Below are positions 1 to 64,000 of a stretch of 64,000 nt of DNA, piece after piece. Position 1 is the first letter of the stretch, and each line of letters opens with the position of its first letter. A program made the position numbers and the translations under genes. The stretch lies in assembly GCF_024494595.1 (NCBI RefSeq), contig NZ_JANHDI010000002.1:1-64000 (forward strand), read 5' to 3'. Under the pieces are notes generated by a model. The model searched no databases, had not been told where the DNA came from, and saw only the letters and a program-made list of their open reading frames with translations. This DNA is from Halobellus rarus (GTDB lineage: Archaea > Halobacteriota > Halobacteria > Halobacteriales > Haloferacaceae).

Positions 1-264
1 CGATTATGGGCACGGTGGGCCGTTACCCCACCGTCTACCTAATCGGCCGCAGCCTCATCCTACAGCACCGTAGTGTTTGTGACTCCCGGCGTTCCAGCGT
101 GGGAGTTGTATACTGAGTTGGCCTCAGTTTCCCGAGGTTGTTCAGTTCTGTAGGGTAGGTTGGCCACGTGTTACTGAGCTATCTGCCACGAGTGTGAACT
201 CGTGCGACTAGCATGGCTAAATCGGACTCCGATAGCAATGGCCTCCGGCAGGATCAACCGGAAT
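1..264 (-). rRNA. 16S ribosomal RNA, 5' part (truncated by window edge)
   Basis: The + strand at 241-264 is the exact complement of the conserved archaeal 16S 5' end (ATTCCGGTTGATCCTGCCGG). The following bases on the minus strand read as haloarchaeal 16S: the AGTAACACGTGG block and the GGTAGACGGTGGGGTAACGG block near 1-50 are both present. The gene therefore starts at 264 and runs leftward out of the window, leaving about 264 of roughly 1,470 nt. It is transcribed away from the origin locus at 13.4-14.3 kb. The sequence is clearly haloarchaeal, but this fragment alone was not enough to name a genus. Confidence 0.97.
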
Positions 265-604
265 GGGTCTCCCCGGTGAAGGGGAGGGGTGTGGCGGGAT
301 TCCTTCCAGATGGAAGGGAATCACCAATCGTCATTGCGTGGTCCGTTCAGTGGTTCGGTGGACACCAGACAGGTGTCACCGAACCACCAAGGCTAACATC
401 AGATTCCATCTGTACGGCGGACCGCAGGGGTGGAATCCTCATTCCGTGTCCGACTCAGTCGAATCGGCGTACGGGTATAAACCCGTTGAATCCGATCCGA
501 CCCGCGGCGTCGATCGCCGCGGGAGTCGGAGAGCGAGCGCGGACGGAGTTCAACCGCCCGCAGTCGCGTAGTGTTCTTCGCATTACTGTCTGATGCGTGG
601 GTTG
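265..604 (-). other. rRNA operon leader with three hairpins
   Basis: This is the transcribed leader between the probable promoter and the 16S 5' end. It contains no credible protein gene. Three inverted repeats stand out: 298-322 (arms about 10 bp, 4-nt loop), 351-386 (about 15 bp with one bulged base and a 5-nt loop), and 402-437 (outer arms GATTCCA/TGGAATC). Such stems are expected in archaeal pre-rRNA leaders. The 351-386 stem is the strongest. The bulge-helix-bulge that frames 16S needs the 3' flank, which lies outside the window. Nothing else recognisable was seen between the promoter and 890. Confidence 0.7.
351..386 (-). repeat. Strong hairpin in rRNA leader
   Basis: The arms TGGTTCGGTG(G)ACACC and GGTGTCACCGAACCA pair over 15 bp with a single bulged G and a 5-nt loop. 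It lies about 90 nt upstream of the mature 16S 5' end. It is probably a folding or processing element of the pre-rRNA. Confidence 0.65.
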
Positions 605-626
605 TACTTAACCTCGTTGATCTCGA
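605..626 (-). promoter_or_regulatory. Probable rRNA operon promoter
   Basis: On the minus strand a TTCGA element (around 622-626) is followed by GGTTAAGTA (605-613), an arrangement that resembles haloarchaeal rRNA promoters. Transcription would start near 580-585, giving a leader of about 320 nt. No second clear promoter copy was found further upstream to 890, although tandem promoters are common for haloarchaeal rRNA operons. Confidence 0.55.
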
Positions 627-910
627 ACGATTTTCGAAAAATTGTGGAAGATATGTGTGATCGTCTAACAACGGAGGATGAAAACGGATTGAGGTGAACG
701 TTCGGCCAGTGACAGAAGATCATTGGTGAGATCGTTTACGCGCGTGAGCGCGGAAGAGAGCAAGGGCGGTGGCTGCGGTGTACTGTCCTTTCGGCGATCA
801 CCGACGGCTGTACGCACGTCCGTCTCGGTGCATCGATTCCGTCTCACCGATCCCGGATCTCGGTCGACTGTTCCCTCGCGACCGCCGAATCACCCTCTTT
901 ATAACGGGGG

Positions 911-920
911 CCTTTATAAG
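911..920 (+). promoter_or_regulatory. TATA element of tbp
   Basis: The box CCTTTATAAG is centred about 30 nt before the ATG at 947, so the tbp message should be leaderless or nearly so. A second similar box (CTCTTTATAA) lies about 18 nt further upstream at 895-904. Confidence 0.65.
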
Positions 921-946
921 GGAGGGGGAAGATAATCCGACAGAGT

Positions 947-1507
947 ATGAGTGCGCCGGCAGATTCAATCGAGATTCAGAACGTTGTCGCATCGACCGGT
1001 ATCGGCCAAGAGCTCGATCTCGAGGCCCTCGCCGAGGACCTGCCCGGAGCGGATTTCAACCCGGACAACTTCCCCGGCCTCGTCTACCGGACCCAGGAAC
1101 CGAAGGCAGCGGCGCTCATCTTCCGTTCCGGAAAGATCGTCTGCACGGGCGCAAAGAGCATCGACGACGTCCACGAGGCGCTTGGAATCATCTTCGAGAA
1201 ACTCCGGGGACTGAGCATCCCCGTCGACGAAGACCCCGAGATCACCGTCCAGAACATCGTCTCCAGCGCGGACCTGGGGCACAACCTGAACCTGAACGCG
1301 CTCGCGATCGGTCTCGGCCTCGAAGACGTCGAGTACGAACCCGAGCAGTTCCCCGGCCTCGTCTACCGGATGGACGAACCCGAGGTCGTCATCCTGCTTT
1401 TCGGCTCCGGAAAGATCGTCATCACCGGCGGGAAGCGAACCGACGACGCGAAGACCGCAGTCGAGGAGATCGTCAAGCGGATCGACGACCTGGGGCTGCT
1501 GGGTTAA
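947..1507 (+). CDS. tbp: TATA-box binding protein (TBP)
   Basis: General archaeal transcription factor that binds the TATA element and recruits TFB and RNA polymerase. The 186-residue protein shows the two direct repeats of the TBP saddle. FPGLVYR occurs at residues 42-48 and again at 135-141, and SGKIVxTGxK at 61-70 and 154-163. Length and acidic composition are normal for haloarchaeal TBP. The ATG was chosen because a TATA element lies about 30 nt upstream, giving a leaderless mRNA. Haloarchaea often carry several tbp paralogues. This one lies beside the rRNA operon, but nothing here shows whether it is the main copy. It may be cotranscribed with the regulator that starts 67 nt downstream. 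Confidence 0.95.
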   Translation: MSAPADSIEIQNVVASTGIGQELDLEALAEDLPGADFNPDNFPGLVYRTQEPKAAALIFRSGKIVCTGAKSIDDVHEALGIIFEKLRGLSIPVDEDPEITVQNIVSSADLGHNLNLNALAIGLGLEDVEYEPEQFPGLVYRMDEPEVVILLFGSGKIVITGGKRTDDAKTAVEEIVKRIDDLGLLG

Positions 1508-1574
1508 CAGCGAGTGAGTTGTCCGGGAGGCGAGTGGATACCGTGATGACGGTCGAACCGAACGGAGTGATGCG

Positions 1575-2351
1575 ATGAACGCCCGTGACGACATCGCGTT
1601 TCTGGCCGGATCGGAGGTCCGAGTCGACGTCCTCCGAGCGCTGCGTTCGGAGACGGCGCGGCCGAGCGAACTGGCCGAGGAGTGTTCGTGTGCACGCGAG
1701 ACCGCACAGCGAGCGATCAGCGCGTTCGTCGAGCGGGGCTGGGCGGAAAAAGTCTCCCCCGAGCGAGGATATCGTCTCACGCGCGCGGGAGAGCTGGTGG
1801 CAGGTGGATACGACGAGTTCGAGCGGTGTGTAGTCGTCTCGAACCGATTCCGGGAACTGCTGGCGAACCTCGGAACGATCTCGGAGCGGATCGACTGCGA
1901 AACCCTCTCGGAGGCGACGTACGCCCGGGCGACTGCGGAAAACCCGCACGCGCCGATCGACCGCTTTCTCGCGGTCGTCGGCGACGAGCCCGTCGAACAG
2001 TTCCACGGGATCACGCCGATCGTGAGTCGCGTATTCAACCAGGCCGCCGGGCGCGTGATCGGACCGGAGACGGACGTCCAACTGATCCTCGACAGAGACG
2101 TCCTCGCGACGTCCGCCTCGGAGTATCCGGAGGCTCTCGAGCGGGCAGAAGAACTGGATGGGTTCACGCTGTACGTCGCTGAGGAGTCGCTGGAATCGGG
2201 GTTGATGATCGTCGACGGCCACGCGTACCTGGGCGCGTACGACGACGGCGGGAATCTGGTCGCGAGCGCTGATAGTTCCGGAGAGACGTTCGTGTCGTGG
2301 GCAGAGCGAACGTTCGAGAGCGTCCGCCAACGGACCTCGGAGTGGTCCTGA
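1575..2351 (+). CDS. Winged-helix transcriptional regulator with FilR1-like C-terminal domain
   Basis: A 258-residue predicted DNA-binding regulator. Residues 5-75 form a winged helix: the segment RPSELAEECSCARETAQRAI looks like the recognition helix-turn-helix and is followed by a wing ending in RGYRLTRAG. The rest, especially about 130-250, matches the pattern of the methanogen FilR1 middle domain, which is common in archaeal MarR/ArsR-like regulators and is thought to sense a ligand. The ligand and target genes are unknown. It starts 67 nt after tbp on the same strand and may share its transcript. The family assignment rests on pattern recognition only. Confidence 0.8.
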   Translation: MNARDDIAFLAGSEVRVDVLRALRSETARPSELAEECSCARETAQRAISAFVERGWAEKVSPERGYRLTRAGELVAGGYDEFERCVVVSNRFRELLANLGTISERIDCETLSEATYARATAENPHAPIDRFLAVVGDEPVEQFHGITPIVSRVFNQAAGRVIGPETDVQLILDRDVLATSASEYPEALERAEELDGFTLYVAEESLESGLMIVDGHAYLGAYDDGGNLVASADSSGETFVSWAERTFESVRQRTSEWS

Positions 2352-2521
2352 TACCCCGGTGGTGCTGTTTGGTCCGTCCGAAGTCGATCGGATAGACGGG
2401 GAGCGACACGATGCCAGGTCCCGACCGAAAGCGACGCCTCGACCAGTCGTGTAACCCCGCGACACAGCAAAAAGAGTTTTACCGCCAGTGGTCCGTGTAC
2501 TGTGTAATTCACCGTTAGCCT

Positions 2522-3670
2522 ATGGATCTCACAGAGCGCATCGAACGGCGACGAACCCGGCGGAGTAAGAACGAACTCATCGTCGACCGCGACGCACTGA
2601 ATCCAGCAGTGCACCTCTCGGAACCGGTCGGTCGAGAGACGCTCTTCGAGGCGTTGTTGAACGCGGTCGACCCGCTTTTCGACCGAGCAGTCCCGCCCAA
2701 CACCTACGTCTGGGGGCCGCGGGGCTCAGGGAAGTCCGCCATCGTGACAGCGCTCATCTCGGCGCTCGACGCGGAGGTGACCGGAAAGGAGCCCTTTTAC
2801 ACCGCCACACGTGGGGGAAGCGACCGTCCCGACGTGCTCTTCGTCTACTTGGACGCGCGGCGGGCGACGAGTCGGTTCCGACTCTACCGGGAGTTACTCG
2901 ACAGCCTCCTCGTCGAGAGCGTCCCCAAGCGCGGCATTAGCACCGACGCGCTCAGAGAACGGATCGCCGACGTCACCGAGACGAGCGAGACGGTCCTGGT
3001 CGCCGTCGACCACGTCGAGGAGGCCGGAACGCCGGATCTCGCAGAACTGTACGCTACCTTCGAACCGTTCGACGATCTGGCGTGGATCGGCGTGGGTCGA
3101 ACGTCGCCCGAGGACCTCTCACTCCCCATCCCGGAACAGCAGGTCCACGTCCCAGCGTACACCTACGAACTGGTCGACGTCCTCACTGTCCGGGGCTCGC
3201 GCGGCCTCTCACAGACCCTGGATCACGTTCACGCCAAGCGGCTCGCCGAGTGGGCCGACGGCGACGCCCACGACGCGCTGGCGGCGCTCTTCGTGGCCGC
3301 GACCAACGCGGAGGCCGACGGGGCGACCCGACTCCGCGACGATGATATCGACGTCGGAACCGCGGCCGTCCCGCTCGGCGGCGTTCCGATCGGAACGGTG
3401 TTGGCCCTCTCCGACAACGAGCAACTCGTGTTAGAACAGTTGGTCGAGCGAGCGCTCCACGGCGAGGTCAGAATCGAGACGGCCGCCGAACGGATCGCAG
3501 CGCAGACGGATCTGACCGGCGGGACGGTCAAACGACTCCTGTACGAACTCGCACAGCGCGGCGTGCTGGAGCGACACGAGGTGGCCGTCGGCACGCGGAT
3601 GACCGGGCGTCGACCGAGTGGCGTCGCGCTGAACTTCTCGGAGCGGTTGTTCACGACGCTCAGAGACTGA
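2522..3670 (+). CDS. Cdc6/Orc1-like AAA+ ATPase, atypical paralogue
   Basis: A 382-residue AAA+ protein with the haloarchaeal Cdc6/Orc1 plan: an N-terminal segment, the ATPase core, and a C-terminal winged helix from about 285 (TAAERIAAQTDLTGGTVKRLLYELAQRGVL region). Walker A is intact (GPRGSGKS, residues 65-72). Walker B reads VLVAVDHVEE, so the usual Asp-Glu pair is Asp163-His164, and hydrolysis may be impaired. It lacks convincing ORB-type repeats next to it, unlike the orc1 gene at 12200-13402. Its stop codon overlaps the start of the downstream kinase gene by one base, implying coupled translation. It may be a plasmid- or satellite-type initiator relic or a protein with another role. Confidence 0.8.
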   Translation: MDLTERIERRRTRRSKNELIVDRDALNPAVHLSEPVGRETLFEALLNAVDPLFDRAVPPNTYVWGPRGSGKSAIVTALISALDAEVTGKEPFYTATRGGSDRPDVLFVYLDARRATSRFRLYRELLDSLLVESVPKRGISTDALRERIADVTETSETVLVAVDHVEEAGTPDLAELYATFEPFDDLAWIGVGRTSPEDLSLPIPEQQVHVPAYTYELVDVLTVRGSRGLSQTLDHVHAKRLAEWADGDAHDALAALFVAATNAEADGATRLRDDDIDVGTAAVPLGGVPIGTVLALSDNEQLVLEQLVERALHGEVRIETAAERIAAQTDLTGGTVKRLLYELAQRGVLERHEVAVGTRMTGRRPSGVALNFSERLFTTLRD

Positions 3671-5265
3671 TGAGCGAAACGTCTCACCTCGGCGCGCTCG
3701 ATCAGGGGACCAGCGGGACGCGGTTCGTCATTTTCGACGAGAGCGGAACTCCGATCTCGGAGGCGTTCACGACCCATCAACCGCGGACGACCGGTGCCGA
3801 CAGGATCGAATACGACCCGCTGAAACTGTGGGGATGCGCGACGGACGCGATCCGACGCGGACTCGCCGGGGCCGACCTCGACGCGTCGGAGTTGCGCGCA
3901 CTCGGGATTTCGAGTCAACGGCAGACGGTCCTCCTCTGGGACGCCGAATCGGGACGACCGTGCACCAGCGCGCTGAGTTGGCGGGACCGCCGGACGACGG
4001 CGCAGATCAACGCACTCAACGGCGAGGAACGGCGACTGATCCGCGAGCGCACGGGGTTAGAGCCCGACGCGTACTTCGCCGCGCCGAAGGTCAAGTGGCT
4101 CCTCGACGAGGGCGGCGATGAGAATCAGAGCACCGGACGAGACGAGGGCGCAACCGGGCGAAGCCGGAGTGCTGGGGAGGAAAGAGACGTAGCCGGACCC
4201 GACGACAGTCGCGGCGACGCCGACTTGCGGGAACGGGCAGCGCGTGGTGAGGTCCTACTCGGAACTGTCGACTCGTGGTTGTGCTACAACCTCACCGGGA
4301 GACACGTGACGGACGTCACCAACGCCGCACAGACGATGCTCTTCGACATCCGCAGACGCGAGTGGGACGAGGACCTCCTCGCCCTGTTCGACGTTCCCAG
4401 GTCGGCGCTTCCGACGGTTCGACCCTCCAGCGATCCCGAGGGGTTCGGAGTGACTGACCCGGACGGTGTCCTCAACGCGGAAGTGCCGGTGACGGGCGTC
4501 ATGGGCGATCAACAGGCCGCACTGCTCGGACGAGTCGCCTGCACGGAGAGCAACGCGAAGGTCACCTACGGGACCGGGAACTTCTTTTTGCAGAACACCG
4601 GCACCGAACCGATCGAGGCCGACGGGGAGTTGCTGACGACGATATGGTTCCAGCGAGCGGGGGAAGACCCGTACTACGGCCTCGAAGGACCGGTGTTCGC
4701 GACGGGCGCAGTCTTGGAGTGGCTACGGACGGTCGGACTGCTCGAAGACGCCGCCGAACTGAATCAGCCCGGGTGTACGGATCGCGACGAGGCGGTCCAC
4801 TTCGTGCCGGCGTTCGGCGGTCTCGGTGCGCCGGAGTGGGTCCCGGACGCCAGAGGCGGCGTGTTCGGACTGCACAGAGACACCGATCGCGACGACGTGT
4901 TGCGGGCGGCCGTCGAGGCGATCGGGTTCGGGACTCGCGCGGTGGTCGAATCAGCCGAGGCGGCGACGGGTGTCGACCAAAACTGCCTCCTCGTCGACGG
5001 CGGGGCGATCCAAAACGACGAGTTCGCGCAGTGTCAGGCCGACCTGATCGATCGACCGCTGATCAGATCGGACGTGACACAAACGACGGCGCTCGGGGCG
5101 TGCTTCGCCGCGGGGCTGGCGGTGGGGGTCTGGGAGTCGATGGACGACCTCGAACCCTGCCGACCGACCGGTCGGACGTTCTCACCGAGCGGCGACTCGG
5201 CGGCCGTCGCCGACTCGTATCGACGCTGGCGAGACGTGGTCGAAACCGTGGCACAGATGACTTAG
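3670..5265 (+). CDS. FGGY-family carbohydrate kinase, probable glycerol kinase
   Basis: Predicted cytoplasmic ATP-dependent sugar/polyol kinase; glycerol to glycerol-3-phosphate is the likely reaction. Glycerol-kinase-like blocks are DQGTSGTR (11-18), SQRQT (82-86), DAYFAAPKVKWLLD (133-146), GTVDSW (198-203) and the GTGNFF phosphate-binding block near 301-306. A hydrophilic, low-complexity insertion at about 148-187 is not part of the family core and explains the 531-residue length. glpABC and glpF are not adjacent, unlike the main haloarchaeal glpK locus. The gene instead overlaps the Cdc6-like ATPase by one base. It could be a glpK paralogue with a different substrate, so no symbol is given. 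Confidence 0.82.
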   Translation: MSETSHLGALDQGTSGTRFVIFDESGTPISEAFTTHQPRTTGADRIEYDPLKLWGCATDAIRRGLAGADLDASELRALGISSQRQTVLLWDAESGRPCTSALSWRDRRTTAQINALNGEERRLIRERTGLEPDAYFAAPKVKWLLDEGGDENQSTGRDEGATGRSRSAGEERDVAGPDDSRGDADLRERAARGEVLLGTVDSWLCYNLTGRHVTDVTNAAQTMLFDIRRREWDEDLLALFDVPRSALPTVRPSSDPEGFGVTDPDGVLNAEVPVTGVMGDQQAALLGRVACTESNAKVTYGTGNFFLQNTGTEPIEADGELLTTIWFQRAGEDPYYGLEGPVFATGAVLEWLRTVGLLEDAAELNQPGCTDRDEAVHFVPAFGGLGAPEWVPDARGGVFGLHRDTDRDDVLRAAVEAIGFGTRAVVESAEAATGVDQNCLLVDGGAIQNDEFAQCQADLIDRPLIRSDVTQTTALGACFAAGLAVGVWESMDDLEPCRPTGRTFSPSGDSAAVADSYRRWRDVVETVAQMT

Positions 5266-5578
5266 ACGGACCGGGGGTCGGACCATCGCTTCGAGCGATG
5301 ACGTTCCGGATCAAAGAATTTACTCACAGTATGGTGTGTACAAATAACTTATGTGAGTCGAATGAGTCCGTCGAATGAGAGAGATCTACGCGAGAGACAC
5401 GGGAGTCTGGCGAGAGATATACCAGCAGACAATATATAGTGAAACATAGTCGTGTACAGAGATATCAAAAAGAACGGGTGGTACAGTTGTTCTATCGCAT
5501 CAGAATTGGATATATACCCAGACCAGGCACCCATAAATTTATCACAATTTGTCACAAACCGCTTTACCGACGCTCGCT
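5266..5578 (+). other. AT-rich intergenic region with promoter of the ABC operon
   Basis: No gene was found in about 310 bases. The segment is markedly AT-rich relative to its surroundings. A TATA-like box CCATAAATTT (5531-5540) lies 40-55 nt before the two possible start codons of the binding-protein gene, so a short leader is expected. Several other ATATAT runs (around 5430 and 5510) could be further promoter elements. No clear operator palindrome was found. Confidence 0.5.
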
Positions 5579-5587
5579 ATGGTGCCA

Positions 5588-6793
5588 ATGAACGATCCAA
5601 CAACGCGTCGAAAGGTCCTCGCATCGAGTGGTGCAATCATCGGCGGAAGTCTGGCCGGGTGTATGGGCGGCGGCAGCGGCGACGGGAGTGGCGATGGCGG
5701 CGGCGACTCCGGCGATAGCAGTGGCGACGGGAGCGGCGACAGCAGCGGCGGCAGTTGTTCCGGGGAGACCTACGAGGTCGGATACGGCGACTCCCAGACG
5801 ACGGTCTGTTCGGACGACTTCCCGACCGACGAGAAGCTCTACGTCTACGCGGTGCAGTCCGGCTGGATGAATTGGCCGTCTGTGATGGCAGCCTTCGACG
5901 AGCAGTACGGCGTCGAACTCAACGACGACGACCGTTCGTCCGGGGAGGCGCTACAGGACGCGCGGTCGCACGCGCAGAATCCGACCCACTCCGCGTTCAA
6001 CGGCGGCTACACCTTCGCGATCCAGGCGATGAACGACGGTCTGACTCAGGCGTACAAGCCGGCAAACTGGGACAAGGTCCCGGACAACGCGAAGACCGAC
6101 AACGGCCACTGTATCGGGACCCGAAAGGTGACGACGGCGCTCACCTATCGGAAGGACATCTTCGAGGAGCGCGGCCTCGACGAGCCCGAGACCTGGGAAG
6201 ACCTCAAACATCCGGACATTATGCAGGATCTGGCTCTGCAGACGCCGCAGGCGGCCGTCGGGCTCGCGGCGGCGCTGTCGATCAACAACGCTTACGGCGG
6301 GAGCCTCGACGACGTCCAGCCGGTGATCGACTACTACAACACCATCCAAGAGGGCGGCGCTGAGTTCACCGACAACTTCCTGGCGCAGTTCACGAGCGGG
6401 GAGTACTCCTCGTTCATCCGGTACGACTACTCGGGACTGGACCTGAAGTACAACGTCGAGGATCTCGACGAGGAGCAGGTCGGCGTCGCGTTGCTCGAAG
6501 GACCGGACGGCAACGCCGGCGCGTACAACGCGCTGTACGGGTACGCGATGCTCGCGAACGCGCCGAACCCGGAAGCCGTCAAGCTGTTCATGGACTACGT
6601 CCTCTCGATCGAGGGTCAGCAGCACTTCCTCGACGCCTACGCGCGGCCGATCCGCGCGCCCGAGATGGATATGCCGGACGAGTTCCCGCCGCAGAGCCGG
6701 TACGACGAGACGCAGTTCACCGTCGATCAGACGGAACTCATCGAGAAGCAGGAGTCGGTCATCCAGGACATCACGCGCGGGGCCAGCATCTGA
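5588..6793 (+). CDS. ABC transporter substrate-binding lipoprotein
   Basis: Extracytoplasmic solute-binding protein of the family-1 type (related to spermidine/putrescine, thiamine, phosphonate and Fe3+ binding proteins). The ATG at 5588 gives a Tat-type lipoprotein signal: Arg7-Arg8 and lipobox LAGC with Cys25, followed by a Gly/Ser/Asp-rich linker to about residue 58. An in-frame ATG at 5579 and a TTG at 5549 are alternatives. It heads a four-gene operon with two permeases and an ATPase (gaps of 3 nt, a 1-nt overlap, 3 nt). The ligand cannot be read from the sequence. The neighbouring LigM-like demethylase at 9774 hints at a methylated or methoxylated organic compound. Confidence 0.85.
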   Translation: MNDPTTRRKVLASSGAIIGGSLAGCMGGGSGDGSGDGGGDSGDSSGDGSGDSSGGSCSGETYEVGYGDSQTTVCSDDFPTDEKLYVYAVQSGWMNWPSVMAAFDEQYGVELNDDDRSSGEALQDARSHAQNPTHSAFNGGYTFAIQAMNDGLTQAYKPANWDKVPDNAKTDNGHCIGTRKVTTALTYRKDIFEERGLDEPETWEDLKHPDIMQDLALQTPQAAVGLAAALSINNAYGGSLDDVQPVIDYYNTIQEGGAEFTDNFLAQFTSGEYSSFIRYDYSGLDLKYNVEDLDEEQVGVALLEGPDGNAGAYNALYGYAMLANAPNPEAVKLFMDYVLSIEGQQHFLDAYARPIRAPEMDMPDEFPPQSRYDETQFTVDQTELIEKQESVIQDITRGASI

Positions 6794-6796
6794 ACG

Positions 6797-7720
6797 ATGG
6801 CCGCCGATCAAGTATCGACGGGCACGCGGGCGGTGGAGTCGGTTCGGACCACCGTCGGGTCGCTGGTGTCGCCCGCGTCCGAGCGACAGCGGGAGATACG
6901 GCGTATCGTCGCCCTCTGTCTCCCGTTCTCAGTGCTCCTCCTCTTTTCCGGCGTGTTCCCGTTGACGGAGATGTTTCGGATCAGTTTCTCGGAGAGCAGA
7001 CTGGTGACCGAGGGGTTCACCGTCGAGTACTACCGGGCGATGGTGACGGACCCCTACTACCGGAACATCGCGTTCAACACGCTCTGGTTCGCGGCGGCGA
7101 CGACCGTCACGTCCATCGCCGTCGCGGTGCCGGTGGCGCACGCCCTCGAGAAGTACGCCCTCCCCGCGAAGTCGGTGATCCTCACGGTGCTCTCGTTCCC
7201 GAACAGCCTCCCGGGGATCGTGGCGGCGTTCATGATCATCATCCTGTTCGGTAACACAGGAATCCTGAGCAACGTGTTCGCCTTCCTCTCCGGGCAGTCC
7301 CGGATCGACGTCGCGATCGCGACGAGCGTCGGCGGACTGTTCTTCGCGTACATCTACTCGATGATCCCGCGCGCGCTGCTGTTGCTGCGCGGGACGTACG
7401 CCGAGGTGAACACCGACGCCGAGGAGGCGGCGCGGGTGCTGGGCGCGACGCCCCTGCAGACGTTCCGCTACGTCACGCTACCGCAGATCAAGCCGGGACT
7501 CATCGGGGCGTCCATCCTCGTGTTCAGGACCGGACTGGCCATCTTCGGAACAGTCCTGATCCTGAAGGGCCTGCTCGTCTGGACGCTCCAGATCGACCGC
7601 GAACTGGCACAGGGGTTCAACATCGCACAGGCGTCGGCGATGGCGACCGTCTGGTTCGTCTTCGTCTTCGGGTTCACCGTGCTGATGCTGCGCTACACGT
7701 CCGCGGAGGTGAGCATCTGA
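6797..7720 (+). CDS. ABC transporter permease (first of two)
   Basis: Integral membrane subunit of the importer, 307 residues, with about six hydrophobic segments after a roughly 40-residue polar N-terminus. The cytoplasmic EAA loop that docks the ATPase is visible as EEAARVLGATPLQTFRYVTL, about 100 residues before the end. It begins 3 nt after the binding-protein stop and its own stop overlaps the next ATG by one base, so it is cotranscribed and translationally coupled. It resembles the PotB/ThiP-like permease group. Confidence 0.87.
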   Translation: MAADQVSTGTRAVESVRTTVGSLVSPASERQREIRRIVALCLPFSVLLLFSGVFPLTEMFRISFSESRLVTEGFTVEYYRAMVTDPYYRNIAFNTLWFAAATTVTSIAVAVPVAHALEKYALPAKSVILTVLSFPNSLPGIVAAFMIIILFGNTGILSNVFAFLSGQSRIDVAIATSVGGLFFAYIYSMIPRALLLLRGTYAEVNTDAEEAARVLGATPLQTFRYVTLPQIKPGLIGASILVFRTGLAIFGTVLILKGLLVWTLQIDRELAQGFNIAQASAMATVWFVFVFGFTVLMLRYTSAEVSI

Positions 7721-8553
7721 TGAGCGGACGTTTCCGAGAGGGGAGCCTCTCCGCCCGATTCGGCCGGCAGTTCGTCACCCTCGTGCTGGCGTTGACGCTG
7801 TTCTTCCTGGCCGTCCCGGTCGTGATGACGTTCGTCAGTTCCTTCGCGTCCGACTGGTTCGGCGTGTTCCCGACGGGGTTCGTCACCCTCGGAAACTGGG
7901 AGGACGTCATCGTCGGAACTGGTGTCGGAGCCGACGTGTCCGTGGGCTCCTCGCTGGCGTACAGTACCGGCCTCGCGCTGGGTGGCGTCGTCATCAACCT
8001 CATCGTCGGCGTCCCGATCGCCTACGCCGTCGCGCGCTACGAGTTCTGGGGGCGCGACTGGGTCAACGTCTTCGCGATACTTCCGCTTGCGCCCGGGATC
8101 ATCCTCGGCGTGGCCTTCCTCCGGACGTATCCGGACCTCTCGACGTCGGGAATCGCCCTGATCATCGGCTACTCGCTGCTGAAAGCACCGTATATGGTGA
8201 TGGCCGTCCAGTCGAGCTTCCAGTCGATGGACCTTCAACAGATCGAAGAGAGCGCGCGCTCGCTCGGCGCGTCGTGGCCGCGGACGTTCCTCACGGTGAT
8301 CGTCCCGAACGCCCGCACGGGCATCATCGCCGGGTCGATCATCTCCTGGACGCTCGCCGCAGCGGAGTTCAACTTCTCGTACATCGTGTACTCGCGGGGG
8401 ACGCCGCCGCTGGCGATCTTCCTGTTCAACAACATCACCAACGCGTCGTTCCTGAACGCCGCGGCCGCGGTGTCGGTGTTCTTCCTCTTGATCGCGTTGG
8501 TCACGATCGCCCTGCAAATAATCGGTAACCGCGGAGCGGTGCGGAGGATCTAA
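7720..8553 (+). CDS. ABC transporter permease (second of two)
   Basis: Partner membrane subunit, 277 residues, about six membrane segments. The EAA-type coupling loop reads EESARSLGASWPRTFLTVIV near residues 170-190. It resembles PotC-type permeases. The one-base TGATG overlap with the upstream permease and the 3-nt gap before the ATPase gene place it inside the operon. Together the two permeases would form the heterodimeric channel. Confidence 0.87.
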   Translation: MSGRFREGSLSARFGRQFVTLVLALTLFFLAVPVVMTFVSSFASDWFGVFPTGFVTLGNWEDVIVGTGVGADVSVGSSLAYSTGLALGGVVINLIVGVPIAYAVARYEFWGRDWVNVFAILPLAPGIILGVAFLRTYPDLSTSGIALIIGYSLLKAPYMVMAVQSSFQSMDLQQIEESARSLGASWPRTFLTVIVPNARTGIIAGSIISWTLAAAEFNFSYIVYSRGTPPLAIFLFNNITNASFLNAAAAVSVFFLLIALVTIALQIIGNRGAVRRI

Positions 8554-8556
8554 CCT

Positions 8557-9588
8557 ATGTCCGAAGTTTCACTCGAACGCGTCACGAAGCGATTCGACTC
8601 GACAGTCGCCGTCAACGACGTCTCGATCGACATCGACGACGGTGAAGTGATGGGTATCGTCGGGCCCTCCGGCTGCGGGAAGACGACCGCGTTGCGACTC
8701 GTCGCCGGGTTCGAGACGCCGACGGACGGGACCATCCGCTACGACGGCGATGACGTCACACACGTTCCGCCGGAGAACCGCAACGTCGGGTTGGTATTCC
8801 AGTCGTACGCGCTGTTCAACAATATGAGCGTGCTCAAGAACGTCACGTTCGGCCCGAAGATGCACGGCGTCGGCAAGGAGGAACGCCGGGAGCGCGCCCA
8901 CGAACTGCTCGAACTGCTCGACATCGAGGAACTCGCGGATCGGAATCCGAAGACGCTCTCCGGGGGTCAGCAACAGCGCGTCGGTCTGGCCCGGGCCCTC
9001 GCGATCGAGCCCCACATCCTCTTGTTGGACGAGCCGATGACGGGCCTCGACGCAAAGCTGAAACAGACGCTGCGACAGGAACTCGGCCAGTTGCTCGACG
9101 ATCTCGGCGTGACGACGCTCTACGTCACCCACGATCAGGAGCAGGCGATGTCGATGTGCGACCGGATCGCGGTGATGAACGAGGGACACCTCGAACAGAT
9201 CGGAACGCCGGCGGAGATCTACGAGGAACCGGCCAACGAGTTCGTCGCGGGGTTCATCGGCACGGCGAACCTGCTCGACGGGACCGTGCGCGACGGGACG
9301 CTCTCGCTCGGATTCGAGGACGTCGACACGCCCGAGGCGGTCGCCTCGAACGGAGCGGTGACGGTGCTGGTCCGACCGGACGACATCCCGGTCGGCTCGG
9401 GGCCGATCGACGTCGAGGTGACGAACCTCTTCTATCAGGGCGAGCACATCCAGGCGACCGGAGAACTCCCCGACGGTCGGGAACTAACACTTCGATTAGA
9501 TCGGTCCGAGACGGCCGTCGGTATCGGAGATACGATATCGATCGACTTCGATCCGGAATCGCTCCACATCATCGAATCGACCCGGTGA
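8557..9588 (+). CDS. ABC transporter ATP-binding protein (spermidine/Fe3+/thiamine group)
   Basis: Cytoplasmic ATPase subunit that powers the importer encoded just upstream. Walker A GPSGCGKT is at residues 36-43, the Q-loop Gln at 82, the signature LSGGQQQ at 134-140, Walker B LLLDEP at 155-160, and a His-loop in YVTHDQE. The C-terminal part after about 240 is a TOBE-type regulatory domain, which fits the PotA/FbpC/MalK-like group. All catalytic residues are present. It is the last gene of the operon; the 185 nt downstream hold a separate promoter. Confidence 0.92.
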   Translation: MSEVSLERVTKRFDSTVAVNDVSIDIDDGEVMGIVGPSGCGKTTALRLVAGFETPTDGTIRYDGDDVTHVPPENRNVGLVFQSYALFNNMSVLKNVTFGPKMHGVGKEERRERAHELLELLDIEELADRNPKTLSGGQQQRVGLARALAIEPHILLLDEPMTGLDAKLKQTLRQELGQLLDDLGVTTLYVTHDQEQAMSMCDRIAVMNEGHLEQIGTPAEIYEEPANEFVAGFIGTANLLDGTVRDGTLSLGFEDVDTPEAVASNGAVTVLVRPDDIPVGSGPIDVEVTNLFYQGEHIQATGELPDGRELTLRLDRSETAVGIGDTISIDFDPESLHIIESTR

Positions 9589-9740
9589 CAGACCTGCAGT
9601 GCCCTCGATGAGCGGCCCGCCACTGACTCGTTGATCGCCGCGTTTCGGGGGCAACACAGCGATTCCCCGTCATCACGCACTGGGGGCGTCTCCAAGTCCT
9701 CGGGCGGAGATATTTACTAACACCACCCATATCAGTGGTA

Positions 9741-9750
9741 ATTTTTAAGT
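9741..9750 (+). promoter_or_regulatory. TATA element of the LigM-like gene
   Basis: The box ATTTTTAAGT is centred about 28 nt before the ATG at 9774, so the downstream gene is probably transcribed on its own as a leaderless mRNA even though it follows the ABC operon. A short inverted repeat (ACCAC 9722-9726, GTGGT 9735-9739) lies immediately upstream and could be a regulator site, but it is only 5 bp long. Confidence 0.55.
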
Positions 9751-9773
9751 CGGTTACCCCGAGATGGAAAGGT

Positions 9774-11117
9774 ATGCCCGAGCGAAGCCTCGAAGACGCG
9801 CTCGAATCAGCCGGTAGCCCTCCAGAACTCCTCCGCCAAAATCGCGGTCGACACCCCTATCCCGTGCCCTCCGAGCACACGAACTGGATCGAGGAGGTTC
9901 GGAGCTGGCGGGAGACCTGCAGTCTGTCGGACCTCTCGCACCACCAGAAGGACCTGTACGTGAGGGGTCCGGAAGCGCTCGACGTGTTCGCCGATCTCGG
10001 GGTCAACGACTTCAGCGAGTTCGAACCCGGGCAGGCGAAGCAGTTCGTCGCGTGTAACACCGATGGATACCTCATCGGCGACGCCATCCTGTTTTACCTC
10101 GGCGACGGGGAACTGAAACTTACCGGAACCCCCATCGCTCCCAACTGGGTGGAATACAACCTCGAGAGGGGAGAATACGACGCGACGTCGGAGGCCGACG
10201 AGCGGTATCACGACAAGGAGGAGCCGCACAAGACCTTTCGGTATCAGCTCCAGGGGCCGAACGCGCTCGACGTGATGCGGGACGCCGTCGACGGGGAGAT
10301 CCCCGACATTCCGTTCTTCAACTTCGACGAGGTGACGATTGCGGGCGTCGACGCCCACGCGCTGAAGCACTCGATGGCCTCGAACGTCGGCTTCGAGATC
10401 TGGGGCCCCTGGGAGGCACACGAGACCGTCCGCGACGCCCTCGTCGCGGCCGGCGAGCCCCACGGTCTGCGGCAGTTGGGCGAGAAGAGTTACAAGGCCC
10501 AGGGCCAGGAGAAAGGCTGGATCGCACGCCCGGTGCCGGCCATCTACGGCGAGGAGATGACGGAGTACCGCGAGTGGCTCGACGCCGACAGCTACGAGGC
10601 GATCAGCACCCTGGGCGGGAGCTTCGACGCCGACGACATCTCGGAGTACTACCTCAACCCGATCGAACTGGGTTACGAGCGCTTCGTCGACTTCGATCAC
10701 GACTTCGTCGGTCGAGAGGCGGTGCGGGAGATGGCCGAAGCGCCCCAGCGCGAGAAGGTGACGCTCGTCTGGGACGACGAGGACGTCCTAGAGCTCTTCG
10801 CCTCGCTCCTGCGCGACGGAGAGACGTACAAGTACTTCGACCTCTCGATGCCGTACTGGGCGGTGTTCCACTACGACGAGGTACTGAAAGACGGAGACTC
10901 CGTCGGCCTCGCGAAGTACTTCGGGTACACGTACAACGAGCGGGCGGTGCTCTCGCTGGCCCTCGTCGACGAGGAGTACGCCGAACCCGGAACCGAGGTG
11001 ACGCTCGTGTGGGGAGAACCCGACGGGGAATCGGCGAACCCGAAAGTCGAGTCGCACACGCAGACGGAGATTACCGCGACCGTCGCACCGAACCCGTACG
11101 TCGACGCGGAGCGGTAG
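9774..11117 (+). CDS. LigM-like tetrahydrofolate-dependent demethylase (GcvT fold)
   Basis: A 447-residue aminomethyltransferase-fold protein that follows the LigM (vanillate/3-O-methylgallate O-demethylase) pattern rather than glycine-cleavage GcvT. The N-terminal segment LSDLSHHQKDLYVRG (51-65), the later blocks EIWGPWEAHE, GWIARPVPAIYGEEMTEYREWL and YYLNPIELGY, and the C-terminal RAVLSLALVDEEY block align in order with what I recall of LigM. LigM enzymes move a methyl group from an aryl ether to tetrahydrofolate; the true substrate here is unknown and DMSP-like or other methyl donors remain possible. The ATG at 9774 was chosen over an upstream in-frame ATG because a TATA box sits about 28 nt before it. 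The adjacent ABC importer may supply the substrate. Confidence 0.75.
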   Translation: MPERSLEDALESAGSPPELLRQNRGRHPYPVPSEHTNWIEEVRSWRETCSLSDLSHHQKDLYVRGPEALDVFADLGVNDFSEFEPGQAKQFVACNTDGYLIGDAILFYLGDGELKLTGTPIAPNWVEYNLERGEYDATSEADERYHDKEEPHKTFRYQLQGPNALDVMRDAVDGEIPDIPFFNFDEVTIAGVDAHALKHSMASNVGFEIWGPWEAHETVRDALVAAGEPHGLRQLGEKSYKAQGQEKGWIARPVPAIYGEEMTEYREWLDADSYEAISTLGGSFDADDISEYYLNPIELGYERFVDFDHDFVGREAVREMAEAPQREKVTLVWDDEDVLELFASLLRDGETYKYFDLSMPYWAVFHYDEVLKDGDSVGLAKYFGYTYNERAVLSLALVDEEYAEPGTEVTLVWGEPDGESANPKVESHTQTEITATVAPNPYVDAER

Positions 11118-11120
11118 ATA

Positions 11121-11146
11121 CGTTCGACGGTAGCGACAGTCGAACG
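11121..11146 (+). terminator. Hairpin just after the LigM-like gene
   Basis: Perfect 8-bp arms (CGTTCGAC / GTCGAACG) with a 10-nt loop begin 3 nt after the stop codon. No T-run follows, so it may be a 3'-end stabilising hairpin rather than a true archaeal terminator. Confidence 0.35.
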
Positions 11147-11359
11147 CACCGGAGACACCTGTCCCCAGCTCCGAGCGACAGGATGTTACAGACGCTGTGA
11201 CGACAAGATTTATTTGGGAATGTGTGGCAATTGTTTATTGATGGAGTGGATAGCGCCCGTAATTTTACCCGAGAATCGCTCCAGTTCAGACCGTCAGGCG
11301 ATTCTTGGTTCCGACAGGAGAGCGCAGATGCCACAGCGCGGGAAGCGAAGGAACCGACG

Positions 11360-12175
11360 ATGAGCGGGGGCGCTTTGGAATCGTCGGGAGAGCCCTGCGA
11401 AGCCGCCATCCTCGACTTGGACGGGACCGTCTACTTGGGCGATCGACTCATCGCCGGCGCCGGCGAAAGCATCGCGACGCTCCGGGACCGTGTCGGAACG
11501 GTCCTGTTTCTCACGAACAAGGCGATCGCTCGTCGGCAAGACTACAGCGAGAAATTACGGGGGCTCGGTGTCGAAGCCACCGTCGACGACGTCGTCAACT
11601 CCGGATGGGTGACGGCGCAGTACGTTCGTGAGAGGTATCCCGACGGGAAGGCGTTCGTCGTCGGAGAAGCCCCGTTGCTCGACGAGTTCCACGACGCCGG
11701 CATAGAGACAACGACGGATCGTCCCGGAGATCTGGTCGTGGCGTCGATGGACCGCGAGTTCGACTACGAGGCGCTGGACGTCGCGATGCGCACTCTCGAC
11801 GGTGGCGCGCCGTTCCTGGCGACGAACCCCGACCGTACCTGCCCGACAGAGAGCGGTGCGATCCCCGACGCGGCCGGGATGATCGGCGCGATAGAAGGCG
11901 TGACCGGAGAGACAGTGGACGAAGTGCTCGGGAAGCCCTCCCCGCGAATGATCGAGACCGCCCTCGGCCGAGTCGGTGTCGACCCAGAACGCTGTCTGAT
12001 GGTCGGCGACCGAATCGAGACGGACATCCGGATGGGAGAACGCGCCGGGATGACGACCGTGCTGGTGCTCTCCGGCGTGACCGACCGCGAGACGATAGCG
12101 AAGGTCGGTGTCGAACCGGACTACGTACTGGACTCGCTGGCCGATATCGACGACGTGCTCGCCGGAGAAATGTAA
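11360..12175 (+). CDS. HAD-superfamily phosphatase (NagD / nitrophenylphosphatase type)
   Basis: A 271-residue predicted cytoplasmic phosphatase of HAD subclass IIA. Motif I is DLDGT with Asp19 (nucleophile) and Asp21, motif II is the Thr in LTN (51-53), motif III Lys lies in GKPSPRM, and motif IV is MVGDRIETD. The cap domain lies between motifs II and III as in NagD. Substrates of this family include nucleotides and sugar phosphates, so none is assigned. The start at 11360 is preceded by a weak GAAGGA ribosome-binding-like sequence; the open frame extends 46 codons upstream with no family similarity seen. TATA-like sequences lie near 11210 and 11256. Confidence 0.88.
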   Translation: MSGGALESSGEPCEAAILDLDGTVYLGDRLIAGAGESIATLRDRVGTVLFLTNKAIARRQDYSEKLRGLGVEATVDDVVNSGWVTAQYVRERYPDGKAFVVGEAPLLDEFHDAGIETTTDRPGDLVVASMDREFDYEALDVAMRTLDGGAPFLATNPDRTCPTESGAIPDAAGMIGAIEGVTGETVDEVLGKPSPRMIETALGRVGVDPERCLMVGDRIETDIRMGERAGMTTVLVLSGVTDRETIAKVGVEPDYVLDSLADIDDVLAGEM

Positions 12176-12199
12176 CGGGAACGGGCCTCTCCGACAGTA

Positions 12200-13402
12200 T
12201 CAGGCCACGTCCTCGGTCAACACGTCCTTGACGACCTGCGGGTCTTCGAGCAGTTGGTGTTTCGTGTAGCTTCCTTCCGCGCTGCCGCCGCTGTGTTTCG
12301 ACTGTTCGATGATGTCGAGGAAAGCGTGTTCCTTGAGGAGGTCGCGTACGCGCCGGAGCGAGAGCGTGTCCGACCCCTGGCCGTCGCAGATGTTCTCGTA
12401 GACCTCGTAGACCCGGCTCGTTCGAAAGCCTTCCTGACGATCGCTCGACAGCGAGAGGATCGCGAGCGCCTGCAGGACGTATCGGGAGTGCGGCGTCGAG
12501 CCACGGATGAGTTCTCGGAACCGATCGGTCTCCGCGCGCTCGCGGGCCTGCGTGACGAACTCCTCGCGGACGGTCTGTGCGCCCGTCGACTGCGCGATCT
12601 CGCCGGCGTACCGGAGGATGTCGATCGCTTTCCTGGCGTCGCCGTGCTCTCGGGCGGCGAGGGCGGCCGCTCGCGGGATCGTCGAGGCGTCGAGGACCCC
12701 GTCGCGGAAGGCGTCCGAGCGCGCCTCCATAATCTCCCGGAGTTGGTTCGCGTCGTACGGCGGGAAGACGAACTCCCGCTCACACAGGCTGGATTTGACC
12801 CGTTCGTCCATCCGATCCTTGTACTGGATCTTGTTGCTGATGCCGATGACGCCGAGTTTGCACTGCTCGATCTTGCCCGCCTCGCCGGCCCGCGAGAGCT
12901 GCATCAGGATGTCGTCGTCGGAGAGTTTGTCTATCTCGTCGAGGAGGATGAGAACGACGTCGTACTGCGCGTCGAGGATCCGCCACAGTCGCTTGTAGTA
13001 CGTCGAGGTGCTGAGTCCCTTATCCGGGACTTTGATCCCGGTAACCTGGGACTCGTTGACGCCGTCGGCGATGGTCTGGACCGCCTGCGTTTCGGTGGTG
13101 TCTTGCGCGCAGTCGACGTAGGCGAAGGTCGCTTTCACGTCCTCCTCGCCGGCCGTATCGACCAGTCGCTGTGAGACGTACTTCGCACAGAGGGATTTCC
13201 CGGTCCCGGTCTTCCCGTAGATGAGGACGTTGCTGGGACTCTGACCGAAGATAGCGGGGTTGACTGCGGCCGCGAGGTCAGAGATCTCGTCGTCGCGACC
13301 GACGATTCGTCCCTCTCCGGGGAGGTGGTTGATCTCGAGTAACTCCTTGTTGGAGAAGATGGGGTCCTCCCGCGTGAAGAGATCGTCGCTGGTGTCCGGC
13401 AT
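12200..13402 (-). CDS. orc1: Orc1/Cdc6 replication initiator
   Basis: A 400-residue origin-binding AAA+ ATPase. Walker A is GKTGTGKS (63-70), Walker B LILLDEID (151-158), sensor 1 GISN (187-190), and a C-terminal winged helix occupies about 300-390. All ATPase residues are intact, in contrast to the paralogue at 2522-3670. The start at 13402 gives the N-terminus typical of haloarchaeal Orc1 (SNKELLEINHLPG region). The gene borders the ORB-rich, gene-free region 13403-14314. The first ORB lies only 8 nt upstream of the ATG and overlaps the probable TATA element, so the protein may repress its own transcription. It is probably the initiator for the adjacent origin. Confidence 0.95.
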   Translation of the reverse strand: MPDTSDDLFTREDPIFSNKELLEINHLPGEGRIVGRDDEISDLAAAVNPAIFGQSPSNVLIYGKTGTGKSLCAKYVSQRLVDTAGEEDVKATFAYVDCAQDTTETQAVQTIADGVNESQVTGIKVPDKGLSTSTYYKRLWRILDAQYDVVLILLDEIDKLSDDDILMQLSRAGEAGKIEQCKLGVIGISNKIQYKDRMDERVKSSLCEREFVFPPYDANQLREIMEARSDAFRDGVLDASTIPRAAALAAREHGDARKAIDILRYAGEIAQSTGAQTVREEFVTQARERAETDRFRELIRGSTPHSRYVLQALAILSLSSDRQEGFRTSRVYEVYENICDGQGSDTLSLRRVRDLLKEHAFLDIIEQSKHSGGSAEGSYTKHQLLEDPQVVKDVLTEDVA

Positions 13403-13410
13403 ACTACAGG

Positions 13411-13430
13411 ACACCGCGTTTCCGGTGAAA
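13411..13430 (-). promoter_or_regulatory. ORB 1 (orc1-proximal)
   Basis: On the minus strand it reads TTTCACCGGAAACGCGGTGT, identical to the core of ORB 4. It lies 8 nt upstream of the orc1 ATG and overlaps the likely TATA element (CGTATTTCA, about 13428-13435). Confidence 0.9.
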
Positions 13431-13522
13431 TACGTTGTTATTCCTCGCGACTCACGGGGCGGTACCCACCGTCGGGACGCGTCTGTTCTCCTTCGGAATC
13501 GGGGGATATTTCCATAGCGGAC

Positions 13523-13544
13523 ACACACCGAGTTTCCGGTGAAA
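13523..13544 (-). promoter_or_regulatory. ORB 2
   Basis: Minus-strand ORB whose only core change is ACTC for ACGC. It is followed on the + strand by a G-rich run (13545-13565), like the G-string reported next to some haloarchaeal ORBs. Confidence 0.88.
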
Positions 13545-13586
13545 CCGGGGATGGGAGGGGGAGGTTGGAGTCGAAGCGAGGGGTCT

Positions 13587-13607
13587 GTTCACCGGAAACA
13601 CGGTGTG
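13587..13607 (+). promoter_or_regulatory. ORB 3
   Basis: Plus-strand element GTTCACCGGAAACACGGTGT followed by G. Its orientation is opposite to ORB 1 and ORB 2, so ORB 2 and ORB 3 form an inverted pair 42 nt apart. Confidence 0.85.
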
Positions 13608-13644
13608 ATCCTCGTGGAGGCCGGGGCCAGTCGCGGGGGGAGAA

Positions 13645-13661
13645 GGCCCAGTTATCGGGCC
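13645..13661. repeat. Short GC-rich inverted repeat in oriC
   Basis: GGCCC (13645-13649) and GGGCC (13657-13661) form a 5-bp stem with a 7-nt loop between ORB 3 and the 19-bp repeats. Confidence 0.4.
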
Positions 13662-13681
13662 CAGGACATCAGTTTATCAGT

Positions 13682-13757
13682 CAGTATTGAAACTCCAGAA
13701 CTGCATCGAGATTTCAGGGCTGCATCGAGACTTCAGGGCTGCATCGAGATTTCAGGA
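13682..13757 (+). repeat. 19-bp tandem repeats in oriC (three good copies, one degenerate)
   Basis: The unit CTGCATCGAGATTTCAGGG occurs at 13701-13719, 13720-13738 (one change) and 13739-13757 (one change). The preceding 19 bases, 13682-13700, match at 11 of 19 positions and look like a decayed fourth copy. The array lies between ORB 3 and the AT-rich segment. The period is close to two helical turns, as in iteron-type binding sites. Confidence 0.85.
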
Positions 13758-13828
13758 CTGGTAGCTACCGACGACGTTTCGACCGGAACAGGCTCGACGA
13801 GCCTTATTCACTAGCGTGCGACGGAGTC

Positions 13829-13887
13829 ATTGGTAGATAACGAAATTAGGCTATTTAATTGTTGCTTTTTGAAGGACAAAATTGTCA
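13829..13887. other. AT-rich duplex unwinding element candidate
   Basis: An exceptionally AT-rich stretch (about two thirds A/T) in an otherwise GC-rich genome. It lies between the left ORB group and the right ORB group, which is where the duplex unwinding element of haloarchaeal origins is expected. Confidence 0.7.
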
Positions 13888-13954
13888 GAGTTCGTTGTCG
13901 AACTGTCATCGGCAAATCTGGTCTCGCTCGGTCAAACGGATCAGTTCCAGCGCA

Positions 13955-13976
13955 TTTCACCGGAAACGCGGTGTGT
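13955..13976 (+). promoter_or_regulatory. ORB 4
   Basis: Plus-strand ORB with the core TTTCACCGGAAACGCGGTGT. It is the first element to the right of the AT-rich segment and matches ORB 1 exactly, in inverted orientation. Confidence 0.9.
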
Positions 13977-14036
13977 CTCTCCCGGATGACGCCGTCTTCG
14001 AGGAATCCCCCAGAACCGGTTCACCGAAAACTCAGT

Positions 14037-14057
14037 TTTCACCGGAAACGTGGTGTG
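14037..14057 (+). promoter_or_regulatory. ORB 5
   Basis: Plus-strand ORB with one core change (ACGT for ACGC). A degenerate half-ORB (GTTCACCGAAAACTCAG) lies immediately before it at about 14019-14035. Confidence 0.88.
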
Positions 14058-14139
14058 CCTTCGCGTAATCCGATTCTTCCCGAACCGTGGTTGGCGAGTC
14101 GCTCGTAACGCCGACGACGTTTCACCGGGAAAAGGCGAT

Positions 14140-14161
14140 TTTCACCGGAAATCCGGTGTGT
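14140..14161 (+). promoter_or_regulatory. ORB 6
   Basis: Plus-strand ORB with ATCC in place of ACGC in the middle. A half-ORB (TTTCACCGGGA) precedes it at 14120-14130. Confidence 0.85.
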
Positions 14162-14199
14162 CCGTTCACGGGCTTCCCTCGTCAAACGTTCCCGCTCGC

Positions 14200-14247
14200 G
14201 GACTTCTCCCTCGACGGACTTCTCCCTCGACAGATTTCTCCCTCGTC
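14200..14247 (+). repeat. 16-bp tandem repeats at the helicase side of oriC
   Basis: GGACTTCTCCCTCGAC occurs as two perfect copies (14200-14215, 14216-14231) and a third with four changes (14232-14247). The array lies between the last ORB and the helicase start at 14315, so it may be part of the origin or of the helicase promoter. Confidence 0.85.
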
Positions 14248-14314
14248 AGTCAAGTCTGCGAGACCACCGAGAGAGTCGCAAGCCGTTTCCCAGTCGGGAG
14301 CCTTCCGGAAGACA

Positions 14315-16420
14315 ATGACCGACGAGGAGGGGAGGACCGAATCAGACACCGACGGCCGTTCCGGATCGGACGAGACTTCCGATCGCACGGCCGAACCTGT
14401 CGACGTCGAGACCGCCAGCGTCGAAACAGTCGATGTCGAAACCGTCGACATCGAGGGATTCCGGGACGTACTGGAGGCCGAGAGACGCCCCGTGGTGACG
14501 GCGTCGGAAGTCGCCCGGCGACTCGACACGACGCAGTCAGCCGCCGCGGAGAAACTCGATGACCTCTCCGAATCGGGCTCGATAGAGCGCGTGAACGTCG
14601 AATCGGATCCGGTCGTCTACTTTCCGGCCGAGTGGAGCGAACTCGCCGAACGCGAGCGGATCGTGCTGTTCCCCGAGCGTCGGGAGGTCGTCGTCGACCG
14701 ACCCACGCAGTACACTCGCGCGCAACTCTCGCAGTTCGCCCACCTGGTCGACTCCACTGGGAAGCGACAGCGGACCACTGCGGACCGAGAGACGAACACC
14801 CGCGGGTACATCTACGAGATCAGACAGGAAGACGTCTGGCAGGCCCCGTTCGACGACGTGTCCGACCTGCTCTCGCTGATGCGCTCGGTGCTCCCCCGAC
14901 GCTCACCGCACCTCGAATCGTGGGTGCAGTCGCAGTGGAAGCGCGCGAACCGGTTCAGGCTGTTCACCCACGAGGACGGCTACGTCGTCATCGAGGCCGC
15001 CACCGAGAATCTGATGGGCAACGTCGCCCGCCAGAAACTCGACGAGGAGCAGTTGGTGGCGCCGATCTCCGACACCCAGAGCTGGGTCCGCGACGGCGCG
15101 GAAGCGGAGATCAAGCGCATCCTCTACGAGGCGGGATATCCGGTCATCGACGACCGGGACCTCGACACCGGCGACCCGCTCGACGTCGAACTGACCGTCG
15201 ACCTTCGCGAGTACCAGCAAGACTGGGTCGAACGGTTCCTCGATCAACGCTCGGGCGTCCTCGTCGGGCCCTCCGGTGCGGGCAAGACCGTGACGGCGAT
15301 CGGTGTACTGGCCGCCGTGGGCGGCGAGACGCTCGTGCTGGTCCCGTCCCGGGAGCTCGCCACCCAGTGGCGCGAAGAACTCCTTCGACACACGACGCTC
15401 ACAGCCGAGCAGATCGGCGAGTACCACGGCGGGCAGAAGGAGATCCGGCCGGTGACGATCGCGACGTACCAGACCGCCGGGATGGACCGTCATCGCTCGC
15501 TGTTCGACTCCCGCGGGTGGGGACTCGTCGTCTACGACGAGGTGCACCACATCCCTTCGCGGATCTACCGACGGAGCGCGGACCTCCAGACGAAGCATCG
15601 CCTGGGCCTGTCGGCGACTCCCGTGCGCGAGGACGACAAGGAGAAGGAGATCTTCACGCTGATCGGGCCCCCGATCGGGACCGACTGGTCGAAGCTCTTC
15701 GAGGCCGGATACGTCCAGGAGCCGGAGGTCCAGATTCGCTATCTCCCGTGGGCCGACGACCTCGCACGCAACGAGTGGTCGAGCGCGGAGGGGCGAGACA
15801 GACACCGGATCGCCGCGGAGAACCCCCAGAAGATCGAAGAGACTCGGCGGCTGCTCGACGCTCACTCGGGCGCGAAGGCGCTCGTTTTCGTCGACTGGCT
15901 CGAACAAGGCGAAGCCCTTGCGGAGGCGCTCGACGTGCCGTTCGTCAGCGGCGAGATGCCGCACCACCGTCGCCAGCGCGTGTTCGATTCGTTCCGCGAC
16001 GGCGACCTCGACACGCTCGTGATCTCGCGCGTCGGCGACGAGGGGATCGACCTCCCGAACGCGGAGCTCGCGATCGTCGCGTCGGGACTCGGCGGGTCGC
16101 GCCGACAGGGCGCACAGCGCGCCGGACGGACGATGCGCCCCGCCGGCGGATCGCGGGTGTACGTGCTGGCCACCCGCGGTACTTCCGAAGAGGACTTCGC
16201 ACAGCGGCGGATGCGTCATCTCGCCGAGAAGGGGGTTCGCGTGACCGAATCCGACCGCACCCAGGAGGCGGCAGTCGACCAGGCTGGATCGGAAAGCGAC
16301 GACCGGGACGAATCGGAAAGCGACGACCGGGATGAATCGGAAAGCGACGACCGGACGGATCCGTCCCGTACGGACACGGATCCGTCCGATCGAGATGACC
16401 TCCGAGAAACCGGAGACTGA
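14315..16420 (+). CDS. XPB/Rad25-like SF2 DNA helicase
   Basis: A 701-residue superfamily-2 helicase. An acidic N-terminus is followed by a helix-turn-helix-like segment (about 48-95: VTASEVARRLDTTQSAAAEK) and a damage-recognition-type region. The helicase core follows with Walker A GPSGAGKT (318-325), a DEVH box (408-411), LSATP (motif III) and QRAGRTMRP (motif VI). This fits the archaeal XPB group used in repair or transcription-coupled opening. The C-terminus carries three 8-residue acidic repeats (SESDDRDE type) encoded by 24-bp tandem repeats at 16286-16355. The ATG at 14315 was chosen because upstream in-frame codons run into ORB 6 and the oriC repeats. It is followed 8 nt later by the methyltransferase gene. 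Confidence 0.88.
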   Translation: MTDEEGRTESDTDGRSGSDETSDRTAEPVDVETASVETVDVETVDIEGFRDVLEAERRPVVTASEVARRLDTTQSAAAEKLDDLSESGSIERVNVESDPVVYFPAEWSELAERERIVLFPERREVVVDRPTQYTRAQLSQFAHLVDSTGKRQRTTADRETNTRGYIYEIRQEDVWQAPFDDVSDLLSLMRSVLPRRSPHLESWVQSQWKRANRFRLFTHEDGYVVIEAATENLMGNVARQKLDEEQLVAPISDTQSWVRDGAEAEIKRILYEAGYPVIDDRDLDTGDPLDVELTVDLREYQQDWVERFLDQRSGVLVGPSGAGKTVTAIGVLAAVGGETLVLVPSRELATQWREELLRHTTLTAEQIGEYHGGQKEIRPVTIATYQTAGMDRHRSLFDSRGWGLVVYDEVHHIPSRIYRRSADLQTKHRLGLSATPVREDDKEKEIFTLIGPPIGTDWSKLFEAGYVQEPEVQIRYLPWADDLARNEWSSAEGRDRHRIAAENPQKIEETRRLLDAHSGAKALVFVDWLEQGEALAEALDVPFVSGEMPHHRRQRVFDSFRDGDLDTLVISRVGDEGIDLPNAELAIVASGLGGSRRQGAQRAGRTMRPAGGSRVYVLATRGTSEEDFAQRRMRHLAEKGVRVTESDRTQEAAVDQAGSESDDRDESESDDRDESESDDRTDPSRTDTDPSDRDDLRETGD
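16286..16355 (+). repeat. 24-bp tandem repeats inside the XPB-like gene
   Basis: Three copies of a 24-bp unit (16286-16309, 16310-16333, 16334-16355, the last slightly short) encode a charged Ser/Glu/Asp/Arg tail. Copies differ by one or two bases, which suggests recent slippage expansion of a disordered tail. Confidence 0.8.
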
Positions 16421-16428
16421 CCCGCAAG

Positions 16429-18963
16429 ATGTCCGGGCGAGACCGACCTGCCGATCTCGAAGCCGTCTCCGAACGCTGTTCACGAGTTCTCGACACCGAC
16501 CTCGTCCAACAGTACCGATCGACTCTCGAAGCCTCGTTGAGCGATCCGACGATCCGATCGGAGTTCGCCGCCTGGCGGGAGTACATCATCGAGAGACACG
16601 GCGACGTCTTCGCCGATCTTGCCGACGAGGGAGTTGATTACCGACGCCGAGAGAGTCCGCAGACGGCCGGTGCTGACCCGCCACGAGTCAGTGTCGATCA
16701 GGCGGATCAAGCGCTGTTCGTCGAGACGCTGACGTTCGATTTCCTGCTCACCGAACTGCTCGACAGGCTCGAGACTCGGGTCGACTGCACCGTTTCCAGG
16801 CCACTCGCTGCCGATGCAGGCGTTCCCTTCGAGGCGTGTTTCGCGGCCGTCCACGAGCGGATTGCCACAGAGATATCTCCGGAAGCGGTCTCTTCGTTCG
16901 ATTCCGCAGCCATCGAATTTCTCGACTCGGCGAAGCCGTACGACGTCGGGATCCTCCACCGCGAGTGCGTCTCGCCGGTCGCCCGCCGCGCGTTCGGACG
17001 CTACGACACGCCAGGCGGACTCGCAGAACTCGCGGTCGACGAGGTTTTCGACGGCTCCGGCGCCTTCTATAGTGAGGAGGAGGAGGATTCTGAGACGACC
17101 GAATGCGAGGCGATGCACTCCGAAGCGTTTCCGACCGTGGTCGATCCAGGCTGTGGTGCGGGAGCTCTCCTCGCGGCCGCAGCGACGCGCCTCGCGGGGG
17201 CTCAACGGGATGCACCGGCCGCGGATCGAATCCGAACCATCTTCGATTCCGTCCGCGGTTTCGACGTCGCGCCGAACGCCGTTCGGGCCTCGCGAGTCGC
17301 GCTCGTGCTCGCCGTTCGACCGCTGCTCGAAGCGGCCGCCGATTCGGGACCCTCGCCCGACGAGCCTCCCACGTTCACTCCTCGCGTCGTTCTCGGCGAC
17401 GCGTCGGAAGCGACGGTCGAGGATCCTCCGCTCGACGGACAGCGTGCGAACGCGTTATTAATAAACCCCCCGTGGCTGACCTGGGATTCGCTGCCGGAGA
17501 CGGCGAAGGAGCGCTGGCGAACCGATCCGGGGAATGAGACCGAACCGGACCTGTTCGACCGCCGTGGTCTCGACGCCCGACTCGGCTACGCGAACGACGA
17601 TCTTTCGGTTCCGTACACGTTGCGATGCGTGCATCATCTGCTCCGCGACGGGGGGCGCGCGTCGGTGATCCTGAAACGGGACCTTCTCACCGGTCCCGCG
17701 GGAGAAGGTCTCCGACGGGCGGGCCTCGGCGGGCGGGCGGTCGTCTACGACTGCATCCACGATTTCGGCTCGCTGAGCCCCTTCTCCGGCGTCGACGCGG
17801 GAACCGCACTGTTCACGCTCCGGATCGAGACGAGCGCGGATCCGAACGGCTGTTGCGCTCCGTTCCCGGTCGAGGTCGGGGGAGACGGTGACGAGGAAAA
17901 TGACTACGACGGGGAGGGTCCGAGCAACGACGTCGACGAGGGAAACGAGAACGGCCTCCCGGACGGCGTCCCGACGGTCCGGTGGCATAGTGCTTCTCCC
18001 TCCGAGACGGAATCCGCAGTCTCGGTCTCACAACCTAACGCCGTTTCTTTCGGATCGCTGTCGACGATGCAATCCACGTTCGATCGCACACGGACGCGCC
18101 TCGTCCCGGCCGAACCGGACGTTCCGTCGTCGTCCTGGCTCCGTGCCGATGCGGAGCGAGCGGCGATCGGAACGTGCACCTACCGGATCCGACACGGCGT
18201 GAAAGACGACGCGAAGGCGGTTTACGCCGTCGACCGGGAGACGATCGAACGTCATAGTCTCGGACCCGACCACATCTATCCGTATCTGAAGTCGAAGCAC
18301 ATCGTGAAGTACGGCCTCTTCGGTCACGACCTGCAACTCGTCCCCCAGCGACGGATCGACGAGGACAACGAAGACGAACTCCGACGGGAGACGCCGGCGA
18401 CGTACGCGTACCTCGACGCACACCGCGATCGACTGCTGGACCGCGGATCCTCGTGGTTCGACGACGGGCCGTTCTACTCGCTGTTCGGAGTCGGAGCGTA
18501 CACGTGGGCGGAGTACAAAGTGGTCTGGTGTCGCCTCGGATTCAAGCCGCACTTTGCCGTCGTCTCGACGGTCTCCGACCCGATCGTCGGTGAAAAGACC
18601 GTCGTCCCGGGCGATCACTGTATGTTCGTCGGCACCGACGACGAGCGCGAGGCCCACTACCTCTGTGCGCTCCTCAACTCCGCGCCGTATCAGCGGTGTC
18701 TTCGCGACATCTCCTCCGGCGGGAAATCGAGCCTCTCGAAGTCGACGGTCGAACGGCTGGCACTGCCCGAGTGGACGGCACGGCCCAAACAGCAGCGACT
18801 CGCCGACCTGTCCCAGCAGGCGCACTCGATCGTCCCCGACCACGTCGACTGCTCGAAGCGGGCCTACAACAAGAAGACGATTCCCGAACTGGCTGCCGTT
18901 CAACACGAGATCGATACGATGGTAGAGCAGTTCTTAGTCGATGGCGTCGACGACGCGGCGTGA
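16429..18963 (+). CDS. Putative N6-adenine DNA methyltransferase
   Basis: An 844-residue protein with the amino-methyltransferase plan. An N-terminal helical region (1-230) is followed by SAM motif I (VVDPGCGAGALL, about 236-247) and catalytic motif IV NPPW (346-349). A long C-terminal target-recognition-like part follows (HIYPYLKSKHIVKYG and the ALLNSAPYQRCLR...SKSTVERLALPEW segment typical of N6-adenine MTases that read their own target). An acidic insertion lies at about 485-515. No restriction endonuclease, specificity subunit, BREX or DISARM partner is adjacent, so it looks solitary. It starts 8 nt after the XPB-like gene and is probably cotranscribed, within 3 kb of oriC. DNA is the likely but unproven substrate. 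Confidence 0.75.
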   Translation: MSGRDRPADLEAVSERCSRVLDTDLVQQYRSTLEASLSDPTIRSEFAAWREYIIERHGDVFADLADEGVDYRRRESPQTAGADPPRVSVDQADQALFVETLTFDFLLTELLDRLETRVDCTVSRPLAADAGVPFEACFAAVHERIATEISPEAVSSFDSAAIEFLDSAKPYDVGILHRECVSPVARRAFGRYDTPGGLAELAVDEVFDGSGAFYSEEEEDSETTECEAMHSEAFPTVVDPGCGAGALLAAAATRLAGAQRDAPAADRIRTIFDSVRGFDVAPNAVRASRVALVLAVRPLLEAAADSGPSPDEPPTFTPRVVLGDASEATVEDPPLDGQRANALLINPPWLTWDSLPETAKERWRTDPGNETEPDLFDRRGLDARLGYANDDLSVPYTLRCVHHLLRDGGRASVILKRDLLTGPAGEGLRRAGLGGRAVVYDCIHDFGSLSPFSGVDAGTALFTLRIETSADPNGCCAPFPVEVGGDGDEENDYDGEGPSNDVDEGNENGLPDGVPTVRWHSASPSETESAVSVSQPNAVSFGSLSTMQSTFDRTRTRLVPAEPDVPSSSWLRADAERAAIGTCTYRIRHGVKDDAKAVYAVDRETIERHSLGPDHIYPYLKSKHIVKYGLFGHDLQLVPQRRIDEDNEDELRRETPATYAYLDAHRDRLLDRGSSWFDDGPFYSLFGVGAYTWAEYKVVWCRLGFKPHFAVVSTVSDPIVGEKTVVPGDHCMFVGTDDEREAHYLCALLNSAPYQRCLRDISSGGKSSLSKSTVERLALPEWTARPKQQRLADLSQQAHSIVPDHVDCSKRAYNKKTIPELAAVQHEIDTMVEQFLVDGVDDAA

Positions 18964-19017
18964 GAGCCGCCTGTTAGGTATCCCCACAGAATCGGCTGAC
19001 GGCTCCGATGAGTAACC

Positions 19018-19024
19018 CTTAAGT
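19018..19024 (+). promoter_or_regulatory. TATA-like element of tRNA-Tyr
   Basis: CTTAAGT lies about 30 nt before the tRNA 5' end, implying a primary transcript with only a few extra bases. Confidence 0.5.
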
Positions 19025-19050
19025 CCGACAGCGGCGCTACGTAGAGTTGC

Positions 19051-19124
19051 CCGCCCTTAGCTCAGCCTGGTAGAGCAGCCGACTGTAGATCGGCTTGTCC
19101 CCCGTTCAATTCGGGGAGGGCGGA
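19051..19124 (+). tRNA. tRNA-Tyr (anticodon GTA)
   Basis: A 74-nt cloverleaf. The acceptor CCGCCCT pairs with AGGGCGG (19117-19123), the discriminator is A, and CCA is not encoded. The anticodon stem GCCGA/TCGGC encloses the loop CTGTAGA with anticodon GTA at 19085-19087. The T loop reads GTTCAAT within CCCCCGTTCAATTCGGGG. No intron is present. The C1-G72 acceptor pair is the archaeal/eukaryal tyrosine identity feature. Confidence 0.96.
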
Positions 19125-19230
19125 CTTTCTCTCAAGTCGAGTCACGGTGGACGATGTGACTTCACCTCCTCGCTCTCGCGGAGGGTGGTGAACGGGAGGC
19201 AGCGATCGCCGTTCGATCCACTCGACTGTT

Positions 19231-19950
19231 TTAGAGAAACTCCGTATTCTGCGGCCCGTTCGTGATGTGCACCTCGAAGGGTTGCGTGCCGACGTCGTCC
19301 TGTTCGACGAGGTGCCAGTAGGTTTCGGCCATCTCGTCGGGGTCGAGGAACGTGTCCGCGGATCGATCGGGGTTTCGTTCGCGCGTCCCGGGATTGTCGA
19401 TTTGGCCGTCGATAACGACGTGTGCGACGTGGACACCGTCGGGGCCGAACTCCTGAGCGATGTCCATCGCCATCCCGCGCGCCGCGAACTTCGCGGCCGT
19501 GAACCCGATCGTCCCACCGAGGCTCCGCACCGCCGAGGTCGCACCCGTGAAGATGACCGTTCCACCATCCGATGTTACCATATCGCCGACGGCCTCCTTC
19601 GAGCAGACGAACGCGCCGCGCCCGCCGACCTCCCACGCGTTCTCGAACTCCTCGATACTCAGATCCATCAGCCCCTTCCAGGAGGCCGCGCTCGCGTGAT
19701 TGACGAGCACGTCGACGGGTCCGAACGCCTCTCGGACGGTCGCGAACCCCTCTCTGATCTCCTCGACGTCACGCAGATCAGTCGGGACTGCGAGCCCCTC
19801 ACCGGGATCGGGAAGGTCGGCCGCCAATTCCTCGACGAAGTCCGCCGTCCGGGCGAACAGCGCGACGCGGCACCCCTCGGCGGCGAACTTTCGAGCGAGC
19901 GACTCGCCGAGCCCGGGGCCGACGCCGGCGATAACGGCAGTACGTGCCAT
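19231..19950 (-). CDS. Short-chain dehydrogenase/reductase with Phe in place of the catalytic Tyr
   Basis: A 239-residue classical SDR with a Rossmann fold. The cofactor motif GVGPGLG is at 9-15, NHAS at 84-87 (usual NNAG), and the active-site Ser at 139. The usual YxxxK reads FTAAK (Phe150, Lys154), so the general acid tyrosine is missing. I recall a sub-family with FxxxK and the HVAHVVIDG block seen here at about 173-181; some members may work differently or not as oxidoreductases. The substrate is unknown. It is transcribed toward the tRNA-Tyr gene and away from cutA, with no operon partners. Confidence 0.85.
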   Translation of the reverse strand: MARTAVIAGVGPGLGESLARKFAAEGCRVALFARTADFVEELAADLPDPGEGLAVPTDLRDVEEIREGFATVREAFGPVDVLVNHASAASWKGLMDLSIEEFENAWEVGGRGAFVCSKEAVGDMVTSDGGTVIFTGATSAVRSLGGTIGFTAAKFAARGMAMDIAQEFGPDGVHVAHVVIDGQIDNPGTRERNPDRSADTFLDPDEMAETYWHLVEQDDVGTQPFEVHITNGPQNTEFL

Positions 19951-20068
19951 ACCACCACAACGCGGGGTCGCTCAAAAACTGTGGGGGTTCCGGCGGGGGC
20001 ACGATGCAACCGAATTCACAGCGTACGCTGGGCACAATTTAATCGAACTCCGAGCGTAACCTGAGACG

Positions 20069-20374
20069 ATGCCGACCGTGTACATCACTGCGCCCCGAGA
20101 CGCAGCGAGCGATCTGGCCGCGTTTCTGATCGAGGAGAAGTTGGCCGCGTGCGTCAACGTCGTCGACTGCGATTCGTACTACCGATGGGACGGGGAAGTC
20201 TTCGAAGGCGACGAGGAAGCGATCCTCTTCGCGAAGACGACGGCGGATCGATACCCCAAACTGAGAGAGAGGCTCGAAGCCGAACATCCCAACGACGTCC
20301 CCTGCGTCGAACGGTTCGACGAGGCCGACGTGCTCGATTCGTACGCGGCCTGGGTCGAAGCAGAAGTACGGTAA
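20069..20374 (+). CDS. cutA: CutA-type divalent-cation tolerance protein
   Basis: A small trimeric ferredoxin-like protein of 101 residues, the normal CutA1 length. Recognisable blocks are VYITAPRDAASDLAAFLIEEKLAACVN at the N-terminus (split here for clarity: VYITAPRDA, then LIEEKLAACVN), YRWDGEVFEGDEEAILFAKT in the middle, and a C-terminal SYAAWVEAEVR. Members are linked to copper and other divalent metals, though the exact role is unclear. A TATA-like CAATTTAAT near 20036-20044 places the transcription start at or next to the ATG. It converges on the aldehyde dehydrogenase gene. Confidence 0.92.
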   Translation: MPTVYITAPRDAASDLAAFLIEEKLAACVNVVDCDSYYRWDGEVFEGDEEAILFAKTTADRYPKLRERLEAEHPNDVPCVERFDEADVLDSYAAWVEAEVR

Positions 20375-20427
20375 GCGGCGGCGAGAGCGCGAGTCGGAAC
20401 CGACTACCACTGACTGGGGCCGAGCGG

Positions 20428-22074
20428 CTACCGCCTGCCCACGTCGCCGACGACCGTTCGACTCCGTTCGCGCAGGAACTGCGGGAGGTACCAGTAGCCG
20501 CCCGCGAACTTGCTCGTCGTTCCCGAGGCCTTCCAGCCGCCGAACGGCTGGGCCTGAACGAGCGCGCCCGTCGTCGCGCTCTGCTCGCGGTTCACGTAGC
20601 ACATCCCCGATTCGATCCGCTCGAACCAGGCGTCGATCTCGGCCTCGTCCTCGGTGAAGAGCCCGGCACACAACCCATAGGTACTATCGTTGGCCTTCGT
20701 GACCGCCTCGTCCAGCCCCGAAACGGAATGAACCGTCACGAACGGGACGAAGTGTTCCTCGCGTGCGAGTTCGTGATCGTGCGGAACGTCGGTCACGACC
20801 GTCGGCTCGACGAACCGGCCGGCGGAGAGGTCGCCAGCACGGTGGTTGTCGGCGGTTCCCTCACCGGATCGGTCGCCGCTGGACACGACCTCTCCGCCCG
20901 TCAGGACCGTCCCCTCCCGCCGGGCCGTTTCGCAGATTTCCACGTACCGTTCGAGCGCGTCGTCGTCGATCAGCGGCGAGACGAACGCCTCCTCGGTTCG
21001 CGGTTGGTCGATCACCAGTTCCTCGGTCGCTTCGACCAGCCGATCGGTGAACGCCTCGATCACGCGCTCGTCGACGTAGACGCGGCTGGTCGCCGAGCAC
21101 TTCTGTCCGCTGTAGCCGAACGCGCCGTTTTTAACGCCCGAGACCGCCTTCTCCAGGTCAGCGTTCGCGGTGACGATCACGGGATTCTTGCCGCCGAGTT
21201 CGGCGATCACCGGGCCGGACTTTTCGAGGTCGAAGAACGTCCGGCGGATACGCCGACCGACTGCTCTGGAACCGGTGAAGACGACGCCCGCGACGTCCTC
21301 GTGCTCGACGAGCGGTCGGCCGACGTCCCGCCCGCTGCCGGTGACGAGGTTCACGACGCCGTCGGGAACGCCGGCGTCGACGAGGATTTCGACGGCCTTG
21401 TGCGCGATCAACGGCGTCGCGCTCGCGGGTTTCGCGACGGCCGTGTTCCCAGTGAGCAACGCACCCGAGAGCATCCCGCAAAAGATGGCGAAGGGGAAGT
21501 TGAACGGCCCGATCACGGCGAAGACGCCGAACGGCTCCAGCGCGTTCGTGCAGTGCTGGCCGGGCGTCGGCTCTCCGGTGTCGTACTCGTAGCCGTCGTT
21601 GCGTTCGAGTTCGCGGGCGTAGAAGCGGAGGAAGTCGATTCCTTCGTCTATGTCCGCCATCGCCTCGGCCCGGTTCTTCCCGTTTTCGAGGGTCAGCGTC
21701 GCAGCGAGTTCGAACTTGCGCTCACGTATCAGATCCACTGCACGCCGGAAGATCTCGATCCGATCGCTCCAGTGCGTCCTCCGCCACTCGTCGAAGGCGT
21801 CGCTCGCTGCCGCGACCGCCCGATCGACCTCGGTCGCTCCGCCGGCGGCGAACCGACCGATGTCGAGTTCTCCATCGGCCGGACTCGTGACTCCGTACGC
21901 GTCGTCGACTTCGACCCACCGACCGTCGATCCACAGCGAGTGGGACGCTCCCAACTCGGACTCGACGGCCGCGACCGCGTCAGCGTAGGCCCGATGGAAC
22001 TCGTCGAGGCTCCCGTTCTCTCTGTGTGCGGCGAACGTGAGTTCGTTCTCGAAGGGCTGTGGGTTCATCGGCAT
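20428..22074 (-). CDS. Aldehyde dehydrogenase, 1-pyrroline-5-carboxylate dehydrogenase type
   Basis: A 548-residue NAD(P)-dependent aldehyde dehydrogenase. The catalytic Cys326 lies in SGQKCSA and the base Glu292 in ELGGK. The FNFPF block (191-195) and the C-terminal GWKASGTTSKFAGGYWYLPQF region match the RocA/P5CDH branch, which oxidises glutamate semialdehyde to glutamate in proline catabolism. No proline dehydrogenase gene is adjacent. A hydrophilic insertion of about 20 residues (near 405-425) is unusual for the family. The in-frame ATG at 22068 is an alternative start. A TATA-like CTTTATTATG near 22100-22110 precedes it on the minus strand. It is divergent from the flavoprotein at 22207. 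Confidence 0.85.
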   Translation of the reverse strand: MPMNPQPFENELTFAAHRENGSLDEFHRAYADAVAAVESELGASHSLWIDGRWVEVDDAYGVTSPADGELDIGRFAAGGATEVDRAVAAASDAFDEWRRTHWSDRIEIFRRAVDLIRERKFELAATLTLENGKNRAEAMADIDEGIDFLRFYARELERNDGYEYDTGEPTPGQHCTNALEPFGVFAVIGPFNFPFAIFCGMLSGALLTGNTAVAKPASATPLIAHKAVEILVDAGVPDGVVNLVTGSGRDVGRPLVEHEDVAGVVFTGSRAVGRRIRRTFFDLEKSGPVIAELGGKNPVIVTANADLEKAVSGVKNGAFGYSGQKCSATSRVYVDERVIEAFTDRLVEATEELVIDQPRTEEAFVSPLIDDDALERYVEICETARREGTVLTGGEVVSSGDRSGEGTADNHRAGDLSAGRFVEPTVVTDVPHDHELAREEHFVPFVTVHSVSGLDEAVTKANDSTYGLCAGLFTEDEAEIDAWFERIESGMCYVNREQSATTGALVQAQPFGGWKASGTTSKFAGGYWYLPQFLRERSRTVVGDVGRR

Positions 22075-22206
22075 CTATTATTATCATTCGGCCGAGATCA
22101 TAATAAAGCTGAGTCACGCTCGTTGTTGGTCTCAAACTATAATCTTCCCCTACGAGCGCTTCCGTCGGCCAAACACTCAACCCTGTAGAATTCGTATTGA
22201 GAACGA

Positions 22207-22794
22207 ATGACACGAGTTGCAATCGTCGGCGGCGGTCCCGCCGGACTCTCGGCAGCACTGTTCGCGGCGAAGAACGGCCTCGAAGCCGTCGTGTTCGACA
22301 CCGACGGGACGTGGATGCACAAGGCCCACCTGTTCAACTACCCCGGCGTCGGTTCTCTCGACGGGTCGGCGTTTATGCAGACGGCGCGTCAGCAGGCGGA
22401 CGACTTCGGCGCGGAGCGCCACCAAGACGCGGAGGTCACGGACGTCGAGTCCACAGACGACGGGTTCGCCGTCACCGCCGAAGGGGAGGAGCACGAGGCC
22501 GACTACCTCGTCCTCGCGACCGGCGCGAGCCGCGACCTCGCGGAGTCGCTCGGGTGTGCGTTCTCCGACGACGACACCGTCGACGTCGACGTCTCGATGG
22601 AGACGAGCGTGGAGAACGCCTACGCCACGGGCGGGATGGTCCGCGCCGAGGAGTGGCAGGCGGTCATCTCCGCCGGAGACGGGGCCGCGGCGGCGCTGAA
22701 CATCCTCTCGAAGGAGAAGGGCGAACACTACCACGACTTCGACACGCCGGCGACCGCCGAGGAGGTCTTCGGCGGCCTGCGCGACGAGGTCTGA
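22207..22794 (+). CDS. Small FAD-dependent oxidoreductase, thioredoxin-reductase-like
   Basis: A 195-residue flavoprotein. The N-terminal dinucleotide-binding motif GGGPAG is at 8-13, YLVLATGAS near 100, and a C-terminal FAD-contact block (NAYATGGMV ... SAGDGAAAALNIL) follows directly. The NAD(P)H-binding domain and the redox CxxC of thioredoxin reductase (about 320 residues) are missing. It is therefore a minimal FAD fold of the kind common in haloarchaea, and its function is unknown. Its stop codon lies inside the left arm of the inverted repeat 22789-22879. Confidence 0.82.
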   Translation: MTRVAIVGGGPAGLSAALFAAKNGLEAVVFDTDGTWMHKAHLFNYPGVGSLDGSAFMQTARQQADDFGAERHQDAEVTDVESTDDGFAVTAEGEEHEADYLVLATGASRDLAESLGCAFSDDDTVDVDVSMETSVENAYATGGMVRAEEWQAVISAGDGAAAALNILSKEKGEHYHDFDTPATAEEVFGGLRDEV

Positions 22795-22879
22795 TAATGA
22801 GTACTCTCACTTTGTACCGCCAAGCGCCACCACCGTTGACGGCGCTCGGCGTCAGAGACGAGAGTACTCATTATGAGAC
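22789..22879. repeat. Nested inverted repeat between convergent genes
   Basis: Outer arms 22789-22808 and 22860-22879 are 20 bp with a single mismatch (the inner 15 bp, ATAATGAGTACTCTC, are perfect). Inside lies a second stem, CGCCAAGCGCC with GGCGCTCGGCG (10 of 11 pairs), around a 12-nt loop. The whole is 91 nt. The left arm includes the last codon and stop of the flavoprotein gene. It may be a bidirectional transcription-end hairpin for the two converging genes or a small hairpin-type mobile remnant. Confidence 0.8.
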
Positions 22880-22933
22880 GACGCGGAGGACCGTCTCGCT
22901 CTCTGCCCCGCGGTCGACTGCGTTCCAGACCCC

Positions 22934-25645
22934 TCACTCCCCGACGATCGCGTACACGTTCCCGGTCTGATCGGCGACGAACACCGCCCCGTGACCGACC
23001 GCCGGCGGGGAGTCCACCCACCGACCGATCGACAACTGCCAGCGGACGTCTCCGTTCGCCGCGTCGAACGCCCAGAGCGTTCCCCCGTGATCGCCGACGT
23101 ACACCGTCTCGCCACCGATCGCGGGCGTCGCCCGAACCTCGCCGTCGGTCGGGTTTCGCCAGGACACCGACCCATCGCTCCGACGCAGGGCCACTACCTC
23201 GCCCGCCTCCGTCCCGACGAACACCCGGTCGTCGATCACCGACGGGCCGCCGAAGACCGCGTCGCCGACGTCACGACGCCAGCGGCGCTCGCCCGCGACG
23301 TCGTGGGCGGCCACGCGACCCGACTCGTCGGCGACGAAGACCGATTCGTCGACCGCGACGGGGCCGGCACGGGCCGCACCGTCCAGTGACACCTCCCACT
23401 CGATTCCGGGGCGAGCCACTCCGCTCCCGCTCTCGCTATCGCCCGCACCGTCGGACGACGTTCCCTCCCCAGAATCACCGTCGGTTGAACCCTCCCCAGC
23501 ATCACCGTCGGTTGAATCCTCACCCGGATCGACTGCCACGAGCCGTCCTGCGTCGGTCGCGACGAACACGCGCCCTTCCGACACCGCCGGCGCTCCGCTC
23601 ACGAGCCCGTCGCCGTCGTTCGCGTCGCCGTCGTTCCCCTCCAGCGAGAGCTGCCACAGCAATTGACCGTTCCGCGGATCGACGGCGGCGAGTCCCTCGT
23701 CGGTCCCGAGGTACGCCCGTCCGTCGGCGTACGTGACCGGCGAACGCGGGCGAACGTCGAGTTCTCGCTCCCAGAGCGGTTCCGTCTCCGGAAGGTCGAT
23801 GTGCGGCGTCGGCGTCCGCGTCGGCTCCCCCGGTTCGGGTGTCGCCGTCGGCGTCGGCGTGGGTCGGAGTCCGTCTCCCGGCGGCTCCCCGTAGTCGACC
23901 GTCCGGACGCGGAACAGCGAGCCGTCGGAGCCGCCGCCGAGGAGCGTCTCGATCGCCGGAGAACCCCCCCGTCCTTCCGTCCTCGTCGGCGAGGCCGCGC
24001 TCCCCTCGCCCCCCGCCTCGGAACCGCTCCCGCCCGTCTCGTCCCTCAGGAACACCGGCGTGATCGCGGGCGTGGCCGCGCCGCCGACGAGCGACAGCTC
24101 CTGGCCCTGGCTGGCGAGGACGTCGTACGTCCCGCCGTCCAGACTCCCGCCGGCGACCGTGCGCGGGCCGACGACCGGTCCGGGCATCGTCGCCGGGCGA
24201 AACGGGAACTCCCAGCGTCGCTCCCCGGTCGACGCGTCGAACGCCCAGACCGTCCCGTACTGGTCGCCGGCGTAGACGACGCCGTCGCGGAGACGAACGT
24301 CGAACTGGACCGCCGCGTCGGTGTCGCCGCGCCAACTCAACTCGCCGTCGTCCCGACCGACTGCGACGACGCCGTCGTCGGTGCCGAGGACGACGTCGTC
24401 CGCGGTGAGGACGGGATTCGTCCCGCCACCGACGTCGGACCGCCACGAGACGGCCCCGTCGTGATCCAGTTTCACGGGACCCGCTCCGAGTACGACAGCG
24501 TACACGCCGTCCGCGCCGGCGGTCGGTCCCCGGGTCACCCAGTCGCCGACGGCCTCCCGCCAGATTCGGTCCCCGGACTCGGCGTCGACCCCGAACACCG
24601 ACCCCTGGTTCGTGCCGGCGTAGACGACGCCGTCGTGATGCCCCGGTGGCGCGGTCGGCGGGCCGTCGAGCGAGAGCTCCCACAGCCGATCACCCGTCTC
24701 GGCGTCGAGCGCAGCGAGAACACCCGGTGCGTCGCCACCGTCATCTGTCTCCCACCGTCTCGCGGTGACGTATGCGACGCCGTCGGCGACGATCGGCGGG
24801 TACGCTCGACTGGGATCGCCGTCCTGCCAGCGCGTTTCGCCGCTCTCCACGTCGACGGCGACGACGCCGTTCGAGAACGTCCCGACGAGCGCCCGCGTCC
24901 CGTCGAGCGTCGGCGCGTAAAGGACGCCGCCGGGGAGCTCGATCGATCTGAGGCGCTCACCGCTCGCGGCGTCGAATACGACGAGTCCCTCGCGCTGCGG
25001 GACGACGACGAACCCGGCCCCGGCCGCGGGCGGGAACTGTCCGTCGCCGACGGTTGTTCGCCAGCGGGCGTCGCCCGCCGAATCGAGCGCCGCAACGCGG
25101 CCGTCTTCGCCGACGACGAACGGGCCGGCTGTCGCATTGCGGGCGTCGCCATCGCCACTGTCGCTGACACTGCTGTCGCCCTGCACCACCGTGGCCGCAC
25201 CGACGGCAGCGCCGACCGTCCCGGCGCTGTCCGTCGTCCACCGGAGGCTCGGCGCCGGGGCCGGTCCCGACGCGTCGACGGAGCCGGTGTTCCCCGCGTC
25301 CGCGCGGGCCTGCGGCCACGGGCCGATTACCTCGGGTGCCGGACCGAACTCGGAGGGTGTTGCCTCGGTCGGCGATCCGTCGGTTCCGTCCGTGTCACCG
25401 CCCGTTCCGGGGCCGGGCGTCCCCGTCCCGCCACACCCGGCGAGCAGGCCGCCGACACCGACTGCGAGACTCGCGAGAACTTGCCGTCGGGTGAGTGTCG
25501 CTGCTTCGGATGCGCTATCGAGGTCGGCGGTATCGACGACGCCTTCGGCCTTCTTGCCGTCCCGGGGCGGTTCGGTCCCGGCCGGCGTGTCTCTGAATTT
25601 CGAGGCCTCGGCCGACGAGCCGGAACCGCGTGGAGGGCGTTTCAT
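22934..25645 (-). CDS. PQQ-like beta-propeller lipoprotein (Tat-exported)
   Basis: A 903-residue exported protein made almost entirely of PQQ/WD-like blades: recurring (V/T)xxGxxxGxVxAxDxxxG(E/D)xxWR units from about 160 to the end. The N-terminus has a 50-residue polar lead, then a Tat lipoprotein signal with Arg53-Arg54 and Cys71, then a Gly/Thr/Pro linker. A second Thr/Pro-rich linker near 605-630 and an acidic Gly/Ser/Asp stretch near 710-745 split it into two propeller blocks. It is probably anchored on the outer face of the membrane. No quinoprotein catalytic residues could be confirmed, so a scaffold or binding role is as likely as an enzyme. The long lead before the twin arginines is unusual. 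Confidence 0.85.
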   Translation of the reverse strand: MKRPPRGSGSSAEASKFRDTPAGTEPPRDGKKAEGVVDTADLDSASEAATLTRRQVLASLAVGVGGLLAGCGGTGTPGPGTGGDTDGTDGSPTEATPSEFGPAPEVIGPWPQARADAGNTGSVDASGPAPAPSLRWTTDSAGTVGAAVGAATVVQGDSSVSDSGDGDARNATAGPFVVGEDGRVAALDSAGDARWRTTVGDGQFPPAAGAGFVVVPQREGLVVFDAASGERLRSIELPGGVLYAPTLDGTRALVGTFSNGVVAVDVESGETRWQDGDPSRAYPPIVADGVAYVTARRWETDDGGDAPGVLAALDAETGDRLWELSLDGPPTAPPGHHDGVVYAGTNQGSVFGVDAESGDRIWREAVGDWVTRGPTAGADGVYAVVLGAGPVKLDHDGAVSWRSDVGGGTNPVLTADDVVLGTDDGVVAVGRDDGELSWRGDTDAAVQFDVRLRDGVVYAGDQYGTVWAFDASTGERRWEFPFRPATMPGPVVGPRTVAGGSLDGGTYDVLASQGQELSLVGGAATPAITPVFLRDETGGSGSEAGGEGSAASPTRTEGRGGSPAIETLLGGGSDGSLFRVRTVDYGEPPGDGLRPTPTPTATPEPGEPTRTPTPHIDLPETEPLWERELDVRPRSPVTYADGRAYLGTDEGLAAVDPRNGQLLWQLSLEGNDGDANDGDGLVSGAPAVSEGRVFVATDAGRLVAVDPGEDSTDGDAGEGSTDGDSGEGTSSDGAGDSESGSGVARPGIEWEVSLDGAARAGPVAVDESVFVADESGRVAAHDVAGERRWRRDVGDAVFGGPSVIDDRVFVGTEAGEVVALRRSDGSVSWRNPTDGEVRATPAIGGETVYVGDHGGTLWAFDAANGDVRWQLSIGRWVDSPPAVGHGAVFVADQTGNVYAIVGE

Positions 25646-25702
25646 ACCGCCCCCTGTCTCGCCTTTCGATAAGTGTCTTCGGTGGAGGTCCTCTCCCGAC
25701 TG

Positions 25703-26182
25703 TCACTCCAGGAGTTCCCTGGTCTTGCGGTGGCGCGCGCGGAACATCGGCTCGAACCCGACGACGGCCAGCGGCGAGACGCTGCGCCCGACCGCCCCGC
25801 CGGGGAGTTCGTACTCGACTTCGTCGTCGATGATCGTCTCCTCACCGTCCGCGACGAACCGGTGGGTGTGGATCCACTCGGCGAACGGGCCGCCACGCAT
25901 CTCGTCGCGGAAGACCGCTCGCTCGTCTCCCTCCTCGCGGTCGACGATGACCGACGTCCACCGCTGGCGCGGCCCGACGCCGACGGGCCGCATCGAGAGG
26001 CGGATCTCGGATCCGGTCTCTAGGATCTCGGGGTCGGATTCCCCGTCGGGGCCGGTGACCGACTCGATCCGGAGGTTCATCCAGTCGGGCGTGAGCGCTT
26101 CGAGGCCGGAAATGCGGGAGTGGAAGTCCCAGACTTCGGACAGCGGCGCGTCGACGCGGGTCAGGCGTGAGTAGGTAGTCAT
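25703..26182 (-). CDS. SRPBCC-family protein (START/Bet v1-like ligand-binding fold)
   Basis: A 159-residue protein with the SRPBCC pattern: TRVDAPLSEVWDFHSR at the N-terminus, central RWTSVIVDREEGDERAVFRDEM, and a C-terminal helix ending in FRARHRKTRELL. Such proteins bind hydrophobic ligands or act as cyclase/dehydratase-like enzymes; no ligand can be inferred. The ATG at 26182 is preferred over an in-frame codon at 26209. A TATA-like CTTTTGCGTA sits about 25 nt upstream, inside the first copy of the 61-bp duplication described separately. Confidence 0.78.
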   Translation of the reverse strand: MTTYSRLTRVDAPLSEVWDFHSRISGLEALTPDWMNLRIESVTGPDGESDPEILETGSEIRLSMRPVGVGPRQRWTSVIVDREEGDERAVFRDEMRGGPFAEWIHTHRFVADGEETIIDDEVEYELPGGAVGRSVSPLAVVGFEPMFRARHRKTRELLE

Positions 26183-26187
26183 ACACG

Positions 26188-26309
26188 GAGAGACGAGCGG
26201 GATACGCAAAAGCGACGCGGCCGCTCAACGGCATCGAGATCCGTCGATGAGAGACGAGCAGGATACGCAAAAGCGACGCGGCCGCTCAACGGCATCGAGA
26301 TCCGTCGAT
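26188..26309. repeat. 61-bp perfect-length tandem duplication upstream of the SRPBCC gene
   Basis: Copies 26188-26248 and 26249-26309 differ at a single base (26199 versus 26260). Each copy carries GGATACGCAAAAGCGACGCG; on the minus strand this gives a TATA-like CTTTTGCGTATCC, so the promoter of the SRPBCC gene has probably been doubled. Confidence 0.93.
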
Positions 26310-26338
26310 CGACGAAGCAACTCTGTCGCCCCCCCGAT

Positions 26339-26430
26339 CCTTATATACGAAGGAGCGGCCAGTCGTCCCGTGATCTGAGTCCTACCCCGCGTCGCTCCGC
26401 GGTTGTTCGGCACACCGGCGCGGGATCACG
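26339..26430 (+). ncRNA. Candidate small structured RNA
   Basis: A strong TATA box (CCTTATATACG, centre about 26344) lies 25-26 nt before a hairpin whose arms are CGTGATC (26369-26375) and GATCACG (26424-26430), with an inner CCGCG/CGCGG stem and a 10-nt bulge. The geometry puts a transcription start at the foot of the hairpin. It does not resemble 7S, RNase P or tRNA. The box is nearly symmetrical and could instead serve the minus-strand SRPBCC gene. Confidence 0.3.
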
Positions 26431-26612
26431 AGGGCGACAACGGCATCGTCGGTCGAACGTCGGAGCCGGCCGATAGTCGCTCGCGACCGTGCCGACTGTT
26501 CGCCCTCACCTTGTCGCCGCCGAGCGGGTCGCGTCGACGTCGACGAGAGGACTTCAGCCGCCCCGTCGTACTGTCCCGCCCCGTCGCACTATCCGCTCGC
26601 ACCGCCTCGACC

Positions 26613-29600
26613 TCACAGCGTGAATCGCGTCACGCTCGTCCCGGCCGACCGCAACTCCTCGTCGCTGGCGGCCGCGACAGTGATCTGGTTCTCCCCGTGT
26701 TCGATGTCGAGCGACGTCTCGAACGACCCCTCGACGGGTTCGACGAGCGCCGTCTCCGAGGGCGTCTTGACCGCGACGACGGCGGCGTCGGTCCGGCCGG
26801 AGACGACGAGTTCGTCGCCCATAAATCGGGTACTGACCTGGAGTCGCGGTCCCGCCGGGCGGTCGCCCTCGGCGTAGCGCTCGCGCAGGACCGACGGCAT
26901 CTCGATCGGGCGGCCGGCGTCGATGCTGTGGGCCAGTCTGACGAACTGCGCCATCGACCAGGCGAGCGGCGTCGCCGCCCCGGTGCCCTCGCCGAACGCC
27001 CAGTTGTACTCGGTGCTGTGCTCGCGGTCCCAGACCTGCTCGGAGAGCATCCGACCGGAGTTGGCGAACCCGGCCATCGTCTCCAGCATGTTCTGCGGTT
27101 CGAGCGCCTCCTCGTCGGTCCCGTAGAGCAGTTCGTACTCGCCGCGCTCGCCCGTGAAGATGGGCCAGAGGCGTCCCTTCCCCTTCGACTCGATCGACCA
27201 CGGCGCGCCCTCCTCGTCGACCGCTCGCTCGCCGTATCCGTCGCCGTTGTACCGGTAGAAGGCCGGTCCGTGCGGCGTATCGACGCGGAGCGTGCCGTCG
27301 ACCTCCGCGACCGAGTTGCGGATCACCTCGTCGTCGGCGGGCTTGATTCCCAGTCGGGTGAGTTCGAAGAAGCCGGCGTCGATGATCTCCCGCTCGTCGA
27401 GCGTCGGGCCGTTGTTCGCGAGCGTCCGCAGGTGGCCGGCGTCGGGATCGCCGTCGCGGGTGATCCGGACGTAGTACGGCGTGTTGGTGTGCCGTTCGGT
27501 TCCGGTCTCCGTCGCGGTCCACTCCTCGACGCGGTCGGTCCAGTCGTCGGCCAGCGACTGCCAGATGAGCGCGTCGGCGGTCTCTCCCTCATCGGTCGCG
27601 ATGTCAGCCGCGCAGGCCAGTCCGGCGATCTCGGCGGCTATCGACGACGGCGAGTAACCGGCTTCTTCCTCCCAGCGCTCCTGGGCGGTCGGCGGGCCGT
27701 TGCGTGCGACGTAGTCCGCCGACCGTTTGACGTTCTCGTAGCCGTACTCGGCGTCCTCGAACTCGATGCCACGCTGCCGGAGCATCCACGCCATCACCTG
27801 CGGGAACGAGATGTTGTCCATCTGCTCGCCGCCCCACCGGGCCCGCCCGTTCAGGTAGGTGTTCTGCGGGATGAATCCGCGATCGTCCTGCTGGTAGCGG
27901 TAGATGTACTCCAGCGCCAGGCGCGCCGTTTCGAGGTCCCCGACCGCCTCGAAGACGGTGAACACCTGATAGAGGTCGCGCGACCAGACGAAGTTGTAGC
28001 CGTAGCCTTTCGCCTCCTCGGCGGTGACGGCCTCGCCCCACGGCACCGACGGCGAGGCGATTCCGGCCCCCAGAAACGTCTTGTCCTCGACGGCTCGCAG
28101 CGACATCAGACAGGTCTTGTACTGCTTCGCGAGGGACTCGTCGTCGAGGACCGATACCGGGAGTTCCTTGTCCGCGAGGAAGTCGTCCCAGGAGTCGACG
28201 TAGTCGCGGCGGACCGTCTCGTAGCCGCGGCTGAGTGCGCCGGCAGCCTCGCCGAGCGCGGCCGCCGTGTCGGCGTCTTCGGCGAATCCGAGAGCCAACC
28301 GCTGGGCGACCGCCGACCCGGTCCCGATCCGACCGACGAGCACGACGCTCTCGTCGTCGACGCTGTCGACCGGTGTGGGTGCGACACCGTCCGTGAATAA
28401 CTCCGCGAGGTACTCCGAGCCGGCGACGCCGACGGTCGCCCAGTCGAAGCGGCCCGCCGCGGCCATCGCGGCCGCGACGCTGTATTCGGTGCCGTCCTCG
28501 TCGATGAGCAGCGGTTCGACGTCCTGGCCCTGATCGTACGCGCTGGCGTCGCGAGCGACGAGTTGGTACCCCGCCGACCCGCCGAGTCGGAGACCGCGGT
28601 CGGTCGATCCGGTGTTCGTGAGCGAGGTGTCGGCGACGGCGTAGAGTTCGTACTCGTTGTCGTCGGCAGCCTCGAACCCGACGTCGACGAGCAGCGCGTC
28701 GTGCTCGGGATCGGTCACGTACTCCGCGGTCAACGTCCACTCGTGACCCCGACCGTCGCCGGTCTCGGAGATCACGTGCCGGAACAACAGCGCGTCGTCG
28801 TCGACGATCTCGGCCCGGCGTTCGATCGTGTCGGCGTCGTCGTCGCGGCGCGTCTCGTTGTGCGTCCGCGCCGTGTACGTCGCGTCGTCGCCGGTGTCGA
28901 CCACCAGAAAGTCGAACGTCCGGAGGTTCATCAGGTCGACGCGCGGGAACCGGACCTCCGTCAGCGAGCCCTCCGTGAGCGTGAACCAGACCCGAGAGGG
29001 ATCGTCCTCGGTGTGGTCGGCGACGGTCCCGACGCCGTACTTCTCGCCGGTCGTCCACCGGGGTCGCCCGGTGGGACCGGAGGGTGCGGGTTTCGGTGCC
29101 GGGAGCGCGTCGTAGGACGCGAGCCTCCCCGTGGCTCTGAGGCGCATCGCGTGCGACCACGCGAGCGGGGTCGCGCTGTCGCGCGTGCCGTCGTCGAACG
29201 TCTGCTCGGCGAGGTACCCCGCCCCGGAACAGAACGAGCCGTCACGACCCAGTAAAGCGTACAGTCTCGTCGCGTGTTCGAGGAAGGTCTCGGCCGCGCT
29301 CGCCCGGCCGTGAGCGTCGAGCAGCGCGGCCAACCCGGCGGCGGCGTTCGCGCCCCAGGCAGTCGAAACCGACCACACCTTCTCGTCGTCCTGGTCGGCG
29401 CTGCGCCAGTAGTCGCCCTCGAACCGAATCAGGCCCGCGACCTCGCCGTCGTCGGACTCGCGATAGAGATCCTCGAGCGCCGTCCGCATATGGGTTTCGA
29501 GCCGCGACAACGCCTTCGGGGAGAGGCCGTCGAGCGCGCCGACCTCGTCGTAGGCGGCGAACGCTTCGACGAGGGCGAACGATCCCGAATCGAGTCGCGA

Positions 29601-31163
29601 GTCGAGGCCACCGTCCCGCGCCCGAAGCGCGTACACCTCGTAGTCGTCGTCCCAGAGCCGGTCGAGACCCTCGAAAACCGCCTCCGCCTGCGAGGTCGCG
29701 TGTTCCGACAGCGCGTCGCCGACGGGTGCCTCCGCGACCGTCGCGTACGCCTGCAGGAACGTCGCGGCGGTGTGGACGAAGCGACCGACCATATTCTCCC
29801 AGGCGTTCTGACACACCGCCGGGAGTCCGTCGGCTTCGAGGTCGTCGTCGAGCGCGTCCATCCCGTCTCGAACGGCGCTGCGGAACCGACTCCGCTGGTC
29901 GGGGGTCAGATCGGACCGGCGCTCGGACAGCAGCGTCGCGAGGTAGGTGACGACGCTGGCGGTCTGATCGGCCTGGTACTCGGGGTCCTCCGAGTTCTCG
30001 ATCCGCGCGTTCGCCCAGCCGGGTGCCAGCGAGCCGTCGATCGCCCACACGCGGTGCGGCCACGATCCGTCGTCGAGTTGGGTCTCACAGAAGAACGAAC
30101 CGATCTTCGCGAGCCGCGAGCTCGCGTCCAGACCGAGCGTGTCGTCGCTTCGGAGCAGGTGTCGCGCGCTCTCGGCCTCGTCGCGGAACCAGGTGTAGCC
30201 GTAGCCGCCGGTGTGGGTGTAGAACGGATCGAACTCGGGGCCGGCGATGTGTGCCCCCGACGGTGCGGTCAGCAGCGAGAGTGCACGCAGGTCCGAACGG
30301 ACGGACTGCTGACGGGGCGTCCCCTCGGGGACGACGATCTCCGCTCGCTCCCGAGCGGCCGCTCGAATGTCGTCCGCACTGGCGTGTGAGAGCGCACAGT
30401 TCCGGAGATCCGCCAGTGCGGTCTCCCGGTCGACCTCGTCGTGATCGGACACCTGCGTGACGAGCGTCGTCTGGACGCCGCGGCCCTCCTGTTCTAGCGG
30501 CGCGGAGACGACGATATCGCCGCTGAGGTGAGTGTCCTCGTACCGATCGAGGACGGCGTCACGCGGGAACTCGAAGGCGTCCGCCGAGAGCATCTCCTCG
30601 AACCGCTCGGGGACCTGGCCGCGAACGTCGTCGACCCCCGTCGAGGCGGTGACGTAGTCGTGCTCGTTCCGGTGGAACACCTCGACGGCCTGCGTGTCGT
30701 TCGGGCCGCCTGACTCGTGGATGAGCCGGCCGACCTGCGTCTCGCGGCCCTCTGGTGCGAGCGTCAGGAACGCGGTCAGATGGGCGTCAGTCGGAATCGC
30801 CCCGCGGAGTTCGACATGCGTGACGTGGGCCCGCCCGAGCGTGAGGTCGTACTGGTGGACGGTGTACGATCCGGCGTCGTACTCGGTTTCGACGAGGCTC
30901 GTCTCGCGGTAGTAGTGCTGTCTGACCGGTTCGAGGTCGTCGAACCACCGGATCTCGCCGTCGGCTTCGATCGCGAATCGGGAGCGATCGATCCCGTACA
31001 GCCCCGACAGCGCTGACGAGTAGTCCCGCAGTGATCCGTGTTTCCCGACGTGAACGAGCCGGTCGCCGTGCCCGGAGAGCGCGCCTTCGGTCGTGGGCAG
31101 TTCCCCGGGAAACCGCCCACCGCGGTCGCGCTTGTATTCGTTCAGCACGGTCCGTAGTCTCAT
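26613..31163 (-). CDS. Tandem GH15 glucoamylase-like glycosidase
   Basis: A 1,516-residue protein containing two glycoside hydrolase family 15-like modules. The second half (about 650-1420) is a full enzyme: an N-terminal beta-sandwich, SRDLYQVF, GGEQMDNISFPQV, the general-acid block RWEEEAGYSPSS and the general-base block LSEQVWDRE. The first half (about 30-640) repeats the plan with altered blocks (TWFRDEAESAR, NAWENMVGRF, GYLAEQTFDDG), so its activity is less certain. A C-terminal 70-residue beta domain follows. No signal peptide is visible, so it is probably cytoplasmic, releasing glucose from alpha-glucans. The start at 31163 is supported by a TATA-like AATACTTATG about 27 nt upstream. 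It is divergent from the GH13 pair. Confidence 0.85.
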   Translation of the reverse strand: MRLRTVLNEYKRDRGGRFPGELPTTEGALSGHGDRLVHVGKHGSLRDYSSALSGLYGIDRSRFAIEADGEIRWFDDLEPVRQHYYRETSLVETEYDAGSYTVHQYDLTLGRAHVTHVELRGAIPTDAHLTAFLTLAPEGRETQVGRLIHESGGPNDTQAVEVFHRNEHDYVTASTGVDDVRGQVPERFEEMLSADAFEFPRDAVLDRYEDTHLSGDIVVSAPLEQEGRGVQTTLVTQVSDHDEVDRETALADLRNCALSHASADDIRAAARERAEIVVPEGTPRQQSVRSDLRALSLLTAPSGAHIAGPEFDPFYTHTGGYGYTWFRDEAESARHLLRSDDTLGLDASSRLAKIGSFFCETQLDDGSWPHRVWAIDGSLAPGWANARIENSEDPEYQADQTASVVTYLATLLSERRSDLTPDQRSRFRSAVRDGMDALDDDLEADGLPAVCQNAWENMVGRFVHTAATFLQAYATVAEAPVGDALSEHATSQAEAVFEGLDRLWDDDYEVYALRARDGGLDSRLDSGSFALVEAFAAYDEVGALDGLSPKALSRLETHMRTALEDLYRESDDGEVAGLIRFEGDYWRSADQDDEKVWSVSTAWGANAAAGLAALLDAHGRASAAETFLEHATRLYALLGRDGSFCSGAGYLAEQTFDDGTRDSATPLAWSHAMRLRATGRLASYDALPAPKPAPSGPTGRPRWTTGEKYGVGTVADHTEDDPSRVWFTLTEGSLTEVRFPRVDLMNLRTFDFLVVDTGDDATYTARTHNETRRDDDADTIERRAEIVDDDALLFRHVISETGDGRGHEWTLTAEYVTDPEHDALLVDVGFEAADDNEYELYAVADTSLTNTGSTDRGLRLGGSAGYQLVARDASAYDQGQDVEPLLIDEDGTEYSVAAAMAAAGRFDWATVGVAGSEYLAELFTDGVAPTPVDSVDDESVVLVGRIGTGSAVAQRLALGFAEDADTAAALGEAAGALSRGYETVRRDYVDSWDDFLADKELPVSVLDDESLAKQYKTCLMSLRAVEDKTFLGAGIASPSVPWGEAVTAEEAKGYGYNFVWSRDLYQVFTVFEAVGDLETARLALEYIYRYQQDDRGFIPQNTYLNGRARWGGEQMDNISFPQVMAWMLRQRGIEFEDAEYGYENVKRSADYVARNGPPTAQERWEEEAGYSPSSIAAEIAGLACAADIATDEGETADALIWQSLADDWTDRVEEWTATETGTERHTNTPYYVRITRDGDPDAGHLRTLANNGPTLDEREIIDAGFFELTRLGIKPADDEVIRNSVAEVDGTLRVDTPHGPAFYRYNGDGYGERAVDEEGAPWSIESKGKGRLWPIFTGERGEYELLYGTDEEALEPQNMLETMAGFANSGRMLSEQVWDREHSTEYNWAFGEGTGAATPLAWSMAQFVRLAHSIDAGRPIEMPSVLRERYAEGDRPAGPRLQVSTRFMGDELVVSGRTDAAVVAVKTPSETALVEPVEGSFETSLDIEHGENQITVAAASDEELRSAGTSVTRFTL

Positions 31164-31297
31164 ACACACGGACCAGAGCCCCCAGGACATAAGTATTGGC
31201 GGAAACGGTCCCGGCGATTCGGAATACCACACGATAGATGGCTAGAAACAGCCACAGCGGGGCAAAGACAAAGTCCCGACGTCCCGTTCGAACCGAT

Positions 31298-33325
31298 ATG
31301 GATCATCCAGGCCCCCCCCGGTTCGTCGCCGTCGGCGAATCCGTCCAGCTCGCGCCCCGCGACCCCGACCCGGACGCGACGTACGACTGGCGGGTACGGA
31401 GCGCGCCGGCGAGCAGCACGATCGAGTTTCCGGAACAGAAGGCGGTCGTGGAGTTCGTCCCGGACGCCGCGGGCACCTACCAGCTCGAACTCAACGCACC
31501 GGATCAAACGCACCGACTCACTGTCAGGGCGTTCCCGGGGGAACTCGCACCCGCGGGTCGAACCGCCGGTGCGAGCGGCGCGAGTGGCTACAGCGGCCAC
31601 CAGAGCGGATCGGCCCGTCCGCAGGGAGAGACCGGCGGCGTCTCGGGATCGGGGTCGGGCACCCACTCCGAGGGCGGCGGCAGCGGTCGCCCGCGGATAC
31701 AACTTCGCGGATCGATCGAGGGCGACGAACTCGTCGTCCGGGCCGACCCGCAGCCGCACCCCGACAGCGACACCGACCGCGACGACATCGTGGTCGAGTT
31801 CCTGCTCGACGACCGCGACAACGTCGACGCGGACGAAATCGAGACCGAGGGCTGGGAGCTCCGGATTCCGACCGCCGCCGTGGGCGATCGCGTACGGATC
31901 CACGCCGTCGCGGTCGCAGACGCCTACAGCGTCCCCGACACGATCGAGTTCGTTCGAGAGGCCCTCCCGGACGGGAGTGGGTCGGGAAACGCGCTCACGG
32001 TCGCCGATGAGGCCCACGCGGCGGACGGGGGCGCGGTCCGGGAGACGGGATTCGAGGTCGTCCGCCCGAACGACCCTCCGAAGTGGGCGACGGAAGTCAC
32101 TCTCTACGAGATCTACGTCCGCGGGTTCGCGGGCGATGGGGAGGGTGGGTCCGACGAGTCCGTCTTCGAGCGAATCGAGACACGGCTCGATTACCTGGCC
32201 GACCTCGGCGTCGACTGCCTGTGGCTGACGCCGGTGCTGGAAAACGACCACGCGCCCCACGGCTACAACATCACGGACTTCTTCAGTATCGCCGACGACC
32301 TCGGCGACCGCGAGGACTACGAACGGTTCGTCGAGGCCGCGCACGAACGCGGGATGAAGGTGCTCTTCGACCTCGTGTTGAATCACTCGGCCCGCGATCA
32401 CCCGTTCTTTCGGGACGCGTATAAGAATCCAGATTCGGAGTACTACGACTGGTACGACTGGCGGGAGGACGGCGAGCCAGAGACGTACTTCGACTGGGAG
32501 TACATCGCCAACTGGAACTTCGAGAACCTCGCCGTCCGCCGGCACCTCCTCGACGCCGTCGACACGTGGTTCGAGGTCGCCGACGGCTTCCGGTGCGACA
32601 TGGCGTGGGCCGTCCCCGACACGTTCTGGCGCGAACTCCGGGACCGCGTGAAGGCCCGCGATCCGGAGTTTCTGCTCCTCGACGAGACCATCCCGTACAT
32701 CGCGGACTTCCACGACGGGATGTTCGATATGCACTTCGACACCACGCTGTACTTCACGCTGCGGCAGGTCGGCCGCGGCGACGCCCCCGCCGAGTCGATC
32801 GTCGACGCCGTCGAACAGCGCACCGCCGTCGGCTTTCCCCCGCACGCGGCGTTCATGCTCTACATCGAGAACCACGACGAAACGCGCTACCTCGTCGAGT
32901 GCGGTGACGACGCCGCGATGGCCGCCGCGGGCGCGCTCGTGACTCTCCCGGGCGTCCCGATGCTCTACGGCGGCCAGGAACTCGGCCAGCGGGGCCGCCG
33001 GGACGCGATCGCCTGGGACGACGCACGCGAGGAGTTCCGCGAACACTACGCGCGACTCGTCGCGCTCCGCGAGGAGGTCCCCACGCTCGGTCCCGACGGC
33101 TCGATCGAGCGCATCGAGTACGGGACCGACACCGACCGCGCGGTCGCCTTCGCGAGAGAGGGTAACGGCGAAACCTACGTCTGCGCGCTGAACTTCGGCG
33201 AGTCGCCGGCGACGGTGACGCTCGACGAACTGGACGTCGACGCCACCGACCTCGTCTCGGGCGAGTCGCTTGCGACCGCCGACGGCCTCGAAGTCGACGA
33301 CGTCGCGGTCTTCCGGACGGCCTGA
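31298..33325 (+). CDS. GH13 alpha-amylase-family enzyme
   Basis: A 675-residue glycoside hydrolase. An N-terminal beta-sandwich (about 1-90) is followed by a Gly/Ser-rich linker with a second sandwich (about 95-250), then the GH13 barrel. The catalytic residues are visible: region I DLVLNH, nucleophile Asp434 (GFRCDMAW), acid Glu463 (LLLDETIP) and Asp527 (IENHDE). No secretion signal is seen, so it is likely intracellular. The ATG at 31298 is preferred because the sequence from MDHPGPPRFVAVGESV looks like the conserved start; an upstream in-frame ATG at 31238 would add 20 basic residues. Its stop overlaps the next start by one base, coupling it to the glucosylglycerol-hydrolase-like gene. Confidence 0.88.
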   Translation: MDHPGPPRFVAVGESVQLAPRDPDPDATYDWRVRSAPASSTIEFPEQKAVVEFVPDAAGTYQLELNAPDQTHRLTVRAFPGELAPAGRTAGASGASGYSGHQSGSARPQGETGGVSGSGSGTHSEGGGSGRPRIQLRGSIEGDELVVRADPQPHPDSDTDRDDIVVEFLLDDRDNVDADEIETEGWELRIPTAAVGDRVRIHAVAVADAYSVPDTIEFVREALPDGSGSGNALTVADEAHAADGGAVRETGFEVVRPNDPPKWATEVTLYEIYVRGFAGDGEGGSDESVFERIETRLDYLADLGVDCLWLTPVLENDHAPHGYNITDFFSIADDLGDREDYERFVEAAHERGMKVLFDLVLNHSARDHPFFRDAYKNPDSEYYDWYDWREDGEPETYFDWEYIANWNFENLAVRRHLLDAVDTWFEVADGFRCDMAWAVPDTFWRELRDRVKARDPEFLLLDETIPYIADFHDGMFDMHFDTTLYFTLRQVGRGDAPAESIVDAVEQRTAVGFPPHAAFMLYIENHDETRYLVECGDDAAMAAAGALVTLPGVPMLYGGQELGQRGRRDAIAWDDAREEFREHYARLVALREEVPTLGPDGSIERIEYGTDTDRAVAFAREGNGETYVCALNFGESPATVTLDELDVDATDLVSGESLATADGLEVDDVAVFRTA

Positions 33326-35802
33326 TGAATCGAGACTCGGCCCCGGATCGGCGTTCGGATTCGCCCTCCTGTCGATCGCTCGATGAACCGACCGCGGAAC
33401 TGCTCGCGTGGCACCGGGCGGTGAAATCGAGTCACGAGGACGACTTCGCGGCCGCGACCGAACTGACGACCCGGCTGGGTGCGCACCTGACGGACGAGGG
33501 GAACGCCGCGGTTGGCTTCTGGACGCCCGACCTCGTCGAGGCCGGCGTCCCCGAGTCGGCGGTGTTTCTGGAGATACTCACTCCGCCCGAGGACCTCGAT
33601 CCCGGGGTGGCGGACGCCCGCGAGGTGACCTTCGACCGCTCGCTCGTCTCGCTGGAGCGGGCGGGCGAGTACCACTGGGGCGTCGTCGACGGAATGCGTC
33701 CGGGGACACGAGAGCGCCTCGGATCGCTCTACCGGTTGACGTACCGGTCCGAGGAGGGAACGGTGGAGACCGTCGCGGACCCGTTCGCGTACTCCGTCCC
33801 GTTCGGCCCGTTCGCGCCCGCGGAGTTCTACGACATCGACCGGCTCGACGAGACGCGGGCGGATCGGAACTACTTCGAGGCGCTCGGAACCGACGCCGAG
33901 CGCGTCGCGACCGCGGAGGACGACGGCCTCCCGCGGATCGAACCCGCGACGAGTATGCTCGAGATCCACCCCGGAACCGCCACGGACCGCGGGTCGCTAG
34001 CCGGCCTCGCCGCGGTCTACGAATCGATCGGCGAAGCGCAGCGAGGAGACGGCGACCTCGACGCCTGGCAGCGTAACTTCGTCGGCTACGACGCCCTGCA
34101 ACTGATGCCCGTCGAACCGCTCACCGAGAGCGAGGACTCGCACACGTTCTGGCGGGTCGAAGCGGCGACGGAGGGGGAATTACGGGCCACCGTCGCGCGT
34201 CCCGAACCGCTCAATTGGGGCTACGACATCGTCGTGTCGGCGTTCTCGGCCCCGAACCCGGGGCTACTGGAGTCCGGACGCCCGGACGAACTCGTCGACT
34301 TCATCGCGGCCTGTCACCGGCTTCCGCGGCCGATCAAGGTGGTCTTCGACGTCGCGCTGGGGCACGCCGACGACCGCGGGGCGGAACTCCTCGCGGACCG
34401 GTTCGTCCTCGGACCGGGGATGTACGGCAAGCACCTCGATTACACCGAGCCCACCGCCCGCGCGGCGTTCTTGGAACTCCAGCGCCGGAAGATGGACTTC
34501 GGTGCGGACGGGATCCGCGTCGACGGGGCACAGGACTTCACCTCCTACGACCCCGAGACCGGCGAGATGTACCACGACGACGAGTTCCTCGCGGAGATGG
34601 ACCGGGTCGTCCAGGAGGTGGCCGGCACCGAGTACCGCCCGTGGATGATCTACGAGGACGGGAGACCGTGGCCCCGGGAGGACTGGGAGTTGGCCTCCTC
34701 GTACCGCGCGCTGACCGAACAGCACCCGCACGCGTTCCAGTGGTCGCCGGTCACGTTCGCCCACAACACGCCGGCGCTTCTCACCTTCTGGGCGACGAAG
34801 TGGTGGCGCGTCCGCGAGATCGGCGAGTTCGGTAGCCGCTGGATCACCGGCGTCGCGAATCACGACACCGTCCGCCGGGGCACGCAGGTCGATCCGACGA
34901 CGGCGTTCACCCGGTCGCCGATCAACCCCTACCTGGGCGAGTCGCACCCGGAGACGCTGGAGGAGGCCTACGACAACGCGGCCGCCTCGATGCTGTTTCA
35001 CGCCTTTCTCCCGGGCGTCCCGATGGACTTCGCGCACGCGAATATGCGCGCGCCGTGGGGGTTCGTCCGCGACACCGACGACACGTGGAAGGTCAAGGTC
35101 GTCGCCGAGGAGGCGAACTTCCTCCACTGGCAGGTTCGAGAGTCCGACTTCGCCGACGAGGCGTTCTTCGAGCGCGTGAAGTCGTTCGGCTTCGAGTCGC
35201 TGTCGGACCTTCAGACGTTTATGAACGCGCTGGCGGCCGCAGTCGACGTCACAGACACCGATCTGGACGCGGCGGCGGCGATGCTGTCGGTGCTGGATTC
35301 GCCGTTCGGTCCGAGCGACGGCGACCTCTCCCCCGCGGACCTCGACGCCTACGCCGACGCGTGGATGCGGGACGTCCACGAGTTCTCGACGCTCGACCAC
35401 TGGCGGGACGAACAGGGAGATCGACGGATCCGGCTCCGCCTGCGGACCCGAGAGTTCCGGCAAGCGCGCGAGTGGCTCCGCGGGGACCTCCGGGACGACG
35501 AGTACTTCACCTACCGGCACCCGACCGAGGGAACCGTGCTCTATTACGGTTTCCGACGGGCCCCACCCGAAGCAGACGTCGACGAGGAACTCCTGTTCGC
35601 GGCGAACATGGAGGGCGTCGCGGTCGACGTCTCGCCCGAGTCGCTGGCGGCCGACGCGGCGGCGGACGCGAACGCGCCGCCGATCCCGACGGACGGGTGG
35701 GAACCCGCGTTGGTCGCGCCCGGGGCCGACGGCGCGGGAGGCCCCCAATCCACGGTGACGCTCGAGAACGCGACGGCGGTGGTCTGGCGGCGGGACCCCT
35801 GA
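33325..35802 (+). CDS. GH13-like hydrolase, possible glucosylglycerol hydrolase
   Basis: An 825-residue protein with a permuted-looking but recognisable GH13 barrel: nucleophile Asp400 (GIRVDGAQDF), acid Glu444 (WMIYEDGRPW) and Asp514 (GVANHDTVRRG). An N-terminal domain of about 230 residues and a long C-terminal domain flank it. The overall pattern recalls the glucosylglycerol hydrolase family (GghA of cyanobacteria), with homologues in haloarchaea that often sit beside amylase and glucoamylase genes. A role in turning over a glucoside compatible solute is therefore possible but not shown. It is translationally coupled to the upstream GH13 gene (TGATG overlap). Confidence 0.7.
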   Translation: MNRDSAPDRRSDSPSCRSLDEPTAELLAWHRAVKSSHEDDFAAATELTTRLGAHLTDEGNAAVGFWTPDLVEAGVPESAVFLEILTPPEDLDPGVADAREVTFDRSLVSLERAGEYHWGVVDGMRPGTRERLGSLYRLTYRSEEGTVETVADPFAYSVPFGPFAPAEFYDIDRLDETRADRNYFEALGTDAERVATAEDDGLPRIEPATSMLEIHPGTATDRGSLAGLAAVYESIGEAQRGDGDLDAWQRNFVGYDALQLMPVEPLTESEDSHTFWRVEAATEGELRATVARPEPLNWGYDIVVSAFSAPNPGLLESGRPDELVDFIAACHRLPRPIKVVFDVALGHADDRGAELLADRFVLGPGMYGKHLDYTEPTARAAFLELQRRKMDFGADGIRVDGAQDFTSYDPETGEMYHDDEFLAEMDRVVQEVAGTEYRPWMIYEDGRPWPREDWELASSYRALTEQHPHAFQWSPVTFAHNTPALLTFWATKWWRVREIGEFGSRWITGVANHDTVRRGTQVDPTTAFTRSPINPYLGESHPETLEEAYDNAAASMLFHAFLPGVPMDFAHANMRAPWGFVRDTDDTWKVKVVAEEANFLHWQVRESDFADEAFFERVKSFGFESLSDLQTFMNALAAAVDVTDTDLDAAAAMLSVLDSPFGPSDGDLSPADLDAYADAWMRDVHEFSTLDHWRDEQGDRRIRLRLRTREFRQAREWLRGDLRDDEYFTYRHPTEGTVLYYGFRRAPPEADVDEELLFAANMEGVAVDVSPESLAADAAADANAPPIPTDGWEPALVAPGADGAGGPQSTVTLENATAVVWRRDP

Positions 35803-35882
35803 CCGGGCTATCGTATGACGGGCGACCGGAGCGCCGTTCGAAACCCACAGATACGAGTTACCCCCGTCCGTACGACTTCGTA

Positions 35883-36134
35883 GTGACAGATTCGTACGTC
35901 TGCCCGCATTGCGGGCGCATCGAAGAACGCCCCTATCGGGTCCGGCTCATCGTTCTCACCTGTCCCGACTGCGGGGAGAACGGGCGGTTTCTCCACGAGT
36001 CCCTCGTCGATCGGTTAGACGAGGTCCCCGAACCGCAGCGACCCGAGGGCTGGGAGGAGATGCCGCTCGACGACCGACTCCGATACGCGATCCGCGAGGG
36101 ACTTCTCAACGTCGGTTTCACCGGTCCGATCTGA
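35883..36134 (+). CDS. Small zinc-ribbon protein
   Basis: An 83-residue protein starting at GTG 35883, with two CxxC pairs (CPHC at residues 7-10, CPDC at 27-30) that form a zinc ribbon, followed by an acidic helical tail. It has no recognised function; such haloarchaeal mini zinc-finger proteins are common and often regulatory. It is not part of the glycosidase operon by spacing (80 nt) and has a weak TATA-like sequence near 35851. The GTG start makes the message nearly leaderless. Confidence 0.75.
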   Translation: MTDSYVCPHCGRIEERPYRVRLIVLTCPDCGENGRFLHESLVDRLDEVPEPQRPEGWEEMPLDDRLRYAIREGLLNVGFTGPI

Positions 36135-36187
36135 CGGCCGAGGGGAGACGAGATCCCCGGACGAGGCGCTTCCTCGGGACCCGTCGC

Positions 36188-38413
36188 TCACGACGCGACG
36201 CGCGCGTCCATCTCGACGGAGACGCCGTCGACGTAGTCGCCGTCGGGGCCGACCCAGGTCCCCTCGTACTCGCACTCGGTCGTGAGTCGGCAGACGCGGG
36301 TCTCGGGCGGCCAGACGACACGTACCCCCTCGCCGGCGGTGTCGCCGTCGACGGTGACCTCCTGTCTGTAGGTGACGCTGGAACCGCCGACGCCGACGAA
36401 CGTGACGACGAGGTCGACCTCCGCGCCCTCGTCGGCGAGCGGGACGTCGCTGAAGCGCGACCCGCCCTCGTACTCCAGGTTCTCCGCCCGCGCGGCCTCG
36501 GGCCCGATAGTCCACTCGACGGTGACGGTGTCGTTCGTCCGCGCGGCGTCGGGGACGCTGTAGCGGGCGTACCCCTCGGGCGTCTCGACGCGGACGCTCG
36601 CGCTCGCCGCCTCCGCCGGGACGCCGACAGTCGTGACCGCGCGAACGGACGCTCCGTCGAGGACGCGGAGCCGCTGGAGTTCGGGATTCACGGGGAAGTA
36701 CGCGCCGGTCCACTCGCCCCGGTAGGTGAAGCGATAGGGCGTCCGGTTCGTCGCAGCCAGGACGGCGAGGTCGCGCTCGGGGCCCCCGTCGGTCGCGTAG
36801 ACGACGTCGCCGTCGTAGCCGCCGCCGGAGCGGAGGTACTGGAACGGGTGCGCCTGCCAGTCGCCGTACGGGTCTGGCGTGAACACGACGGCGTCGTCGA
36901 ACTCCTGATCCTCGAACGGTTCGTACGTCGCTTCCAGACTGTCGGTGCGCCGCTCGTTCGCCGCGAACGGGTCGTCGAGGACGGCCGCCTCCGCCGAGGC
37001 GACGACCGGCGCGGAGGCGACGAGACCGACGAGGAGCGCGATGCGGGCGCGACGGCGCGTGGTCACCGAGCGGAGGCCGGAGGCCGCGCCGCGGACGAGG
37101 AACGCGACGCCCGCCGCGCCGAACACCGCGACCGGAACGAGCGCGTCGAAGTGGTAGAACGGCCCCAGAAGGTCGATGAGGCCGTTCCGGAGGCCGTTGT
37201 GCGTGCCCCAGAAGTACGCCTCGCCGAGGAACACCGACGGGAGGACCGCGAAGAGGACCGCCGCGACCTCACTGTCGCCCATCCCCGCCGCGGGGTCGAA
37301 CCGGGAGACGGCGGTCCGGAGCCGACCGCGTTCGCGCCAGACTGCCGCGAGAGCGCCGACGGCGGCGAGTGCGGTTCCGGTCGGTCCCGCGGCCACCCAC
37401 TCGGTGAAGAAGAACTCGGTTATCGTCGCGGTCACCTCGGCGGCCAGTTCCGGCGTGTACGCCCGCTCGTAGTTGAGGATCTCCCGCGTGCCGAAGCCGA
37501 TGCCGTCGTTCGGGGCGAACGCGGCGTAGGGAAACGTCAGCGGGTCGCCGGTCACGACCGCGTTGTACGCCAGCGTCACGCCGACGAACGCCGCGCCCGG
37601 GACGGCGACCGCGAGCGACCGCCCGAGGACGTCTCTGAAGCCCGGCGTCCAGCCCGACCGTCGCCAGGCCACGCCGAGCGAGACCAGCGTGTGGCCGATG
37701 AAGGGGAGCGCGAACAGCACCGCCGTGAACGGGCGGGCGAAGAACGCCAGGCCGACGGCCGTCCCCGCCGCCGCGCCCCACCGTCGGCTCCCGGTTCGCG
37801 CCGCGCGGACGTACGCGACCGCGAAGGCGACGTTCAGCATCGTCGCCGGCGCGTAGGAGAGGAACGTCGACGAGGTCAGCAGGAACAGCGGCGACCCCGC
37901 CAGGATCGGCACCGCGAGGAGGCCGACGCGGCGGTCGAACGCGGCCGATCCGAGGAGGTAGACGCCGCCCGCGGTCCCCGCGGCGACGAGTCCCAGCGCG
38001 AGGTTCCAGTCGCCGAGGAGCCGACCGATCGCGAAGACGGCCGGCGCGACCGGCGAGTACTTGGCGTACATCCGGATCTCGCCGCCGACGTCGTCGACGA
38101 CGAAGAACCACGGTCTGACCGCGTCCCAGGGGATGTCGCCGGGGCGGAGGAACAGCTTTCCCTCCAAGAGCATCGCGGCTTGATACAGGTAGACCCCCTC
38201 GTCGTCGTTGACGGAGTGATACGGGAAGAGGTCGACCGCGAGGAAGTAGACGAGTCCGCCGACTGCGAGCGTGAGGGCGGCGGCGAGGACGCGCTCGGGG
38301 CGTTCACGCCCGGCGGCGACGACGGAGCGGAAGGCGGCGACAGCGAGGCGAGGAGCGGCGCGCAGTCGGTGAAGGACCGAGCGGAGTCGGGACTCGAAGG
38401 ATCGCCGCGACAC
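36188..38413 (-). CDS. Polytopic membrane protein, GT39-like (dolichyl-phosphate sugar) glycosyltransferase
   Basis: A 741-residue membrane protein. About 10-12 hydrophobic segments occupy 35-500, followed by a roughly 240-residue extracytoplasmic beta-rich domain. The first external loop carries NDDEGVYLYQA (about 69-79), the Asp-Asp/Glu signature of GT-C fold enzymes that use lipid-linked sugars. It may glycosylate surface proteins or lipids. The GTG at 38413 begins 3 nt after the stop of the iron-type ABC ATPase gene, so it is the last gene of that operon, which is an unexpected partner. A different start cannot be excluded. Confidence 0.7.
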   Translation of the reverse strand: MSRRSFESRLRSVLHRLRAAPRLAVAAFRSVVAAGRERPERVLAAALTLAVGGLVYFLAVDLFPYHSVNDDEGVYLYQAAMLLEGKLFLRPGDIPWDAVRPWFFVVDDVGGEIRMYAKYSPVAPAVFAIGRLLGDWNLALGLVAAGTAGGVYLLGSAAFDRRVGLLAVPILAGSPLFLLTSSTFLSYAPATMLNVAFAVAYVRAARTGSRRWGAAAGTAVGLAFFARPFTAVLFALPFIGHTLVSLGVAWRRSGWTPGFRDVLGRSLAVAVPGAAFVGVTLAYNAVVTGDPLTFPYAAFAPNDGIGFGTREILNYERAYTPELAAEVTATITEFFFTEWVAAGPTGTALAAVGALAAVWRERGRLRTAVSRFDPAAGMGDSEVAAVLFAVLPSVFLGEAYFWGTHNGLRNGLIDLLGPFYHFDALVPVAVFGAAGVAFLVRGAASGLRSVTTRRRARIALLVGLVASAPVVASAEAAVLDDPFAANERRTDSLEATYEPFEDQEFDDAVVFTPDPYGDWQAHPFQYLRSGGGYDGDVVYATDGGPERDLAVLAATNRTPYRFTYRGEWTGAYFPVNPELQRLRVLDGASVRAVTTVGVPAEAASASVRVETPEGYARYSVPDAARTNDTVTVEWTIGPEAARAENLEYEGGSRFSDVPLADEGAEVDLVVTFVGVGGSSVTYRQEVTVDGDTAGEGVRVVWPPETRVCRLTTECEYEGTWVGPDGDYVDGVSVEMDARVAS

Positions 38414-38416
38414 GGC

Positions 38417-39637
38417 TCACTCGCCGTATCGGGAGTCGTCCTCGGGGCGCTGTTCGCGGGGGAACCACGCGAGTTCGTGGTCGGCGTCGAGTTCGAGGTC
38501 GACCGGGCCCGAGTCGGGGACGTTCTCGTCGTGGTTGTGCATACACTGGATCGACTCTCCGGTGTCGAGCTCCACCTCGTAGAGGAACGTCGGGCCCAGG
38601 TACCGGCGCGCGACGACCGTGCCACAGCTCGAATTCACCCCTTCGCAGTCGAGGTGGCGGACGCTCACGTCGTCGGGGCGGACGAGCAGGTCGATCCGGG
38701 TGTGGTCGTACTCGGTCGCGAGGCCGTGAATCTGATCGCGCGGGACGGTCCCGAGATCGGTCTCGACGACGTCGCCGGAGACGTACCCCGGCACGAAACT
38801 CGCGTAGCCCAGGAAGGCGGCCACGAAGCGGGACTCGGGGTGCTGGAAGACGCCCTCGGGGTCGCCGATCTGTTCGATCTGCCCGTCGTTCATCACGGCG
38901 ACCCGATCGGAGATCGAGAGCGCTTCCTCCTGATCGTGGGTGACCGAGACGGCCGTGACGCCGGTCTCTTTGATGATCTGTCGGACCTCCTCGCGCATCT
39001 CGACGCGGAGGTCGACGTCGAGGTTCGAGAACGGTTCGTCGAGGAGCAGGATCTCCGGTTCGGGCGCGAGCGAGCGCGCGAGGGCGACCCGCTGCTGTTG
39101 TCCGCCGGAAAGTTGATCCGGGTAGCTGTCGCCCTGGTCGGCGAGGTCGACGAGTTCGAGCAGTTCGTCGACCCGCTTTTGCACCTCCTCGTCCGGTCGG
39201 TCCTTCAGCCCGAAGGCGACGTTCTCGCGCGCCGTGAGGTGCGGGAAGAGCGCGAACTCCTGGAAGACGACGCCGACGCCGCGCTCCTCGGGGGGGACGA
39301 ACGTCGATCCCGACACCGAGCGGCCGTTCAGCCGAACCGCGCCGCCGTCGGGCTTTTCCAGCCCGGCGACGAGCCGGAGCGTCGTCGTCTTGCCGCAGCC
39401 CGAGGGGCCGAGAAGCGTCAGGATCTCTCCCTCGCGCACGGAGAGCGAGAGCCCCTCGACGACCGTCTCGGTCCCGTAAGACTTCCGGAGACCGTCGAGT
39501 TCGAGGACGACGTCGCCCTCGCTCTCCGCCGCCGAGGGTCCACCGGGCGACTCCGCGTCCGTCGGACCGTCGCCGGCCGCTGTTTCCGTTCGTTGCTCCG
39601 TCTCCGACTCTACCGCGGCGTGCGTGCTATTTGACAT
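38417..39637 (-). CDS. Iron-type ABC transporter ATP-binding protein
   Basis: A 406-residue ATPase subunit. An acidic 42-residue N-terminal extension precedes the core; Walker A GPSGCGKT is at 77-84, the signature LSGGQQQ near 178-184, Walker B ILLLDEP near 198-204, and the His-loop is in SVTHDQEE. The C-terminal TOBE-like region contains Cys and His residues (HLDCEG, SSCG, CMHNHDE) that might sense metal. It fits the FbpC group that drives ferric-ion uptake with the permease and binding protein upstream. It overlaps the permease gene by 11 nt and is followed 3 nt later by the GT39-like gene. Confidence 0.9.
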   Translation of the reverse strand: MSNSTHAAVESETEQRTETAAGDGPTDAESPGGPSAAESEGDVVLELDGLRKSYGTETVVEGLSLSVREGEILTLLGPSGCGKTTTLRLVAGLEKPDGGAVRLNGRSVSGSTFVPPEERGVGVVFQEFALFPHLTARENVAFGLKDRPDEEVQKRVDELLELVDLADQGDSYPDQLSGGQQQRVALARSLAPEPEILLLDEPFSNLDVDLRVEMREEVRQIIKETGVTAVSVTHDQEEALSISDRVAVMNDGQIEQIGDPEGVFQHPESRFVAAFLGYASFVPGYVSGDVVETDLGTVPRDQIHGLATEYDHTRIDLLVRPDDVSVRHLDCEGVNSSCGTVVARRYLGPTFLYEVELDTGESIQCMHNHDENVPDSGPVDLELDADHELAWFPREQRPEDDSRYGE

Positions 39638-41240
39638 CGTATCCCTCCTGTCTGAGAATCACGAGCATCGAGAGCCCCGAGACGAACAGCAAGACCAGCG
39701 CCGGCACCGCCGCCTGTCCGAAGTACCCCGATTCATACGCTGTCCAGATATGCGTGACGAGCGTGGTAAAACCCGACGGTCGCAGAAGCAGCGTCGCGGG
39801 CAGTTCCTTCATCGTCGTCAGGAACACGAGCGCCGCGCCCCCGAACAGTCCGGGCGCGACGAGCGGGAGCGTGACGTACCGGAACGCGCCCGCGGAGGTC
39901 TGCCCGAGCGTCCGCGCCGCCTCCGGAAGCGCGGGATCGACCGAGAGGAACGACGCCCGGAGCGACCCGACCGACTGGGGCAAGAAGCGGATCACGTACG
40001 CGAACACGAGCAGATACAGCGTCTGATAGATCGGCGTCGCGTACTGGCTCCCGAAGAACACCAGCGCGAGGCCGAGGACGACGCCCGGGACCGCGTAACC
40101 GACGTAGCTGATCCGCTCGAACGCCGTCGGGAGGAAGCCGTCGTACCGCGCCGAGAGGTACGCGACCGGGAGGGCGGCGACGACGGCGACGGCGGCGGCG
40201 GCGGCCGCGACGGCGACGGAGTTGGCCGCGTACGACCACTGGAACGCCAGCGACTGGTTCACCGTCGACGAGGCCGTGCCGAGCCACGACAGCAGAATCA
40301 CGATCGGGACGACGAGCGCGAGTCCCGCGATCGCGGCGGCGAATCCCATCGCCGGATAGCGCCACCGTCCGAGCGACACGACCGCGCGCGAGCGCCCGCC
40401 CGCGGTCGTCCGCTCCTCGCCGCGGATTCGGGATTCGAGCCAGAGGATGAAAAGCGTCACCGCGACCAGTTGCAAGGAGAGCAACGTCGCCGTGTCGCGG
40501 CCGAAGGTCCCGAACTCGACGAAGATGACGCGCGTGAACACGTCGTAGCGCATGATCGACGGCGTCCCGAAGTCCGCGAGGACGTACAGTCCCGAGAGCA
40601 GCGCCCCCGCGGCGACCGCGGGGCGGATCTGGGGGATCGTGACCCGCCTGAACGTCTCCCAGCGGTCGTGTTCGAGCGTCCGCGCGGCGTCGATCAGCGT
40701 CGTGTCCATCGACTTCAGCGACGCGCGGGCGGTGATGTAGACGTAGGGATAGGTGTACAGCGTGAGGATCAGCACGGTCCCCTCGAGGCCGTAGATCTCG
40801 GGGATCCGCTCGATCCCGATCGGCGCGAGGAGGCGCTGGAACCCGCCCTGCGGGCCGAACGCAGAGACGAACGCGAACGCGCCGACGTAACTCGGGATCA
40901 CGAGCGGGAGCGAGACGACGACGGTCCAAAAGCGGCGGAAGGGGAGATCCGTCCGGACCGTCAGGTACGCCAGCGGTACCCCGATGACCACGCAGGCGGC
41001 CGTCGTCAGCGTGACCAGGATCGCGCTGTTGACGAAGACCTCGAGCGTCGTCGGGCGCGTGAGGAGGGCGACCGCCTCCGAGAAGCCGACGTCCAGACCG
41101 GTCTTGACGAGCCACAGCACCGGCAGAATCACCGCGGCGGCGACGGCGGCCGCGGCGACCGAGACACCGAGCGGGAGTCGCGTCTGCTCGTCGGCCTCGC
41201 CAGCGTCGTCGTCCGCCGTCGTCCGGTGCTCTGTGGCCAT
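39627..41240 (-). CDS. Iron-type ABC transporter permease (fused, two domains)
   Basis: A 537-residue permease with about twelve membrane segments: two copies of the binding-protein-dependent permease domain in one chain, as in FbpB/ThiP. Two EAA-type loops are visible (LIDAARTLEHDRWETFRRVT and LPEAARTLGQTSAGAFRYVT). The ATG at 41240 is preferred over the GTG one codon upstream. Its 3' end overlaps the ATPase gene by 11 nt, and the binding-protein gene ends 25 nt upstream. Confidence 0.9.
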   Translation of the reverse strand: MATEHRTTADDDAGEADEQTRLPLGVSVAAAAVAAAVILPVLWLVKTGLDVGFSEAVALLTRPTTLEVFVNSAILVTLTTAACVVIGVPLAYLTVRTDLPFRRFWTVVVSLPLVIPSYVGAFAFVSAFGPQGGFQRLLAPIGIERIPEIYGLEGTVLILTLYTYPYVYITARASLKSMDTTLIDAARTLEHDRWETFRRVTIPQIRPAVAAGALLSGLYVLADFGTPSIMRYDVFTRVIFVEFGTFGRDTATLLSLQLVAVTLFILWLESRIRGEERTTAGGRSRAVVSLGRWRYPAMGFAAAIAGLALVVPIVILLSWLGTASSTVNQSLAFQWSYAANSVAVAAAAAAVAVVAALPVAYLSARYDGFLPTAFERISYVGYAVPGVVLGLALVFFGSQYATPIYQTLYLLVFAYVIRFLPQSVGSLRASFLSVDPALPEAARTLGQTSAGAFRYVTLPLVAPGLFGGAALVFLTTMKELPATLLLRPSGFTTLVTHIWTAYESGYFGQAAVPALVLLFVSGLSMLVILRQEGYDVK

Positions 41241-41265
41241 CACTCTTCCGTGTACCTCTCGGACC

Positions 41266-42447
41266 TCAGAGGACGCCCGTCTCCCGCAGGAGATCGATCG
41301 TCTCTTCGAGGTCTGCGAGTTGTGAGAGGTCTATATCCTCGGGCGGGTTCAACTCGTCGATCGTCGGCAGTCGGCCGATCGGTTCGATCTCGGGGACGAG
41401 CGGGTACTCGAAGGTCGTGCGCGCGAAGTAGTCCTGCGCCTCCGCCGAGAGGAGATGCCGGACGAAGTTCGCGGCGAGCGTGGAGTCGGCGGCCGTGTCG
41501 AGGACGCACGCGCCGGCGACGTTGAACACCGCGCCTGCATCGCCCTGGGTGAACGCCGTACCCAGCGGCGTCCCGGTGCCGCGCCGGGCCAGCACGCGCT
41601 GGATGTAGTAGTGGTTCGTCAGCCCCGCGGAAATCTCGCCGTCGGCGACGGCGCGGGCGATCTGGAACTCGTCGCCGTACTGGCTCACGCCGAGTTCCTG
41701 CATCCCGGAGAGCCACTCGCGGGTGGCCTCCTCGCCCTCGAGGATCCGCATAGCCGTGATGAACGCCTGGAACGAGGAGTACGTGGGTGCCCAGCCGAGT
41801 TCCCCATCGAACGCGTCCGTCTCCGGGAACGCCATAATGCTGTCCGGAATGTCGGACTCGGAGAACGTGTTCGTGTTGTACGGAATCGACCGAGCCCGGC
41901 CGGAGGTTCCGATCCACGAGCCGTCGGGCGCGCGGAAGTTCTGGGGGACGAACTCCAGGACCTCCTGCGGGAGCGTTTGCGTTCGGTCGCGCTCTGCGAG
42001 ACGGCCGAGCGCCCCGGCGTTGACCGAGTAGAACACGTCGGCGGGACTGTTCTGCCCTTCCGTCTCGATCTGGTTCACTAATTCGGCGGCGGAGTTGTAG
42101 AGCGGTCGGATCGTGAGGTCGGGGTAGCGGTCCTCGATGAACCCGACGAGTTCGCCGACCAGGGCTTCACCGCGGCCGGAGTACAGCGTCAGTTCGCCTT
42201 CCAGATCGGGCATCTCCGACATCGAGACGCCCGAGAGTTCGCGGTCGCCGAAGGGGGAGTTGCCGGATCCGATCTGCTCGGGGGAGTCGCCGCTCGATCC
42301 GCCGGCCGTCTCGGTCTCGGTTTCCGTCTCGGTCCCGTCTTCACCCGGCGTGTTGCACCCTGCGACGCCGATGATTCCGGCCGAAGCCGTGGCCTGGAGG
42401 AAGCGGCGACGGGTCCGCCCGGGAGGCACGCTATCTGACTCGTCCAT
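41266..42447 (-). CDS. Iron-type ABC transporter binding lipoprotein
   Basis: A 393-residue Tat-exported lipoprotein. The twin arginines lie in RTRRRF (11-16), the lipobox ends at Cys31, and a Thr/Glu-rich linker follows. The body matches ferric-ion binding proteins (LTLYSGRGEALV, DVFYSVNAGALGRL, GTSGRARSIPYNT, AGLTNHYY). It is the first gene of the operon binding protein-permease-ATPase-GT39-like protein. The promoter has a TATA box at 42471-42480 and a TTTAGG-N4-CCTAAA palindrome between it and the ATG, which points to metal-dependent repression by a DtxR/SirR-type protein. Confidence 0.9.
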   Translation of the reverse strand: MDESDSVPPGRTRRRFLQATASAGIIGVAGCNTPGEDGTETETETETAGGSSGDSPEQIGSGNSPFGDRELSGVSMSEMPDLEGELTLYSGRGEALVGELVGFIEDRYPDLTIRPLYNSAAELVNQIETEGQNSPADVFYSVNAGALGRLAERDRTQTLPQEVLEFVPQNFRAPDGSWIGTSGRARSIPYNTNTFSESDIPDSIMAFPETDAFDGELGWAPTYSSFQAFITAMRILEGEEATREWLSGMQELGVSQYGDEFQIARAVADGEISAGLTNHYYIQRVLARRGTGTPLGTAFTQGDAGAVFNVAGACVLDTAADSTLAANFVRHLLSAEAQDYFARTTFEYPLVPEIEPIGRLPTIDELNPPEDIDLSQLADLEETIDLLRETGVL

Positions 42448-42453
42448 AGTTGA

Positions 42454-42469
42454 TTTAGGCTTGCCTAAA
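42454..42469. promoter_or_regulatory. Palindromic operator, DtxR/SirR-type
   Basis: TTTAGGCTTGCCTAAA is a perfect inverted repeat (6-bp arms, 4-bp spacer) 6 nt before the iron-type binding-protein gene, just downstream of its TATA box, where bound repressor would cover the transcription start. The form TTAGG...CCTAA resembles the known iron-box of DtxR-family regulators. A second copy is at 47495-47510. Confidence 0.8.
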
Positions 42470-42470
42470 A

Positions 42471-42480
42471 GGTATATAGC
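42471..42480 (-). promoter_or_regulatory. TATA element of the iron-type ABC operon
   Basis: GCTATATACC on the minus strand, centred about 28 nt upstream of the ATG at 42447. The rest of the 240-nt gap up to 42687 holds no further recognisable feature. Confidence 0.7.
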
Positions 42481-42687
42481 TTCCGATTCGGGAACGTGTT
42501 ATCGGCACACGGCGACTGCTCCGGGCGACGGGCCGTAGCCGTTCGACCCGGAAAAGTACAAGCGAGACGAGCCACTGGTACCGATTCACTACCGACTCCG
42601 TGGCCCACCTACGCTGTCGACGTGGTTCTCCACGGACTCTCGGTTTCACGGGGGACAACCCCCGTCTCAAAGGACCACCGGACGGTA

Positions 42688-44454
42688 TCACCGTAACGGG
42701 ACGGTGACCCCGATCGCCGTCCCTTCGGGGCTCGCCTGGATATCGATGTCTCCGCCGACGTAACTGACGAGCCAGTAAGCGAACCAGAGCCCCAGTCCGG
42801 AGCCGTGTTCGAGCGGATCTTCCGTCCCGGCCTCGATGACGCGACGCTCGTGGTCGGGGATCCCGGATCCGTTGTCGACGACCGTCACGGTCGCCGTCGC
42901 GTCACCGACGGCGACGGTGATCGCGACGCGCGGCGACGGGGCGTCGGAGTGCTTGACCGCGTTCTCGACGAGTTCTCGGAAGGCGGGGGTCACTCGCGCG
43001 TCGATCTCGACAGACTGTCCCAGCTCACCTTCGAGAGAGATCTCGGCGTCGGGATACGCGGAGCCGACGCGGTCCCGGAGGCGTTCGAGCGCCGACTCCA
43101 GCGCGCAGTCGCCGTCCGCTTCGATCCGATCTGTGAAGATCTGCCTGACGTGGTGCGCCTTCTCGCTGATATCGAGGAGCGACTGCACGTTCTCCTGGAT
43201 CGCATCGAGATGCGCTGTCGACGCCTCGTCCCCGAGCGAGCGTTTCAACACGTCCGCGTACCCCCTAATGGCCGTCCCCTTGTTCCGGAGGTTGTGCCTG
43301 AGGACGCGCTCGAAGACGACGAGCTGTTGCTCGCGCAGCCGATGATCCGTGATATCGTCTTGAATGGCGACGAACCCGTTGATCTCCCCGTCCGCGTCCT
43401 GGATGGGAGAGATGGTCTGATTGAGCACGATTCGTTCCCCGGACTTCCGCTCGTTCACCGTCTCGCTCGTCCAGACCTCACCGTCGAGGATCGTCTGCCA
43501 CAGTTCCCGGTAGAACGCCTCGCCGTGGTCGCCGGATTTGAGAATCCGTGGATTCGCCCCGATCGCCTCCTCGGCCGCGTACCCGGTCATCTCCTCGAAG
43601 GCCGGATTCACGTACTCGATCGTCCCGTCGGTATCGGTGATGATGATCGCGTGCCCGGCGTGTTCGACCGCGCTCTCGAACTTCCGGAGGTCTCGTTCGC
43701 GCTCCTTTCGCCGGGTGACGTCCTGGAACAGTACCAACACCGCGGGCGCGCCGTCGTAGCTGATCCGCGAGGCCCGGAGATCGATGTCTTTGCGTCCACC
43801 GGCGGGCGTCTCGATGGCGACTTCGTACTGTGTTGGTAACTGCTCGCCCGCGACACGCTTTCTGTACCGGTCGCGAACGACCGTCCGGTACTCGGGTGCG
43901 ACGATGTTCTCGACCGGCACTCCTATCAGGCTGTCCCGCTCGGCGATCTCTCTCATCCGCTCGTTCGCGAACGCGAACTCGCCGTTCTGTGCGACTGCGA
44001 TCCCGCTCTCGCTCTGTTCGACGAGCGTCTGATACTTCCGCCGTTCCTCTCTGAGACGCTCGTTCCGCTCTTGGAGGTCCGTGGCGAGTTCCTCAGTCTG
44101 CGCGCGGCGAACGAGGAGGTTCGAGACCGTCCGGAAGAGCGCCTGTTTTCCGACCGGAGCTGTTACCACCTCGTTCACCACGAGCGGGCGCTCGCTGGTC
44201 GTGATGTCGGGCAAGGTCACCGTGGTCGATGCGTTCTCGCGTCGGATCAGGACTACCGGGCAGAACACGGGATCCTGCGCCCGTTTATGCCGCTTCAGCG
44301 CGTCTCGGTGCTCCAGAAAGGACGGCTCGTCGACCAAGTACAGCGGGACGTCACGGATCTCGTCGGCGACGACGGGCGTATGTCGGTCCGCCAGGAGCGA
44401 CGAAATCGCGCGCCGGTTTCCAGCCCCGGCGAGCAGTAGTTGGATTTCGGCCAT
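42688..44454 (-). CDS. PAS-domain sensor histidine kinase
   Basis: A 588-residue signalling kinase without membrane segments. An N-terminal receiver-like domain of about 110 residues, then a coiled segment, precede two PAS domains (about 140-245 and 255-370, the latter with the PAS/PAC pattern FEEMTGYAAEEAIGANPRILKSG). The dimerisation/phospho-acceptor box has His387 in LRHNLRNKG, and the ATPase domain follows (ELVENAVKHS, DNGSGIP, HGSGLGLW). It probably autophosphorylates on His387 in response to a cytoplasmic signal. The KaiC-like gene ends 15 nt upstream, so the two form an operon. No dedicated output regulator is adjacent. Confidence 0.9.
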   Translation of the reverse strand: MAEIQLLLAGAGNRRAISSLLADRHTPVVADEIRDVPLYLVDEPSFLEHRDALKRHKRAQDPVFCPVVLIRRENASTTVTLPDITTSERPLVVNEVVTAPVGKQALFRTVSNLLVRRAQTEELATDLQERNERLREERRKYQTLVEQSESGIAVAQNGEFAFANERMREIAERDSLIGVPVENIVAPEYRTVVRDRYRKRVAGEQLPTQYEVAIETPAGGRKDIDLRASRISYDGAPAVLVLFQDVTRRKERERDLRKFESAVEHAGHAIIITDTDGTIEYVNPAFEEMTGYAAEEAIGANPRILKSGDHGEAFYRELWQTILDGEVWTSETVNERKSGERIVLNQTISPIQDADGEINGFVAIQDDITDHRLREQQLVVFERVLRHNLRNKGTAIRGYADVLKRSLGDEASTAHLDAIQENVQSLLDISEKAHHVRQIFTDRIEADGDCALESALERLRDRVGSAYPDAEISLEGELGQSVEIDARVTPAFRELVENAVKHSDAPSPRVAITVAVGDATATVTVVDNGSGIPDHERRVIEAGTEDPLEHGSGLGLWFAYWLVSYVGGDIDIQASPEGTAIGVTVPLR

Positions 44455-44469
44455 CTTGTGTCGTCCGTC

Positions 44470-45960
44470 TTAGGGTGAGGGCGGTGATCGCTCGCTCGAT
44501 CGGTCGGGGATCCCGTCGAGGACGCCGTGGATCCCCGACACCGACTCGCCCACGTCGAGGCCGTCGGCGGTGATCTCGTAGCGCCGCGGCGTCGTCTCGA
44601 AGCCGCCGACGCGTTTCTTCAGCACGCCGACGAGGCGTTGTAACTCCCCGTCGAGTTCGATGTAGTTCTCGAAGAGGATGTTGTCGGCGATGTAGCTGAC
44701 GTTGTCGCTGGTCGCCTCCGGGAGCCCCGTCACCTCGCTCCGCTGGTCGATCAGAATCACGGCGGTGTCCGTGTTCACCAGATACTGCGTCAGAGCCCGG
44801 AGACGCCGACGTAGGTCCACGCTGTTACCGTCTCCTTTGATCGCGGTTTTGTAGCCGGCGATCCCGTCGACGACGACGAGTTCCGCGTCGTGTTCGGCGA
44901 CCTGCGTTCTGGCCCGGTGAGAGAACTCCTCGGGGGAAAGCGCCAGCGAATTCACCCCCTCGACGAGTAGTGATCCGTCCTCGCGCAGTGTCGATATCGG
45001 GTGCCCGAACGTCTCGGATCGGTACGTGAACGTCTCCAGGGACTCCTCGAAGAGGTACGCGATCGCCGCCTCACCGTTCGCCGCCGCAGTGGACAAGAAC
45101 TCCGTCGCCGTCGTCGTCTTGCCCACTCCCGACGGACCGCTGACGATCGTCACTGTGCCGCGTTCCAGGCCGCCACCGAGCAGGGCGTCGAGCGCTTCGA
45201 TGCCGGAGGAGAACTGCGTCGGCTCGAACGAACGGTCGTGACTCTCCGGGGCCAACGCCGGATACACCTCGATCCCGCCCGCTCGGATCTCCATTCCGTG
45301 CTTCCCGTCTCGCTGTCCGACGCCGCGGTGCTTGGGGACGCAGATACGACGCCCCGCCCTCTGGTTCTCGTATTCGAGGTCGATGACACCGTCGCTGAGC
45401 GACCGGAGCTGCGTGTCCATCTGCTCGTTCGGTGTCTTGGTCGCCAGTACGGTGGTGCCCCGCTTCTTGAGAAAGCGCGCCAGCGAGATGATCCGCTTCC
45501 GGAACTGATATTCGCTCGGTTCGAGGTACTGAAACTGCGATATCGGATCGATCAGGACGCGTTCGGGATCCAGCTCCTCGATCGCGTCGCGGATGTCCGA
45601 AACCAGATTCCCGTCCTCGACGTCCTGTGGGTCGACGATGTCGTACGATTGACTCGAGGTGAAGAAATCGGACTCGGGGCCCACGTCGAGAAACTCCGCG
45701 CCGTCGATGTCGATGTCGAGTTCGGCGGCGTTGGCCCGCAGGTCGGCTACGGATTCCTCTCCGTGAATAAACAGGACCGTCTCGTCAGCGGCGAGGCCCG
45801 CTCTGAGAAACTGCGTACCGAGAAGGGTTTTGCCGGTACCGGGGTCCCCGACCACCAGATACAACCGGCCGTTCACGAAGCCGCCCTCGAGCAGTGAGTC
45901 GAGCCCCGGGATACCGCTCGAAAGCTGCGTAAATGATGGTTTAGCGCGTCCCACGAGCAC
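44470..45960 (-). CDS. KaiC-like double-domain ATPase
   Basis: A 496-residue RecA-fold protein with two KaiC domains. Walker A motifs are GDPGTGKT (38-45) and GPSGVGKT (275-282), and the catalytic Glu pairs lie at 68-69 and 305-306. It is shorter than cyanobacterial KaiC, and kaiA/kaiB are absent from the window. Archaeal KaiC-like proteins are often paired with histidine kinases, as here, and act in signal transduction rather than as a proven clock. The start is GTG 45960 or GTG 45954; a TATA box (CATTTAAATTC, centre about 45981) predicts initiation at about 45955. Confidence 0.88.
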   Translation of the reverse strand: MLVGRAKPSFTQLSSGIPGLDSLLEGGFVNGRLYLVVGDPGTGKTLLGTQFLRAGLAADETVLFIHGEESVADLRANAAELDIDIDGAEFLDVGPESDFFTSSQSYDIVDPQDVEDGNLVSDIRDAIEELDPERVLIDPISQFQYLEPSEYQFRKRIISLARFLKKRGTTVLATKTPNEQMDTQLRSLSDGVIDLEYENQRAGRRICVPKHRGVGQRDGKHGMEIRAGGIEVYPALAPESHDRSFEPTQFSSGIEALDALLGGGLERGTVTIVSGPSGVGKTTTATEFLSTAAANGEAAIAYLFEESLETFTYRSETFGHPISTLREDGSLLVEGVNSLALSPEEFSHRARTQVAEHDAELVVVDGIAGYKTAIKGDGNSVDLRRRLRALTQYLVNTDTAVILIDQRSEVTGLPEATSDNVSYIADNILFENYIELDGELQRLVGVLKKRVGGFETTPRRYEITADGLDVGESVSGIHGVLDGIPDRSSERSPPSP

Positions 45961-46230
45961 CTTTCCCAGAGGGTGAATTTAAATGTTTTCTCGCGTTATT
46001 GCGTGTGATACCACCGGGTCAGTCACCTGTTCGGTATCCTCGCCTCCGGCCGACTGGCGCGGGGAGAACCCCCGCAGAAATTCAGGTTATAACATATATT
46101 CTATCTGTCCTTTCAGGTGAGACAACGGCTGACAGTGAGGCCACCGATCACGGGGACTGGTGGAGCCGTGTCCCCGAGAGTGCAACTCCTCGACTACGGG
46201 TTCCGATACAAAACGGGAATAAACCGTCTC
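45961..46230. other. Non-coding region with hairpins
   Basis: No protein gene was found. The right side of the KaiC promoter is followed by two short inverted repeats: GATACC/GGTATC (46007-46012, 46033-46038) and CGGGGAC/GTCCCCG (46151-46157, 46170-46176). A TATA-like ATAACATATATTC (46088-46100) precedes the second hairpin on the + strand by about 50 nt, so a small RNA is conceivable. The nested repeat 46231-46310 follows. Confidence 0.4.
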
Positions 46231-46310
46231 ATAGGAATTATCGTAACTGTTCATAGATTCTCGCCGAACGGTACGGCGAGAATTCTATGAGGACTTACGA
46301 TAATTCCTAT
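46231..46310. repeat. 80-bp nested inverted repeat (MITE-like)
   Basis: The terminal arms ATAGGAATTATCGTAA (46231-46246) and their perfect complement (46295-46310) are 16 bp. Inside, CATAGATTCTCGCCG pairs with CGGCGAGAATTCTATG except for one missing base, around a 7-nt loop. The element is more AT-rich than its surroundings and its right end touches the stop codon of the RGP-family gene. It may be a non-autonomous mobile element or a strong 3'-end structure. Confidence 0.8.
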
Positions 46311-47482
46311 CAGTCGTCGGCGACGGCCACGTCTCGGTCCGCCTCGTTGGCCGTCGCTCGCAGTTCGGTCAGACAGTCGAGCCAGTCGAGCCAGTACTCG
46401 CCGCAGTGGTTCAGGAACGCCCCGTTGTTCCACGCCGAGAAGTCGCCGCCGGCGAAGGCCCGGGCCATCTCGCGGGCGGCCTCCTCCCAGGAGTCCGCGT
46501 CGCCGGCGACGCCGTCGACGACCTCCCAGACGTGTTCGTTGAGTTCGAGGCCGGGAACCTCGTTGTTCAGGTCGTCGAACGTCGGTCGCGGGGCCTTGTT
46601 GTGCTCACAGAGCGGGTAGCCGTTGACGACGTCCTTCTCCAGGACGTCGGCGGCGCGCTTGAGGAACACGCCCGACCAGATGTCGTCGAAGCGGCCGACT
46701 TCCCACTCGTTGTCGTCCATCGGCAGCTGGTAGAACGCCGGAATGACCTCCCGCTCGAAGGCGAGGTTCATCGAGCAGACAGTGAGGTACTGGCCCGGTT
46801 CGGCGACGAAGTCGCCCTCGAAGTCCGCCTTCTCCGTCCGGGTCTGTGCCTGCCCCTGCAGGTCGCCGTCCATCAGGATGCGGACCGCGTCGAGGTCCGG
46901 GACGTTCGTCCAGAGACCTTGAGAGGCGACGACGTCGGTCAGTTCCCGCCGATCGGTCTCGACGTCCTCGTCCATCGCGGAGTAGGGGTACCCGCGGGGG
47001 TACAGGCCGTGCTCGTCGGCGCGCTGATAGAGGACGTTCACCCATCGCTCGTCCGAGCCGACGGACTCCACCTCGTCGGTCCGGTCGAGGTTTTCCATAT
47101 GCCGGCCGAAGAAGTCCCACTCCTCGTGCGGCAGCGTGTCGTCGTCGATGAACACGCCGCGCTCGAAACGCTCGTGCGCCCACATGTAGAGCAGTCCGAA
47201 ACTCGTCTGGGCGTGCGACGCGGCCGGGATCAGGTGCGAGAACGACGAGAGGTCCCGGTCCTCGAACCATTCCTCGCGGCGCGACCCGTCGTAGACCGCG
47301 CCGTCGACGCCCTCCTCCTCCAGCATCGCTTCCATCTCCTCGACGTCGCAGAAGTCCTCCGTGACGAGGAGAACGAACAGTCGGTCGAGGTCGAACCCGT
47401 GCTCGCGGGCGTTCTCGAAGTACGCCCGCATACAGTCGTAGTCGCGGATGGTCGGCACCACGACGCAGACGTCCTGCTTCAT
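46310..47482 (-). CDS. RGP-family glycosyltransferase / UDP-arabinopyranose mutase-like
   Basis: A 390-residue GT-A-like protein of the reversibly glycosylated polypeptide family. The metal/nucleotide motif DDDT is at 113-116, the signature YPRGYPYS at 161-168, and conserved CSMNLAF and WNNGAFLNHCG blocks occur in the C-terminal half. Plant members interconvert UDP-arabinopyranose and furanose and autoglycosylate; haloarchaeal members are uncharacterised and are often annotated alpha-1,4-glucan-protein synthase. The promoter contains the TTTAGG-N4-CCTAAA palindrome overlapping the likely TATA sequence (AACTTTTAG), suggesting metal-dependent control. It is divergent from the HPP gene. Confidence 0.82.
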   Translation of the reverse strand: MKQDVCVVVPTIRDYDCMRAYFENAREHGFDLDRLFVLLVTEDFCDVEEMEAMLEEEGVDGAVYDGSRREEWFEDRDLSSFSHLIPAASHAQTSFGLLYMWAHERFERGVFIDDDTLPHEEWDFFGRHMENLDRTDEVESVGSDERWVNVLYQRADEHGLYPRGYPYSAMDEDVETDRRELTDVVASQGLWTNVPDLDAVRILMDGDLQGQAQTRTEKADFEGDFVAEPGQYLTVCSMNLAFEREVIPAFYQLPMDDNEWEVGRFDDIWSGVFLKRAADVLEKDVVNGYPLCEHNKAPRPTFDDLNNEVPGLELNEHVWEVVDGVAGDADSWEEAAREMARAFAGGDFSAWNNGAFLNHCGEYWLDWLDCLTELRATANEADRDVAVADD

Positions 47483-47494
47483 CGACTGCTACTC

Positions 47495-47510
47495 TTTAGG
47501 CCGCCCTAAA
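47495..47510. promoter_or_regulatory. Palindromic operator, second copy
   Basis: TTTAGGCCGCCCTAAA has the same arms and spacing as the palindrome at 42454-42469. It lies between the divergent RGP-family and HPP genes, 13 nt from the RGP start and overlapping its presumed TATA box, so one bound regulator could act on both directions. Confidence 0.75.
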
Positions 47511-47588
47511 AGTTCTATCGCTCTGGAGTCGATCAACGCGGACGGCGAAACCGTGCCGTTCTTTCCCCGAGAGACGTTCTCCGGATCC

Positions 47589-48071
47589 GTGTCCGAAACA
47601 GACGCGTGGGACGACGTCACCGTCGGGATCCGCGCTGGGACGCTCCTCTCGGTCGCGGCCGCCGTCGCGTGGCTCTCGGGCGCGCCGGCCGTGTTTCCGA
47701 GCCTCGGTCCCACCGCGTTCGTCCTCTCGACGGTTCGGCGGGGTCCCACCGAGCGCGTCGTCGTCGGCGGGCACGCGATCGGCGTCGTCGCCGGTCTCCT
47801 CGCGTATCTCGCCGTCTCGACTGTCGTGCCGGTTCCGACGTCGCCGCTCGCCTTCGACCCGCCGTGGCTCGCCGTGAGCGGCGTCGCTGCGGTGGCGCTC
47901 ACGACGACCGGGATGCGGTTCACGGATCTGGTCCATCCCCCCGCCTGCGCGACGACGCTCATCGTGGCGCTCGGGCTTCTCGAACCGGTCCAGGCGCTCG
48001 TCGTCGTGTTGCCGTCGGTGGTGTCGCTTCTGGCGGTCGACCGAGCGCTTTCGGGTCGCCTCTGCCGCTGA
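47589..48071 (+). CDS. HPP-family membrane protein
   Basis: A roughly 160-residue protein with four membrane segments and the family hallmark VHPPACATTL near the third segment (HPP motif). Some HPP proteins transport nitrite or other anions; the substrate here is unknown. No ATG is available: GTG 47589 (start of SETDAWDDVTVG) is chosen, with GTG 47553 as an alternative. A TATA-like CCTAAAAGTTC near 47504-47514 overlaps the palindromic operator shared with the divergent RGP-family gene. Confidence 0.75.
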   Translation: MSETDAWDDVTVGIRAGTLLSVAAAVAWLSGAPAVFPSLGPTAFVLSTVRRGPTERVVVGGHAIGVVAGLLAYLAVSTVVPVPTSPLAFDPPWLAVSGVAAVALTTTGMRFTDLVHPPACATTLIVALGLLEPVQALVVVLPSVVSLLAVDRALSGRLCR

Positions 48072-48113
48072 TCGCGGCGACCGAGTCGGTTACGACACGA
48101 GCGCCGAGCACCG

Positions 48114-50528
48114 TTACGGCGTGAGCGCGTCGAGCAACAGCACGGCCTCCCCCTTCGAGAGCGGATCGTTCGCGTTGCCGCAGTGCGGCGACTGGACGCA
48201 GGCGGGACAGCCGTCGGCGCACTCGCAGTCGTCGATCAGGTCCCGGGTACGGCCGAGCAGCGTCTCGACCTCCTCGTACCCGCTCTCGGTCAGCCCCACG
48301 CCGCCGGGGTAGCCGTCGTAGACGAAGATCGTCGACTGCCCGGTGTGTGGGTGATGCGGCGTCGACAGGCCGCCGATATCCCCTCGATCGCAGAGGAACG
48401 AGAGCGGGAACAGCGAGATCATCCCGTGTTCGGCCGCGTGGATGCCGCCGTTGAAACCGTACTCGCCGCCCGCCTCGCGCATCTCGCGTTCGACGTCCGC
48501 TGGAACCGTGAAGTACAGCGCGGTCGTCCGCAGGGTCGTCTCCGGCAGGTCGAGCGTTTCTCGACCAATCGCCTCGCCGCGGCGCGGATCCCGCCGTTCG
48601 AACCCCGTGATCTGCTTGCGCATCGTCACCTCGGCGAAGCGGACCTCGGTGTCGGGTCGGGCCGACAGCGACTTCGCCTCGCGGTCGGCCTCGACGGTGA
48701 TCGTCTTGTCGTGGAGGACGCGCGTGTAGTAGTCAGCCCAGGTCGGCTGGAGCGTCGCCGTGTCCCGATCCAGGTCCAGTTCGGTCACCTCGTAGGTCGT
48801 TCCCTGATGGTGATAGATCGCCCCCTCGTGGGCGTCGCGCAGGGCGTCGGCGAACGACAGCGACGCGATCACGTCGTTCGAGCGGGAGTCGAACAGATCG
48901 ACCTCGCGGCGCTCGATCGTCCGCAGGCTCATCTCGTGCTGCGGGCTGCCGTCGCCGTCGTACAGCCAGCGGAGTCCCTCGTCGGTCTCGCGGCGTTCGA
49001 GCCGACCCGCCGAGGCGAGCGCGGCGACGACGTCCGGGAACGACTCACCGAAGTGACGCTCGTCTTCGGGTTCGAGCCAGTTTTCCCTCGCGGCCGAGGC
49101 GACGTGATCAGGGAGGAGTTCCCCGTTCTCGGGGTCGCAGACCGCCCGCTCCGGTTCGCCGTCCCAGAACTCCTCGGGGTGTCGGAGCAGGTACTGATCC
49201 AGTTGGTCCTCGCCGCCGACCAGCACCACCAGCGCCTCGTCGTCGCCGCGGCCCGCTCGCCCGGCCTGCTGGACCGCCGACATCCGCGTGCCGGGGTAGC
49301 CGTCGATCAGCACGGCGTCGAGTTCGCCCACGTCGACGCCGAGTTCCAGCGCGTTCGTCGACCAGACGCCGCGGACCGAGCCGTCGTGCAGCCCCGCCTC
49401 GATCTCGCGCCGGCGGTCGTGGTTCAGCGCGGCCTGGTACGCCGTCACCGACGCGGCCGCGTCGTGCTCGCCGCGCTCTCTGAGGTCCGAGGCGCTCTCG
49501 GTGGCGTAGCGCTCGGCGGTCTGTCGGGCCCGCGTGAACGCGAGCGTCTGGAACCCCCGGGATACCAAATCGACGAAGAGGTTCTTCGTCTCGACGTGGC
49601 TGGACCGACGGCGGCCGCTGCCGCCGGCGTCGGAGGCGCTCCCGCTGCTGTCGGTGCCGTCGCTGCCGCCGGCGTCGTCTCTCCCGGGGGTCGCATCCCC
49701 GCCGTCGTACTCCGGCGGGTTCCACAGCAGCCAGTGTTTCGTGCCCGTCGCGCTCGCGTCCTCGTCGATCAGCCGGAACGTCGCCTCCGCTCTGCCGGTC
49801 ACCCGCGCCGCGTGCTCGACGGGGTTGCCGATCGTCGCCGAGCAGCAGACGTACTGCGGGTCGCTCCCGAAGCGCTCGCAGATCCGGTTCAGCCGACGGA
49901 GCGTCAGCGCGACGTGGCTGCCGAAGACGCCACGATAGCCGTGGATCTCGTCGACGACGACCGCTTCGAGCGATCCGAAGAACCAGTCCCAGAGCCGGTG
50001 CGCGTGCGGGAGTAACGCGTAGTGCAGCATGTCCGGGTTCGAGAGCAGTACGGTCGGACGACGGTCGCGGACGTCGCGCTTCTCGGACTGGGAGAGTCGT
50101 CCGGTGTACTCCTCGACGGAGACTCGACTCCCGAACCCGAGGCCGCGGGCGAGGTCCGAGAGCGTCTCCCGCTGATCCGCGACGAGGGCGTTCTGCGGCC
50201 CGAGATACAGCGTCCGGCCGCCGTGGTCCATCGCGCGCTCGAACGCCGGGACCGTGTAGGCGAGGCTCTTGCCGCTCGCGGTCGGGGTCGCGAGCACCGC
50301 GTTCTCGCCGTCTCGGACGGCCTCGATAGCATCGGCCTGGTGCCGGTAGAGTCGGTCGACTCCGCGGTCTGCGAGCGCGCTCGCAAGTCGCGACTCCAAG
50401 TCGACGTCGACGTAGTCGGCCGCGCGGCTCTCGACGCACCGGTGATCGCGAATCTGCCTCGCGTAGTACGGCCGATCCTCGATCCAGCCGACGAGTTCGT
50501 CGATCGACGCGCGTTCGTCCACGGTCAC
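48114..50528 (-). CDS. Hrq1/MrfA-like DEAD/H-box helicase with C-terminal zinc module
   Basis: An 804-residue superfamily-2 helicase. Walker A-type TPTASGKS is at 81-88, the DEIH box near residue 193, CSATIGNP is motif III, and QQAGRAGR motif VI. The C-terminal domain is of the DUF1998 type, with a four-cysteine cluster (CECADGCPACVQSPHCG) as in MrfA/Hrq1, which act in repair of crosslinks and other lesions. A low-complexity acidic insertion lies near 275-310. The start is GTG 50528 or the GTG two codons on. It is divergent from the DCC gene across a repeat-bearing promoter region. Confidence 0.88.
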   Translation of the reverse strand: MTVDERASIDELVGWIEDRPYYARQIRDHRCVESRAADYVDVDLESRLASALADRGVDRLYRHQADAIEAVRDGENAVLATPTASGKSLAYTVPAFERAMDHGGRTLYLGPQNALVADQRETLSDLARGLGFGSRVSVEEYTGRLSQSEKRDVRDRRPTVLLSNPDMLHYALLPHAHRLWDWFFGSLEAVVVDEIHGYRGVFGSHVALTLRRLNRICERFGSDPQYVCCSATIGNPVEHAARVTGRAEATFRLIDEDASATGTKHWLLWNPPEYDGGDATPGRDDAGGSDGTDSSGSASDAGGSGRRRSSHVETKNLFVDLVSRGFQTLAFTRARQTAERYATESASDLRERGEHDAAASVTAYQAALNHDRRREIEAGLHDGSVRGVWSTNALELGVDVGELDAVLIDGYPGTRMSAVQQAGRAGRGDDEALVVLVGGEDQLDQYLLRHPEEFWDGEPERAVCDPENGELLPDHVASAARENWLEPEDERHFGESFPDVVAALASAGRLERRETDEGLRWLYDGDGSPQHEMSLRTIERREVDLFDSRSNDVIASLSFADALRDAHEGAIYHHQGTTYEVTELDLDRDTATLQPTWADYYTRVLHDKTITVEADREAKSLSARPDTEVRFAEVTMRKQITGFERRDPRRGEAIGRETLDLPETTLRTTALYFTVPADVEREMREAGGEYGFNGGIHAAEHGMISLFPLSFLCDRGDIGGLSTPHHPHTGQSTIFVYDGYPGGVGLTESGYEEVETLLGRTRDLIDDCECADGCPACVQSPHCGNANDPLSKGEAVLLLDALTP

Positions 50529-50590
50529 AGTCGCCTTCGGGGCGGTACGCTACTCACCGTTACGGTCGGGTCGCTCTGGCTGTCTCCGTC

Positions 50591-50645
50591 CGTCCAACGT
50601 GAAATCGTCCGTCCAACGCGAAATCGTCCGTCCAACGCGAAATTC
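50591..50645 (+). repeat. 19-bp tandem repeats between divergent promoters
   Basis: CGTCCAACGTGAAATCGTC repeats at 50591, 50610 and 50629 (the third copy ends differently, near 50645). The repeats lie between the Hrq1-like gene and the DCC gene and may be binding sites for a regulator of either. Confidence 0.85.
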
Positions 50646-50693
50646 GGACGATCCGCCAGCACGGTTTTGCCCGCTCGGCTCTTTCGTTCACCT

Positions 50694-51122
50694 ATGGAAA
50701 CGTACGACGCGGTGCTCGTCTACGACGGCGAGTGTCCGTACTGTTCGATCGCGGCGCGCGCGCTCGAACGCCTCGACGACGTCGGCGCGATCTCGTGGTA
50801 CGACGACGCCGCGCAGGCGTTTCTCGACGCGCAGTTCGGCGAGGTCCCGTTCGCGATGTTCCTCGTCGACGAGCGGCGGAGCCGGGTCTACGCCGGTCGG
50901 TCCGCCGCCGAGGAGTTGGCCGATCGCGCCGGAACTCCCGGGATCGTGGGATCTCTCGTGCGGGACAACTACGACCGGATCGCGCGCGCGGTGGGCGTCG
51001 CGAGCGGCCGGGGACGCGACCCGGACGACTACCACGAGAGCTACCCGCTCGACGACGACGCGGCCGCGCTGTTCGCTCGGTTGGTCGCGGCGGCCGTCGA
51101 GCGCCCGGAGGCGCTGGCGTGA
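50694..51122 (+). CDS. DCC-family thiol-disulfide oxidoreductase-like protein
   Basis: A 142-residue protein with the DCC-family signature VYDGECPYC (9-17), where Cys14 and Cys17 form the redox pair. The rest keeps the family pattern (YDDAAQAFLDAQFGEVPFAMFLVD). The function of the family is not firmly known. A TATA-like GGTTTTGCC near 50663-50671 is about 27 nt before the ATG. The stop overlaps the next start (GTGA), so it is coupled to the GIY-YIG-like gene. Confidence 0.85.
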   Translation: METYDAVLVYDGECPYCSIAARALERLDDVGAISWYDDAAQAFLDAQFGEVPFAMFLVDERRSRVYAGRSAAEELADRAGTPGIVGSLVRDNYDRIARAVGVASGRGRDPDDYHESYPLDDDAAALFARLVAAAVERPEALA

Positions 51123-51652
51123 CCGGCGGTTCCGAGGCAATCTGCGTCGTCGATCCCGAGGCCATAGGGGACGGAACCGACGCGCTCGGGATCGGCGACG
51201 GAGACGCGCCGCCCGGGACGTACGTCCTCCTCTTCACGCTGCATTCGGAGGCGACGATCACGGTCGGCGCGCTCGGGACTGCGACCTTCCCGGCCGGGGC
51301 GTACGCGTACGTGGGGAGCGCGTTCGGGTCGAACGGACTCGGTCGCGTGGATCGACACCGACGCGTCGCGGCGGGAGCGCACGACGTCCAGCACTGGCAC
51401 GTCGATTATCTCGGCAGCCACCCCGACGTGGCGCTCGACGATGTCGTCGTCGTGCCCCGCGCGGACGTCGAGTGCCGACTCTCGATCGAGATCGCCGACG
51501 CGGTGGACCGTCGCTTCGCTATCGTGCCCACGCCGCTCGAAGGATTCGGAGCCTCCGATTGCACGTGCGGGACGCATCTCCTCGGCGGTAGCGACACCGA
51601 TTCCCTCGGTGACGCGGTCGTCGCTGCCGCGGAAACGGTGAAACGGTCGTAG
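51119..51652 (+). CDS. DUF123/GIY-YIG-like putative nuclease
   Basis: A 177-residue protein from GTG 51119, which overlaps the preceding stop by four bases. The pattern PGTYVLLFTL, FPAGAYAYVGSAFG, HWHVDYL and a C-terminal CTCGTHL block matches the DUF123 group of GIY-YIG-like proteins found in archaea and bacteria, which often stand alone or fuse to nucleases. The conserved tyrosine and histidine residues are present. Function is unproven. It is coupled to the DCC-family gene, but the reason for the pairing is not known. Confidence 0.8.
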   Translation: MTGGSEAICVVDPEAIGDGTDALGIGDGDAPPGTYVLLFTLHSEATITVGALGTATFPAGAYAYVGSAFGSNGLGRVDRHRRVAAGAHDVQHWHVDYLGSHPDVALDDVVVVPRADVECRLSIEIADAVDRRFAIVPTPLEGFGASDCTCGTHLLGGSDTDSLGDAVVAAAETVKRS

Positions 51653-52032
51653 ATACGGGTTTCGGCAGAACGAGGGTCCGATCGGAAAATCACGGGCCGT
51701 GCCGGTCCGGGCAAGGCAGACACGGCCCTGAAATTGCGTCCTAGCCGCCGATTCGGCGACTGTCCGACTGACACGCGTATCGCGTGAGTCGGCGTCGAGA
51801 CGCACCGTATGCCGGTTTGTCAGAGGCACCCCGGCAGGAAACAATTCGCCGTCCTGATATTTATAATCACCTACTTGTGTGAACGAAAATGAAAGATAGA
51901 CTGTCGTATCAACGCGATATATCCTGCAGCAATGTCAGAACCTAAGTAGGGGTTTATATTCACGCCGAAAGATCTTAGACGCACCGGATGGCAGGCGTCT
52001 TGGATGCCAGACCGTTCGATACACCCGGACAG
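51653..52032. other. Non-coding region between convergent genes
   Basis: 380 bases between the 3' ends of the DUF123 gene and cysK. It has a hairpin GGGCCGTG/CACGGCCC (51694-51701, 51721-51728) suited to ending the DUF123 transcript. A second hairpin with CACGCG/CGCGTG and a 3-nt loop lies at 51766-51790. The AT-rich right half carries two TATA-like elements, at 51857-51866 and 51951-51960, each followed by an ATG about 27-31 nt on, which is unexpected between convergent genes. Confidence 0.5.
51889..51945 (+). CDS. Possible leaderless 18-codon mini-ORF
   Basis: The ATG is 27 nt after the TATA box TATTTATAAT (51857-51866), the geometry of a leaderless haloarchaeal message. The frame runs 18 codons (MKDRLSYQRDISCSNVRT) to TAA. 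Nothing in the peptide is recognised. It may only mark a small non-coding transcript. Confidence 0.2.
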   Translation: MKDRLSYQRDISCSNVRT

Positions 52033-53040
52033 CTACTCGAACATCCCCGTCGACATATATCGTTCCCCGCTATCCCAGAAGACCGTAATCACGAGCGGGC
52101 ACTCGTCGGCTCCGCTCGCTAGTGCGTCGGCTGCCGCCGTCTCTCCCGTCTCCGTGGAACCGTCCGCGGCACCGATGACGTACCCCGGATCGGGATCGTG
52201 GCACTCCGCGTCCGGATCGGCGAGTCGTTCTGCGACGCGCTTCGCCGCGAGGTTCGAGGCACCGGAGGACTGGCCGACGAGGATCCCCTCCTCGCGGGCG
52301 AGACGCCGACACTCGGCCTCGGCGTCCTCGATGGTGACGGTCTCGACGTCGTCGAGGAGGTCGGTGTCGAGGTTCGGACTGACGAACCCCGGGCCCATTC
52401 CCTGGAAGTCGTCGATCCCGGGCTCTCCGCCGGAGAGGACGGCGTTGTCCTCGGGCTCGACCGCGACGATCTCCATTTCGGGGAACTCCTCGCGGAGCCG
52501 CCGGCCGATCCCCGTGATCGTCCCGCCGGTCCCGACGCCCGCGACGAGGGCGTCGACGCTCCGGTCGCCGATCTGATCGAGGATCTCCTCGCCCGTGGTC
52601 AGGTAGTGCGCCTCCGGATTCGCGGGGTTCTCGAACTGACGGAGCTGGACCATCCCCTCCGATTCCTCCAACTCGTCCGCACGGTCTTTCGCCGCCGAGA
52701 TGTCGCCGTCGACCAGTTCGATATCGGCTCCGTAGGCTTTCATTATCTGGCGGCGCTCGGGGGACTTCGACCCCGGCATCACGACCGTGAGATCGTATCC
52801 CTTCGCGGCCGCGACGACCGCGAGACCGATCCCGGTGTTCCCGCTCGTGGGCTCCACCAGGGCGTCACCGGGTTCGATCGAACCCTCCCGCTCGGCGCGC
52901 TCGACCATCGCGAGCGCCGGCCGGTCCTTCGCGGATCCGCCGGGGTTCTTCGACTCGATCTTCGCGGCGATCTCCGCGCCCGCGGGCGAGTCGACGCGGA
53001 CCAGCGGCGACCCGATCGTCTCGAGGACGTTCGCGTTCAT
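52033..53040 (-). CDS. cysK: Cysteine synthase (PLP-dependent)
   Basis: Predicted O-acetylserine sulfhydrylase-type enzyme making cysteine. The PLP lysine is Lys38 (GGSAKDR), the Asn loop is PTSGNTG (64-70), and the phosphate-binding loop is GTGGT. A hydrophilic insertion of about 30 residues near 275-315 (containing several Asp/Glu and two Cys) separates the last strands from the C-terminal SGERYMST block. Haloarchaea carry several homologues that may use O-acetyl or O-phosphoserine, so the exact substrate is not certain. The gene ends in the non-coding region 51653-52032. Confidence 0.88.
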   Translation of the reverse strand: MNANVLETIGSPLVRVDSPAGAEIAAKIESKNPGGSAKDRPALAMVERAEREGSIEPGDALVEPTSGNTGIGLAVVAAAKGYDLTVVMPGSKSPERRQIMKAYGADIELVDGDISAAKDRADELEESEGMVQLRQFENPANPEAHYLTTGEEILDQIGDRSVDALVAGVGTGGTITGIGRRLREEFPEMEIVAVEPEDNAVLSGGEPGIDDFQGMGPGFVSPNLDTDLLDDVETVTIEDAEAECRRLAREEGILVGQSSGASNLAAKRVAERLADPDAECHDPDPGYVIGAADGSTETGETAAADALASGADECPLVITVFWDSGERYMSTGMFE

Positions 53041-53168
53041 CGACTCGACGTTCGTCGCTGGGGCACAAGACGGTGACGACGGCGGCCACGCGGTGCCGGT
53101 ACCGGCAGGGCGTGGCTCCTCCGCCCGCCACCGCGGGGTTTACGCCCTCGGCCGTCGTACGAACGCGT

Positions 53169-53561
53169 ATGTCCGAAGCCGACGCCGAAGCGGAAGCCGG
53201 AACGCTCGAAACGATGCGACCGAACCCCGCGTGGGACGCCGACTCCTACGAGGAAGCGGTCGAGGCCCTCTCCGAGGACGGCCTCGTCTTCCGCGTCTGG
53301 GGCGGCGACTGGTGCGGCGACTGCCGCGGGCAGCTCCCCGACTTCGGTGCCGCCCTCGACGCCGCGGACGTCCCGGAGGAACGAATCCACCACTACCCGG
53401 TCGAGAAGGAAGACGACGGCAGCAAGACGGGCGCGCTCGTCGAGGAGTACGGCATCGAACTGATCCCGACGGTCGTCGTCGAGCGCGACGGCGAGGAGGT
53501 CGCCCGCTACGTCGAGGACGAGCGCGCGCCGATCGCGGTGTATCTCGCGGAACGGCTGTAA
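53169..53561 (+). CDS. Thioredoxin-family protein with WCGDC active site
   Basis: A 130-residue thioredoxin fold. The redox motif is WCGDC (48-52) instead of WCGPC; the cis-Pro in ELIPTVVVE is present. This variant suggests a reductase with an altered potential or partner. The ATG at 53169 is supported by a TATA-like GTTTACGCC near 53139-53147 (leaderless); an open frame extends upstream but its sequence is not thioredoxin-like. It is divergent from cysK, and a shared thiol role is possible. Confidence 0.85.
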   Translation: MSEADAEAEAGTLETMRPNPAWDADSYEEAVEALSEDGLVFRVWGGDWCGDCRGQLPDFGAALDAADVPEERIHHYPVEKEDDGSKTGALVEEYGIELIPTVVVERDGEEVARYVEDERAPIAVYLAERL

Positions 53562-53596
53562 GAGCGACCCGCTGGGGCCGGGGAAAGCGGTGGCGA

Positions 53597-54223
53597 TCAG
53601 AGGCGATCGAGATCGCCGCGGCGCTCGCGGTGCATTATGCCGGCGGCGAACCGTCGGAGTTGGTCGACGAGTTCCGCCTCCGTCTCGTACGTTTCTATCC
53701 TGAGATCCCATCGGACGGCGGCCGATCGTATCATCGCGCTCGTCACATCCTCCTCGTGGACGAAGACGATCCGCTCTCGATGTGTCTCGTCGAGATGTTC
53801 GAGAATGCTCCCTGCCTCCTCGCCGACGCCGAAGTTGTGTCCGAGAAACGGCAGCACGAACGCGATCGCGTTGCTGCACCGCGCGTACTCGATGCTCTGT
53901 GTAGCCGCGTCTACCTCGTCGGTGTCGACGTCAACGTCGATAGCAAGGAAGGCGTTCACCCCCGGATCGGCCCGAAGCGCGCCTTGCACCCGACGCAGGA
54001 GCGCCTGGGCCGCGTCGATCTCGTCTCTGCTCCGGAACAGCCGTCGGAGCGGCCCCGGCAGGTCCGCCACGTCGATCCGCCTGCGCTCCTCCTCGTTGAG
54101 AACGTAGTCGAGGTTGAACGATTTGTACGGCCCCATCAGGTAGAACAGGAACCGGTCGTACGTCACCTCCCCGAGCCGTTCGATTACGAGGTCTCGCGTG
54201 ATTTGTGTTGACACGGTTCGCAT
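53597..54223 (-). CDS. Haloarchaeal DUF7509-like protein of unknown function
   Basis: A 208-residue soluble protein. Residues 10-30 (DLVIERLGEVTYDRFLFYLM) and the MGPYKSFNL block match a haloarchaeal family of unknown function, with an acidic middle and a Rossmann-like C-terminal half (AIAFVLPFLGHNFGVGEEAG, RIVFVHEEDV). The fold resembles nucleotide-processing or TIR-like domains only weakly. The start is ATG 54223, though GTG 54214 fits the TATA spacing better. It is divergent from an HTH regulator, with the palindrome 54222-54238 at its start, and is probably controlled by it. Confidence 0.65.
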   Translation of the reverse strand: MRTVSTQITRDLVIERLGEVTYDRFLFYLMGPYKSFNLDYVLNEEERRRIDVADLPGPLRRLFRSRDEIDAAQALLRRVQGALRADPGVNAFLAIDVDVDTDEVDAATQSIEYARCSNAIAFVLPFLGHNFGVGEEAGSILEHLDETHRERIVFVHEEDVTSAMIRSAAVRWDLRIETYETEAELVDQLRRFAAGIMHRERRGDLDRL

Positions 54224-54238
54224 ATTGCGCCGCAATAT
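54222..54238. promoter_or_regulatory. Palindromic operator between divergent genes
   Basis: ATATTGCGCCGCAATAT is an 8+1+8 perfect inverted repeat lying between the TATA box (CTTTTTATATAT on the minus strand, about 54236-54247) and the start of the DUF7509-like gene. It is a good site for the divergently encoded winged-helix regulator or a relative. Confidence 0.7.
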
Positions 54239-54311
54239 ATAAAAAGGATGATTTTCAGCACTTCCTGGCTTGACAAAGACTAAGAGTCCCGTCGACGTAT
54301 CAGTACCCGAG

Positions 54312-54722
54312 ATGTCGACGGATCACACGCGTGTCGTCAACGGGAACGTCCCTGACGACCCCGCGGATCTACTTCCCGACGACAGCGTGCTCACCCTCGA
54401 CGAGTACCTCGAAATGCACGCTGCGGTCGGGCACAGAACCCGATACGAGATCGTCTATCGGCTCGTCCACGGCGGGGAGATGAGCCCGAAAGAACTCGAG
54501 GCAGCGATCGACATCGACGACAGCACGCTCCATTACCACCTCAACAAACTCGTCGACGCCGGCCTCGTCGAGAAACGCGCCCGGACCGAACGCGGGCAAG
54601 ACGGGCTGTACACGTACTACCGCGCGACAGTCTTCGGCGAAGTCACGCTCACCGAGGGCGTCGACGAACTGATCCGCGGCGAGCAGGCGTTCGACGAACT
54701 GTACGACAGTTCGTCGTCGTAA
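54312..54722 (+). CDS. ArsR-like winged-helix regulator
   Basis: A 136-residue DNA-binding protein. Residues 45-115 form a winged helix of the ArsR type: TRYEIVYRLVHGGEMSPKEL then ELEAAIDIDDSTLHYHLNKL as recognition helix and a RTERGQDGLYTYY wing. The N-terminus (1-40) is acidic and probably flexible. The start at ATG 54312 is preferred over an upstream TTG. No effector-binding residues are obvious. It probably acts on the palindrome 54222-54238 and the DUF7509-like gene. Confidence 0.8.
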   Translation: MSTDHTRVVNGNVPDDPADLLPDDSVLTLDEYLEMHAAVGHRTRYEIVYRLVHGGEMSPKELEAAIDIDDSTLHYHLNKLVDAGLVEKRARTERGQDGLYTYYRATVFGEVTLTEGVDELIRGEQAFDELYDSSSS

Positions 54723-54740
54723 TCTCTCTGCGCGGGCGGT

Positions 54741-57035
54741 TCACTTCGACTCGTTGTCGACGTCACCGGACCCGTCGTCGCCGACGTCACTGAATCCATC
54801 GTCGCCGACGTCCGGAACCGATACGTCGTCGCCGTCCACTGATTCGTCTGTCGAGCCGTCCCCATCTCCGAACCATCCGAACGCCTCCGACAGCGAGTGC
54901 GTCGGCGGCGAGCACGTGCGGCCCTCACAGACGTAGACGGTCGGCTCACCGTCGCGCATCTCTCGCCCCTTCCAGATTGCGGGAACCCCGTCGATTCCCA
55001 AGCGGTCGATCCACGCCGTCAACCCGTCGTCCGTCGGCGGTCGCGGCGAGACGATCGAATCGGGGAGGTACGTCGACGCCAGCGACTCCCGGAACGAGTC
55101 TGGAAGCGGAACCGATCCGTCGGACCTCTCGGCGGCGATCACGACCTCGGTCCCGCCGCGAGCGCGCCTGTCGGCCGCGAGTGCCAGCGATACGTGTTCG
55201 AGCGGTCCGCCGCGGATCCGGTTCGCGTGGGTGTCGAGCACCGCGCCCGCGACGTCCCCGAACCCCTCGTCGGGGGCGAACGCGTCGAGACCGAGCAGGA
55301 GCGAGGCCGCGACGCCGGCGCTGGACGGCGTCGACTGGTCCTGGAGCTCCTGCGGTCGGGTGACGAGCGACTCGCCCTCGGCGGGCGTCATATACAGCGT
55401 GCCGGCGTCGACGTCGTAGAACTCGTCGACGACGACGCGGGCGAGATCCAGCGCGAACGCGAGGTGGTCGACGTCGCCGGTCGTCCCGTACAGGTCGAAC
55501 GCGCCGCGCGCGAGGAACGCGTAGTCGTCGAGGTAACCCTCGCCCTTCACGTCGCCGTCCTTGTAGCGACGGGCGAGCCGTTTCCTCTCGCTATCCCACA
55601 GGTGCTCGCGGACGAACGCGAGCGCGTCAGCCGCCATCTCCGTGTAGGCGTCGTCGCCGAGCACCAGTCCGCCGCGGGCGAGACTCGAAACCGCGAGCCC
55701 GTTCCACGACGCGAGGATCTTCTCGTCGCGCGCGGGCCGGACGCGCTCCTCGCGCGCCTCGAACAGCGCCGCGCGGGCGTCGTCGAGCCGGTCGACGATC
55801 TCACCCTCGTCGCAATCGTACGCGTCGGCGAGGTCCGGAATCGACGCGTCCACCGTGAGGACCGTCTCGCCCTCGAAGTTGCCCGCCTCGGTCACGCCGA
55901 ATCGCTCTTTGGCGATGTCGGCCGTCCGCTCGTCGTCGATCGCGTCGTCGACCGAGTCGGGCGTCCAGACGTAGTACTTGCCCTCCTCGCCCTCGCTGCG
56001 GGCGTCGAGGGTACTGAAGAAGCCGCCCTCGTCGTGTCTGAACTCTCGGTCGAGGAAGTCGAACGTCTCGCGGGCGATCGTCGCGTACGTCTCTCTTCCG
56101 GTGAGCTGGTACGCCGCGAGGTAGACCCGCGGGAGTTCGGCGTTGTCGTACAGCATCTTCTCGAAGTGCGGGACCGTCCACTCCCGGTCGGTCGCGTAGC
56201 GGTGGAACCCGCCGCCGACGTGATCGTAGATGCCGCCGGCCGCCATCGCGTCGAGCGTGGTCGTCGCCGCCGAGAGCGCCTCCTCGGAGCCCGTGCGTCG
56301 GTGCGATCGGAGTAACGCCTCGATCCGCCCCGGCTGGGGGAACTTCGGCCCGCCGGAGCCGAAGCCGCCGTGTTCGCGGTCGGTCGCCCGGAGCGCCGAT
56401 GTCGCCGCGTCGCCCAGGATGTCCTCGTCGTCTCGGCCTCCGCTCTCGTGGGTCGGCGCGGACGATCCGGCGGGAGCGTCCGACCCGCTCGCGGGCGTCG
56501 TCTCCAGGTTGTCACGGAGCGCGTCGGTCCACTGATCGGCCCGGTTCTCCATCTCCTCGCGGTTCGACGCCGACTGCCACGACTCGGCGAAGGACCGACA
56601 GACGTCCAGGAACCCGGGGACGTTCCCGCGCTGGGGGTTCTCGGTCTTCGGGAAGTAGGTGCCGACGTAGAACGGCTTCCCCTCCGGGGTGAGCCAGACC
56701 GACAGCGGCCACCCGCCGCCGCCGGTGACGAGTTGACAGATCGTCTGGTACACCCGATCGAGGTCCGGTCGCTCCTCGCGGTCGACCTTGATCGGGACGA
56801 AGGAATCGTTGAGGACCCTCGCGACCTCCTCGTCCTCGAAACTCTCCTCGGCCATCACGTGACACCAGTGGCACGCCGAGTAGCCGATCGAGAGGAAGAT
56901 CGGTCGATCGGTGGCCCGGGCGGCGGTCAGCGCCGCCTCGTCCCACGGCTGCCAGTGCACCGGGTTGTCGGCGTGCTGCCGGAGATACGGGCTCTCCTCC
57001 TCGCCGAGGCGGTTTCGCGAAAGGGGATCGTCCAT
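54741..57035 (-). CDS. DUF255/YyaL-type thioredoxin-domain protein
   Basis: A 764-residue protein. The N-terminal thioredoxin-like DUF255 domain contains CHWC (Cys55, Cys58) in SIGYSACHWCHVM, followed by an (alpha/alpha)6 barrel domain (about 230-650) of the kind seen in the spermatogenesis-associated protein 20/YyaL family. The C-terminus is acidic with Asp/Gly/Ser repeats. The function of the family is unresolved. The ATG at 57035 follows the family start MDDPLSRNRL; an upstream in-frame ATG at 57128 also fits a TATA box near 57152. It is divergent from purD. Confidence 0.85.
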   Translation of the reverse strand: MDDPLSRNRLGEEESPYLRQHADNPVHWQPWDEAALTAARATDRPIFLSIGYSACHWCHVMAEESFEDEEVARVLNDSFVPIKVDREERPDLDRVYQTICQLVTGGGGWPLSVWLTPEGKPFYVGTYFPKTENPQRGNVPGFLDVCRSFAESWQSASNREEMENRADQWTDALRDNLETTPASGSDAPAGSSAPTHESGGRDDEDILGDAATSALRATDREHGGFGSGGPKFPQPGRIEALLRSHRRTGSEEALSAATTTLDAMAAGGIYDHVGGGFHRYATDREWTVPHFEKMLYDNAELPRVYLAAYQLTGRETYATIARETFDFLDREFRHDEGGFFSTLDARSEGEEGKYYVWTPDSVDDAIDDERTADIAKERFGVTEAGNFEGETVLTVDASIPDLADAYDCDEGEIVDRLDDARAALFEAREERVRPARDEKILASWNGLAVSSLARGGLVLGDDAYTEMAADALAFVREHLWDSERKRLARRYKDGDVKGEGYLDDYAFLARGAFDLYGTTGDVDHLAFALDLARVVVDEFYDVDAGTLYMTPAEGESLVTRPQELQDQSTPSSAGVAASLLLGLDAFAPDEGFGDVAGAVLDTHANRIRGGPLEHVSLALAADRRARGGTEVVIAAERSDGSVPLPDSFRESLASTYLPDSIVSPRPPTDDGLTAWIDRLGIDGVPAIWKGREMRDGEPTVYVCEGRTCSPPTHSLSEAFGWFGDGDGSTDESVDGDDVSVPDVGDDGFSDVGDDGSGDVDNESK

Positions 57036-57198
57036 ACGCCCCGTAGGGGAGTCGGCGGGAAAAGCCGTGTGACCCGGTGGCCTCGGTGATCGACCGCTCG
57101 ACCGGGGCGGCTGTCGCTCGCTAGGCATAGCACGAACGTGCACACATAGGGATAGAAAAAGAGCAACATTTACACTCCCGTGCGTATGTCCTCCGGGT

Positions 57199-58497
57199 AT
57201 GTCAAGCTCGGAGACGGTGCTCCTCGTCGGCGGCGGCGGACGCGAACACGCGATCGCGCGATCGCTGTCCGAGGACCCGGCGTGCGACCTATACGCGTGT
57301 GCGAGCAACCGAAACCCCGGAATCACGGCCCTCGCGGCGGGGTTCGAGACGATCGAGGAGACGGCCGTCGAGGAGGTGGTCGCGTACGCGATCGAGGTCG
57401 ACGCCGACCTCGCCGTGATCGGTCCCGAATCGGCTCTCGAAGCCGGCGTCGCCGACGCACTCGACGAGTCCGGCGTCTACACGTTCGGCCCCGACGCCGA
57501 GGCCGCCCGCATCGAGACCGACAAGGCGTTCCAGCGGGAGTTTATGCACTCGGAGTCGATCCCCGGCTGCCCGGACTACGCCGTCTTCGACGATATGGAG
57601 GCCGCCTGCGAGTACATCGACGAGTACGGCGGCGACCTCGCGGTCAAGCCCGCCGGCCTCACCGGCGGGAAGGGCGTGAAGGTCATCGGCGATCAGGTGA
57701 ACCGCGAAGAGGCGAAGGCGTACCTCCGGGAGCACGACTACGACCGGGTCGTCCTCGAGGAGCGACTCGTCGGCGAGGAGTTCACCGTCCAGGCGTTCGT
57801 CGCGAACGGCGACGTCCGACCGACGCCGGCCGTCCAGGACCACAAGCGCGCCTACGAGGGCGACGAGGGACCGAACACCGGTGGGATGGGAAGCTACAGC
57901 GACGCCGGCCCCGAACTGCCGTTTATGACGCCCGAGGACTACGCCGACGCCGTCGAGATCCTGGAGGCGACCGTCGAGGCGCTCCCCGAGTACAAGGGCG
58001 TCCTCTACGGGCAGTTCATGCTCGGTGCCGACGGCCCGAAGGTCGTCGAGTTCAACGCCCGCTTCGGCGACCCCGAGGCGACGAACACCCTTCCAGTCCT
58101 CGACACCTCGTTCCTCGACGTCCTGACCGCCGCCCGCGACGGCGAGGCGCTGCCGCGACTCGAATTCGACGGGAAGGCGACCGTCTGCAAGTACGCCGTG
58201 CCCGACGGCTACCCGACCGATCCGAGGAGCGGCGCGAAGATCACCGTCGACGAGGAGAGCGTCGGCGAGGCGCTCCTGTTCTACGCGAGCGTCGACGAGC
58301 GTGAGGACGGCCTCTACACCACGACCTCCCGCTCGTTCGCCGTCGTCGGCGTCGCCGACTCGATCGAGGCGGCGGAGAAGCAGGCCGAAGACGCCCTCGC
58401 CGCGGCGGGCGACGGACTCCGCGTCCGTCACGACGTCGGTACGGCGGACCTCGTCCAGCGCCGGATCGACCACATGAACGAACTCCGCGGGAACTGA
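57199..58497 (+). CDS. purD: Phosphoribosylamine-glycine ligase
   Basis: The second step of purine synthesis: phosphoribosylamine plus glycine plus ATP gives GAR. A 432-residue ATP-grasp enzyme. The N-terminal GGGGREHA block, KPAGLTGGKGV as the ATP lid, GPNTGGMGSYS, and EFNARFGDPE (metal ligands) are all present. Length and motif order are standard. A TATA box (ACATTTACAC, about 57166-57175) about 28 nt upstream predicts a leaderless mRNA. No other pur genes are adjacent. Confidence 0.96.
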   Translation: MSSSETVLLVGGGGREHAIARSLSEDPACDLYACASNRNPGITALAAGFETIEETAVEEVVAYAIEVDADLAVIGPESALEAGVADALDESGVYTFGPDAEAARIETDKAFQREFMHSESIPGCPDYAVFDDMEAACEYIDEYGGDLAVKPAGLTGGKGVKVIGDQVNREEAKAYLREHDYDRVVLEERLVGEEFTVQAFVANGDVRPTPAVQDHKRAYEGDEGPNTGGMGSYSDAGPELPFMTPEDYADAVEILEATVEALPEYKGVLYGQFMLGADGPKVVEFNARFGDPEATNTLPVLDTSFLDVLTAARDGEALPRLEFDGKATVCKYAVPDGYPTDPRSGAKITVDEESVGEALLFYASVDEREDGLYTTTSRSFAVVGVADSIEAAEKQAEDALAAAGDGLRVRHDVGTADLVQRRIDHMNELRGN

Positions 58498-58588
58498 TAG
58501 GGATGAACGAGTGCGCCGCCGCTGCCGGCGCGCCGCGTGAGACTGCCGACGAGCGAACCTTTTGGTAGCCCGCGTCGTACGATCCGTT

Positions 58589-59212
58589 GTGAGCGACGAC
58601 GCCGACGACCGAGACTCGAAGGGGCCTGACGACCGAGACTCGAAGGGGCCTGACGACCGAGACCCGAAGGGCTCTGACGACCGAGGCGGTGACGACTCGG
58701 ACCGCAGACACGGCCGCGTCGAGCACCATCCGACGCCGGGCGTGATGAACTCCCTGCGGCACTGGACCGACGTGAAGCCCGTCTGGCGGATCGCGCTCAA
58801 CTACGTCCTCGTGTGGATCGCCCGCGTCGCCCCCTCGCTGCGGGTCCGAAACTGGGCGTTACGCCGACTCGGCGTCACCGTCGGAGAGGGCGTCTCCTGG
58901 GGCCTGGAGGCGACGCCCGACGTGTTCTGGCCCGAACTGATCACGCTCGGTGATCACTCCGTCGTCGGCTACGACTCCGTGATCCTCTGTCACGAGTTTC
59001 TGCAGGACGAGTATCGTACCGGCGAGGTCGTCGTCGGCGAGCGGGCGATGATCGGCGCGAAGGCGGTGATCCTCCCCGGGGTGCACATCGGCGAGGGCGC
59101 GCAGGTCGCGGCGAACTCGCTCGTGACGCGCGACGTGCCGCCGAACACCACCGTCGCGGGCGTGCCAGCCCGCCGGATGGGTCGCGAGGAGGACGGCGGC
59201 GGCGACGAGTGA
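58589..59212 (+). CDS. Hexapeptide-repeat acyltransferase
   Basis: A 207-residue left-handed beta-helix acyltransferase (LbetaH family). Residues from about 90 carry hexapeptide repeats (TLGDHSVVGYDSVILCHEFL, VGERAMIGAKAVILPGVHIG, AANSLVTRDVPPNTTVAGVPAR). The N-terminus, encoded by 24-bp tandem repeats, is a disordered charged tail of DRDSKGPD units that the family does not need. The GTG at 58589 is about 27 nt after a TATA-like CCTTTTGG; ATG 58745 would remove the tail. The acceptor is unknown; maturation of surface sugars or cofactors is typical. Confidence 0.82.
   Translation: MSDDADDRDSKGPDDRDSKGPDDRDPKGSDDRGGDDSDRRHGRVEHHPTPGVMNSLRHWTDVKPVWRIALNYVLVWIARVAPSLRVRNWALRRLGVTVGEGVSWGLEATPDVFWPELITLGDHSVVGYDSVILCHEFLQDEYRTGEVVVGERAMIGAKAVILPGVHIGEGAQVAANSLVTRDVPPNTTVAGVPARRMGREEDGGGDE
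58607..58693 (+). repeat. 24-bp tandem repeats in the acyltransferase 5' end
   Basis: Three copies of GACCGAGACTCGAAGGGGCC plus CTGAC-type ends (58607-58630, 58631-58654, 58655-58678; two identical, the third with a few changes) and a partial fourth. The repeat is in frame, giving 8-residue charged units, so it behaves as an expandable linker. Confidence 0.88.
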
Positions 59213-59327
59213 GGCGGCGGGTGTCGCCGGCGACGAGAATAACGGCTGCGTGAACGTCCTCGGAGACGAGTGACGTCGCGGGGACGTCACGGCGACGGGA
59301 CTCCCCGCCCGTAATCCGCCCAGTGAC

Positions 59328-59687
59328 CTACGAGAGCCGCTCTCTGAGGCGTTCGATCCCCTCACGATAGACGAACACGTACGCGAGCGGGTACGCGACG
59401 AGGAGCCCGCCCGCGAGATAGCGGAGCTGTGTCAGGGGATCCGGCGGTCCGAGTACCGCCCCCGCCGCTGCGAGCGCGTGGGCGGCCGCGACCGCACGGA
59501 ACGCCCGTTCACGCTTGCTCTGAGGGGCCGCTCCCTCTCTCCGACGCCGGAGGGTGGATCGAACCACGGCCACCGACACCACGAGGCTCGTGACGACGAA
59601 GCCGATCCCGAAGAGCACGTAGAGCGGGACCCCTCCGGAGGTCTCCTGTAGCAACACCGACGGCGGAAGCGGGGAGAAAAACGGCAT
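59328..59687 (-). CDS. Small membrane protein of unknown function
   Basis: A 119-residue protein with about three hydrophobic segments (roughly 20-42, 65-82, 88-106) separated by a basic loop (RSTLRRRREG...SKRERAF). No family recognised. It begins 6 nt after the mscS stop and is the last gene of the dacZ-mscS operon, so it may relate to membrane tension or c-di-AMP signalling. Confidence 0.7.
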   Translation of the reverse strand: MPFFSPLPPSVLLQETSGGVPLYVLFGIGFVVTSLVVSVAVVRSTLRRRREGAAPQSKRERAFRAVAAAHALAAAGAVLGPPDPLTQLRYLAGGLLVAYPLAYVFVYREGIERLRERLS

Positions 59688-59693
59688 CGGCGC

Positions 59694-60560
59694 TCACTCG
59701 CGGATGCGCACGACGCCGTCCTCGAAGACCGTACTGTTGGGAACGATGAACTCCTCGCCGTCGTTCTCGATGTGCGTCACGAAGAGGCTCACCTCTTGGA
59801 CGATGCCGCGCTTCTCCCCGATCTCGACCTCGTCACCGATCACGTACGGCTGATTCAAGAGGAGATACGACCCCGCGGCCCCGGATTTCAGGAGGTCCGA
59901 GAGCGCGATCGCCGAGAGGAAGACGAGCGCGAACAGATAGACCGCCAGCAGCACGACGAGCGCCAGCGTGGCGACCCCCAGTTGCGAGAGCGCGATCAGG
60001 ACGGCCACGTAGATGACGGTGAACTTCGCGAGTCTCGGAAACACGCCGATCTGTGGGAGTTTGATCCCGGTGAGGCGTTCTCCGACGACGATCTGGATCT
60101 TGTCGCCGACGACGATACCGACGATGAGGATGATGATCGCGAAGAACAGTTGCGGGAGGAACTCGACGGTCCGACTCCAGAAACTGGCCGCGACCGTGAC
60201 GTGAGCGACCGAGAGTACCGCGAGAAAGGTGATGCCGAGCACGAAAAAGCGGACCAACGTTCCGAGCACTTCGACGGTCGAGGTGTCGAACTCCCGGGCG
60301 GTCCGCTCGAAGGCGGTCCCCTCGATCGCTTCTGGGACTCCGATTCGAACGAGCAGGCGAGTCGTGAGCGTGCCGAGCAGGATGGCGGCGGCGATGCCCG
60401 CCACGACGACGATCAGTGCGGCCCAGACCCACCGCGGGACCGTATCGAAGACCGCCGCGAACCAACCCATGTCGACCTGTAGCGCCGGCGTGACCGAGGT
60501 CGCGCCGCTGCCGCCGGTCGGAGCCGGTTGCGCTCCGCTCGTGATCTCCGCTCCCGTCAT
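59694..60560 (-). CDS. mscS: MscS-family mechanosensitive channel
   Basis: A 288-residue channel protein. Three or four hydrophobic segments between about 40 and 210 are followed by the MscS beta domain with the hallmark YVIGDEVEIGEKRGIVQEVSLFVTHIENDGEEFIVPNS pattern (about 238-276, in order YVIGDEVEI, GIVQEVSLF, EFIVPNS). It would release solutes during hypo-osmotic shock. Its ATG overlaps the dacZ stop by one base, so the two are translationally coupled. It lacks the long C-terminal cage of bacterial MscS. Confidence 0.9.
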   Translation of the reverse strand: MTGAEITSGAQPAPTGGSGATSVTPALQVDMGWFAAVFDTVPRWVWAALIVVVAGIAAAILLGTLTTRLLVRIGVPEAIEGTAFERTAREFDTSTVEVLGTLVRFFVLGITFLAVLSVAHVTVAASFWSRTVEFLPQLFFAIIILIVGIVVGDKIQIVVGERLTGIKLPQIGVFPRLAKFTVIYVAVLIALSQLGVATLALVVLLAVYLFALVFLSAIALSDLLKSGAAGSYLLLNQPYVIGDEVEIGEKRGIVQEVSLFVTHIENDGEEFIVPNSTVFEDGVVRIRE

Positions 60561-61375
60561 CAGTACTCCTCCGGATCGATCTCCAGGATGATCTGTCCGC
60601 CTTTGAACGCGCGGACGAGACCGTCAGACTCCGAGAGGACGATCGCGGTGGCGTTCGTGTCGCGGGTGATCGCCGCGCCCGCCATGTGCCGCGCGCCGAG
60701 TCCCTTCGGGATGTCGACGCCCTCCGCGGCGGGTTCCAGATAGCGGTACGCGCTGACGAGTTTCCCCGAATCCGAGATGACGAACGCGCCGTCCAGCCGG
60801 GAGAACTCCTTGAGCATCACGTTCACGATCGGGTCGCCGACGTGGACGTGGGACTTCTCGAAGGGGTTGTACGACAGCGGCCGGGACTTGTTCATCACCT
60901 TCCCGGCGTCGCCGACGACGAACAGCGCGCCGACGGGCTTGCCCTTCTGTCCCTTCTTGCCGAGTTCGATCGCGACCTCGAAGACGTCGCGGATGACGCT
61001 CGGGTCCGCCCGCGAGTTCGCGAACAGGTCGTAGATCCCCGAGCGCATCGCCTCTTCGACCCGCACGCGAACCACGCCGTCGGGGTCGCCCTCGAAGATT
61101 CTGACGCTGCAGGCGACGACGTCCCCCTCCTCGACGAGGTCCTGTTCGAGCGCTCCCTCGACGCCGAACTTGATCCGATCTCTGATGTTGTCGAACTCCA
61201 GCGGTAGTTCGACGTACGTCTCGGCGTCGACGTCGTTCTCGGGAGCGACGACCACGACCTGTTCGTCGAGTTCGGCGTCGGCGAACCGCTCGTAGTGGGA
61301 ACCGCTCGGGGAGAACAGGAACACGCTCTCGACGTCCGACACGACATCTCCCAGGAGGTCCGATAACGCCGACAT
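60560..61375 (-). CDS. dacZ: Diadenylate cyclase (c-di-AMP synthase), DacZ type
   Basis: Makes c-di-AMP from two ATP. A 271-residue archaeal protein with a DisA-type DAC domain in its C-terminal half: DGA motif at 195-197 and GARH at 227-230, both needed for catalysis, plus an N-terminal domain of unknown fold specific to euryarchaeal DacZ. The start has a TATA-like GCTTTACAGC about 29 nt upstream. It is first in an operon with mscS and a small membrane protein, consistent with c-di-AMP control of osmotic balance. Confidence 0.93.
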   Translation of the reverse strand: MSALSDLLGDVVSDVESVFLFSPSGSHYERFADAELDEQVVVVAPENDVDAETYVELPLEFDNIRDRIKFGVEGALEQDLVEEGDVVACSVRIFEGDPDGVVRVRVEEAMRSGIYDLFANSRADPSVIRDVFEVAIELGKKGQKGKPVGALFVVGDAGKVMNKSRPLSYNPFEKSHVHVGDPIVNVMLKEFSRLDGAFVISDSGKLVSAYRYLEPAAEGVDIPKGLGARHMAGAAITRDTNATAIVLSESDGLVRAFKGGQIILEIDPEEY

Positions 61376-61558
61376 TGGTTTCCCTACACTTTCGGCGCTG
61401 TAAAGCGTTGTGGGACGTTCTCGCCGGTGATATCTGTCTTGCAGGTGGCTGACAACCGTCTGACGCTGCGCTCGGTGCGATCACGGCGGATCGTTCACCC
61501 GTCGATTCCCGGTGACGGTGACGCGGTGTCGACGGCGGCCGTCCGGGGTTTCCGCCGC

Positions 61559-63025
61559 TCAGTAGGATTTCGCGAAGTACGCGGTTTCGACGGCGGCGTC
61601 GCCGCAGATCGCGCAGTCGTCGTCGTGGTGGATCTCCGCCTCGTCGTCGTCGAGGGGCACCATCACGATCTCGGCGGCGATCTGGTCTTTGATCTCGGTC
61701 TCGCAGTCCTCGTCGCCGCACCACGGCGCCTTCACGTAGCCGCCGTGCTGGCCGATCGTCCCCAGAATGTCGGCGCGGGAGTCGGCCTCACGGACGTTCT
61801 GAGCGAGATTCTCCTCGGCGGCGGCGTACAGTTTCGCGTACACCTCGTCGAAGTGGGACTCGACGGTCTCGGCGATGTCCTCGCGGTCGACCTCCGTCGA
61901 CTCGCCGTCGGGGCGGTGTACGAGCGTGGCGGTCCCGTCGTCGGCCTCGTTGGGGCCGATCTCCATCCGGACGGGGACGCCCTTCAGCTCCCACTCGTTG
62001 AACTTGAAGCCGGGGTTGCGCTCGTCGCGGTCGTCGAGTTCGACGCGGACGCCCGCGTCTTCGAGGTCCTCGGTGATGCCCTCGGCGTATTCTAAGACCT
62101 CCTCCTTCGTGTCGGCCTGCCAGATCGGTACCACGACGATCTGTTCGGGGGCGATCGCCGGCGGCAACACGAGGCCCTGATCGTCCGAGTGCGTCATAAT
62201 GAGCGCGCCGATCGCGCGCCAGGAGAGCCCCCAGGAGGTGGTGTGCGCGATCTGGGACTCCTCGTCCTCGTCGGTGTAGGTGATGTCGAACGCCTCCGCG
62301 AACGAGGTCCCGAGGTAGTGGGAGGTCGCCCCCTGGACGGACTTGCCGTCCGGCATCAGCGCCTCGACGGTCGTCGTCGTGTCCGCGCCGGGGAACTTGT
62401 CGTGTTCGGGCTTCGCGCCTCGCAGGACGGGCATCGCGAGCAGGTCCTCGTAGGTCGCCTCGTACTGGTCGAGGCGACGCATCGTCTCCGCCCACGCGTC
62501 CTCGCGGGTCGCGTGGGCGGTGTGACCCTCCTGCCAGAGGAACTCCTTCGTCCGGAAGAACGGCTTCGTCTCGGTCGCCTCCCAACGCACGACCGAGGCC
62601 CACTGGTTCACTCGCAGCGGGAGGTCGCGGTGGCTGCGGACCCACTGGGAGATGTACGGCGTGATGATCGACTCCGACGTCGGCCGGACGGCGAGTCGCT
62701 CCTCTAACTCCTGGTTACCCGCGGTCTCGACCCACGCGACCTCGGGGTCGAACCCCTCGACGATGTCCTTCTCGCGTTCGAGGTAGCTTTCCGGGATGAA
62801 AAGGGGAAAGTAGGCGTTCTGGACGCCCGTGTCCTTGAACAAGGAATCCAAATGGCCCTGGATGCGCTCCCACAGTTCGTACGCCCGGGGTCGCGTGACG
62901 ATGAACCCGCTCATCCCCTCGGGCGCGTAGTTCGCGAGGTTGGCCTTCTGGACCACCTCGGCGTACCACTCGCCGGTGTTGTACTCCTTCGACTCGGTGA
63001 TGCCGAGTTCCTGCTCGTCGCTCAT
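61559..63025 (-). CDS. proS: Prolyl-tRNA synthetase
   Basis: Charges tRNA-Pro. A 488-residue class II synthetase of the archaeal/eukaryotic type, without the bacterial editing insertion. Motif 2 (VVRWEATETKPFFRTKEFLWQEGHT region) and motif 3 (GLSWRAIGALIMTHSDDQGL) are present, followed by an anticodon-binding domain and a C-terminal zinc domain ending in ...YFAKSY with CGDEDC and CAICGD cysteines. A TATA box (GATTTAAGACC) about 28 nt upstream indicates a leaderless mRNA. Confidence 0.97.
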   Translation of the reverse strand: MSDEQELGITESKEYNTGEWYAEVVQKANLANYAPEGMSGFIVTRPRAYELWERIQGHLDSLFKDTGVQNAYFPLFIPESYLEREKDIVEGFDPEVAWVETAGNQELEERLAVRPTSESIITPYISQWVRSHRDLPLRVNQWASVVRWEATETKPFFRTKEFLWQEGHTAHATREDAWAETMRRLDQYEATYEDLLAMPVLRGAKPEHDKFPGADTTTTVEALMPDGKSVQGATSHYLGTSFAEAFDITYTDEDEESQIAHTTSWGLSWRAIGALIMTHSDDQGLVLPPAIAPEQIVVVPIWQADTKEEVLEYAEGITEDLEDAGVRVELDDRDERNPGFKFNEWELKGVPVRMEIGPNEADDGTATLVHRPDGESTEVDREDIAETVESHFDEVYAKLYAAAEENLAQNVREADSRADILGTIGQHGGYVKAPWCGDEDCETEIKDQIAAEIVMVPLDDDEAEIHHDDDCAICGDAAVETAYFAKSY

Positions 63026-63100
63026 TACGTGTTTCGAGCCCCAGGGCGGTCTTAAATCTCCTGAAGCGACCCGGTACTCGGTTGGCTCACCGGGAACCGC

Positions 63101-63604
63101 TCAGCGGGTCCGGTCGGGATCGACCGCGAACGGGCTTTCGGTCTCCTGCCACTTCCATCCGGGGAGCCGCGTCTGAAACCCCGCCGCCAGCGCCGCGTCG
63201 AGGTCGTCGATGCCGGCACCGCCCTCGCTGTGCGTCGTCACGTCCGCGAAGTGGAACGTCGCCTGCGCGAGCAGCGACAGCGGCGTCCCGCCGGCGATGG
63301 TGGCCGCGAGTTCCCGGCCGAGCACCTCGTCGACGACGAATCCGGGGTAGTCGCCGGTGACGTCCAAGCCCCGGAGCAGCGCGACGTACGCGGCCGCGTT
63401 GACGGCGACGTCGCCGTCTGAAAAGACCGTCGCGACCTCCTCGCGGTAGGCCCCCGTCGACACGGGGCCGACCTCCGTCTCGAACAGCTCGCCCAGTCGC
63501 GTCCGCGTCTCGTTGATGATCGGAACGACCTCGTCTGCCCGGTCTTGGACCCACGCTGCCTCGCTCGCGACGCGTTCGGGAGTGACCTCCATACGGACGC
63601 TCAC
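63101..63604 (-). CDS. Conserved-looking hypothetical protein
   Basis: A 167-residue acidic soluble protein (163 if ATG 63592 is used instead of GTG 63604). No family was recognised. It is mostly helical with an internal hydrophobic helix (VNAAAYVALLRGLDV) and a C-terminal WKWQETESPFAVDPDRTR. A TATA box (GTATAAAAG, 63633-63642 on the minus strand) sits upstream, favouring the GTG start. It is transcribed toward proS with no operon partner. Confidence 0.6.
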   Translation of the reverse strand: MSVRMEVTPERVASEAAWVQDRADEVVPIINETRTRLGELFETEVGPVSTGAYREEVATVFSDGDVAVNAAAYVALLRGLDVTGDYPGFVVDEVLGRELAATIAGGTPLSLLAQATFHFADVTTHSEGGAGIDDLDAALAAGFQTRLPGWKWQETESPFAVDPDRTR

Positions 63605-63854
63605 GCGCCGTCGGGGTTTCGGCTTTGCGAAGGCTTTTATACGCAGGCGGAACTACTTCGCTCCAAGCGGGTTCTCCCTGCCTCTCAGCGGCCAGGACCG
63701 CAGACATAGTCGTTCACTACGCACTACGTTCGCCCTATGCTCTCTCACCGTCCCCTCGCGTCGACGGAATGGTCGTCCTGTCGGGTCCGCTGGGAGGACT
63801 GGGTACCCCGACCAATCAGCTGTCGTCGTCGATCACGACGGGACGCTCTCAGTT
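63605..63854 (+). other. Promoter region before aCPSF1
   Basis: 250 bases with the promoter of the hypothetical gene at the left. The box CTTTTATACG could also read rightward and would give aCPSF1 a leader of about 190 nt. No clear RNA structure or second gene was found. No SRP or RNase P RNA signature was seen. Confidence 0.35.
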
Positions 63855-64000
63855 ATGAGTTCAGTAGACACGCAACTTGAGGAGTTGAAAGCAGAGATCA
63901 AATCGGAGTTGCCGGCCGACATCTCGGTGTCGGACGTCACCTACGAGGGCCCGGAACTGGTCATCTACACGCGCGATCCGAAGCGGTTCGCCCGGAACGG
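63855..64000 (+). CDS. aCPSF1/FttA beta-CASP ribonuclease, N-terminal part (truncated)
   Basis: The first 48 codons of a protein beginning [20 protein letters not shown]. The pattern ([26 protein letters not shown]) is the KH-type N-terminus of archaeal CPSF1, the 3'-end processing and transcription-termination nuclease. The rest lies beyond the window. The call rests on this short stretch. Confidence 0.8.
   Translation, partial: [48 protein letters not shown]

Follow-up and report, generated by a model that had tools for sequence, protein, structure and literature searches.

Remote initiator boxes at conserved chromosomal positions are known from Escherichia coli, where they are called datA and DARS. 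Haloarchaeal origins of the oriCb family adjoin the rrn operon in Haloferax, Halogeometricum, and Halorubrum (Wu 2012, PMC3528665), and deletion of orc5 in Haloferax volcanii ends initiation at oriC2 (PMC6063281). In Haloarcula hispanica, oriC2-cdc6E has extra ORBs outside its minimal origin, 11 of them clustered directly downstream of cdc6E, for which a titration of the initiator has been proposed (PMC3936714). Here, we describe a locus in a Halobellus-like genome that, judging from its sequence, belongs to the oriCb / oriC2-orc5 family, whose Haloferax member is experimentally active.

Anatomy of the orc-helicase gap

The window, i.e., the whole stretch of 64,000 nucleotides that we analyzed, had been said in a first-pass annotation to contain a 912-bp gene-free region beside orc1. 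This corresponds exactly to the gap between two divergent start codons (13403 to 14314, 912 bp). On one side is an orc1/cdc6 initiator gene on the minus strand (12200 to 13402, ATG at 13402), which encodes a 400-aa protein (TIGR02928, 431 bits) with AAA+, lid (Cdc6_lid), and winged-helix (Cdc6_C) domains. On the other is an XPB/Rad25-like DNA helicase gene on the plus strand (14315 to 16420, ATG at 14315; ERCC3_RAD25_C 3e-25, ResIII 4e-23), which forms the boundary of the origin and scores 388 bits against NF045503, under the cut-off of 610.

The Orc protein is the ortholog of H. volcanii Orc5. It shows 96 to 97% identity within Halobellus, 91 to 93% to Halogeometricum and Haloferax (91 to 92% for the Haloferax orthologs), and 87 to 90% to Halorubrum, which is in keeping with the identity of at least 80% that marks the oriCb family (PMC3528665). 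Haloferax loci were anchored by published H. volcanii orc5/oriC2 primers (PMC6063281). Since these primers land at the expected gene ends, with MHorc5F2 falling on the orc start codon in Haloferax loci and MHorc5R1 corresponding to the orc 3' end with 2 to 5 mismatches in most of them, we take the adjacent gene to be the orc5 ortholog and the origin to be of the H. volcanii oriC2 type, which the first-pass annotation left unnamed. Linkage to rrn is also found: the 5' part of the 16S rRNA (1 to 264, minus strand; Rfam RF01959, 238 bits) is ~12 kb from orc, and the operon, downstream of orc at the contig edge, is transcribed away from the origin. Between rrn and the origin, there is a 382-aa AAA+ protein (2522 to 3670, plus strand) that is weakly similar to the orc1/cdc6 family (44 bits), a score unlike that of an ordinary Orc. 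Cumulative GC skew climbs to ~13 to 18 kb and then declines, a weak signal that is affected by gene strand.

Within the gap, we found six full copies of a 21-bp ORB, TTTCACCGGAAACnCGGTGTG, in the orientations previously given, i.e., minus, minus, plus to the left of an AT-rich core and plus, plus, plus to its right. The first is promoter-proximal (ORB 1, 13410 to 13430, minus, 33.4 bits), spanning positions −28 to −8 relative to the orc start codon, and the next two form a divergent pair (ORB 2, 13524 to 13544, minus, 34.6 bits; ORB 3, 13587 to 13607, plus, 32.0 bits). Beyond the core are the innermost distal box (ORB 4, 13955 to 13975, plus, 35.3 bits), ORB 5 (14037 to 14057, plus, 34.0 bits), and ORB 6 (14140 to 14160, plus, 32.7 bits). 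These position weight matrix (PWM) scores of 32.0 to 35.3 bits compare with 10.5 for the best match elsewhere in the window (outside the origin region) and 17.4 for the best in ten dinucleotide-Markov shuffles of 64 kb, and the exact 20-mer ORB pattern is expected by chance ~0.0003 times per genome. The 3' end of the box is GGTGTG, with no G run, and its short dyad (CACCG...CGGTG) could pair as a short stem. The description of the ORBs as inverted groups is correct, the inversion being that of the two orc-proximal boxes (13410 and 13524, minus) against the remaining ones; the pair immediately either side of the core (13587 and 13955, both plus) is direct. Half-sites had also been reported before two of the full ORBs, and both are present, preceding them by 18 and 20 bp. 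One is a half or degenerate ORB, GTTCACCGAAAACTCAGTTTT (14019 to 14039, plus), scoring 17.2 bits, close to the best of the shuffles, and the other, TTTCACCGGGAAAAGGCGATT (14120 to 14140, plus), has the left half with one mismatch.

The AT-rich core (13824 to 13896), presumed to be the DNA unwinding element, reaches 70% A+T over 60 bp, the highest value for any 60-bp segment in the window. It contains a motif reading towards orc, TTTGTCCTTCAAAAAGCAACAATTAAATA (13852 to 13880, minus), that scores 36.7 bits against a mean best score of 3.3 and a maximum of 18 in shuffles. The motif, which ends in AACAAnWTTAAATA, is common to Halobellus, Haloferax, and Halogeometricum loci and directed at orc. It looks like a BRE/TATA promoter element facing orc; it may be the melting (unwinding) core or a promoter TATA element, and it could flag a transcript running through the origin. 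Two tandem-repeat arrays also occur inside the gap, of 19-nt units (three to four copies, 13686 to 13760) and 16-nt units (three copies, 14199 to 14246), neither of which appears in five other Halobellus origins that were aligned.

Fixed and variable parts across 66 loci

We compared the window origin with 65 further orthologous loci, i.e., 66 loci in total; TTTCACCGGAAACnCGGTGTG is also found upstream of orc in those of Haloferax, Halogeometricum, and Halorubrum. In all 66, an ORB lies 24 to 30 bp upstream of the orc start and points at orc, the end of the box being ~8 bp before the ATG. Upstream of this proximal box, most genera have (in orientations relative to orc) a plus and a minus box, the AT-rich core, and then one to seven minus boxes. 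The divergent pair is spaced by 63 to 65 bp in most non-Halorubrum loci, and the core keeps its relative position in relatives; in the loci compared, 50 to 100 bp separate it from the innermost distal box. Distal ORBs vary in number among loci, with Halorubrum showing fewer of them and often one extra plus box. In four Halorubrum-type loci (L054, L060, L065, and L081), the ORB cluster is several kb off or on another contig, and the promoter box stays. One of these, L060, is labeled Halobellus captivus ZY8, yet it resembles Halorubrum in both origin layout and Orc identity.

Half-sites are enriched in the relatives, with 11 found against 0.5 expected in the 66 upstream regions. Since they do not occur at matching positions, they appear to be decaying ORBs, and this lack of positional conservation rules them out as a fixed functional element. 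The cross-species comparison suggested in the first-pass annotation thus shows that the proximal ORB, the order of orientations, and the position of the AT-rich core are fixed, but not ORB number, spacing, or half-sites. When compared to H. volcanii oriC2-orc5, the window origin has an orthologous Orc, the same ORB, the same orientation order, and an rrn operon transcribed away; it differs from Haloferax in having six ORBs instead of 8 to 10, a second ORB pair 65 bp further from orc, and rrn at ~12 kb instead of close by.

Since leaderless transcripts are frequent in haloarchaea, the proximal box would overlie the core promoter of orc, and the sequence comparison suggests that this fixed box probably serves orc autoregulation. 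That all 66 loci keep an ORB at the promoter, with ORB number left free, argues that autoregulation of the initiator is the most conserved feature of these origins.

Single ORBs far from the origin

A search of the whole genome of the window (G000) for the exact pattern TTCACCGGAAANNNGGTGTG returned one ORB besides the origin copies. It is 162 kb away (G000:C16:175645-175664, minus; L024:7646-7665), in the intergenic gap where gyrA and an agmatinase-like gene converge, a site that has a remote ORB in Halobellus, Halogeometricum, and one further genus. Other neighborhoods are 1) bcp-gins-priS (HVO_2697/2698 by PMC7776575) next to cdc48 or idsA, in Haloferax and others (GINS and PriS being named from sequence reading and the H. 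volcanii gene table, not from a family search), and 2) an ndk/PQQ-like neighborhood and two further sites in Halorubrum. One exact copy outside the origin was present in 10 of the 11 Haloferax species searched (the neighborhood was read for two), and one or more matches beyond the origin cluster were found in 28 of 28 Halorubrum-type genomes with the pattern. The distance from the origin ranges from 31 to 468 kb for 19 sites on contigs over 2.7 Mb, which synteny makes nonindependent; this range may not hold for H. volcanii itself, in which the gene numbers of GINS and orc5 are far apart. Most remote ORBs are intergenic and lie where the 3' ends of two genes face each other, and by eye we saw no consistent orientation relative to the origin.

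These sites were found by ORB matching, so their core is conserved by construction and diverged copies are missed by exact matching; the unbiased tests are a gyrA comparison, in which loci were found by protein, and a table of pattern versus Orc5. In the latter, which covers 60 family genomes, the exact pattern is present in 29 of 29 with Orc5 and in only 1 of 31 without, although Fisher values overstate independence because the genomes are related. The lone exception, G010, carries one copy, close to an iscU-like gene. Since the ORB pattern tracks Orc5 in this way, the genome comparison supports a pairing of the two. In the genus set, orc5 is found in 10 of 17 genomes, and an ORB follows gyrA in all 10 of them and in none of the five orc5-less genomes where gyrA was found. 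A gyrA tree, from which three rows in a wrong reading frame were left aside, separates the orc5-less genomes of the genus group from the rest by a single branch (support 94/94). Loss of orc5 within the genus was probably a single event, and the joint loss of orc5 and the remote ORB may have been one event as well.

What might the remote ORBs be? Chance is rejected by the above expectation per genome. Their place at convergent 3' ends, together with the short dyad of the box, would also suit hairpins for transcription termination or RNA processing of convergent genes rather than Orc5 sites. We find this unlikely, because the exact ORBs follow orc5 across the family, as a general terminator should not, and because two of the five orc5-less genomes, which are Halobellus-type, retain the gyrA-agmatinase neighbors and have lost the ORB. 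As a general explanation, gene-regulatory operators are unlikely, because most of the sites are at 3' ends and their neighbors differ between genera; the hisC, hflX-like, and E-type sites, which lie upstream of a gene, may be operators. A titration cluster of the oriC2D type does not apply either, since a PWM scan from orc to the window start found zero ORBs. The H. hispanica origin is alike in having extra ORBs beyond the minimal origin, but the window origin has none downstream of orc, and its extra ORB is single and distant. By analogy, the remote ORBs resemble datA and DARS in being far from the origin at conserved positions; unlike these, they are single boxes, in gene neighborhoods that differ by genus, and are not known to affect initiation. 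A literature search that covered few subscription papers, and is thus weak evidence of absence, turned up no account of ORBs at a distance from the origins of haloarchaea.

Identity and proposed working of the origin

The genome has ~10 other orc/cdc6 genes, several with ORB families of their own, and haloarchaeal origins with intact ORBs and cdc6 can be dormant, which raises the question of whether the window origin has all its parts and is normally silent, like oriC4-cdc6H of Haloferax mediterranei (PMC4595724). This is very improbable: oriC4 is sporadic and sits in a variable region (PMC4595724), whereas the window origin is kept beside rrn in most Haloferacaceae genera and is orthologous to an active H. 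volcanii origin. Four of the further orc genes (G000:C23:113789, C25:175243, C22:96349, and C20:20826; L009, L010, L012, and L013) have distinct ORB families, e.g., GAACACATCGATAGAGGTGTGT, several being flanked on both sides of the gene.

Identity with the canonical chromosomal oriC1, which also has ORBs on either side of an AT-rich core next to orc and which proximity to rrn might suggest, is ruled out by a separate oriC1 at G000:C11 with another Orc subfamily (a 627-aa open frame) and a canonical G-string ORB (CCAnnTGAAACGAAGGGGTGGGGG, with GGGGTGGGGG at C11) that differs from the ORB in the window, and by the universality of oriC1 in haloarchaea (PMC3528665), given that about half of the genomes in the family lack the window-type Orc. 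The oriC1 locus (L199, L200) has two inverted G-string ORBs at G000:C11:7450 and 7648 and an isolated third at 13766. This oriC1-type satellite, ~6 kb from oriC1, recurs at 6 to 7 kb (17 to 19 kb in two) in other Halobellus genomes, and satellite ORBs are therefore not limited to oriC2.

The claim of a complete haloarchaeal origin is borne out, as far as sequence can tell, by the cognate Orc, the inverted ORB groups, the AT-rich core, the orthology to the active oriC2-orc5, and the 65 further loci; the origin was correctly recognized and is an ordinary member of an already described family. It is thus highly probable that this is a chromosomal origin of the oriCb family, orthologous to H. volcanii oriC2-orc5, with Orc5-bound ORBs, an opening core, and feedback through the proximal ORB. 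What we observed are its anatomy, its orthology, the constant ORB next to the promoter, and the way this ORB type tracks Orc5. Two features run counter to this explanation: the ORBs are without the extended G-string described for haloarchaeal ORBs (Wu et al., PMC3528665), and the two core-flanking ORBs are direct, not inverted.

From Haloferax work and general archaeal knowledge, we infer how binding, melting, firing, and autoregulation might proceed. The adjacent gene would supply Orc5, which would bind the ORBs either side of the AT-rich core; the core would open and MCM be loaded between the proximal and distal groups, giving bidirectional replication. At the ORB just before the orc start codon, Orc5 would repress (or gate) its own synthesis in a feedback loop. 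The remote boxes may bind Orc5 and influence how much of it is available, much as an ORB-rich region limits oriC2 in Haloarcula (PMC3936714). With one to four remote boxes against 6 to 10 at the origin, such a sink would be modest, and a different replication-linked role is just as possible. We regard as evenly poised the proposal that Orc5 origins have conserved remote single ORBs acting in trans on Orc5 availability or on another replication step. These would be a putative archaeal counterpart of datA-like sites, bound by Orc5 in 3' intergenic regions of the origin-proximal part of the chromosome, at gyrB-gyrA in Halobellus and Halogeometricum, bcp-gins-priS and cdc48 in Haloferax, and ndk in Halorubrum.

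While the origin itself is a clean addition to a known family, the wider interest is in the ORB fixed at the promoter and in the remote copies. If the latter are bound by Orc5, archaeal initiators would own conserved chromosomal sites far from origins, and these would bear on how initiation is limited in multi-origin polyploid archaea, among which Haloferax is genetically tractable.
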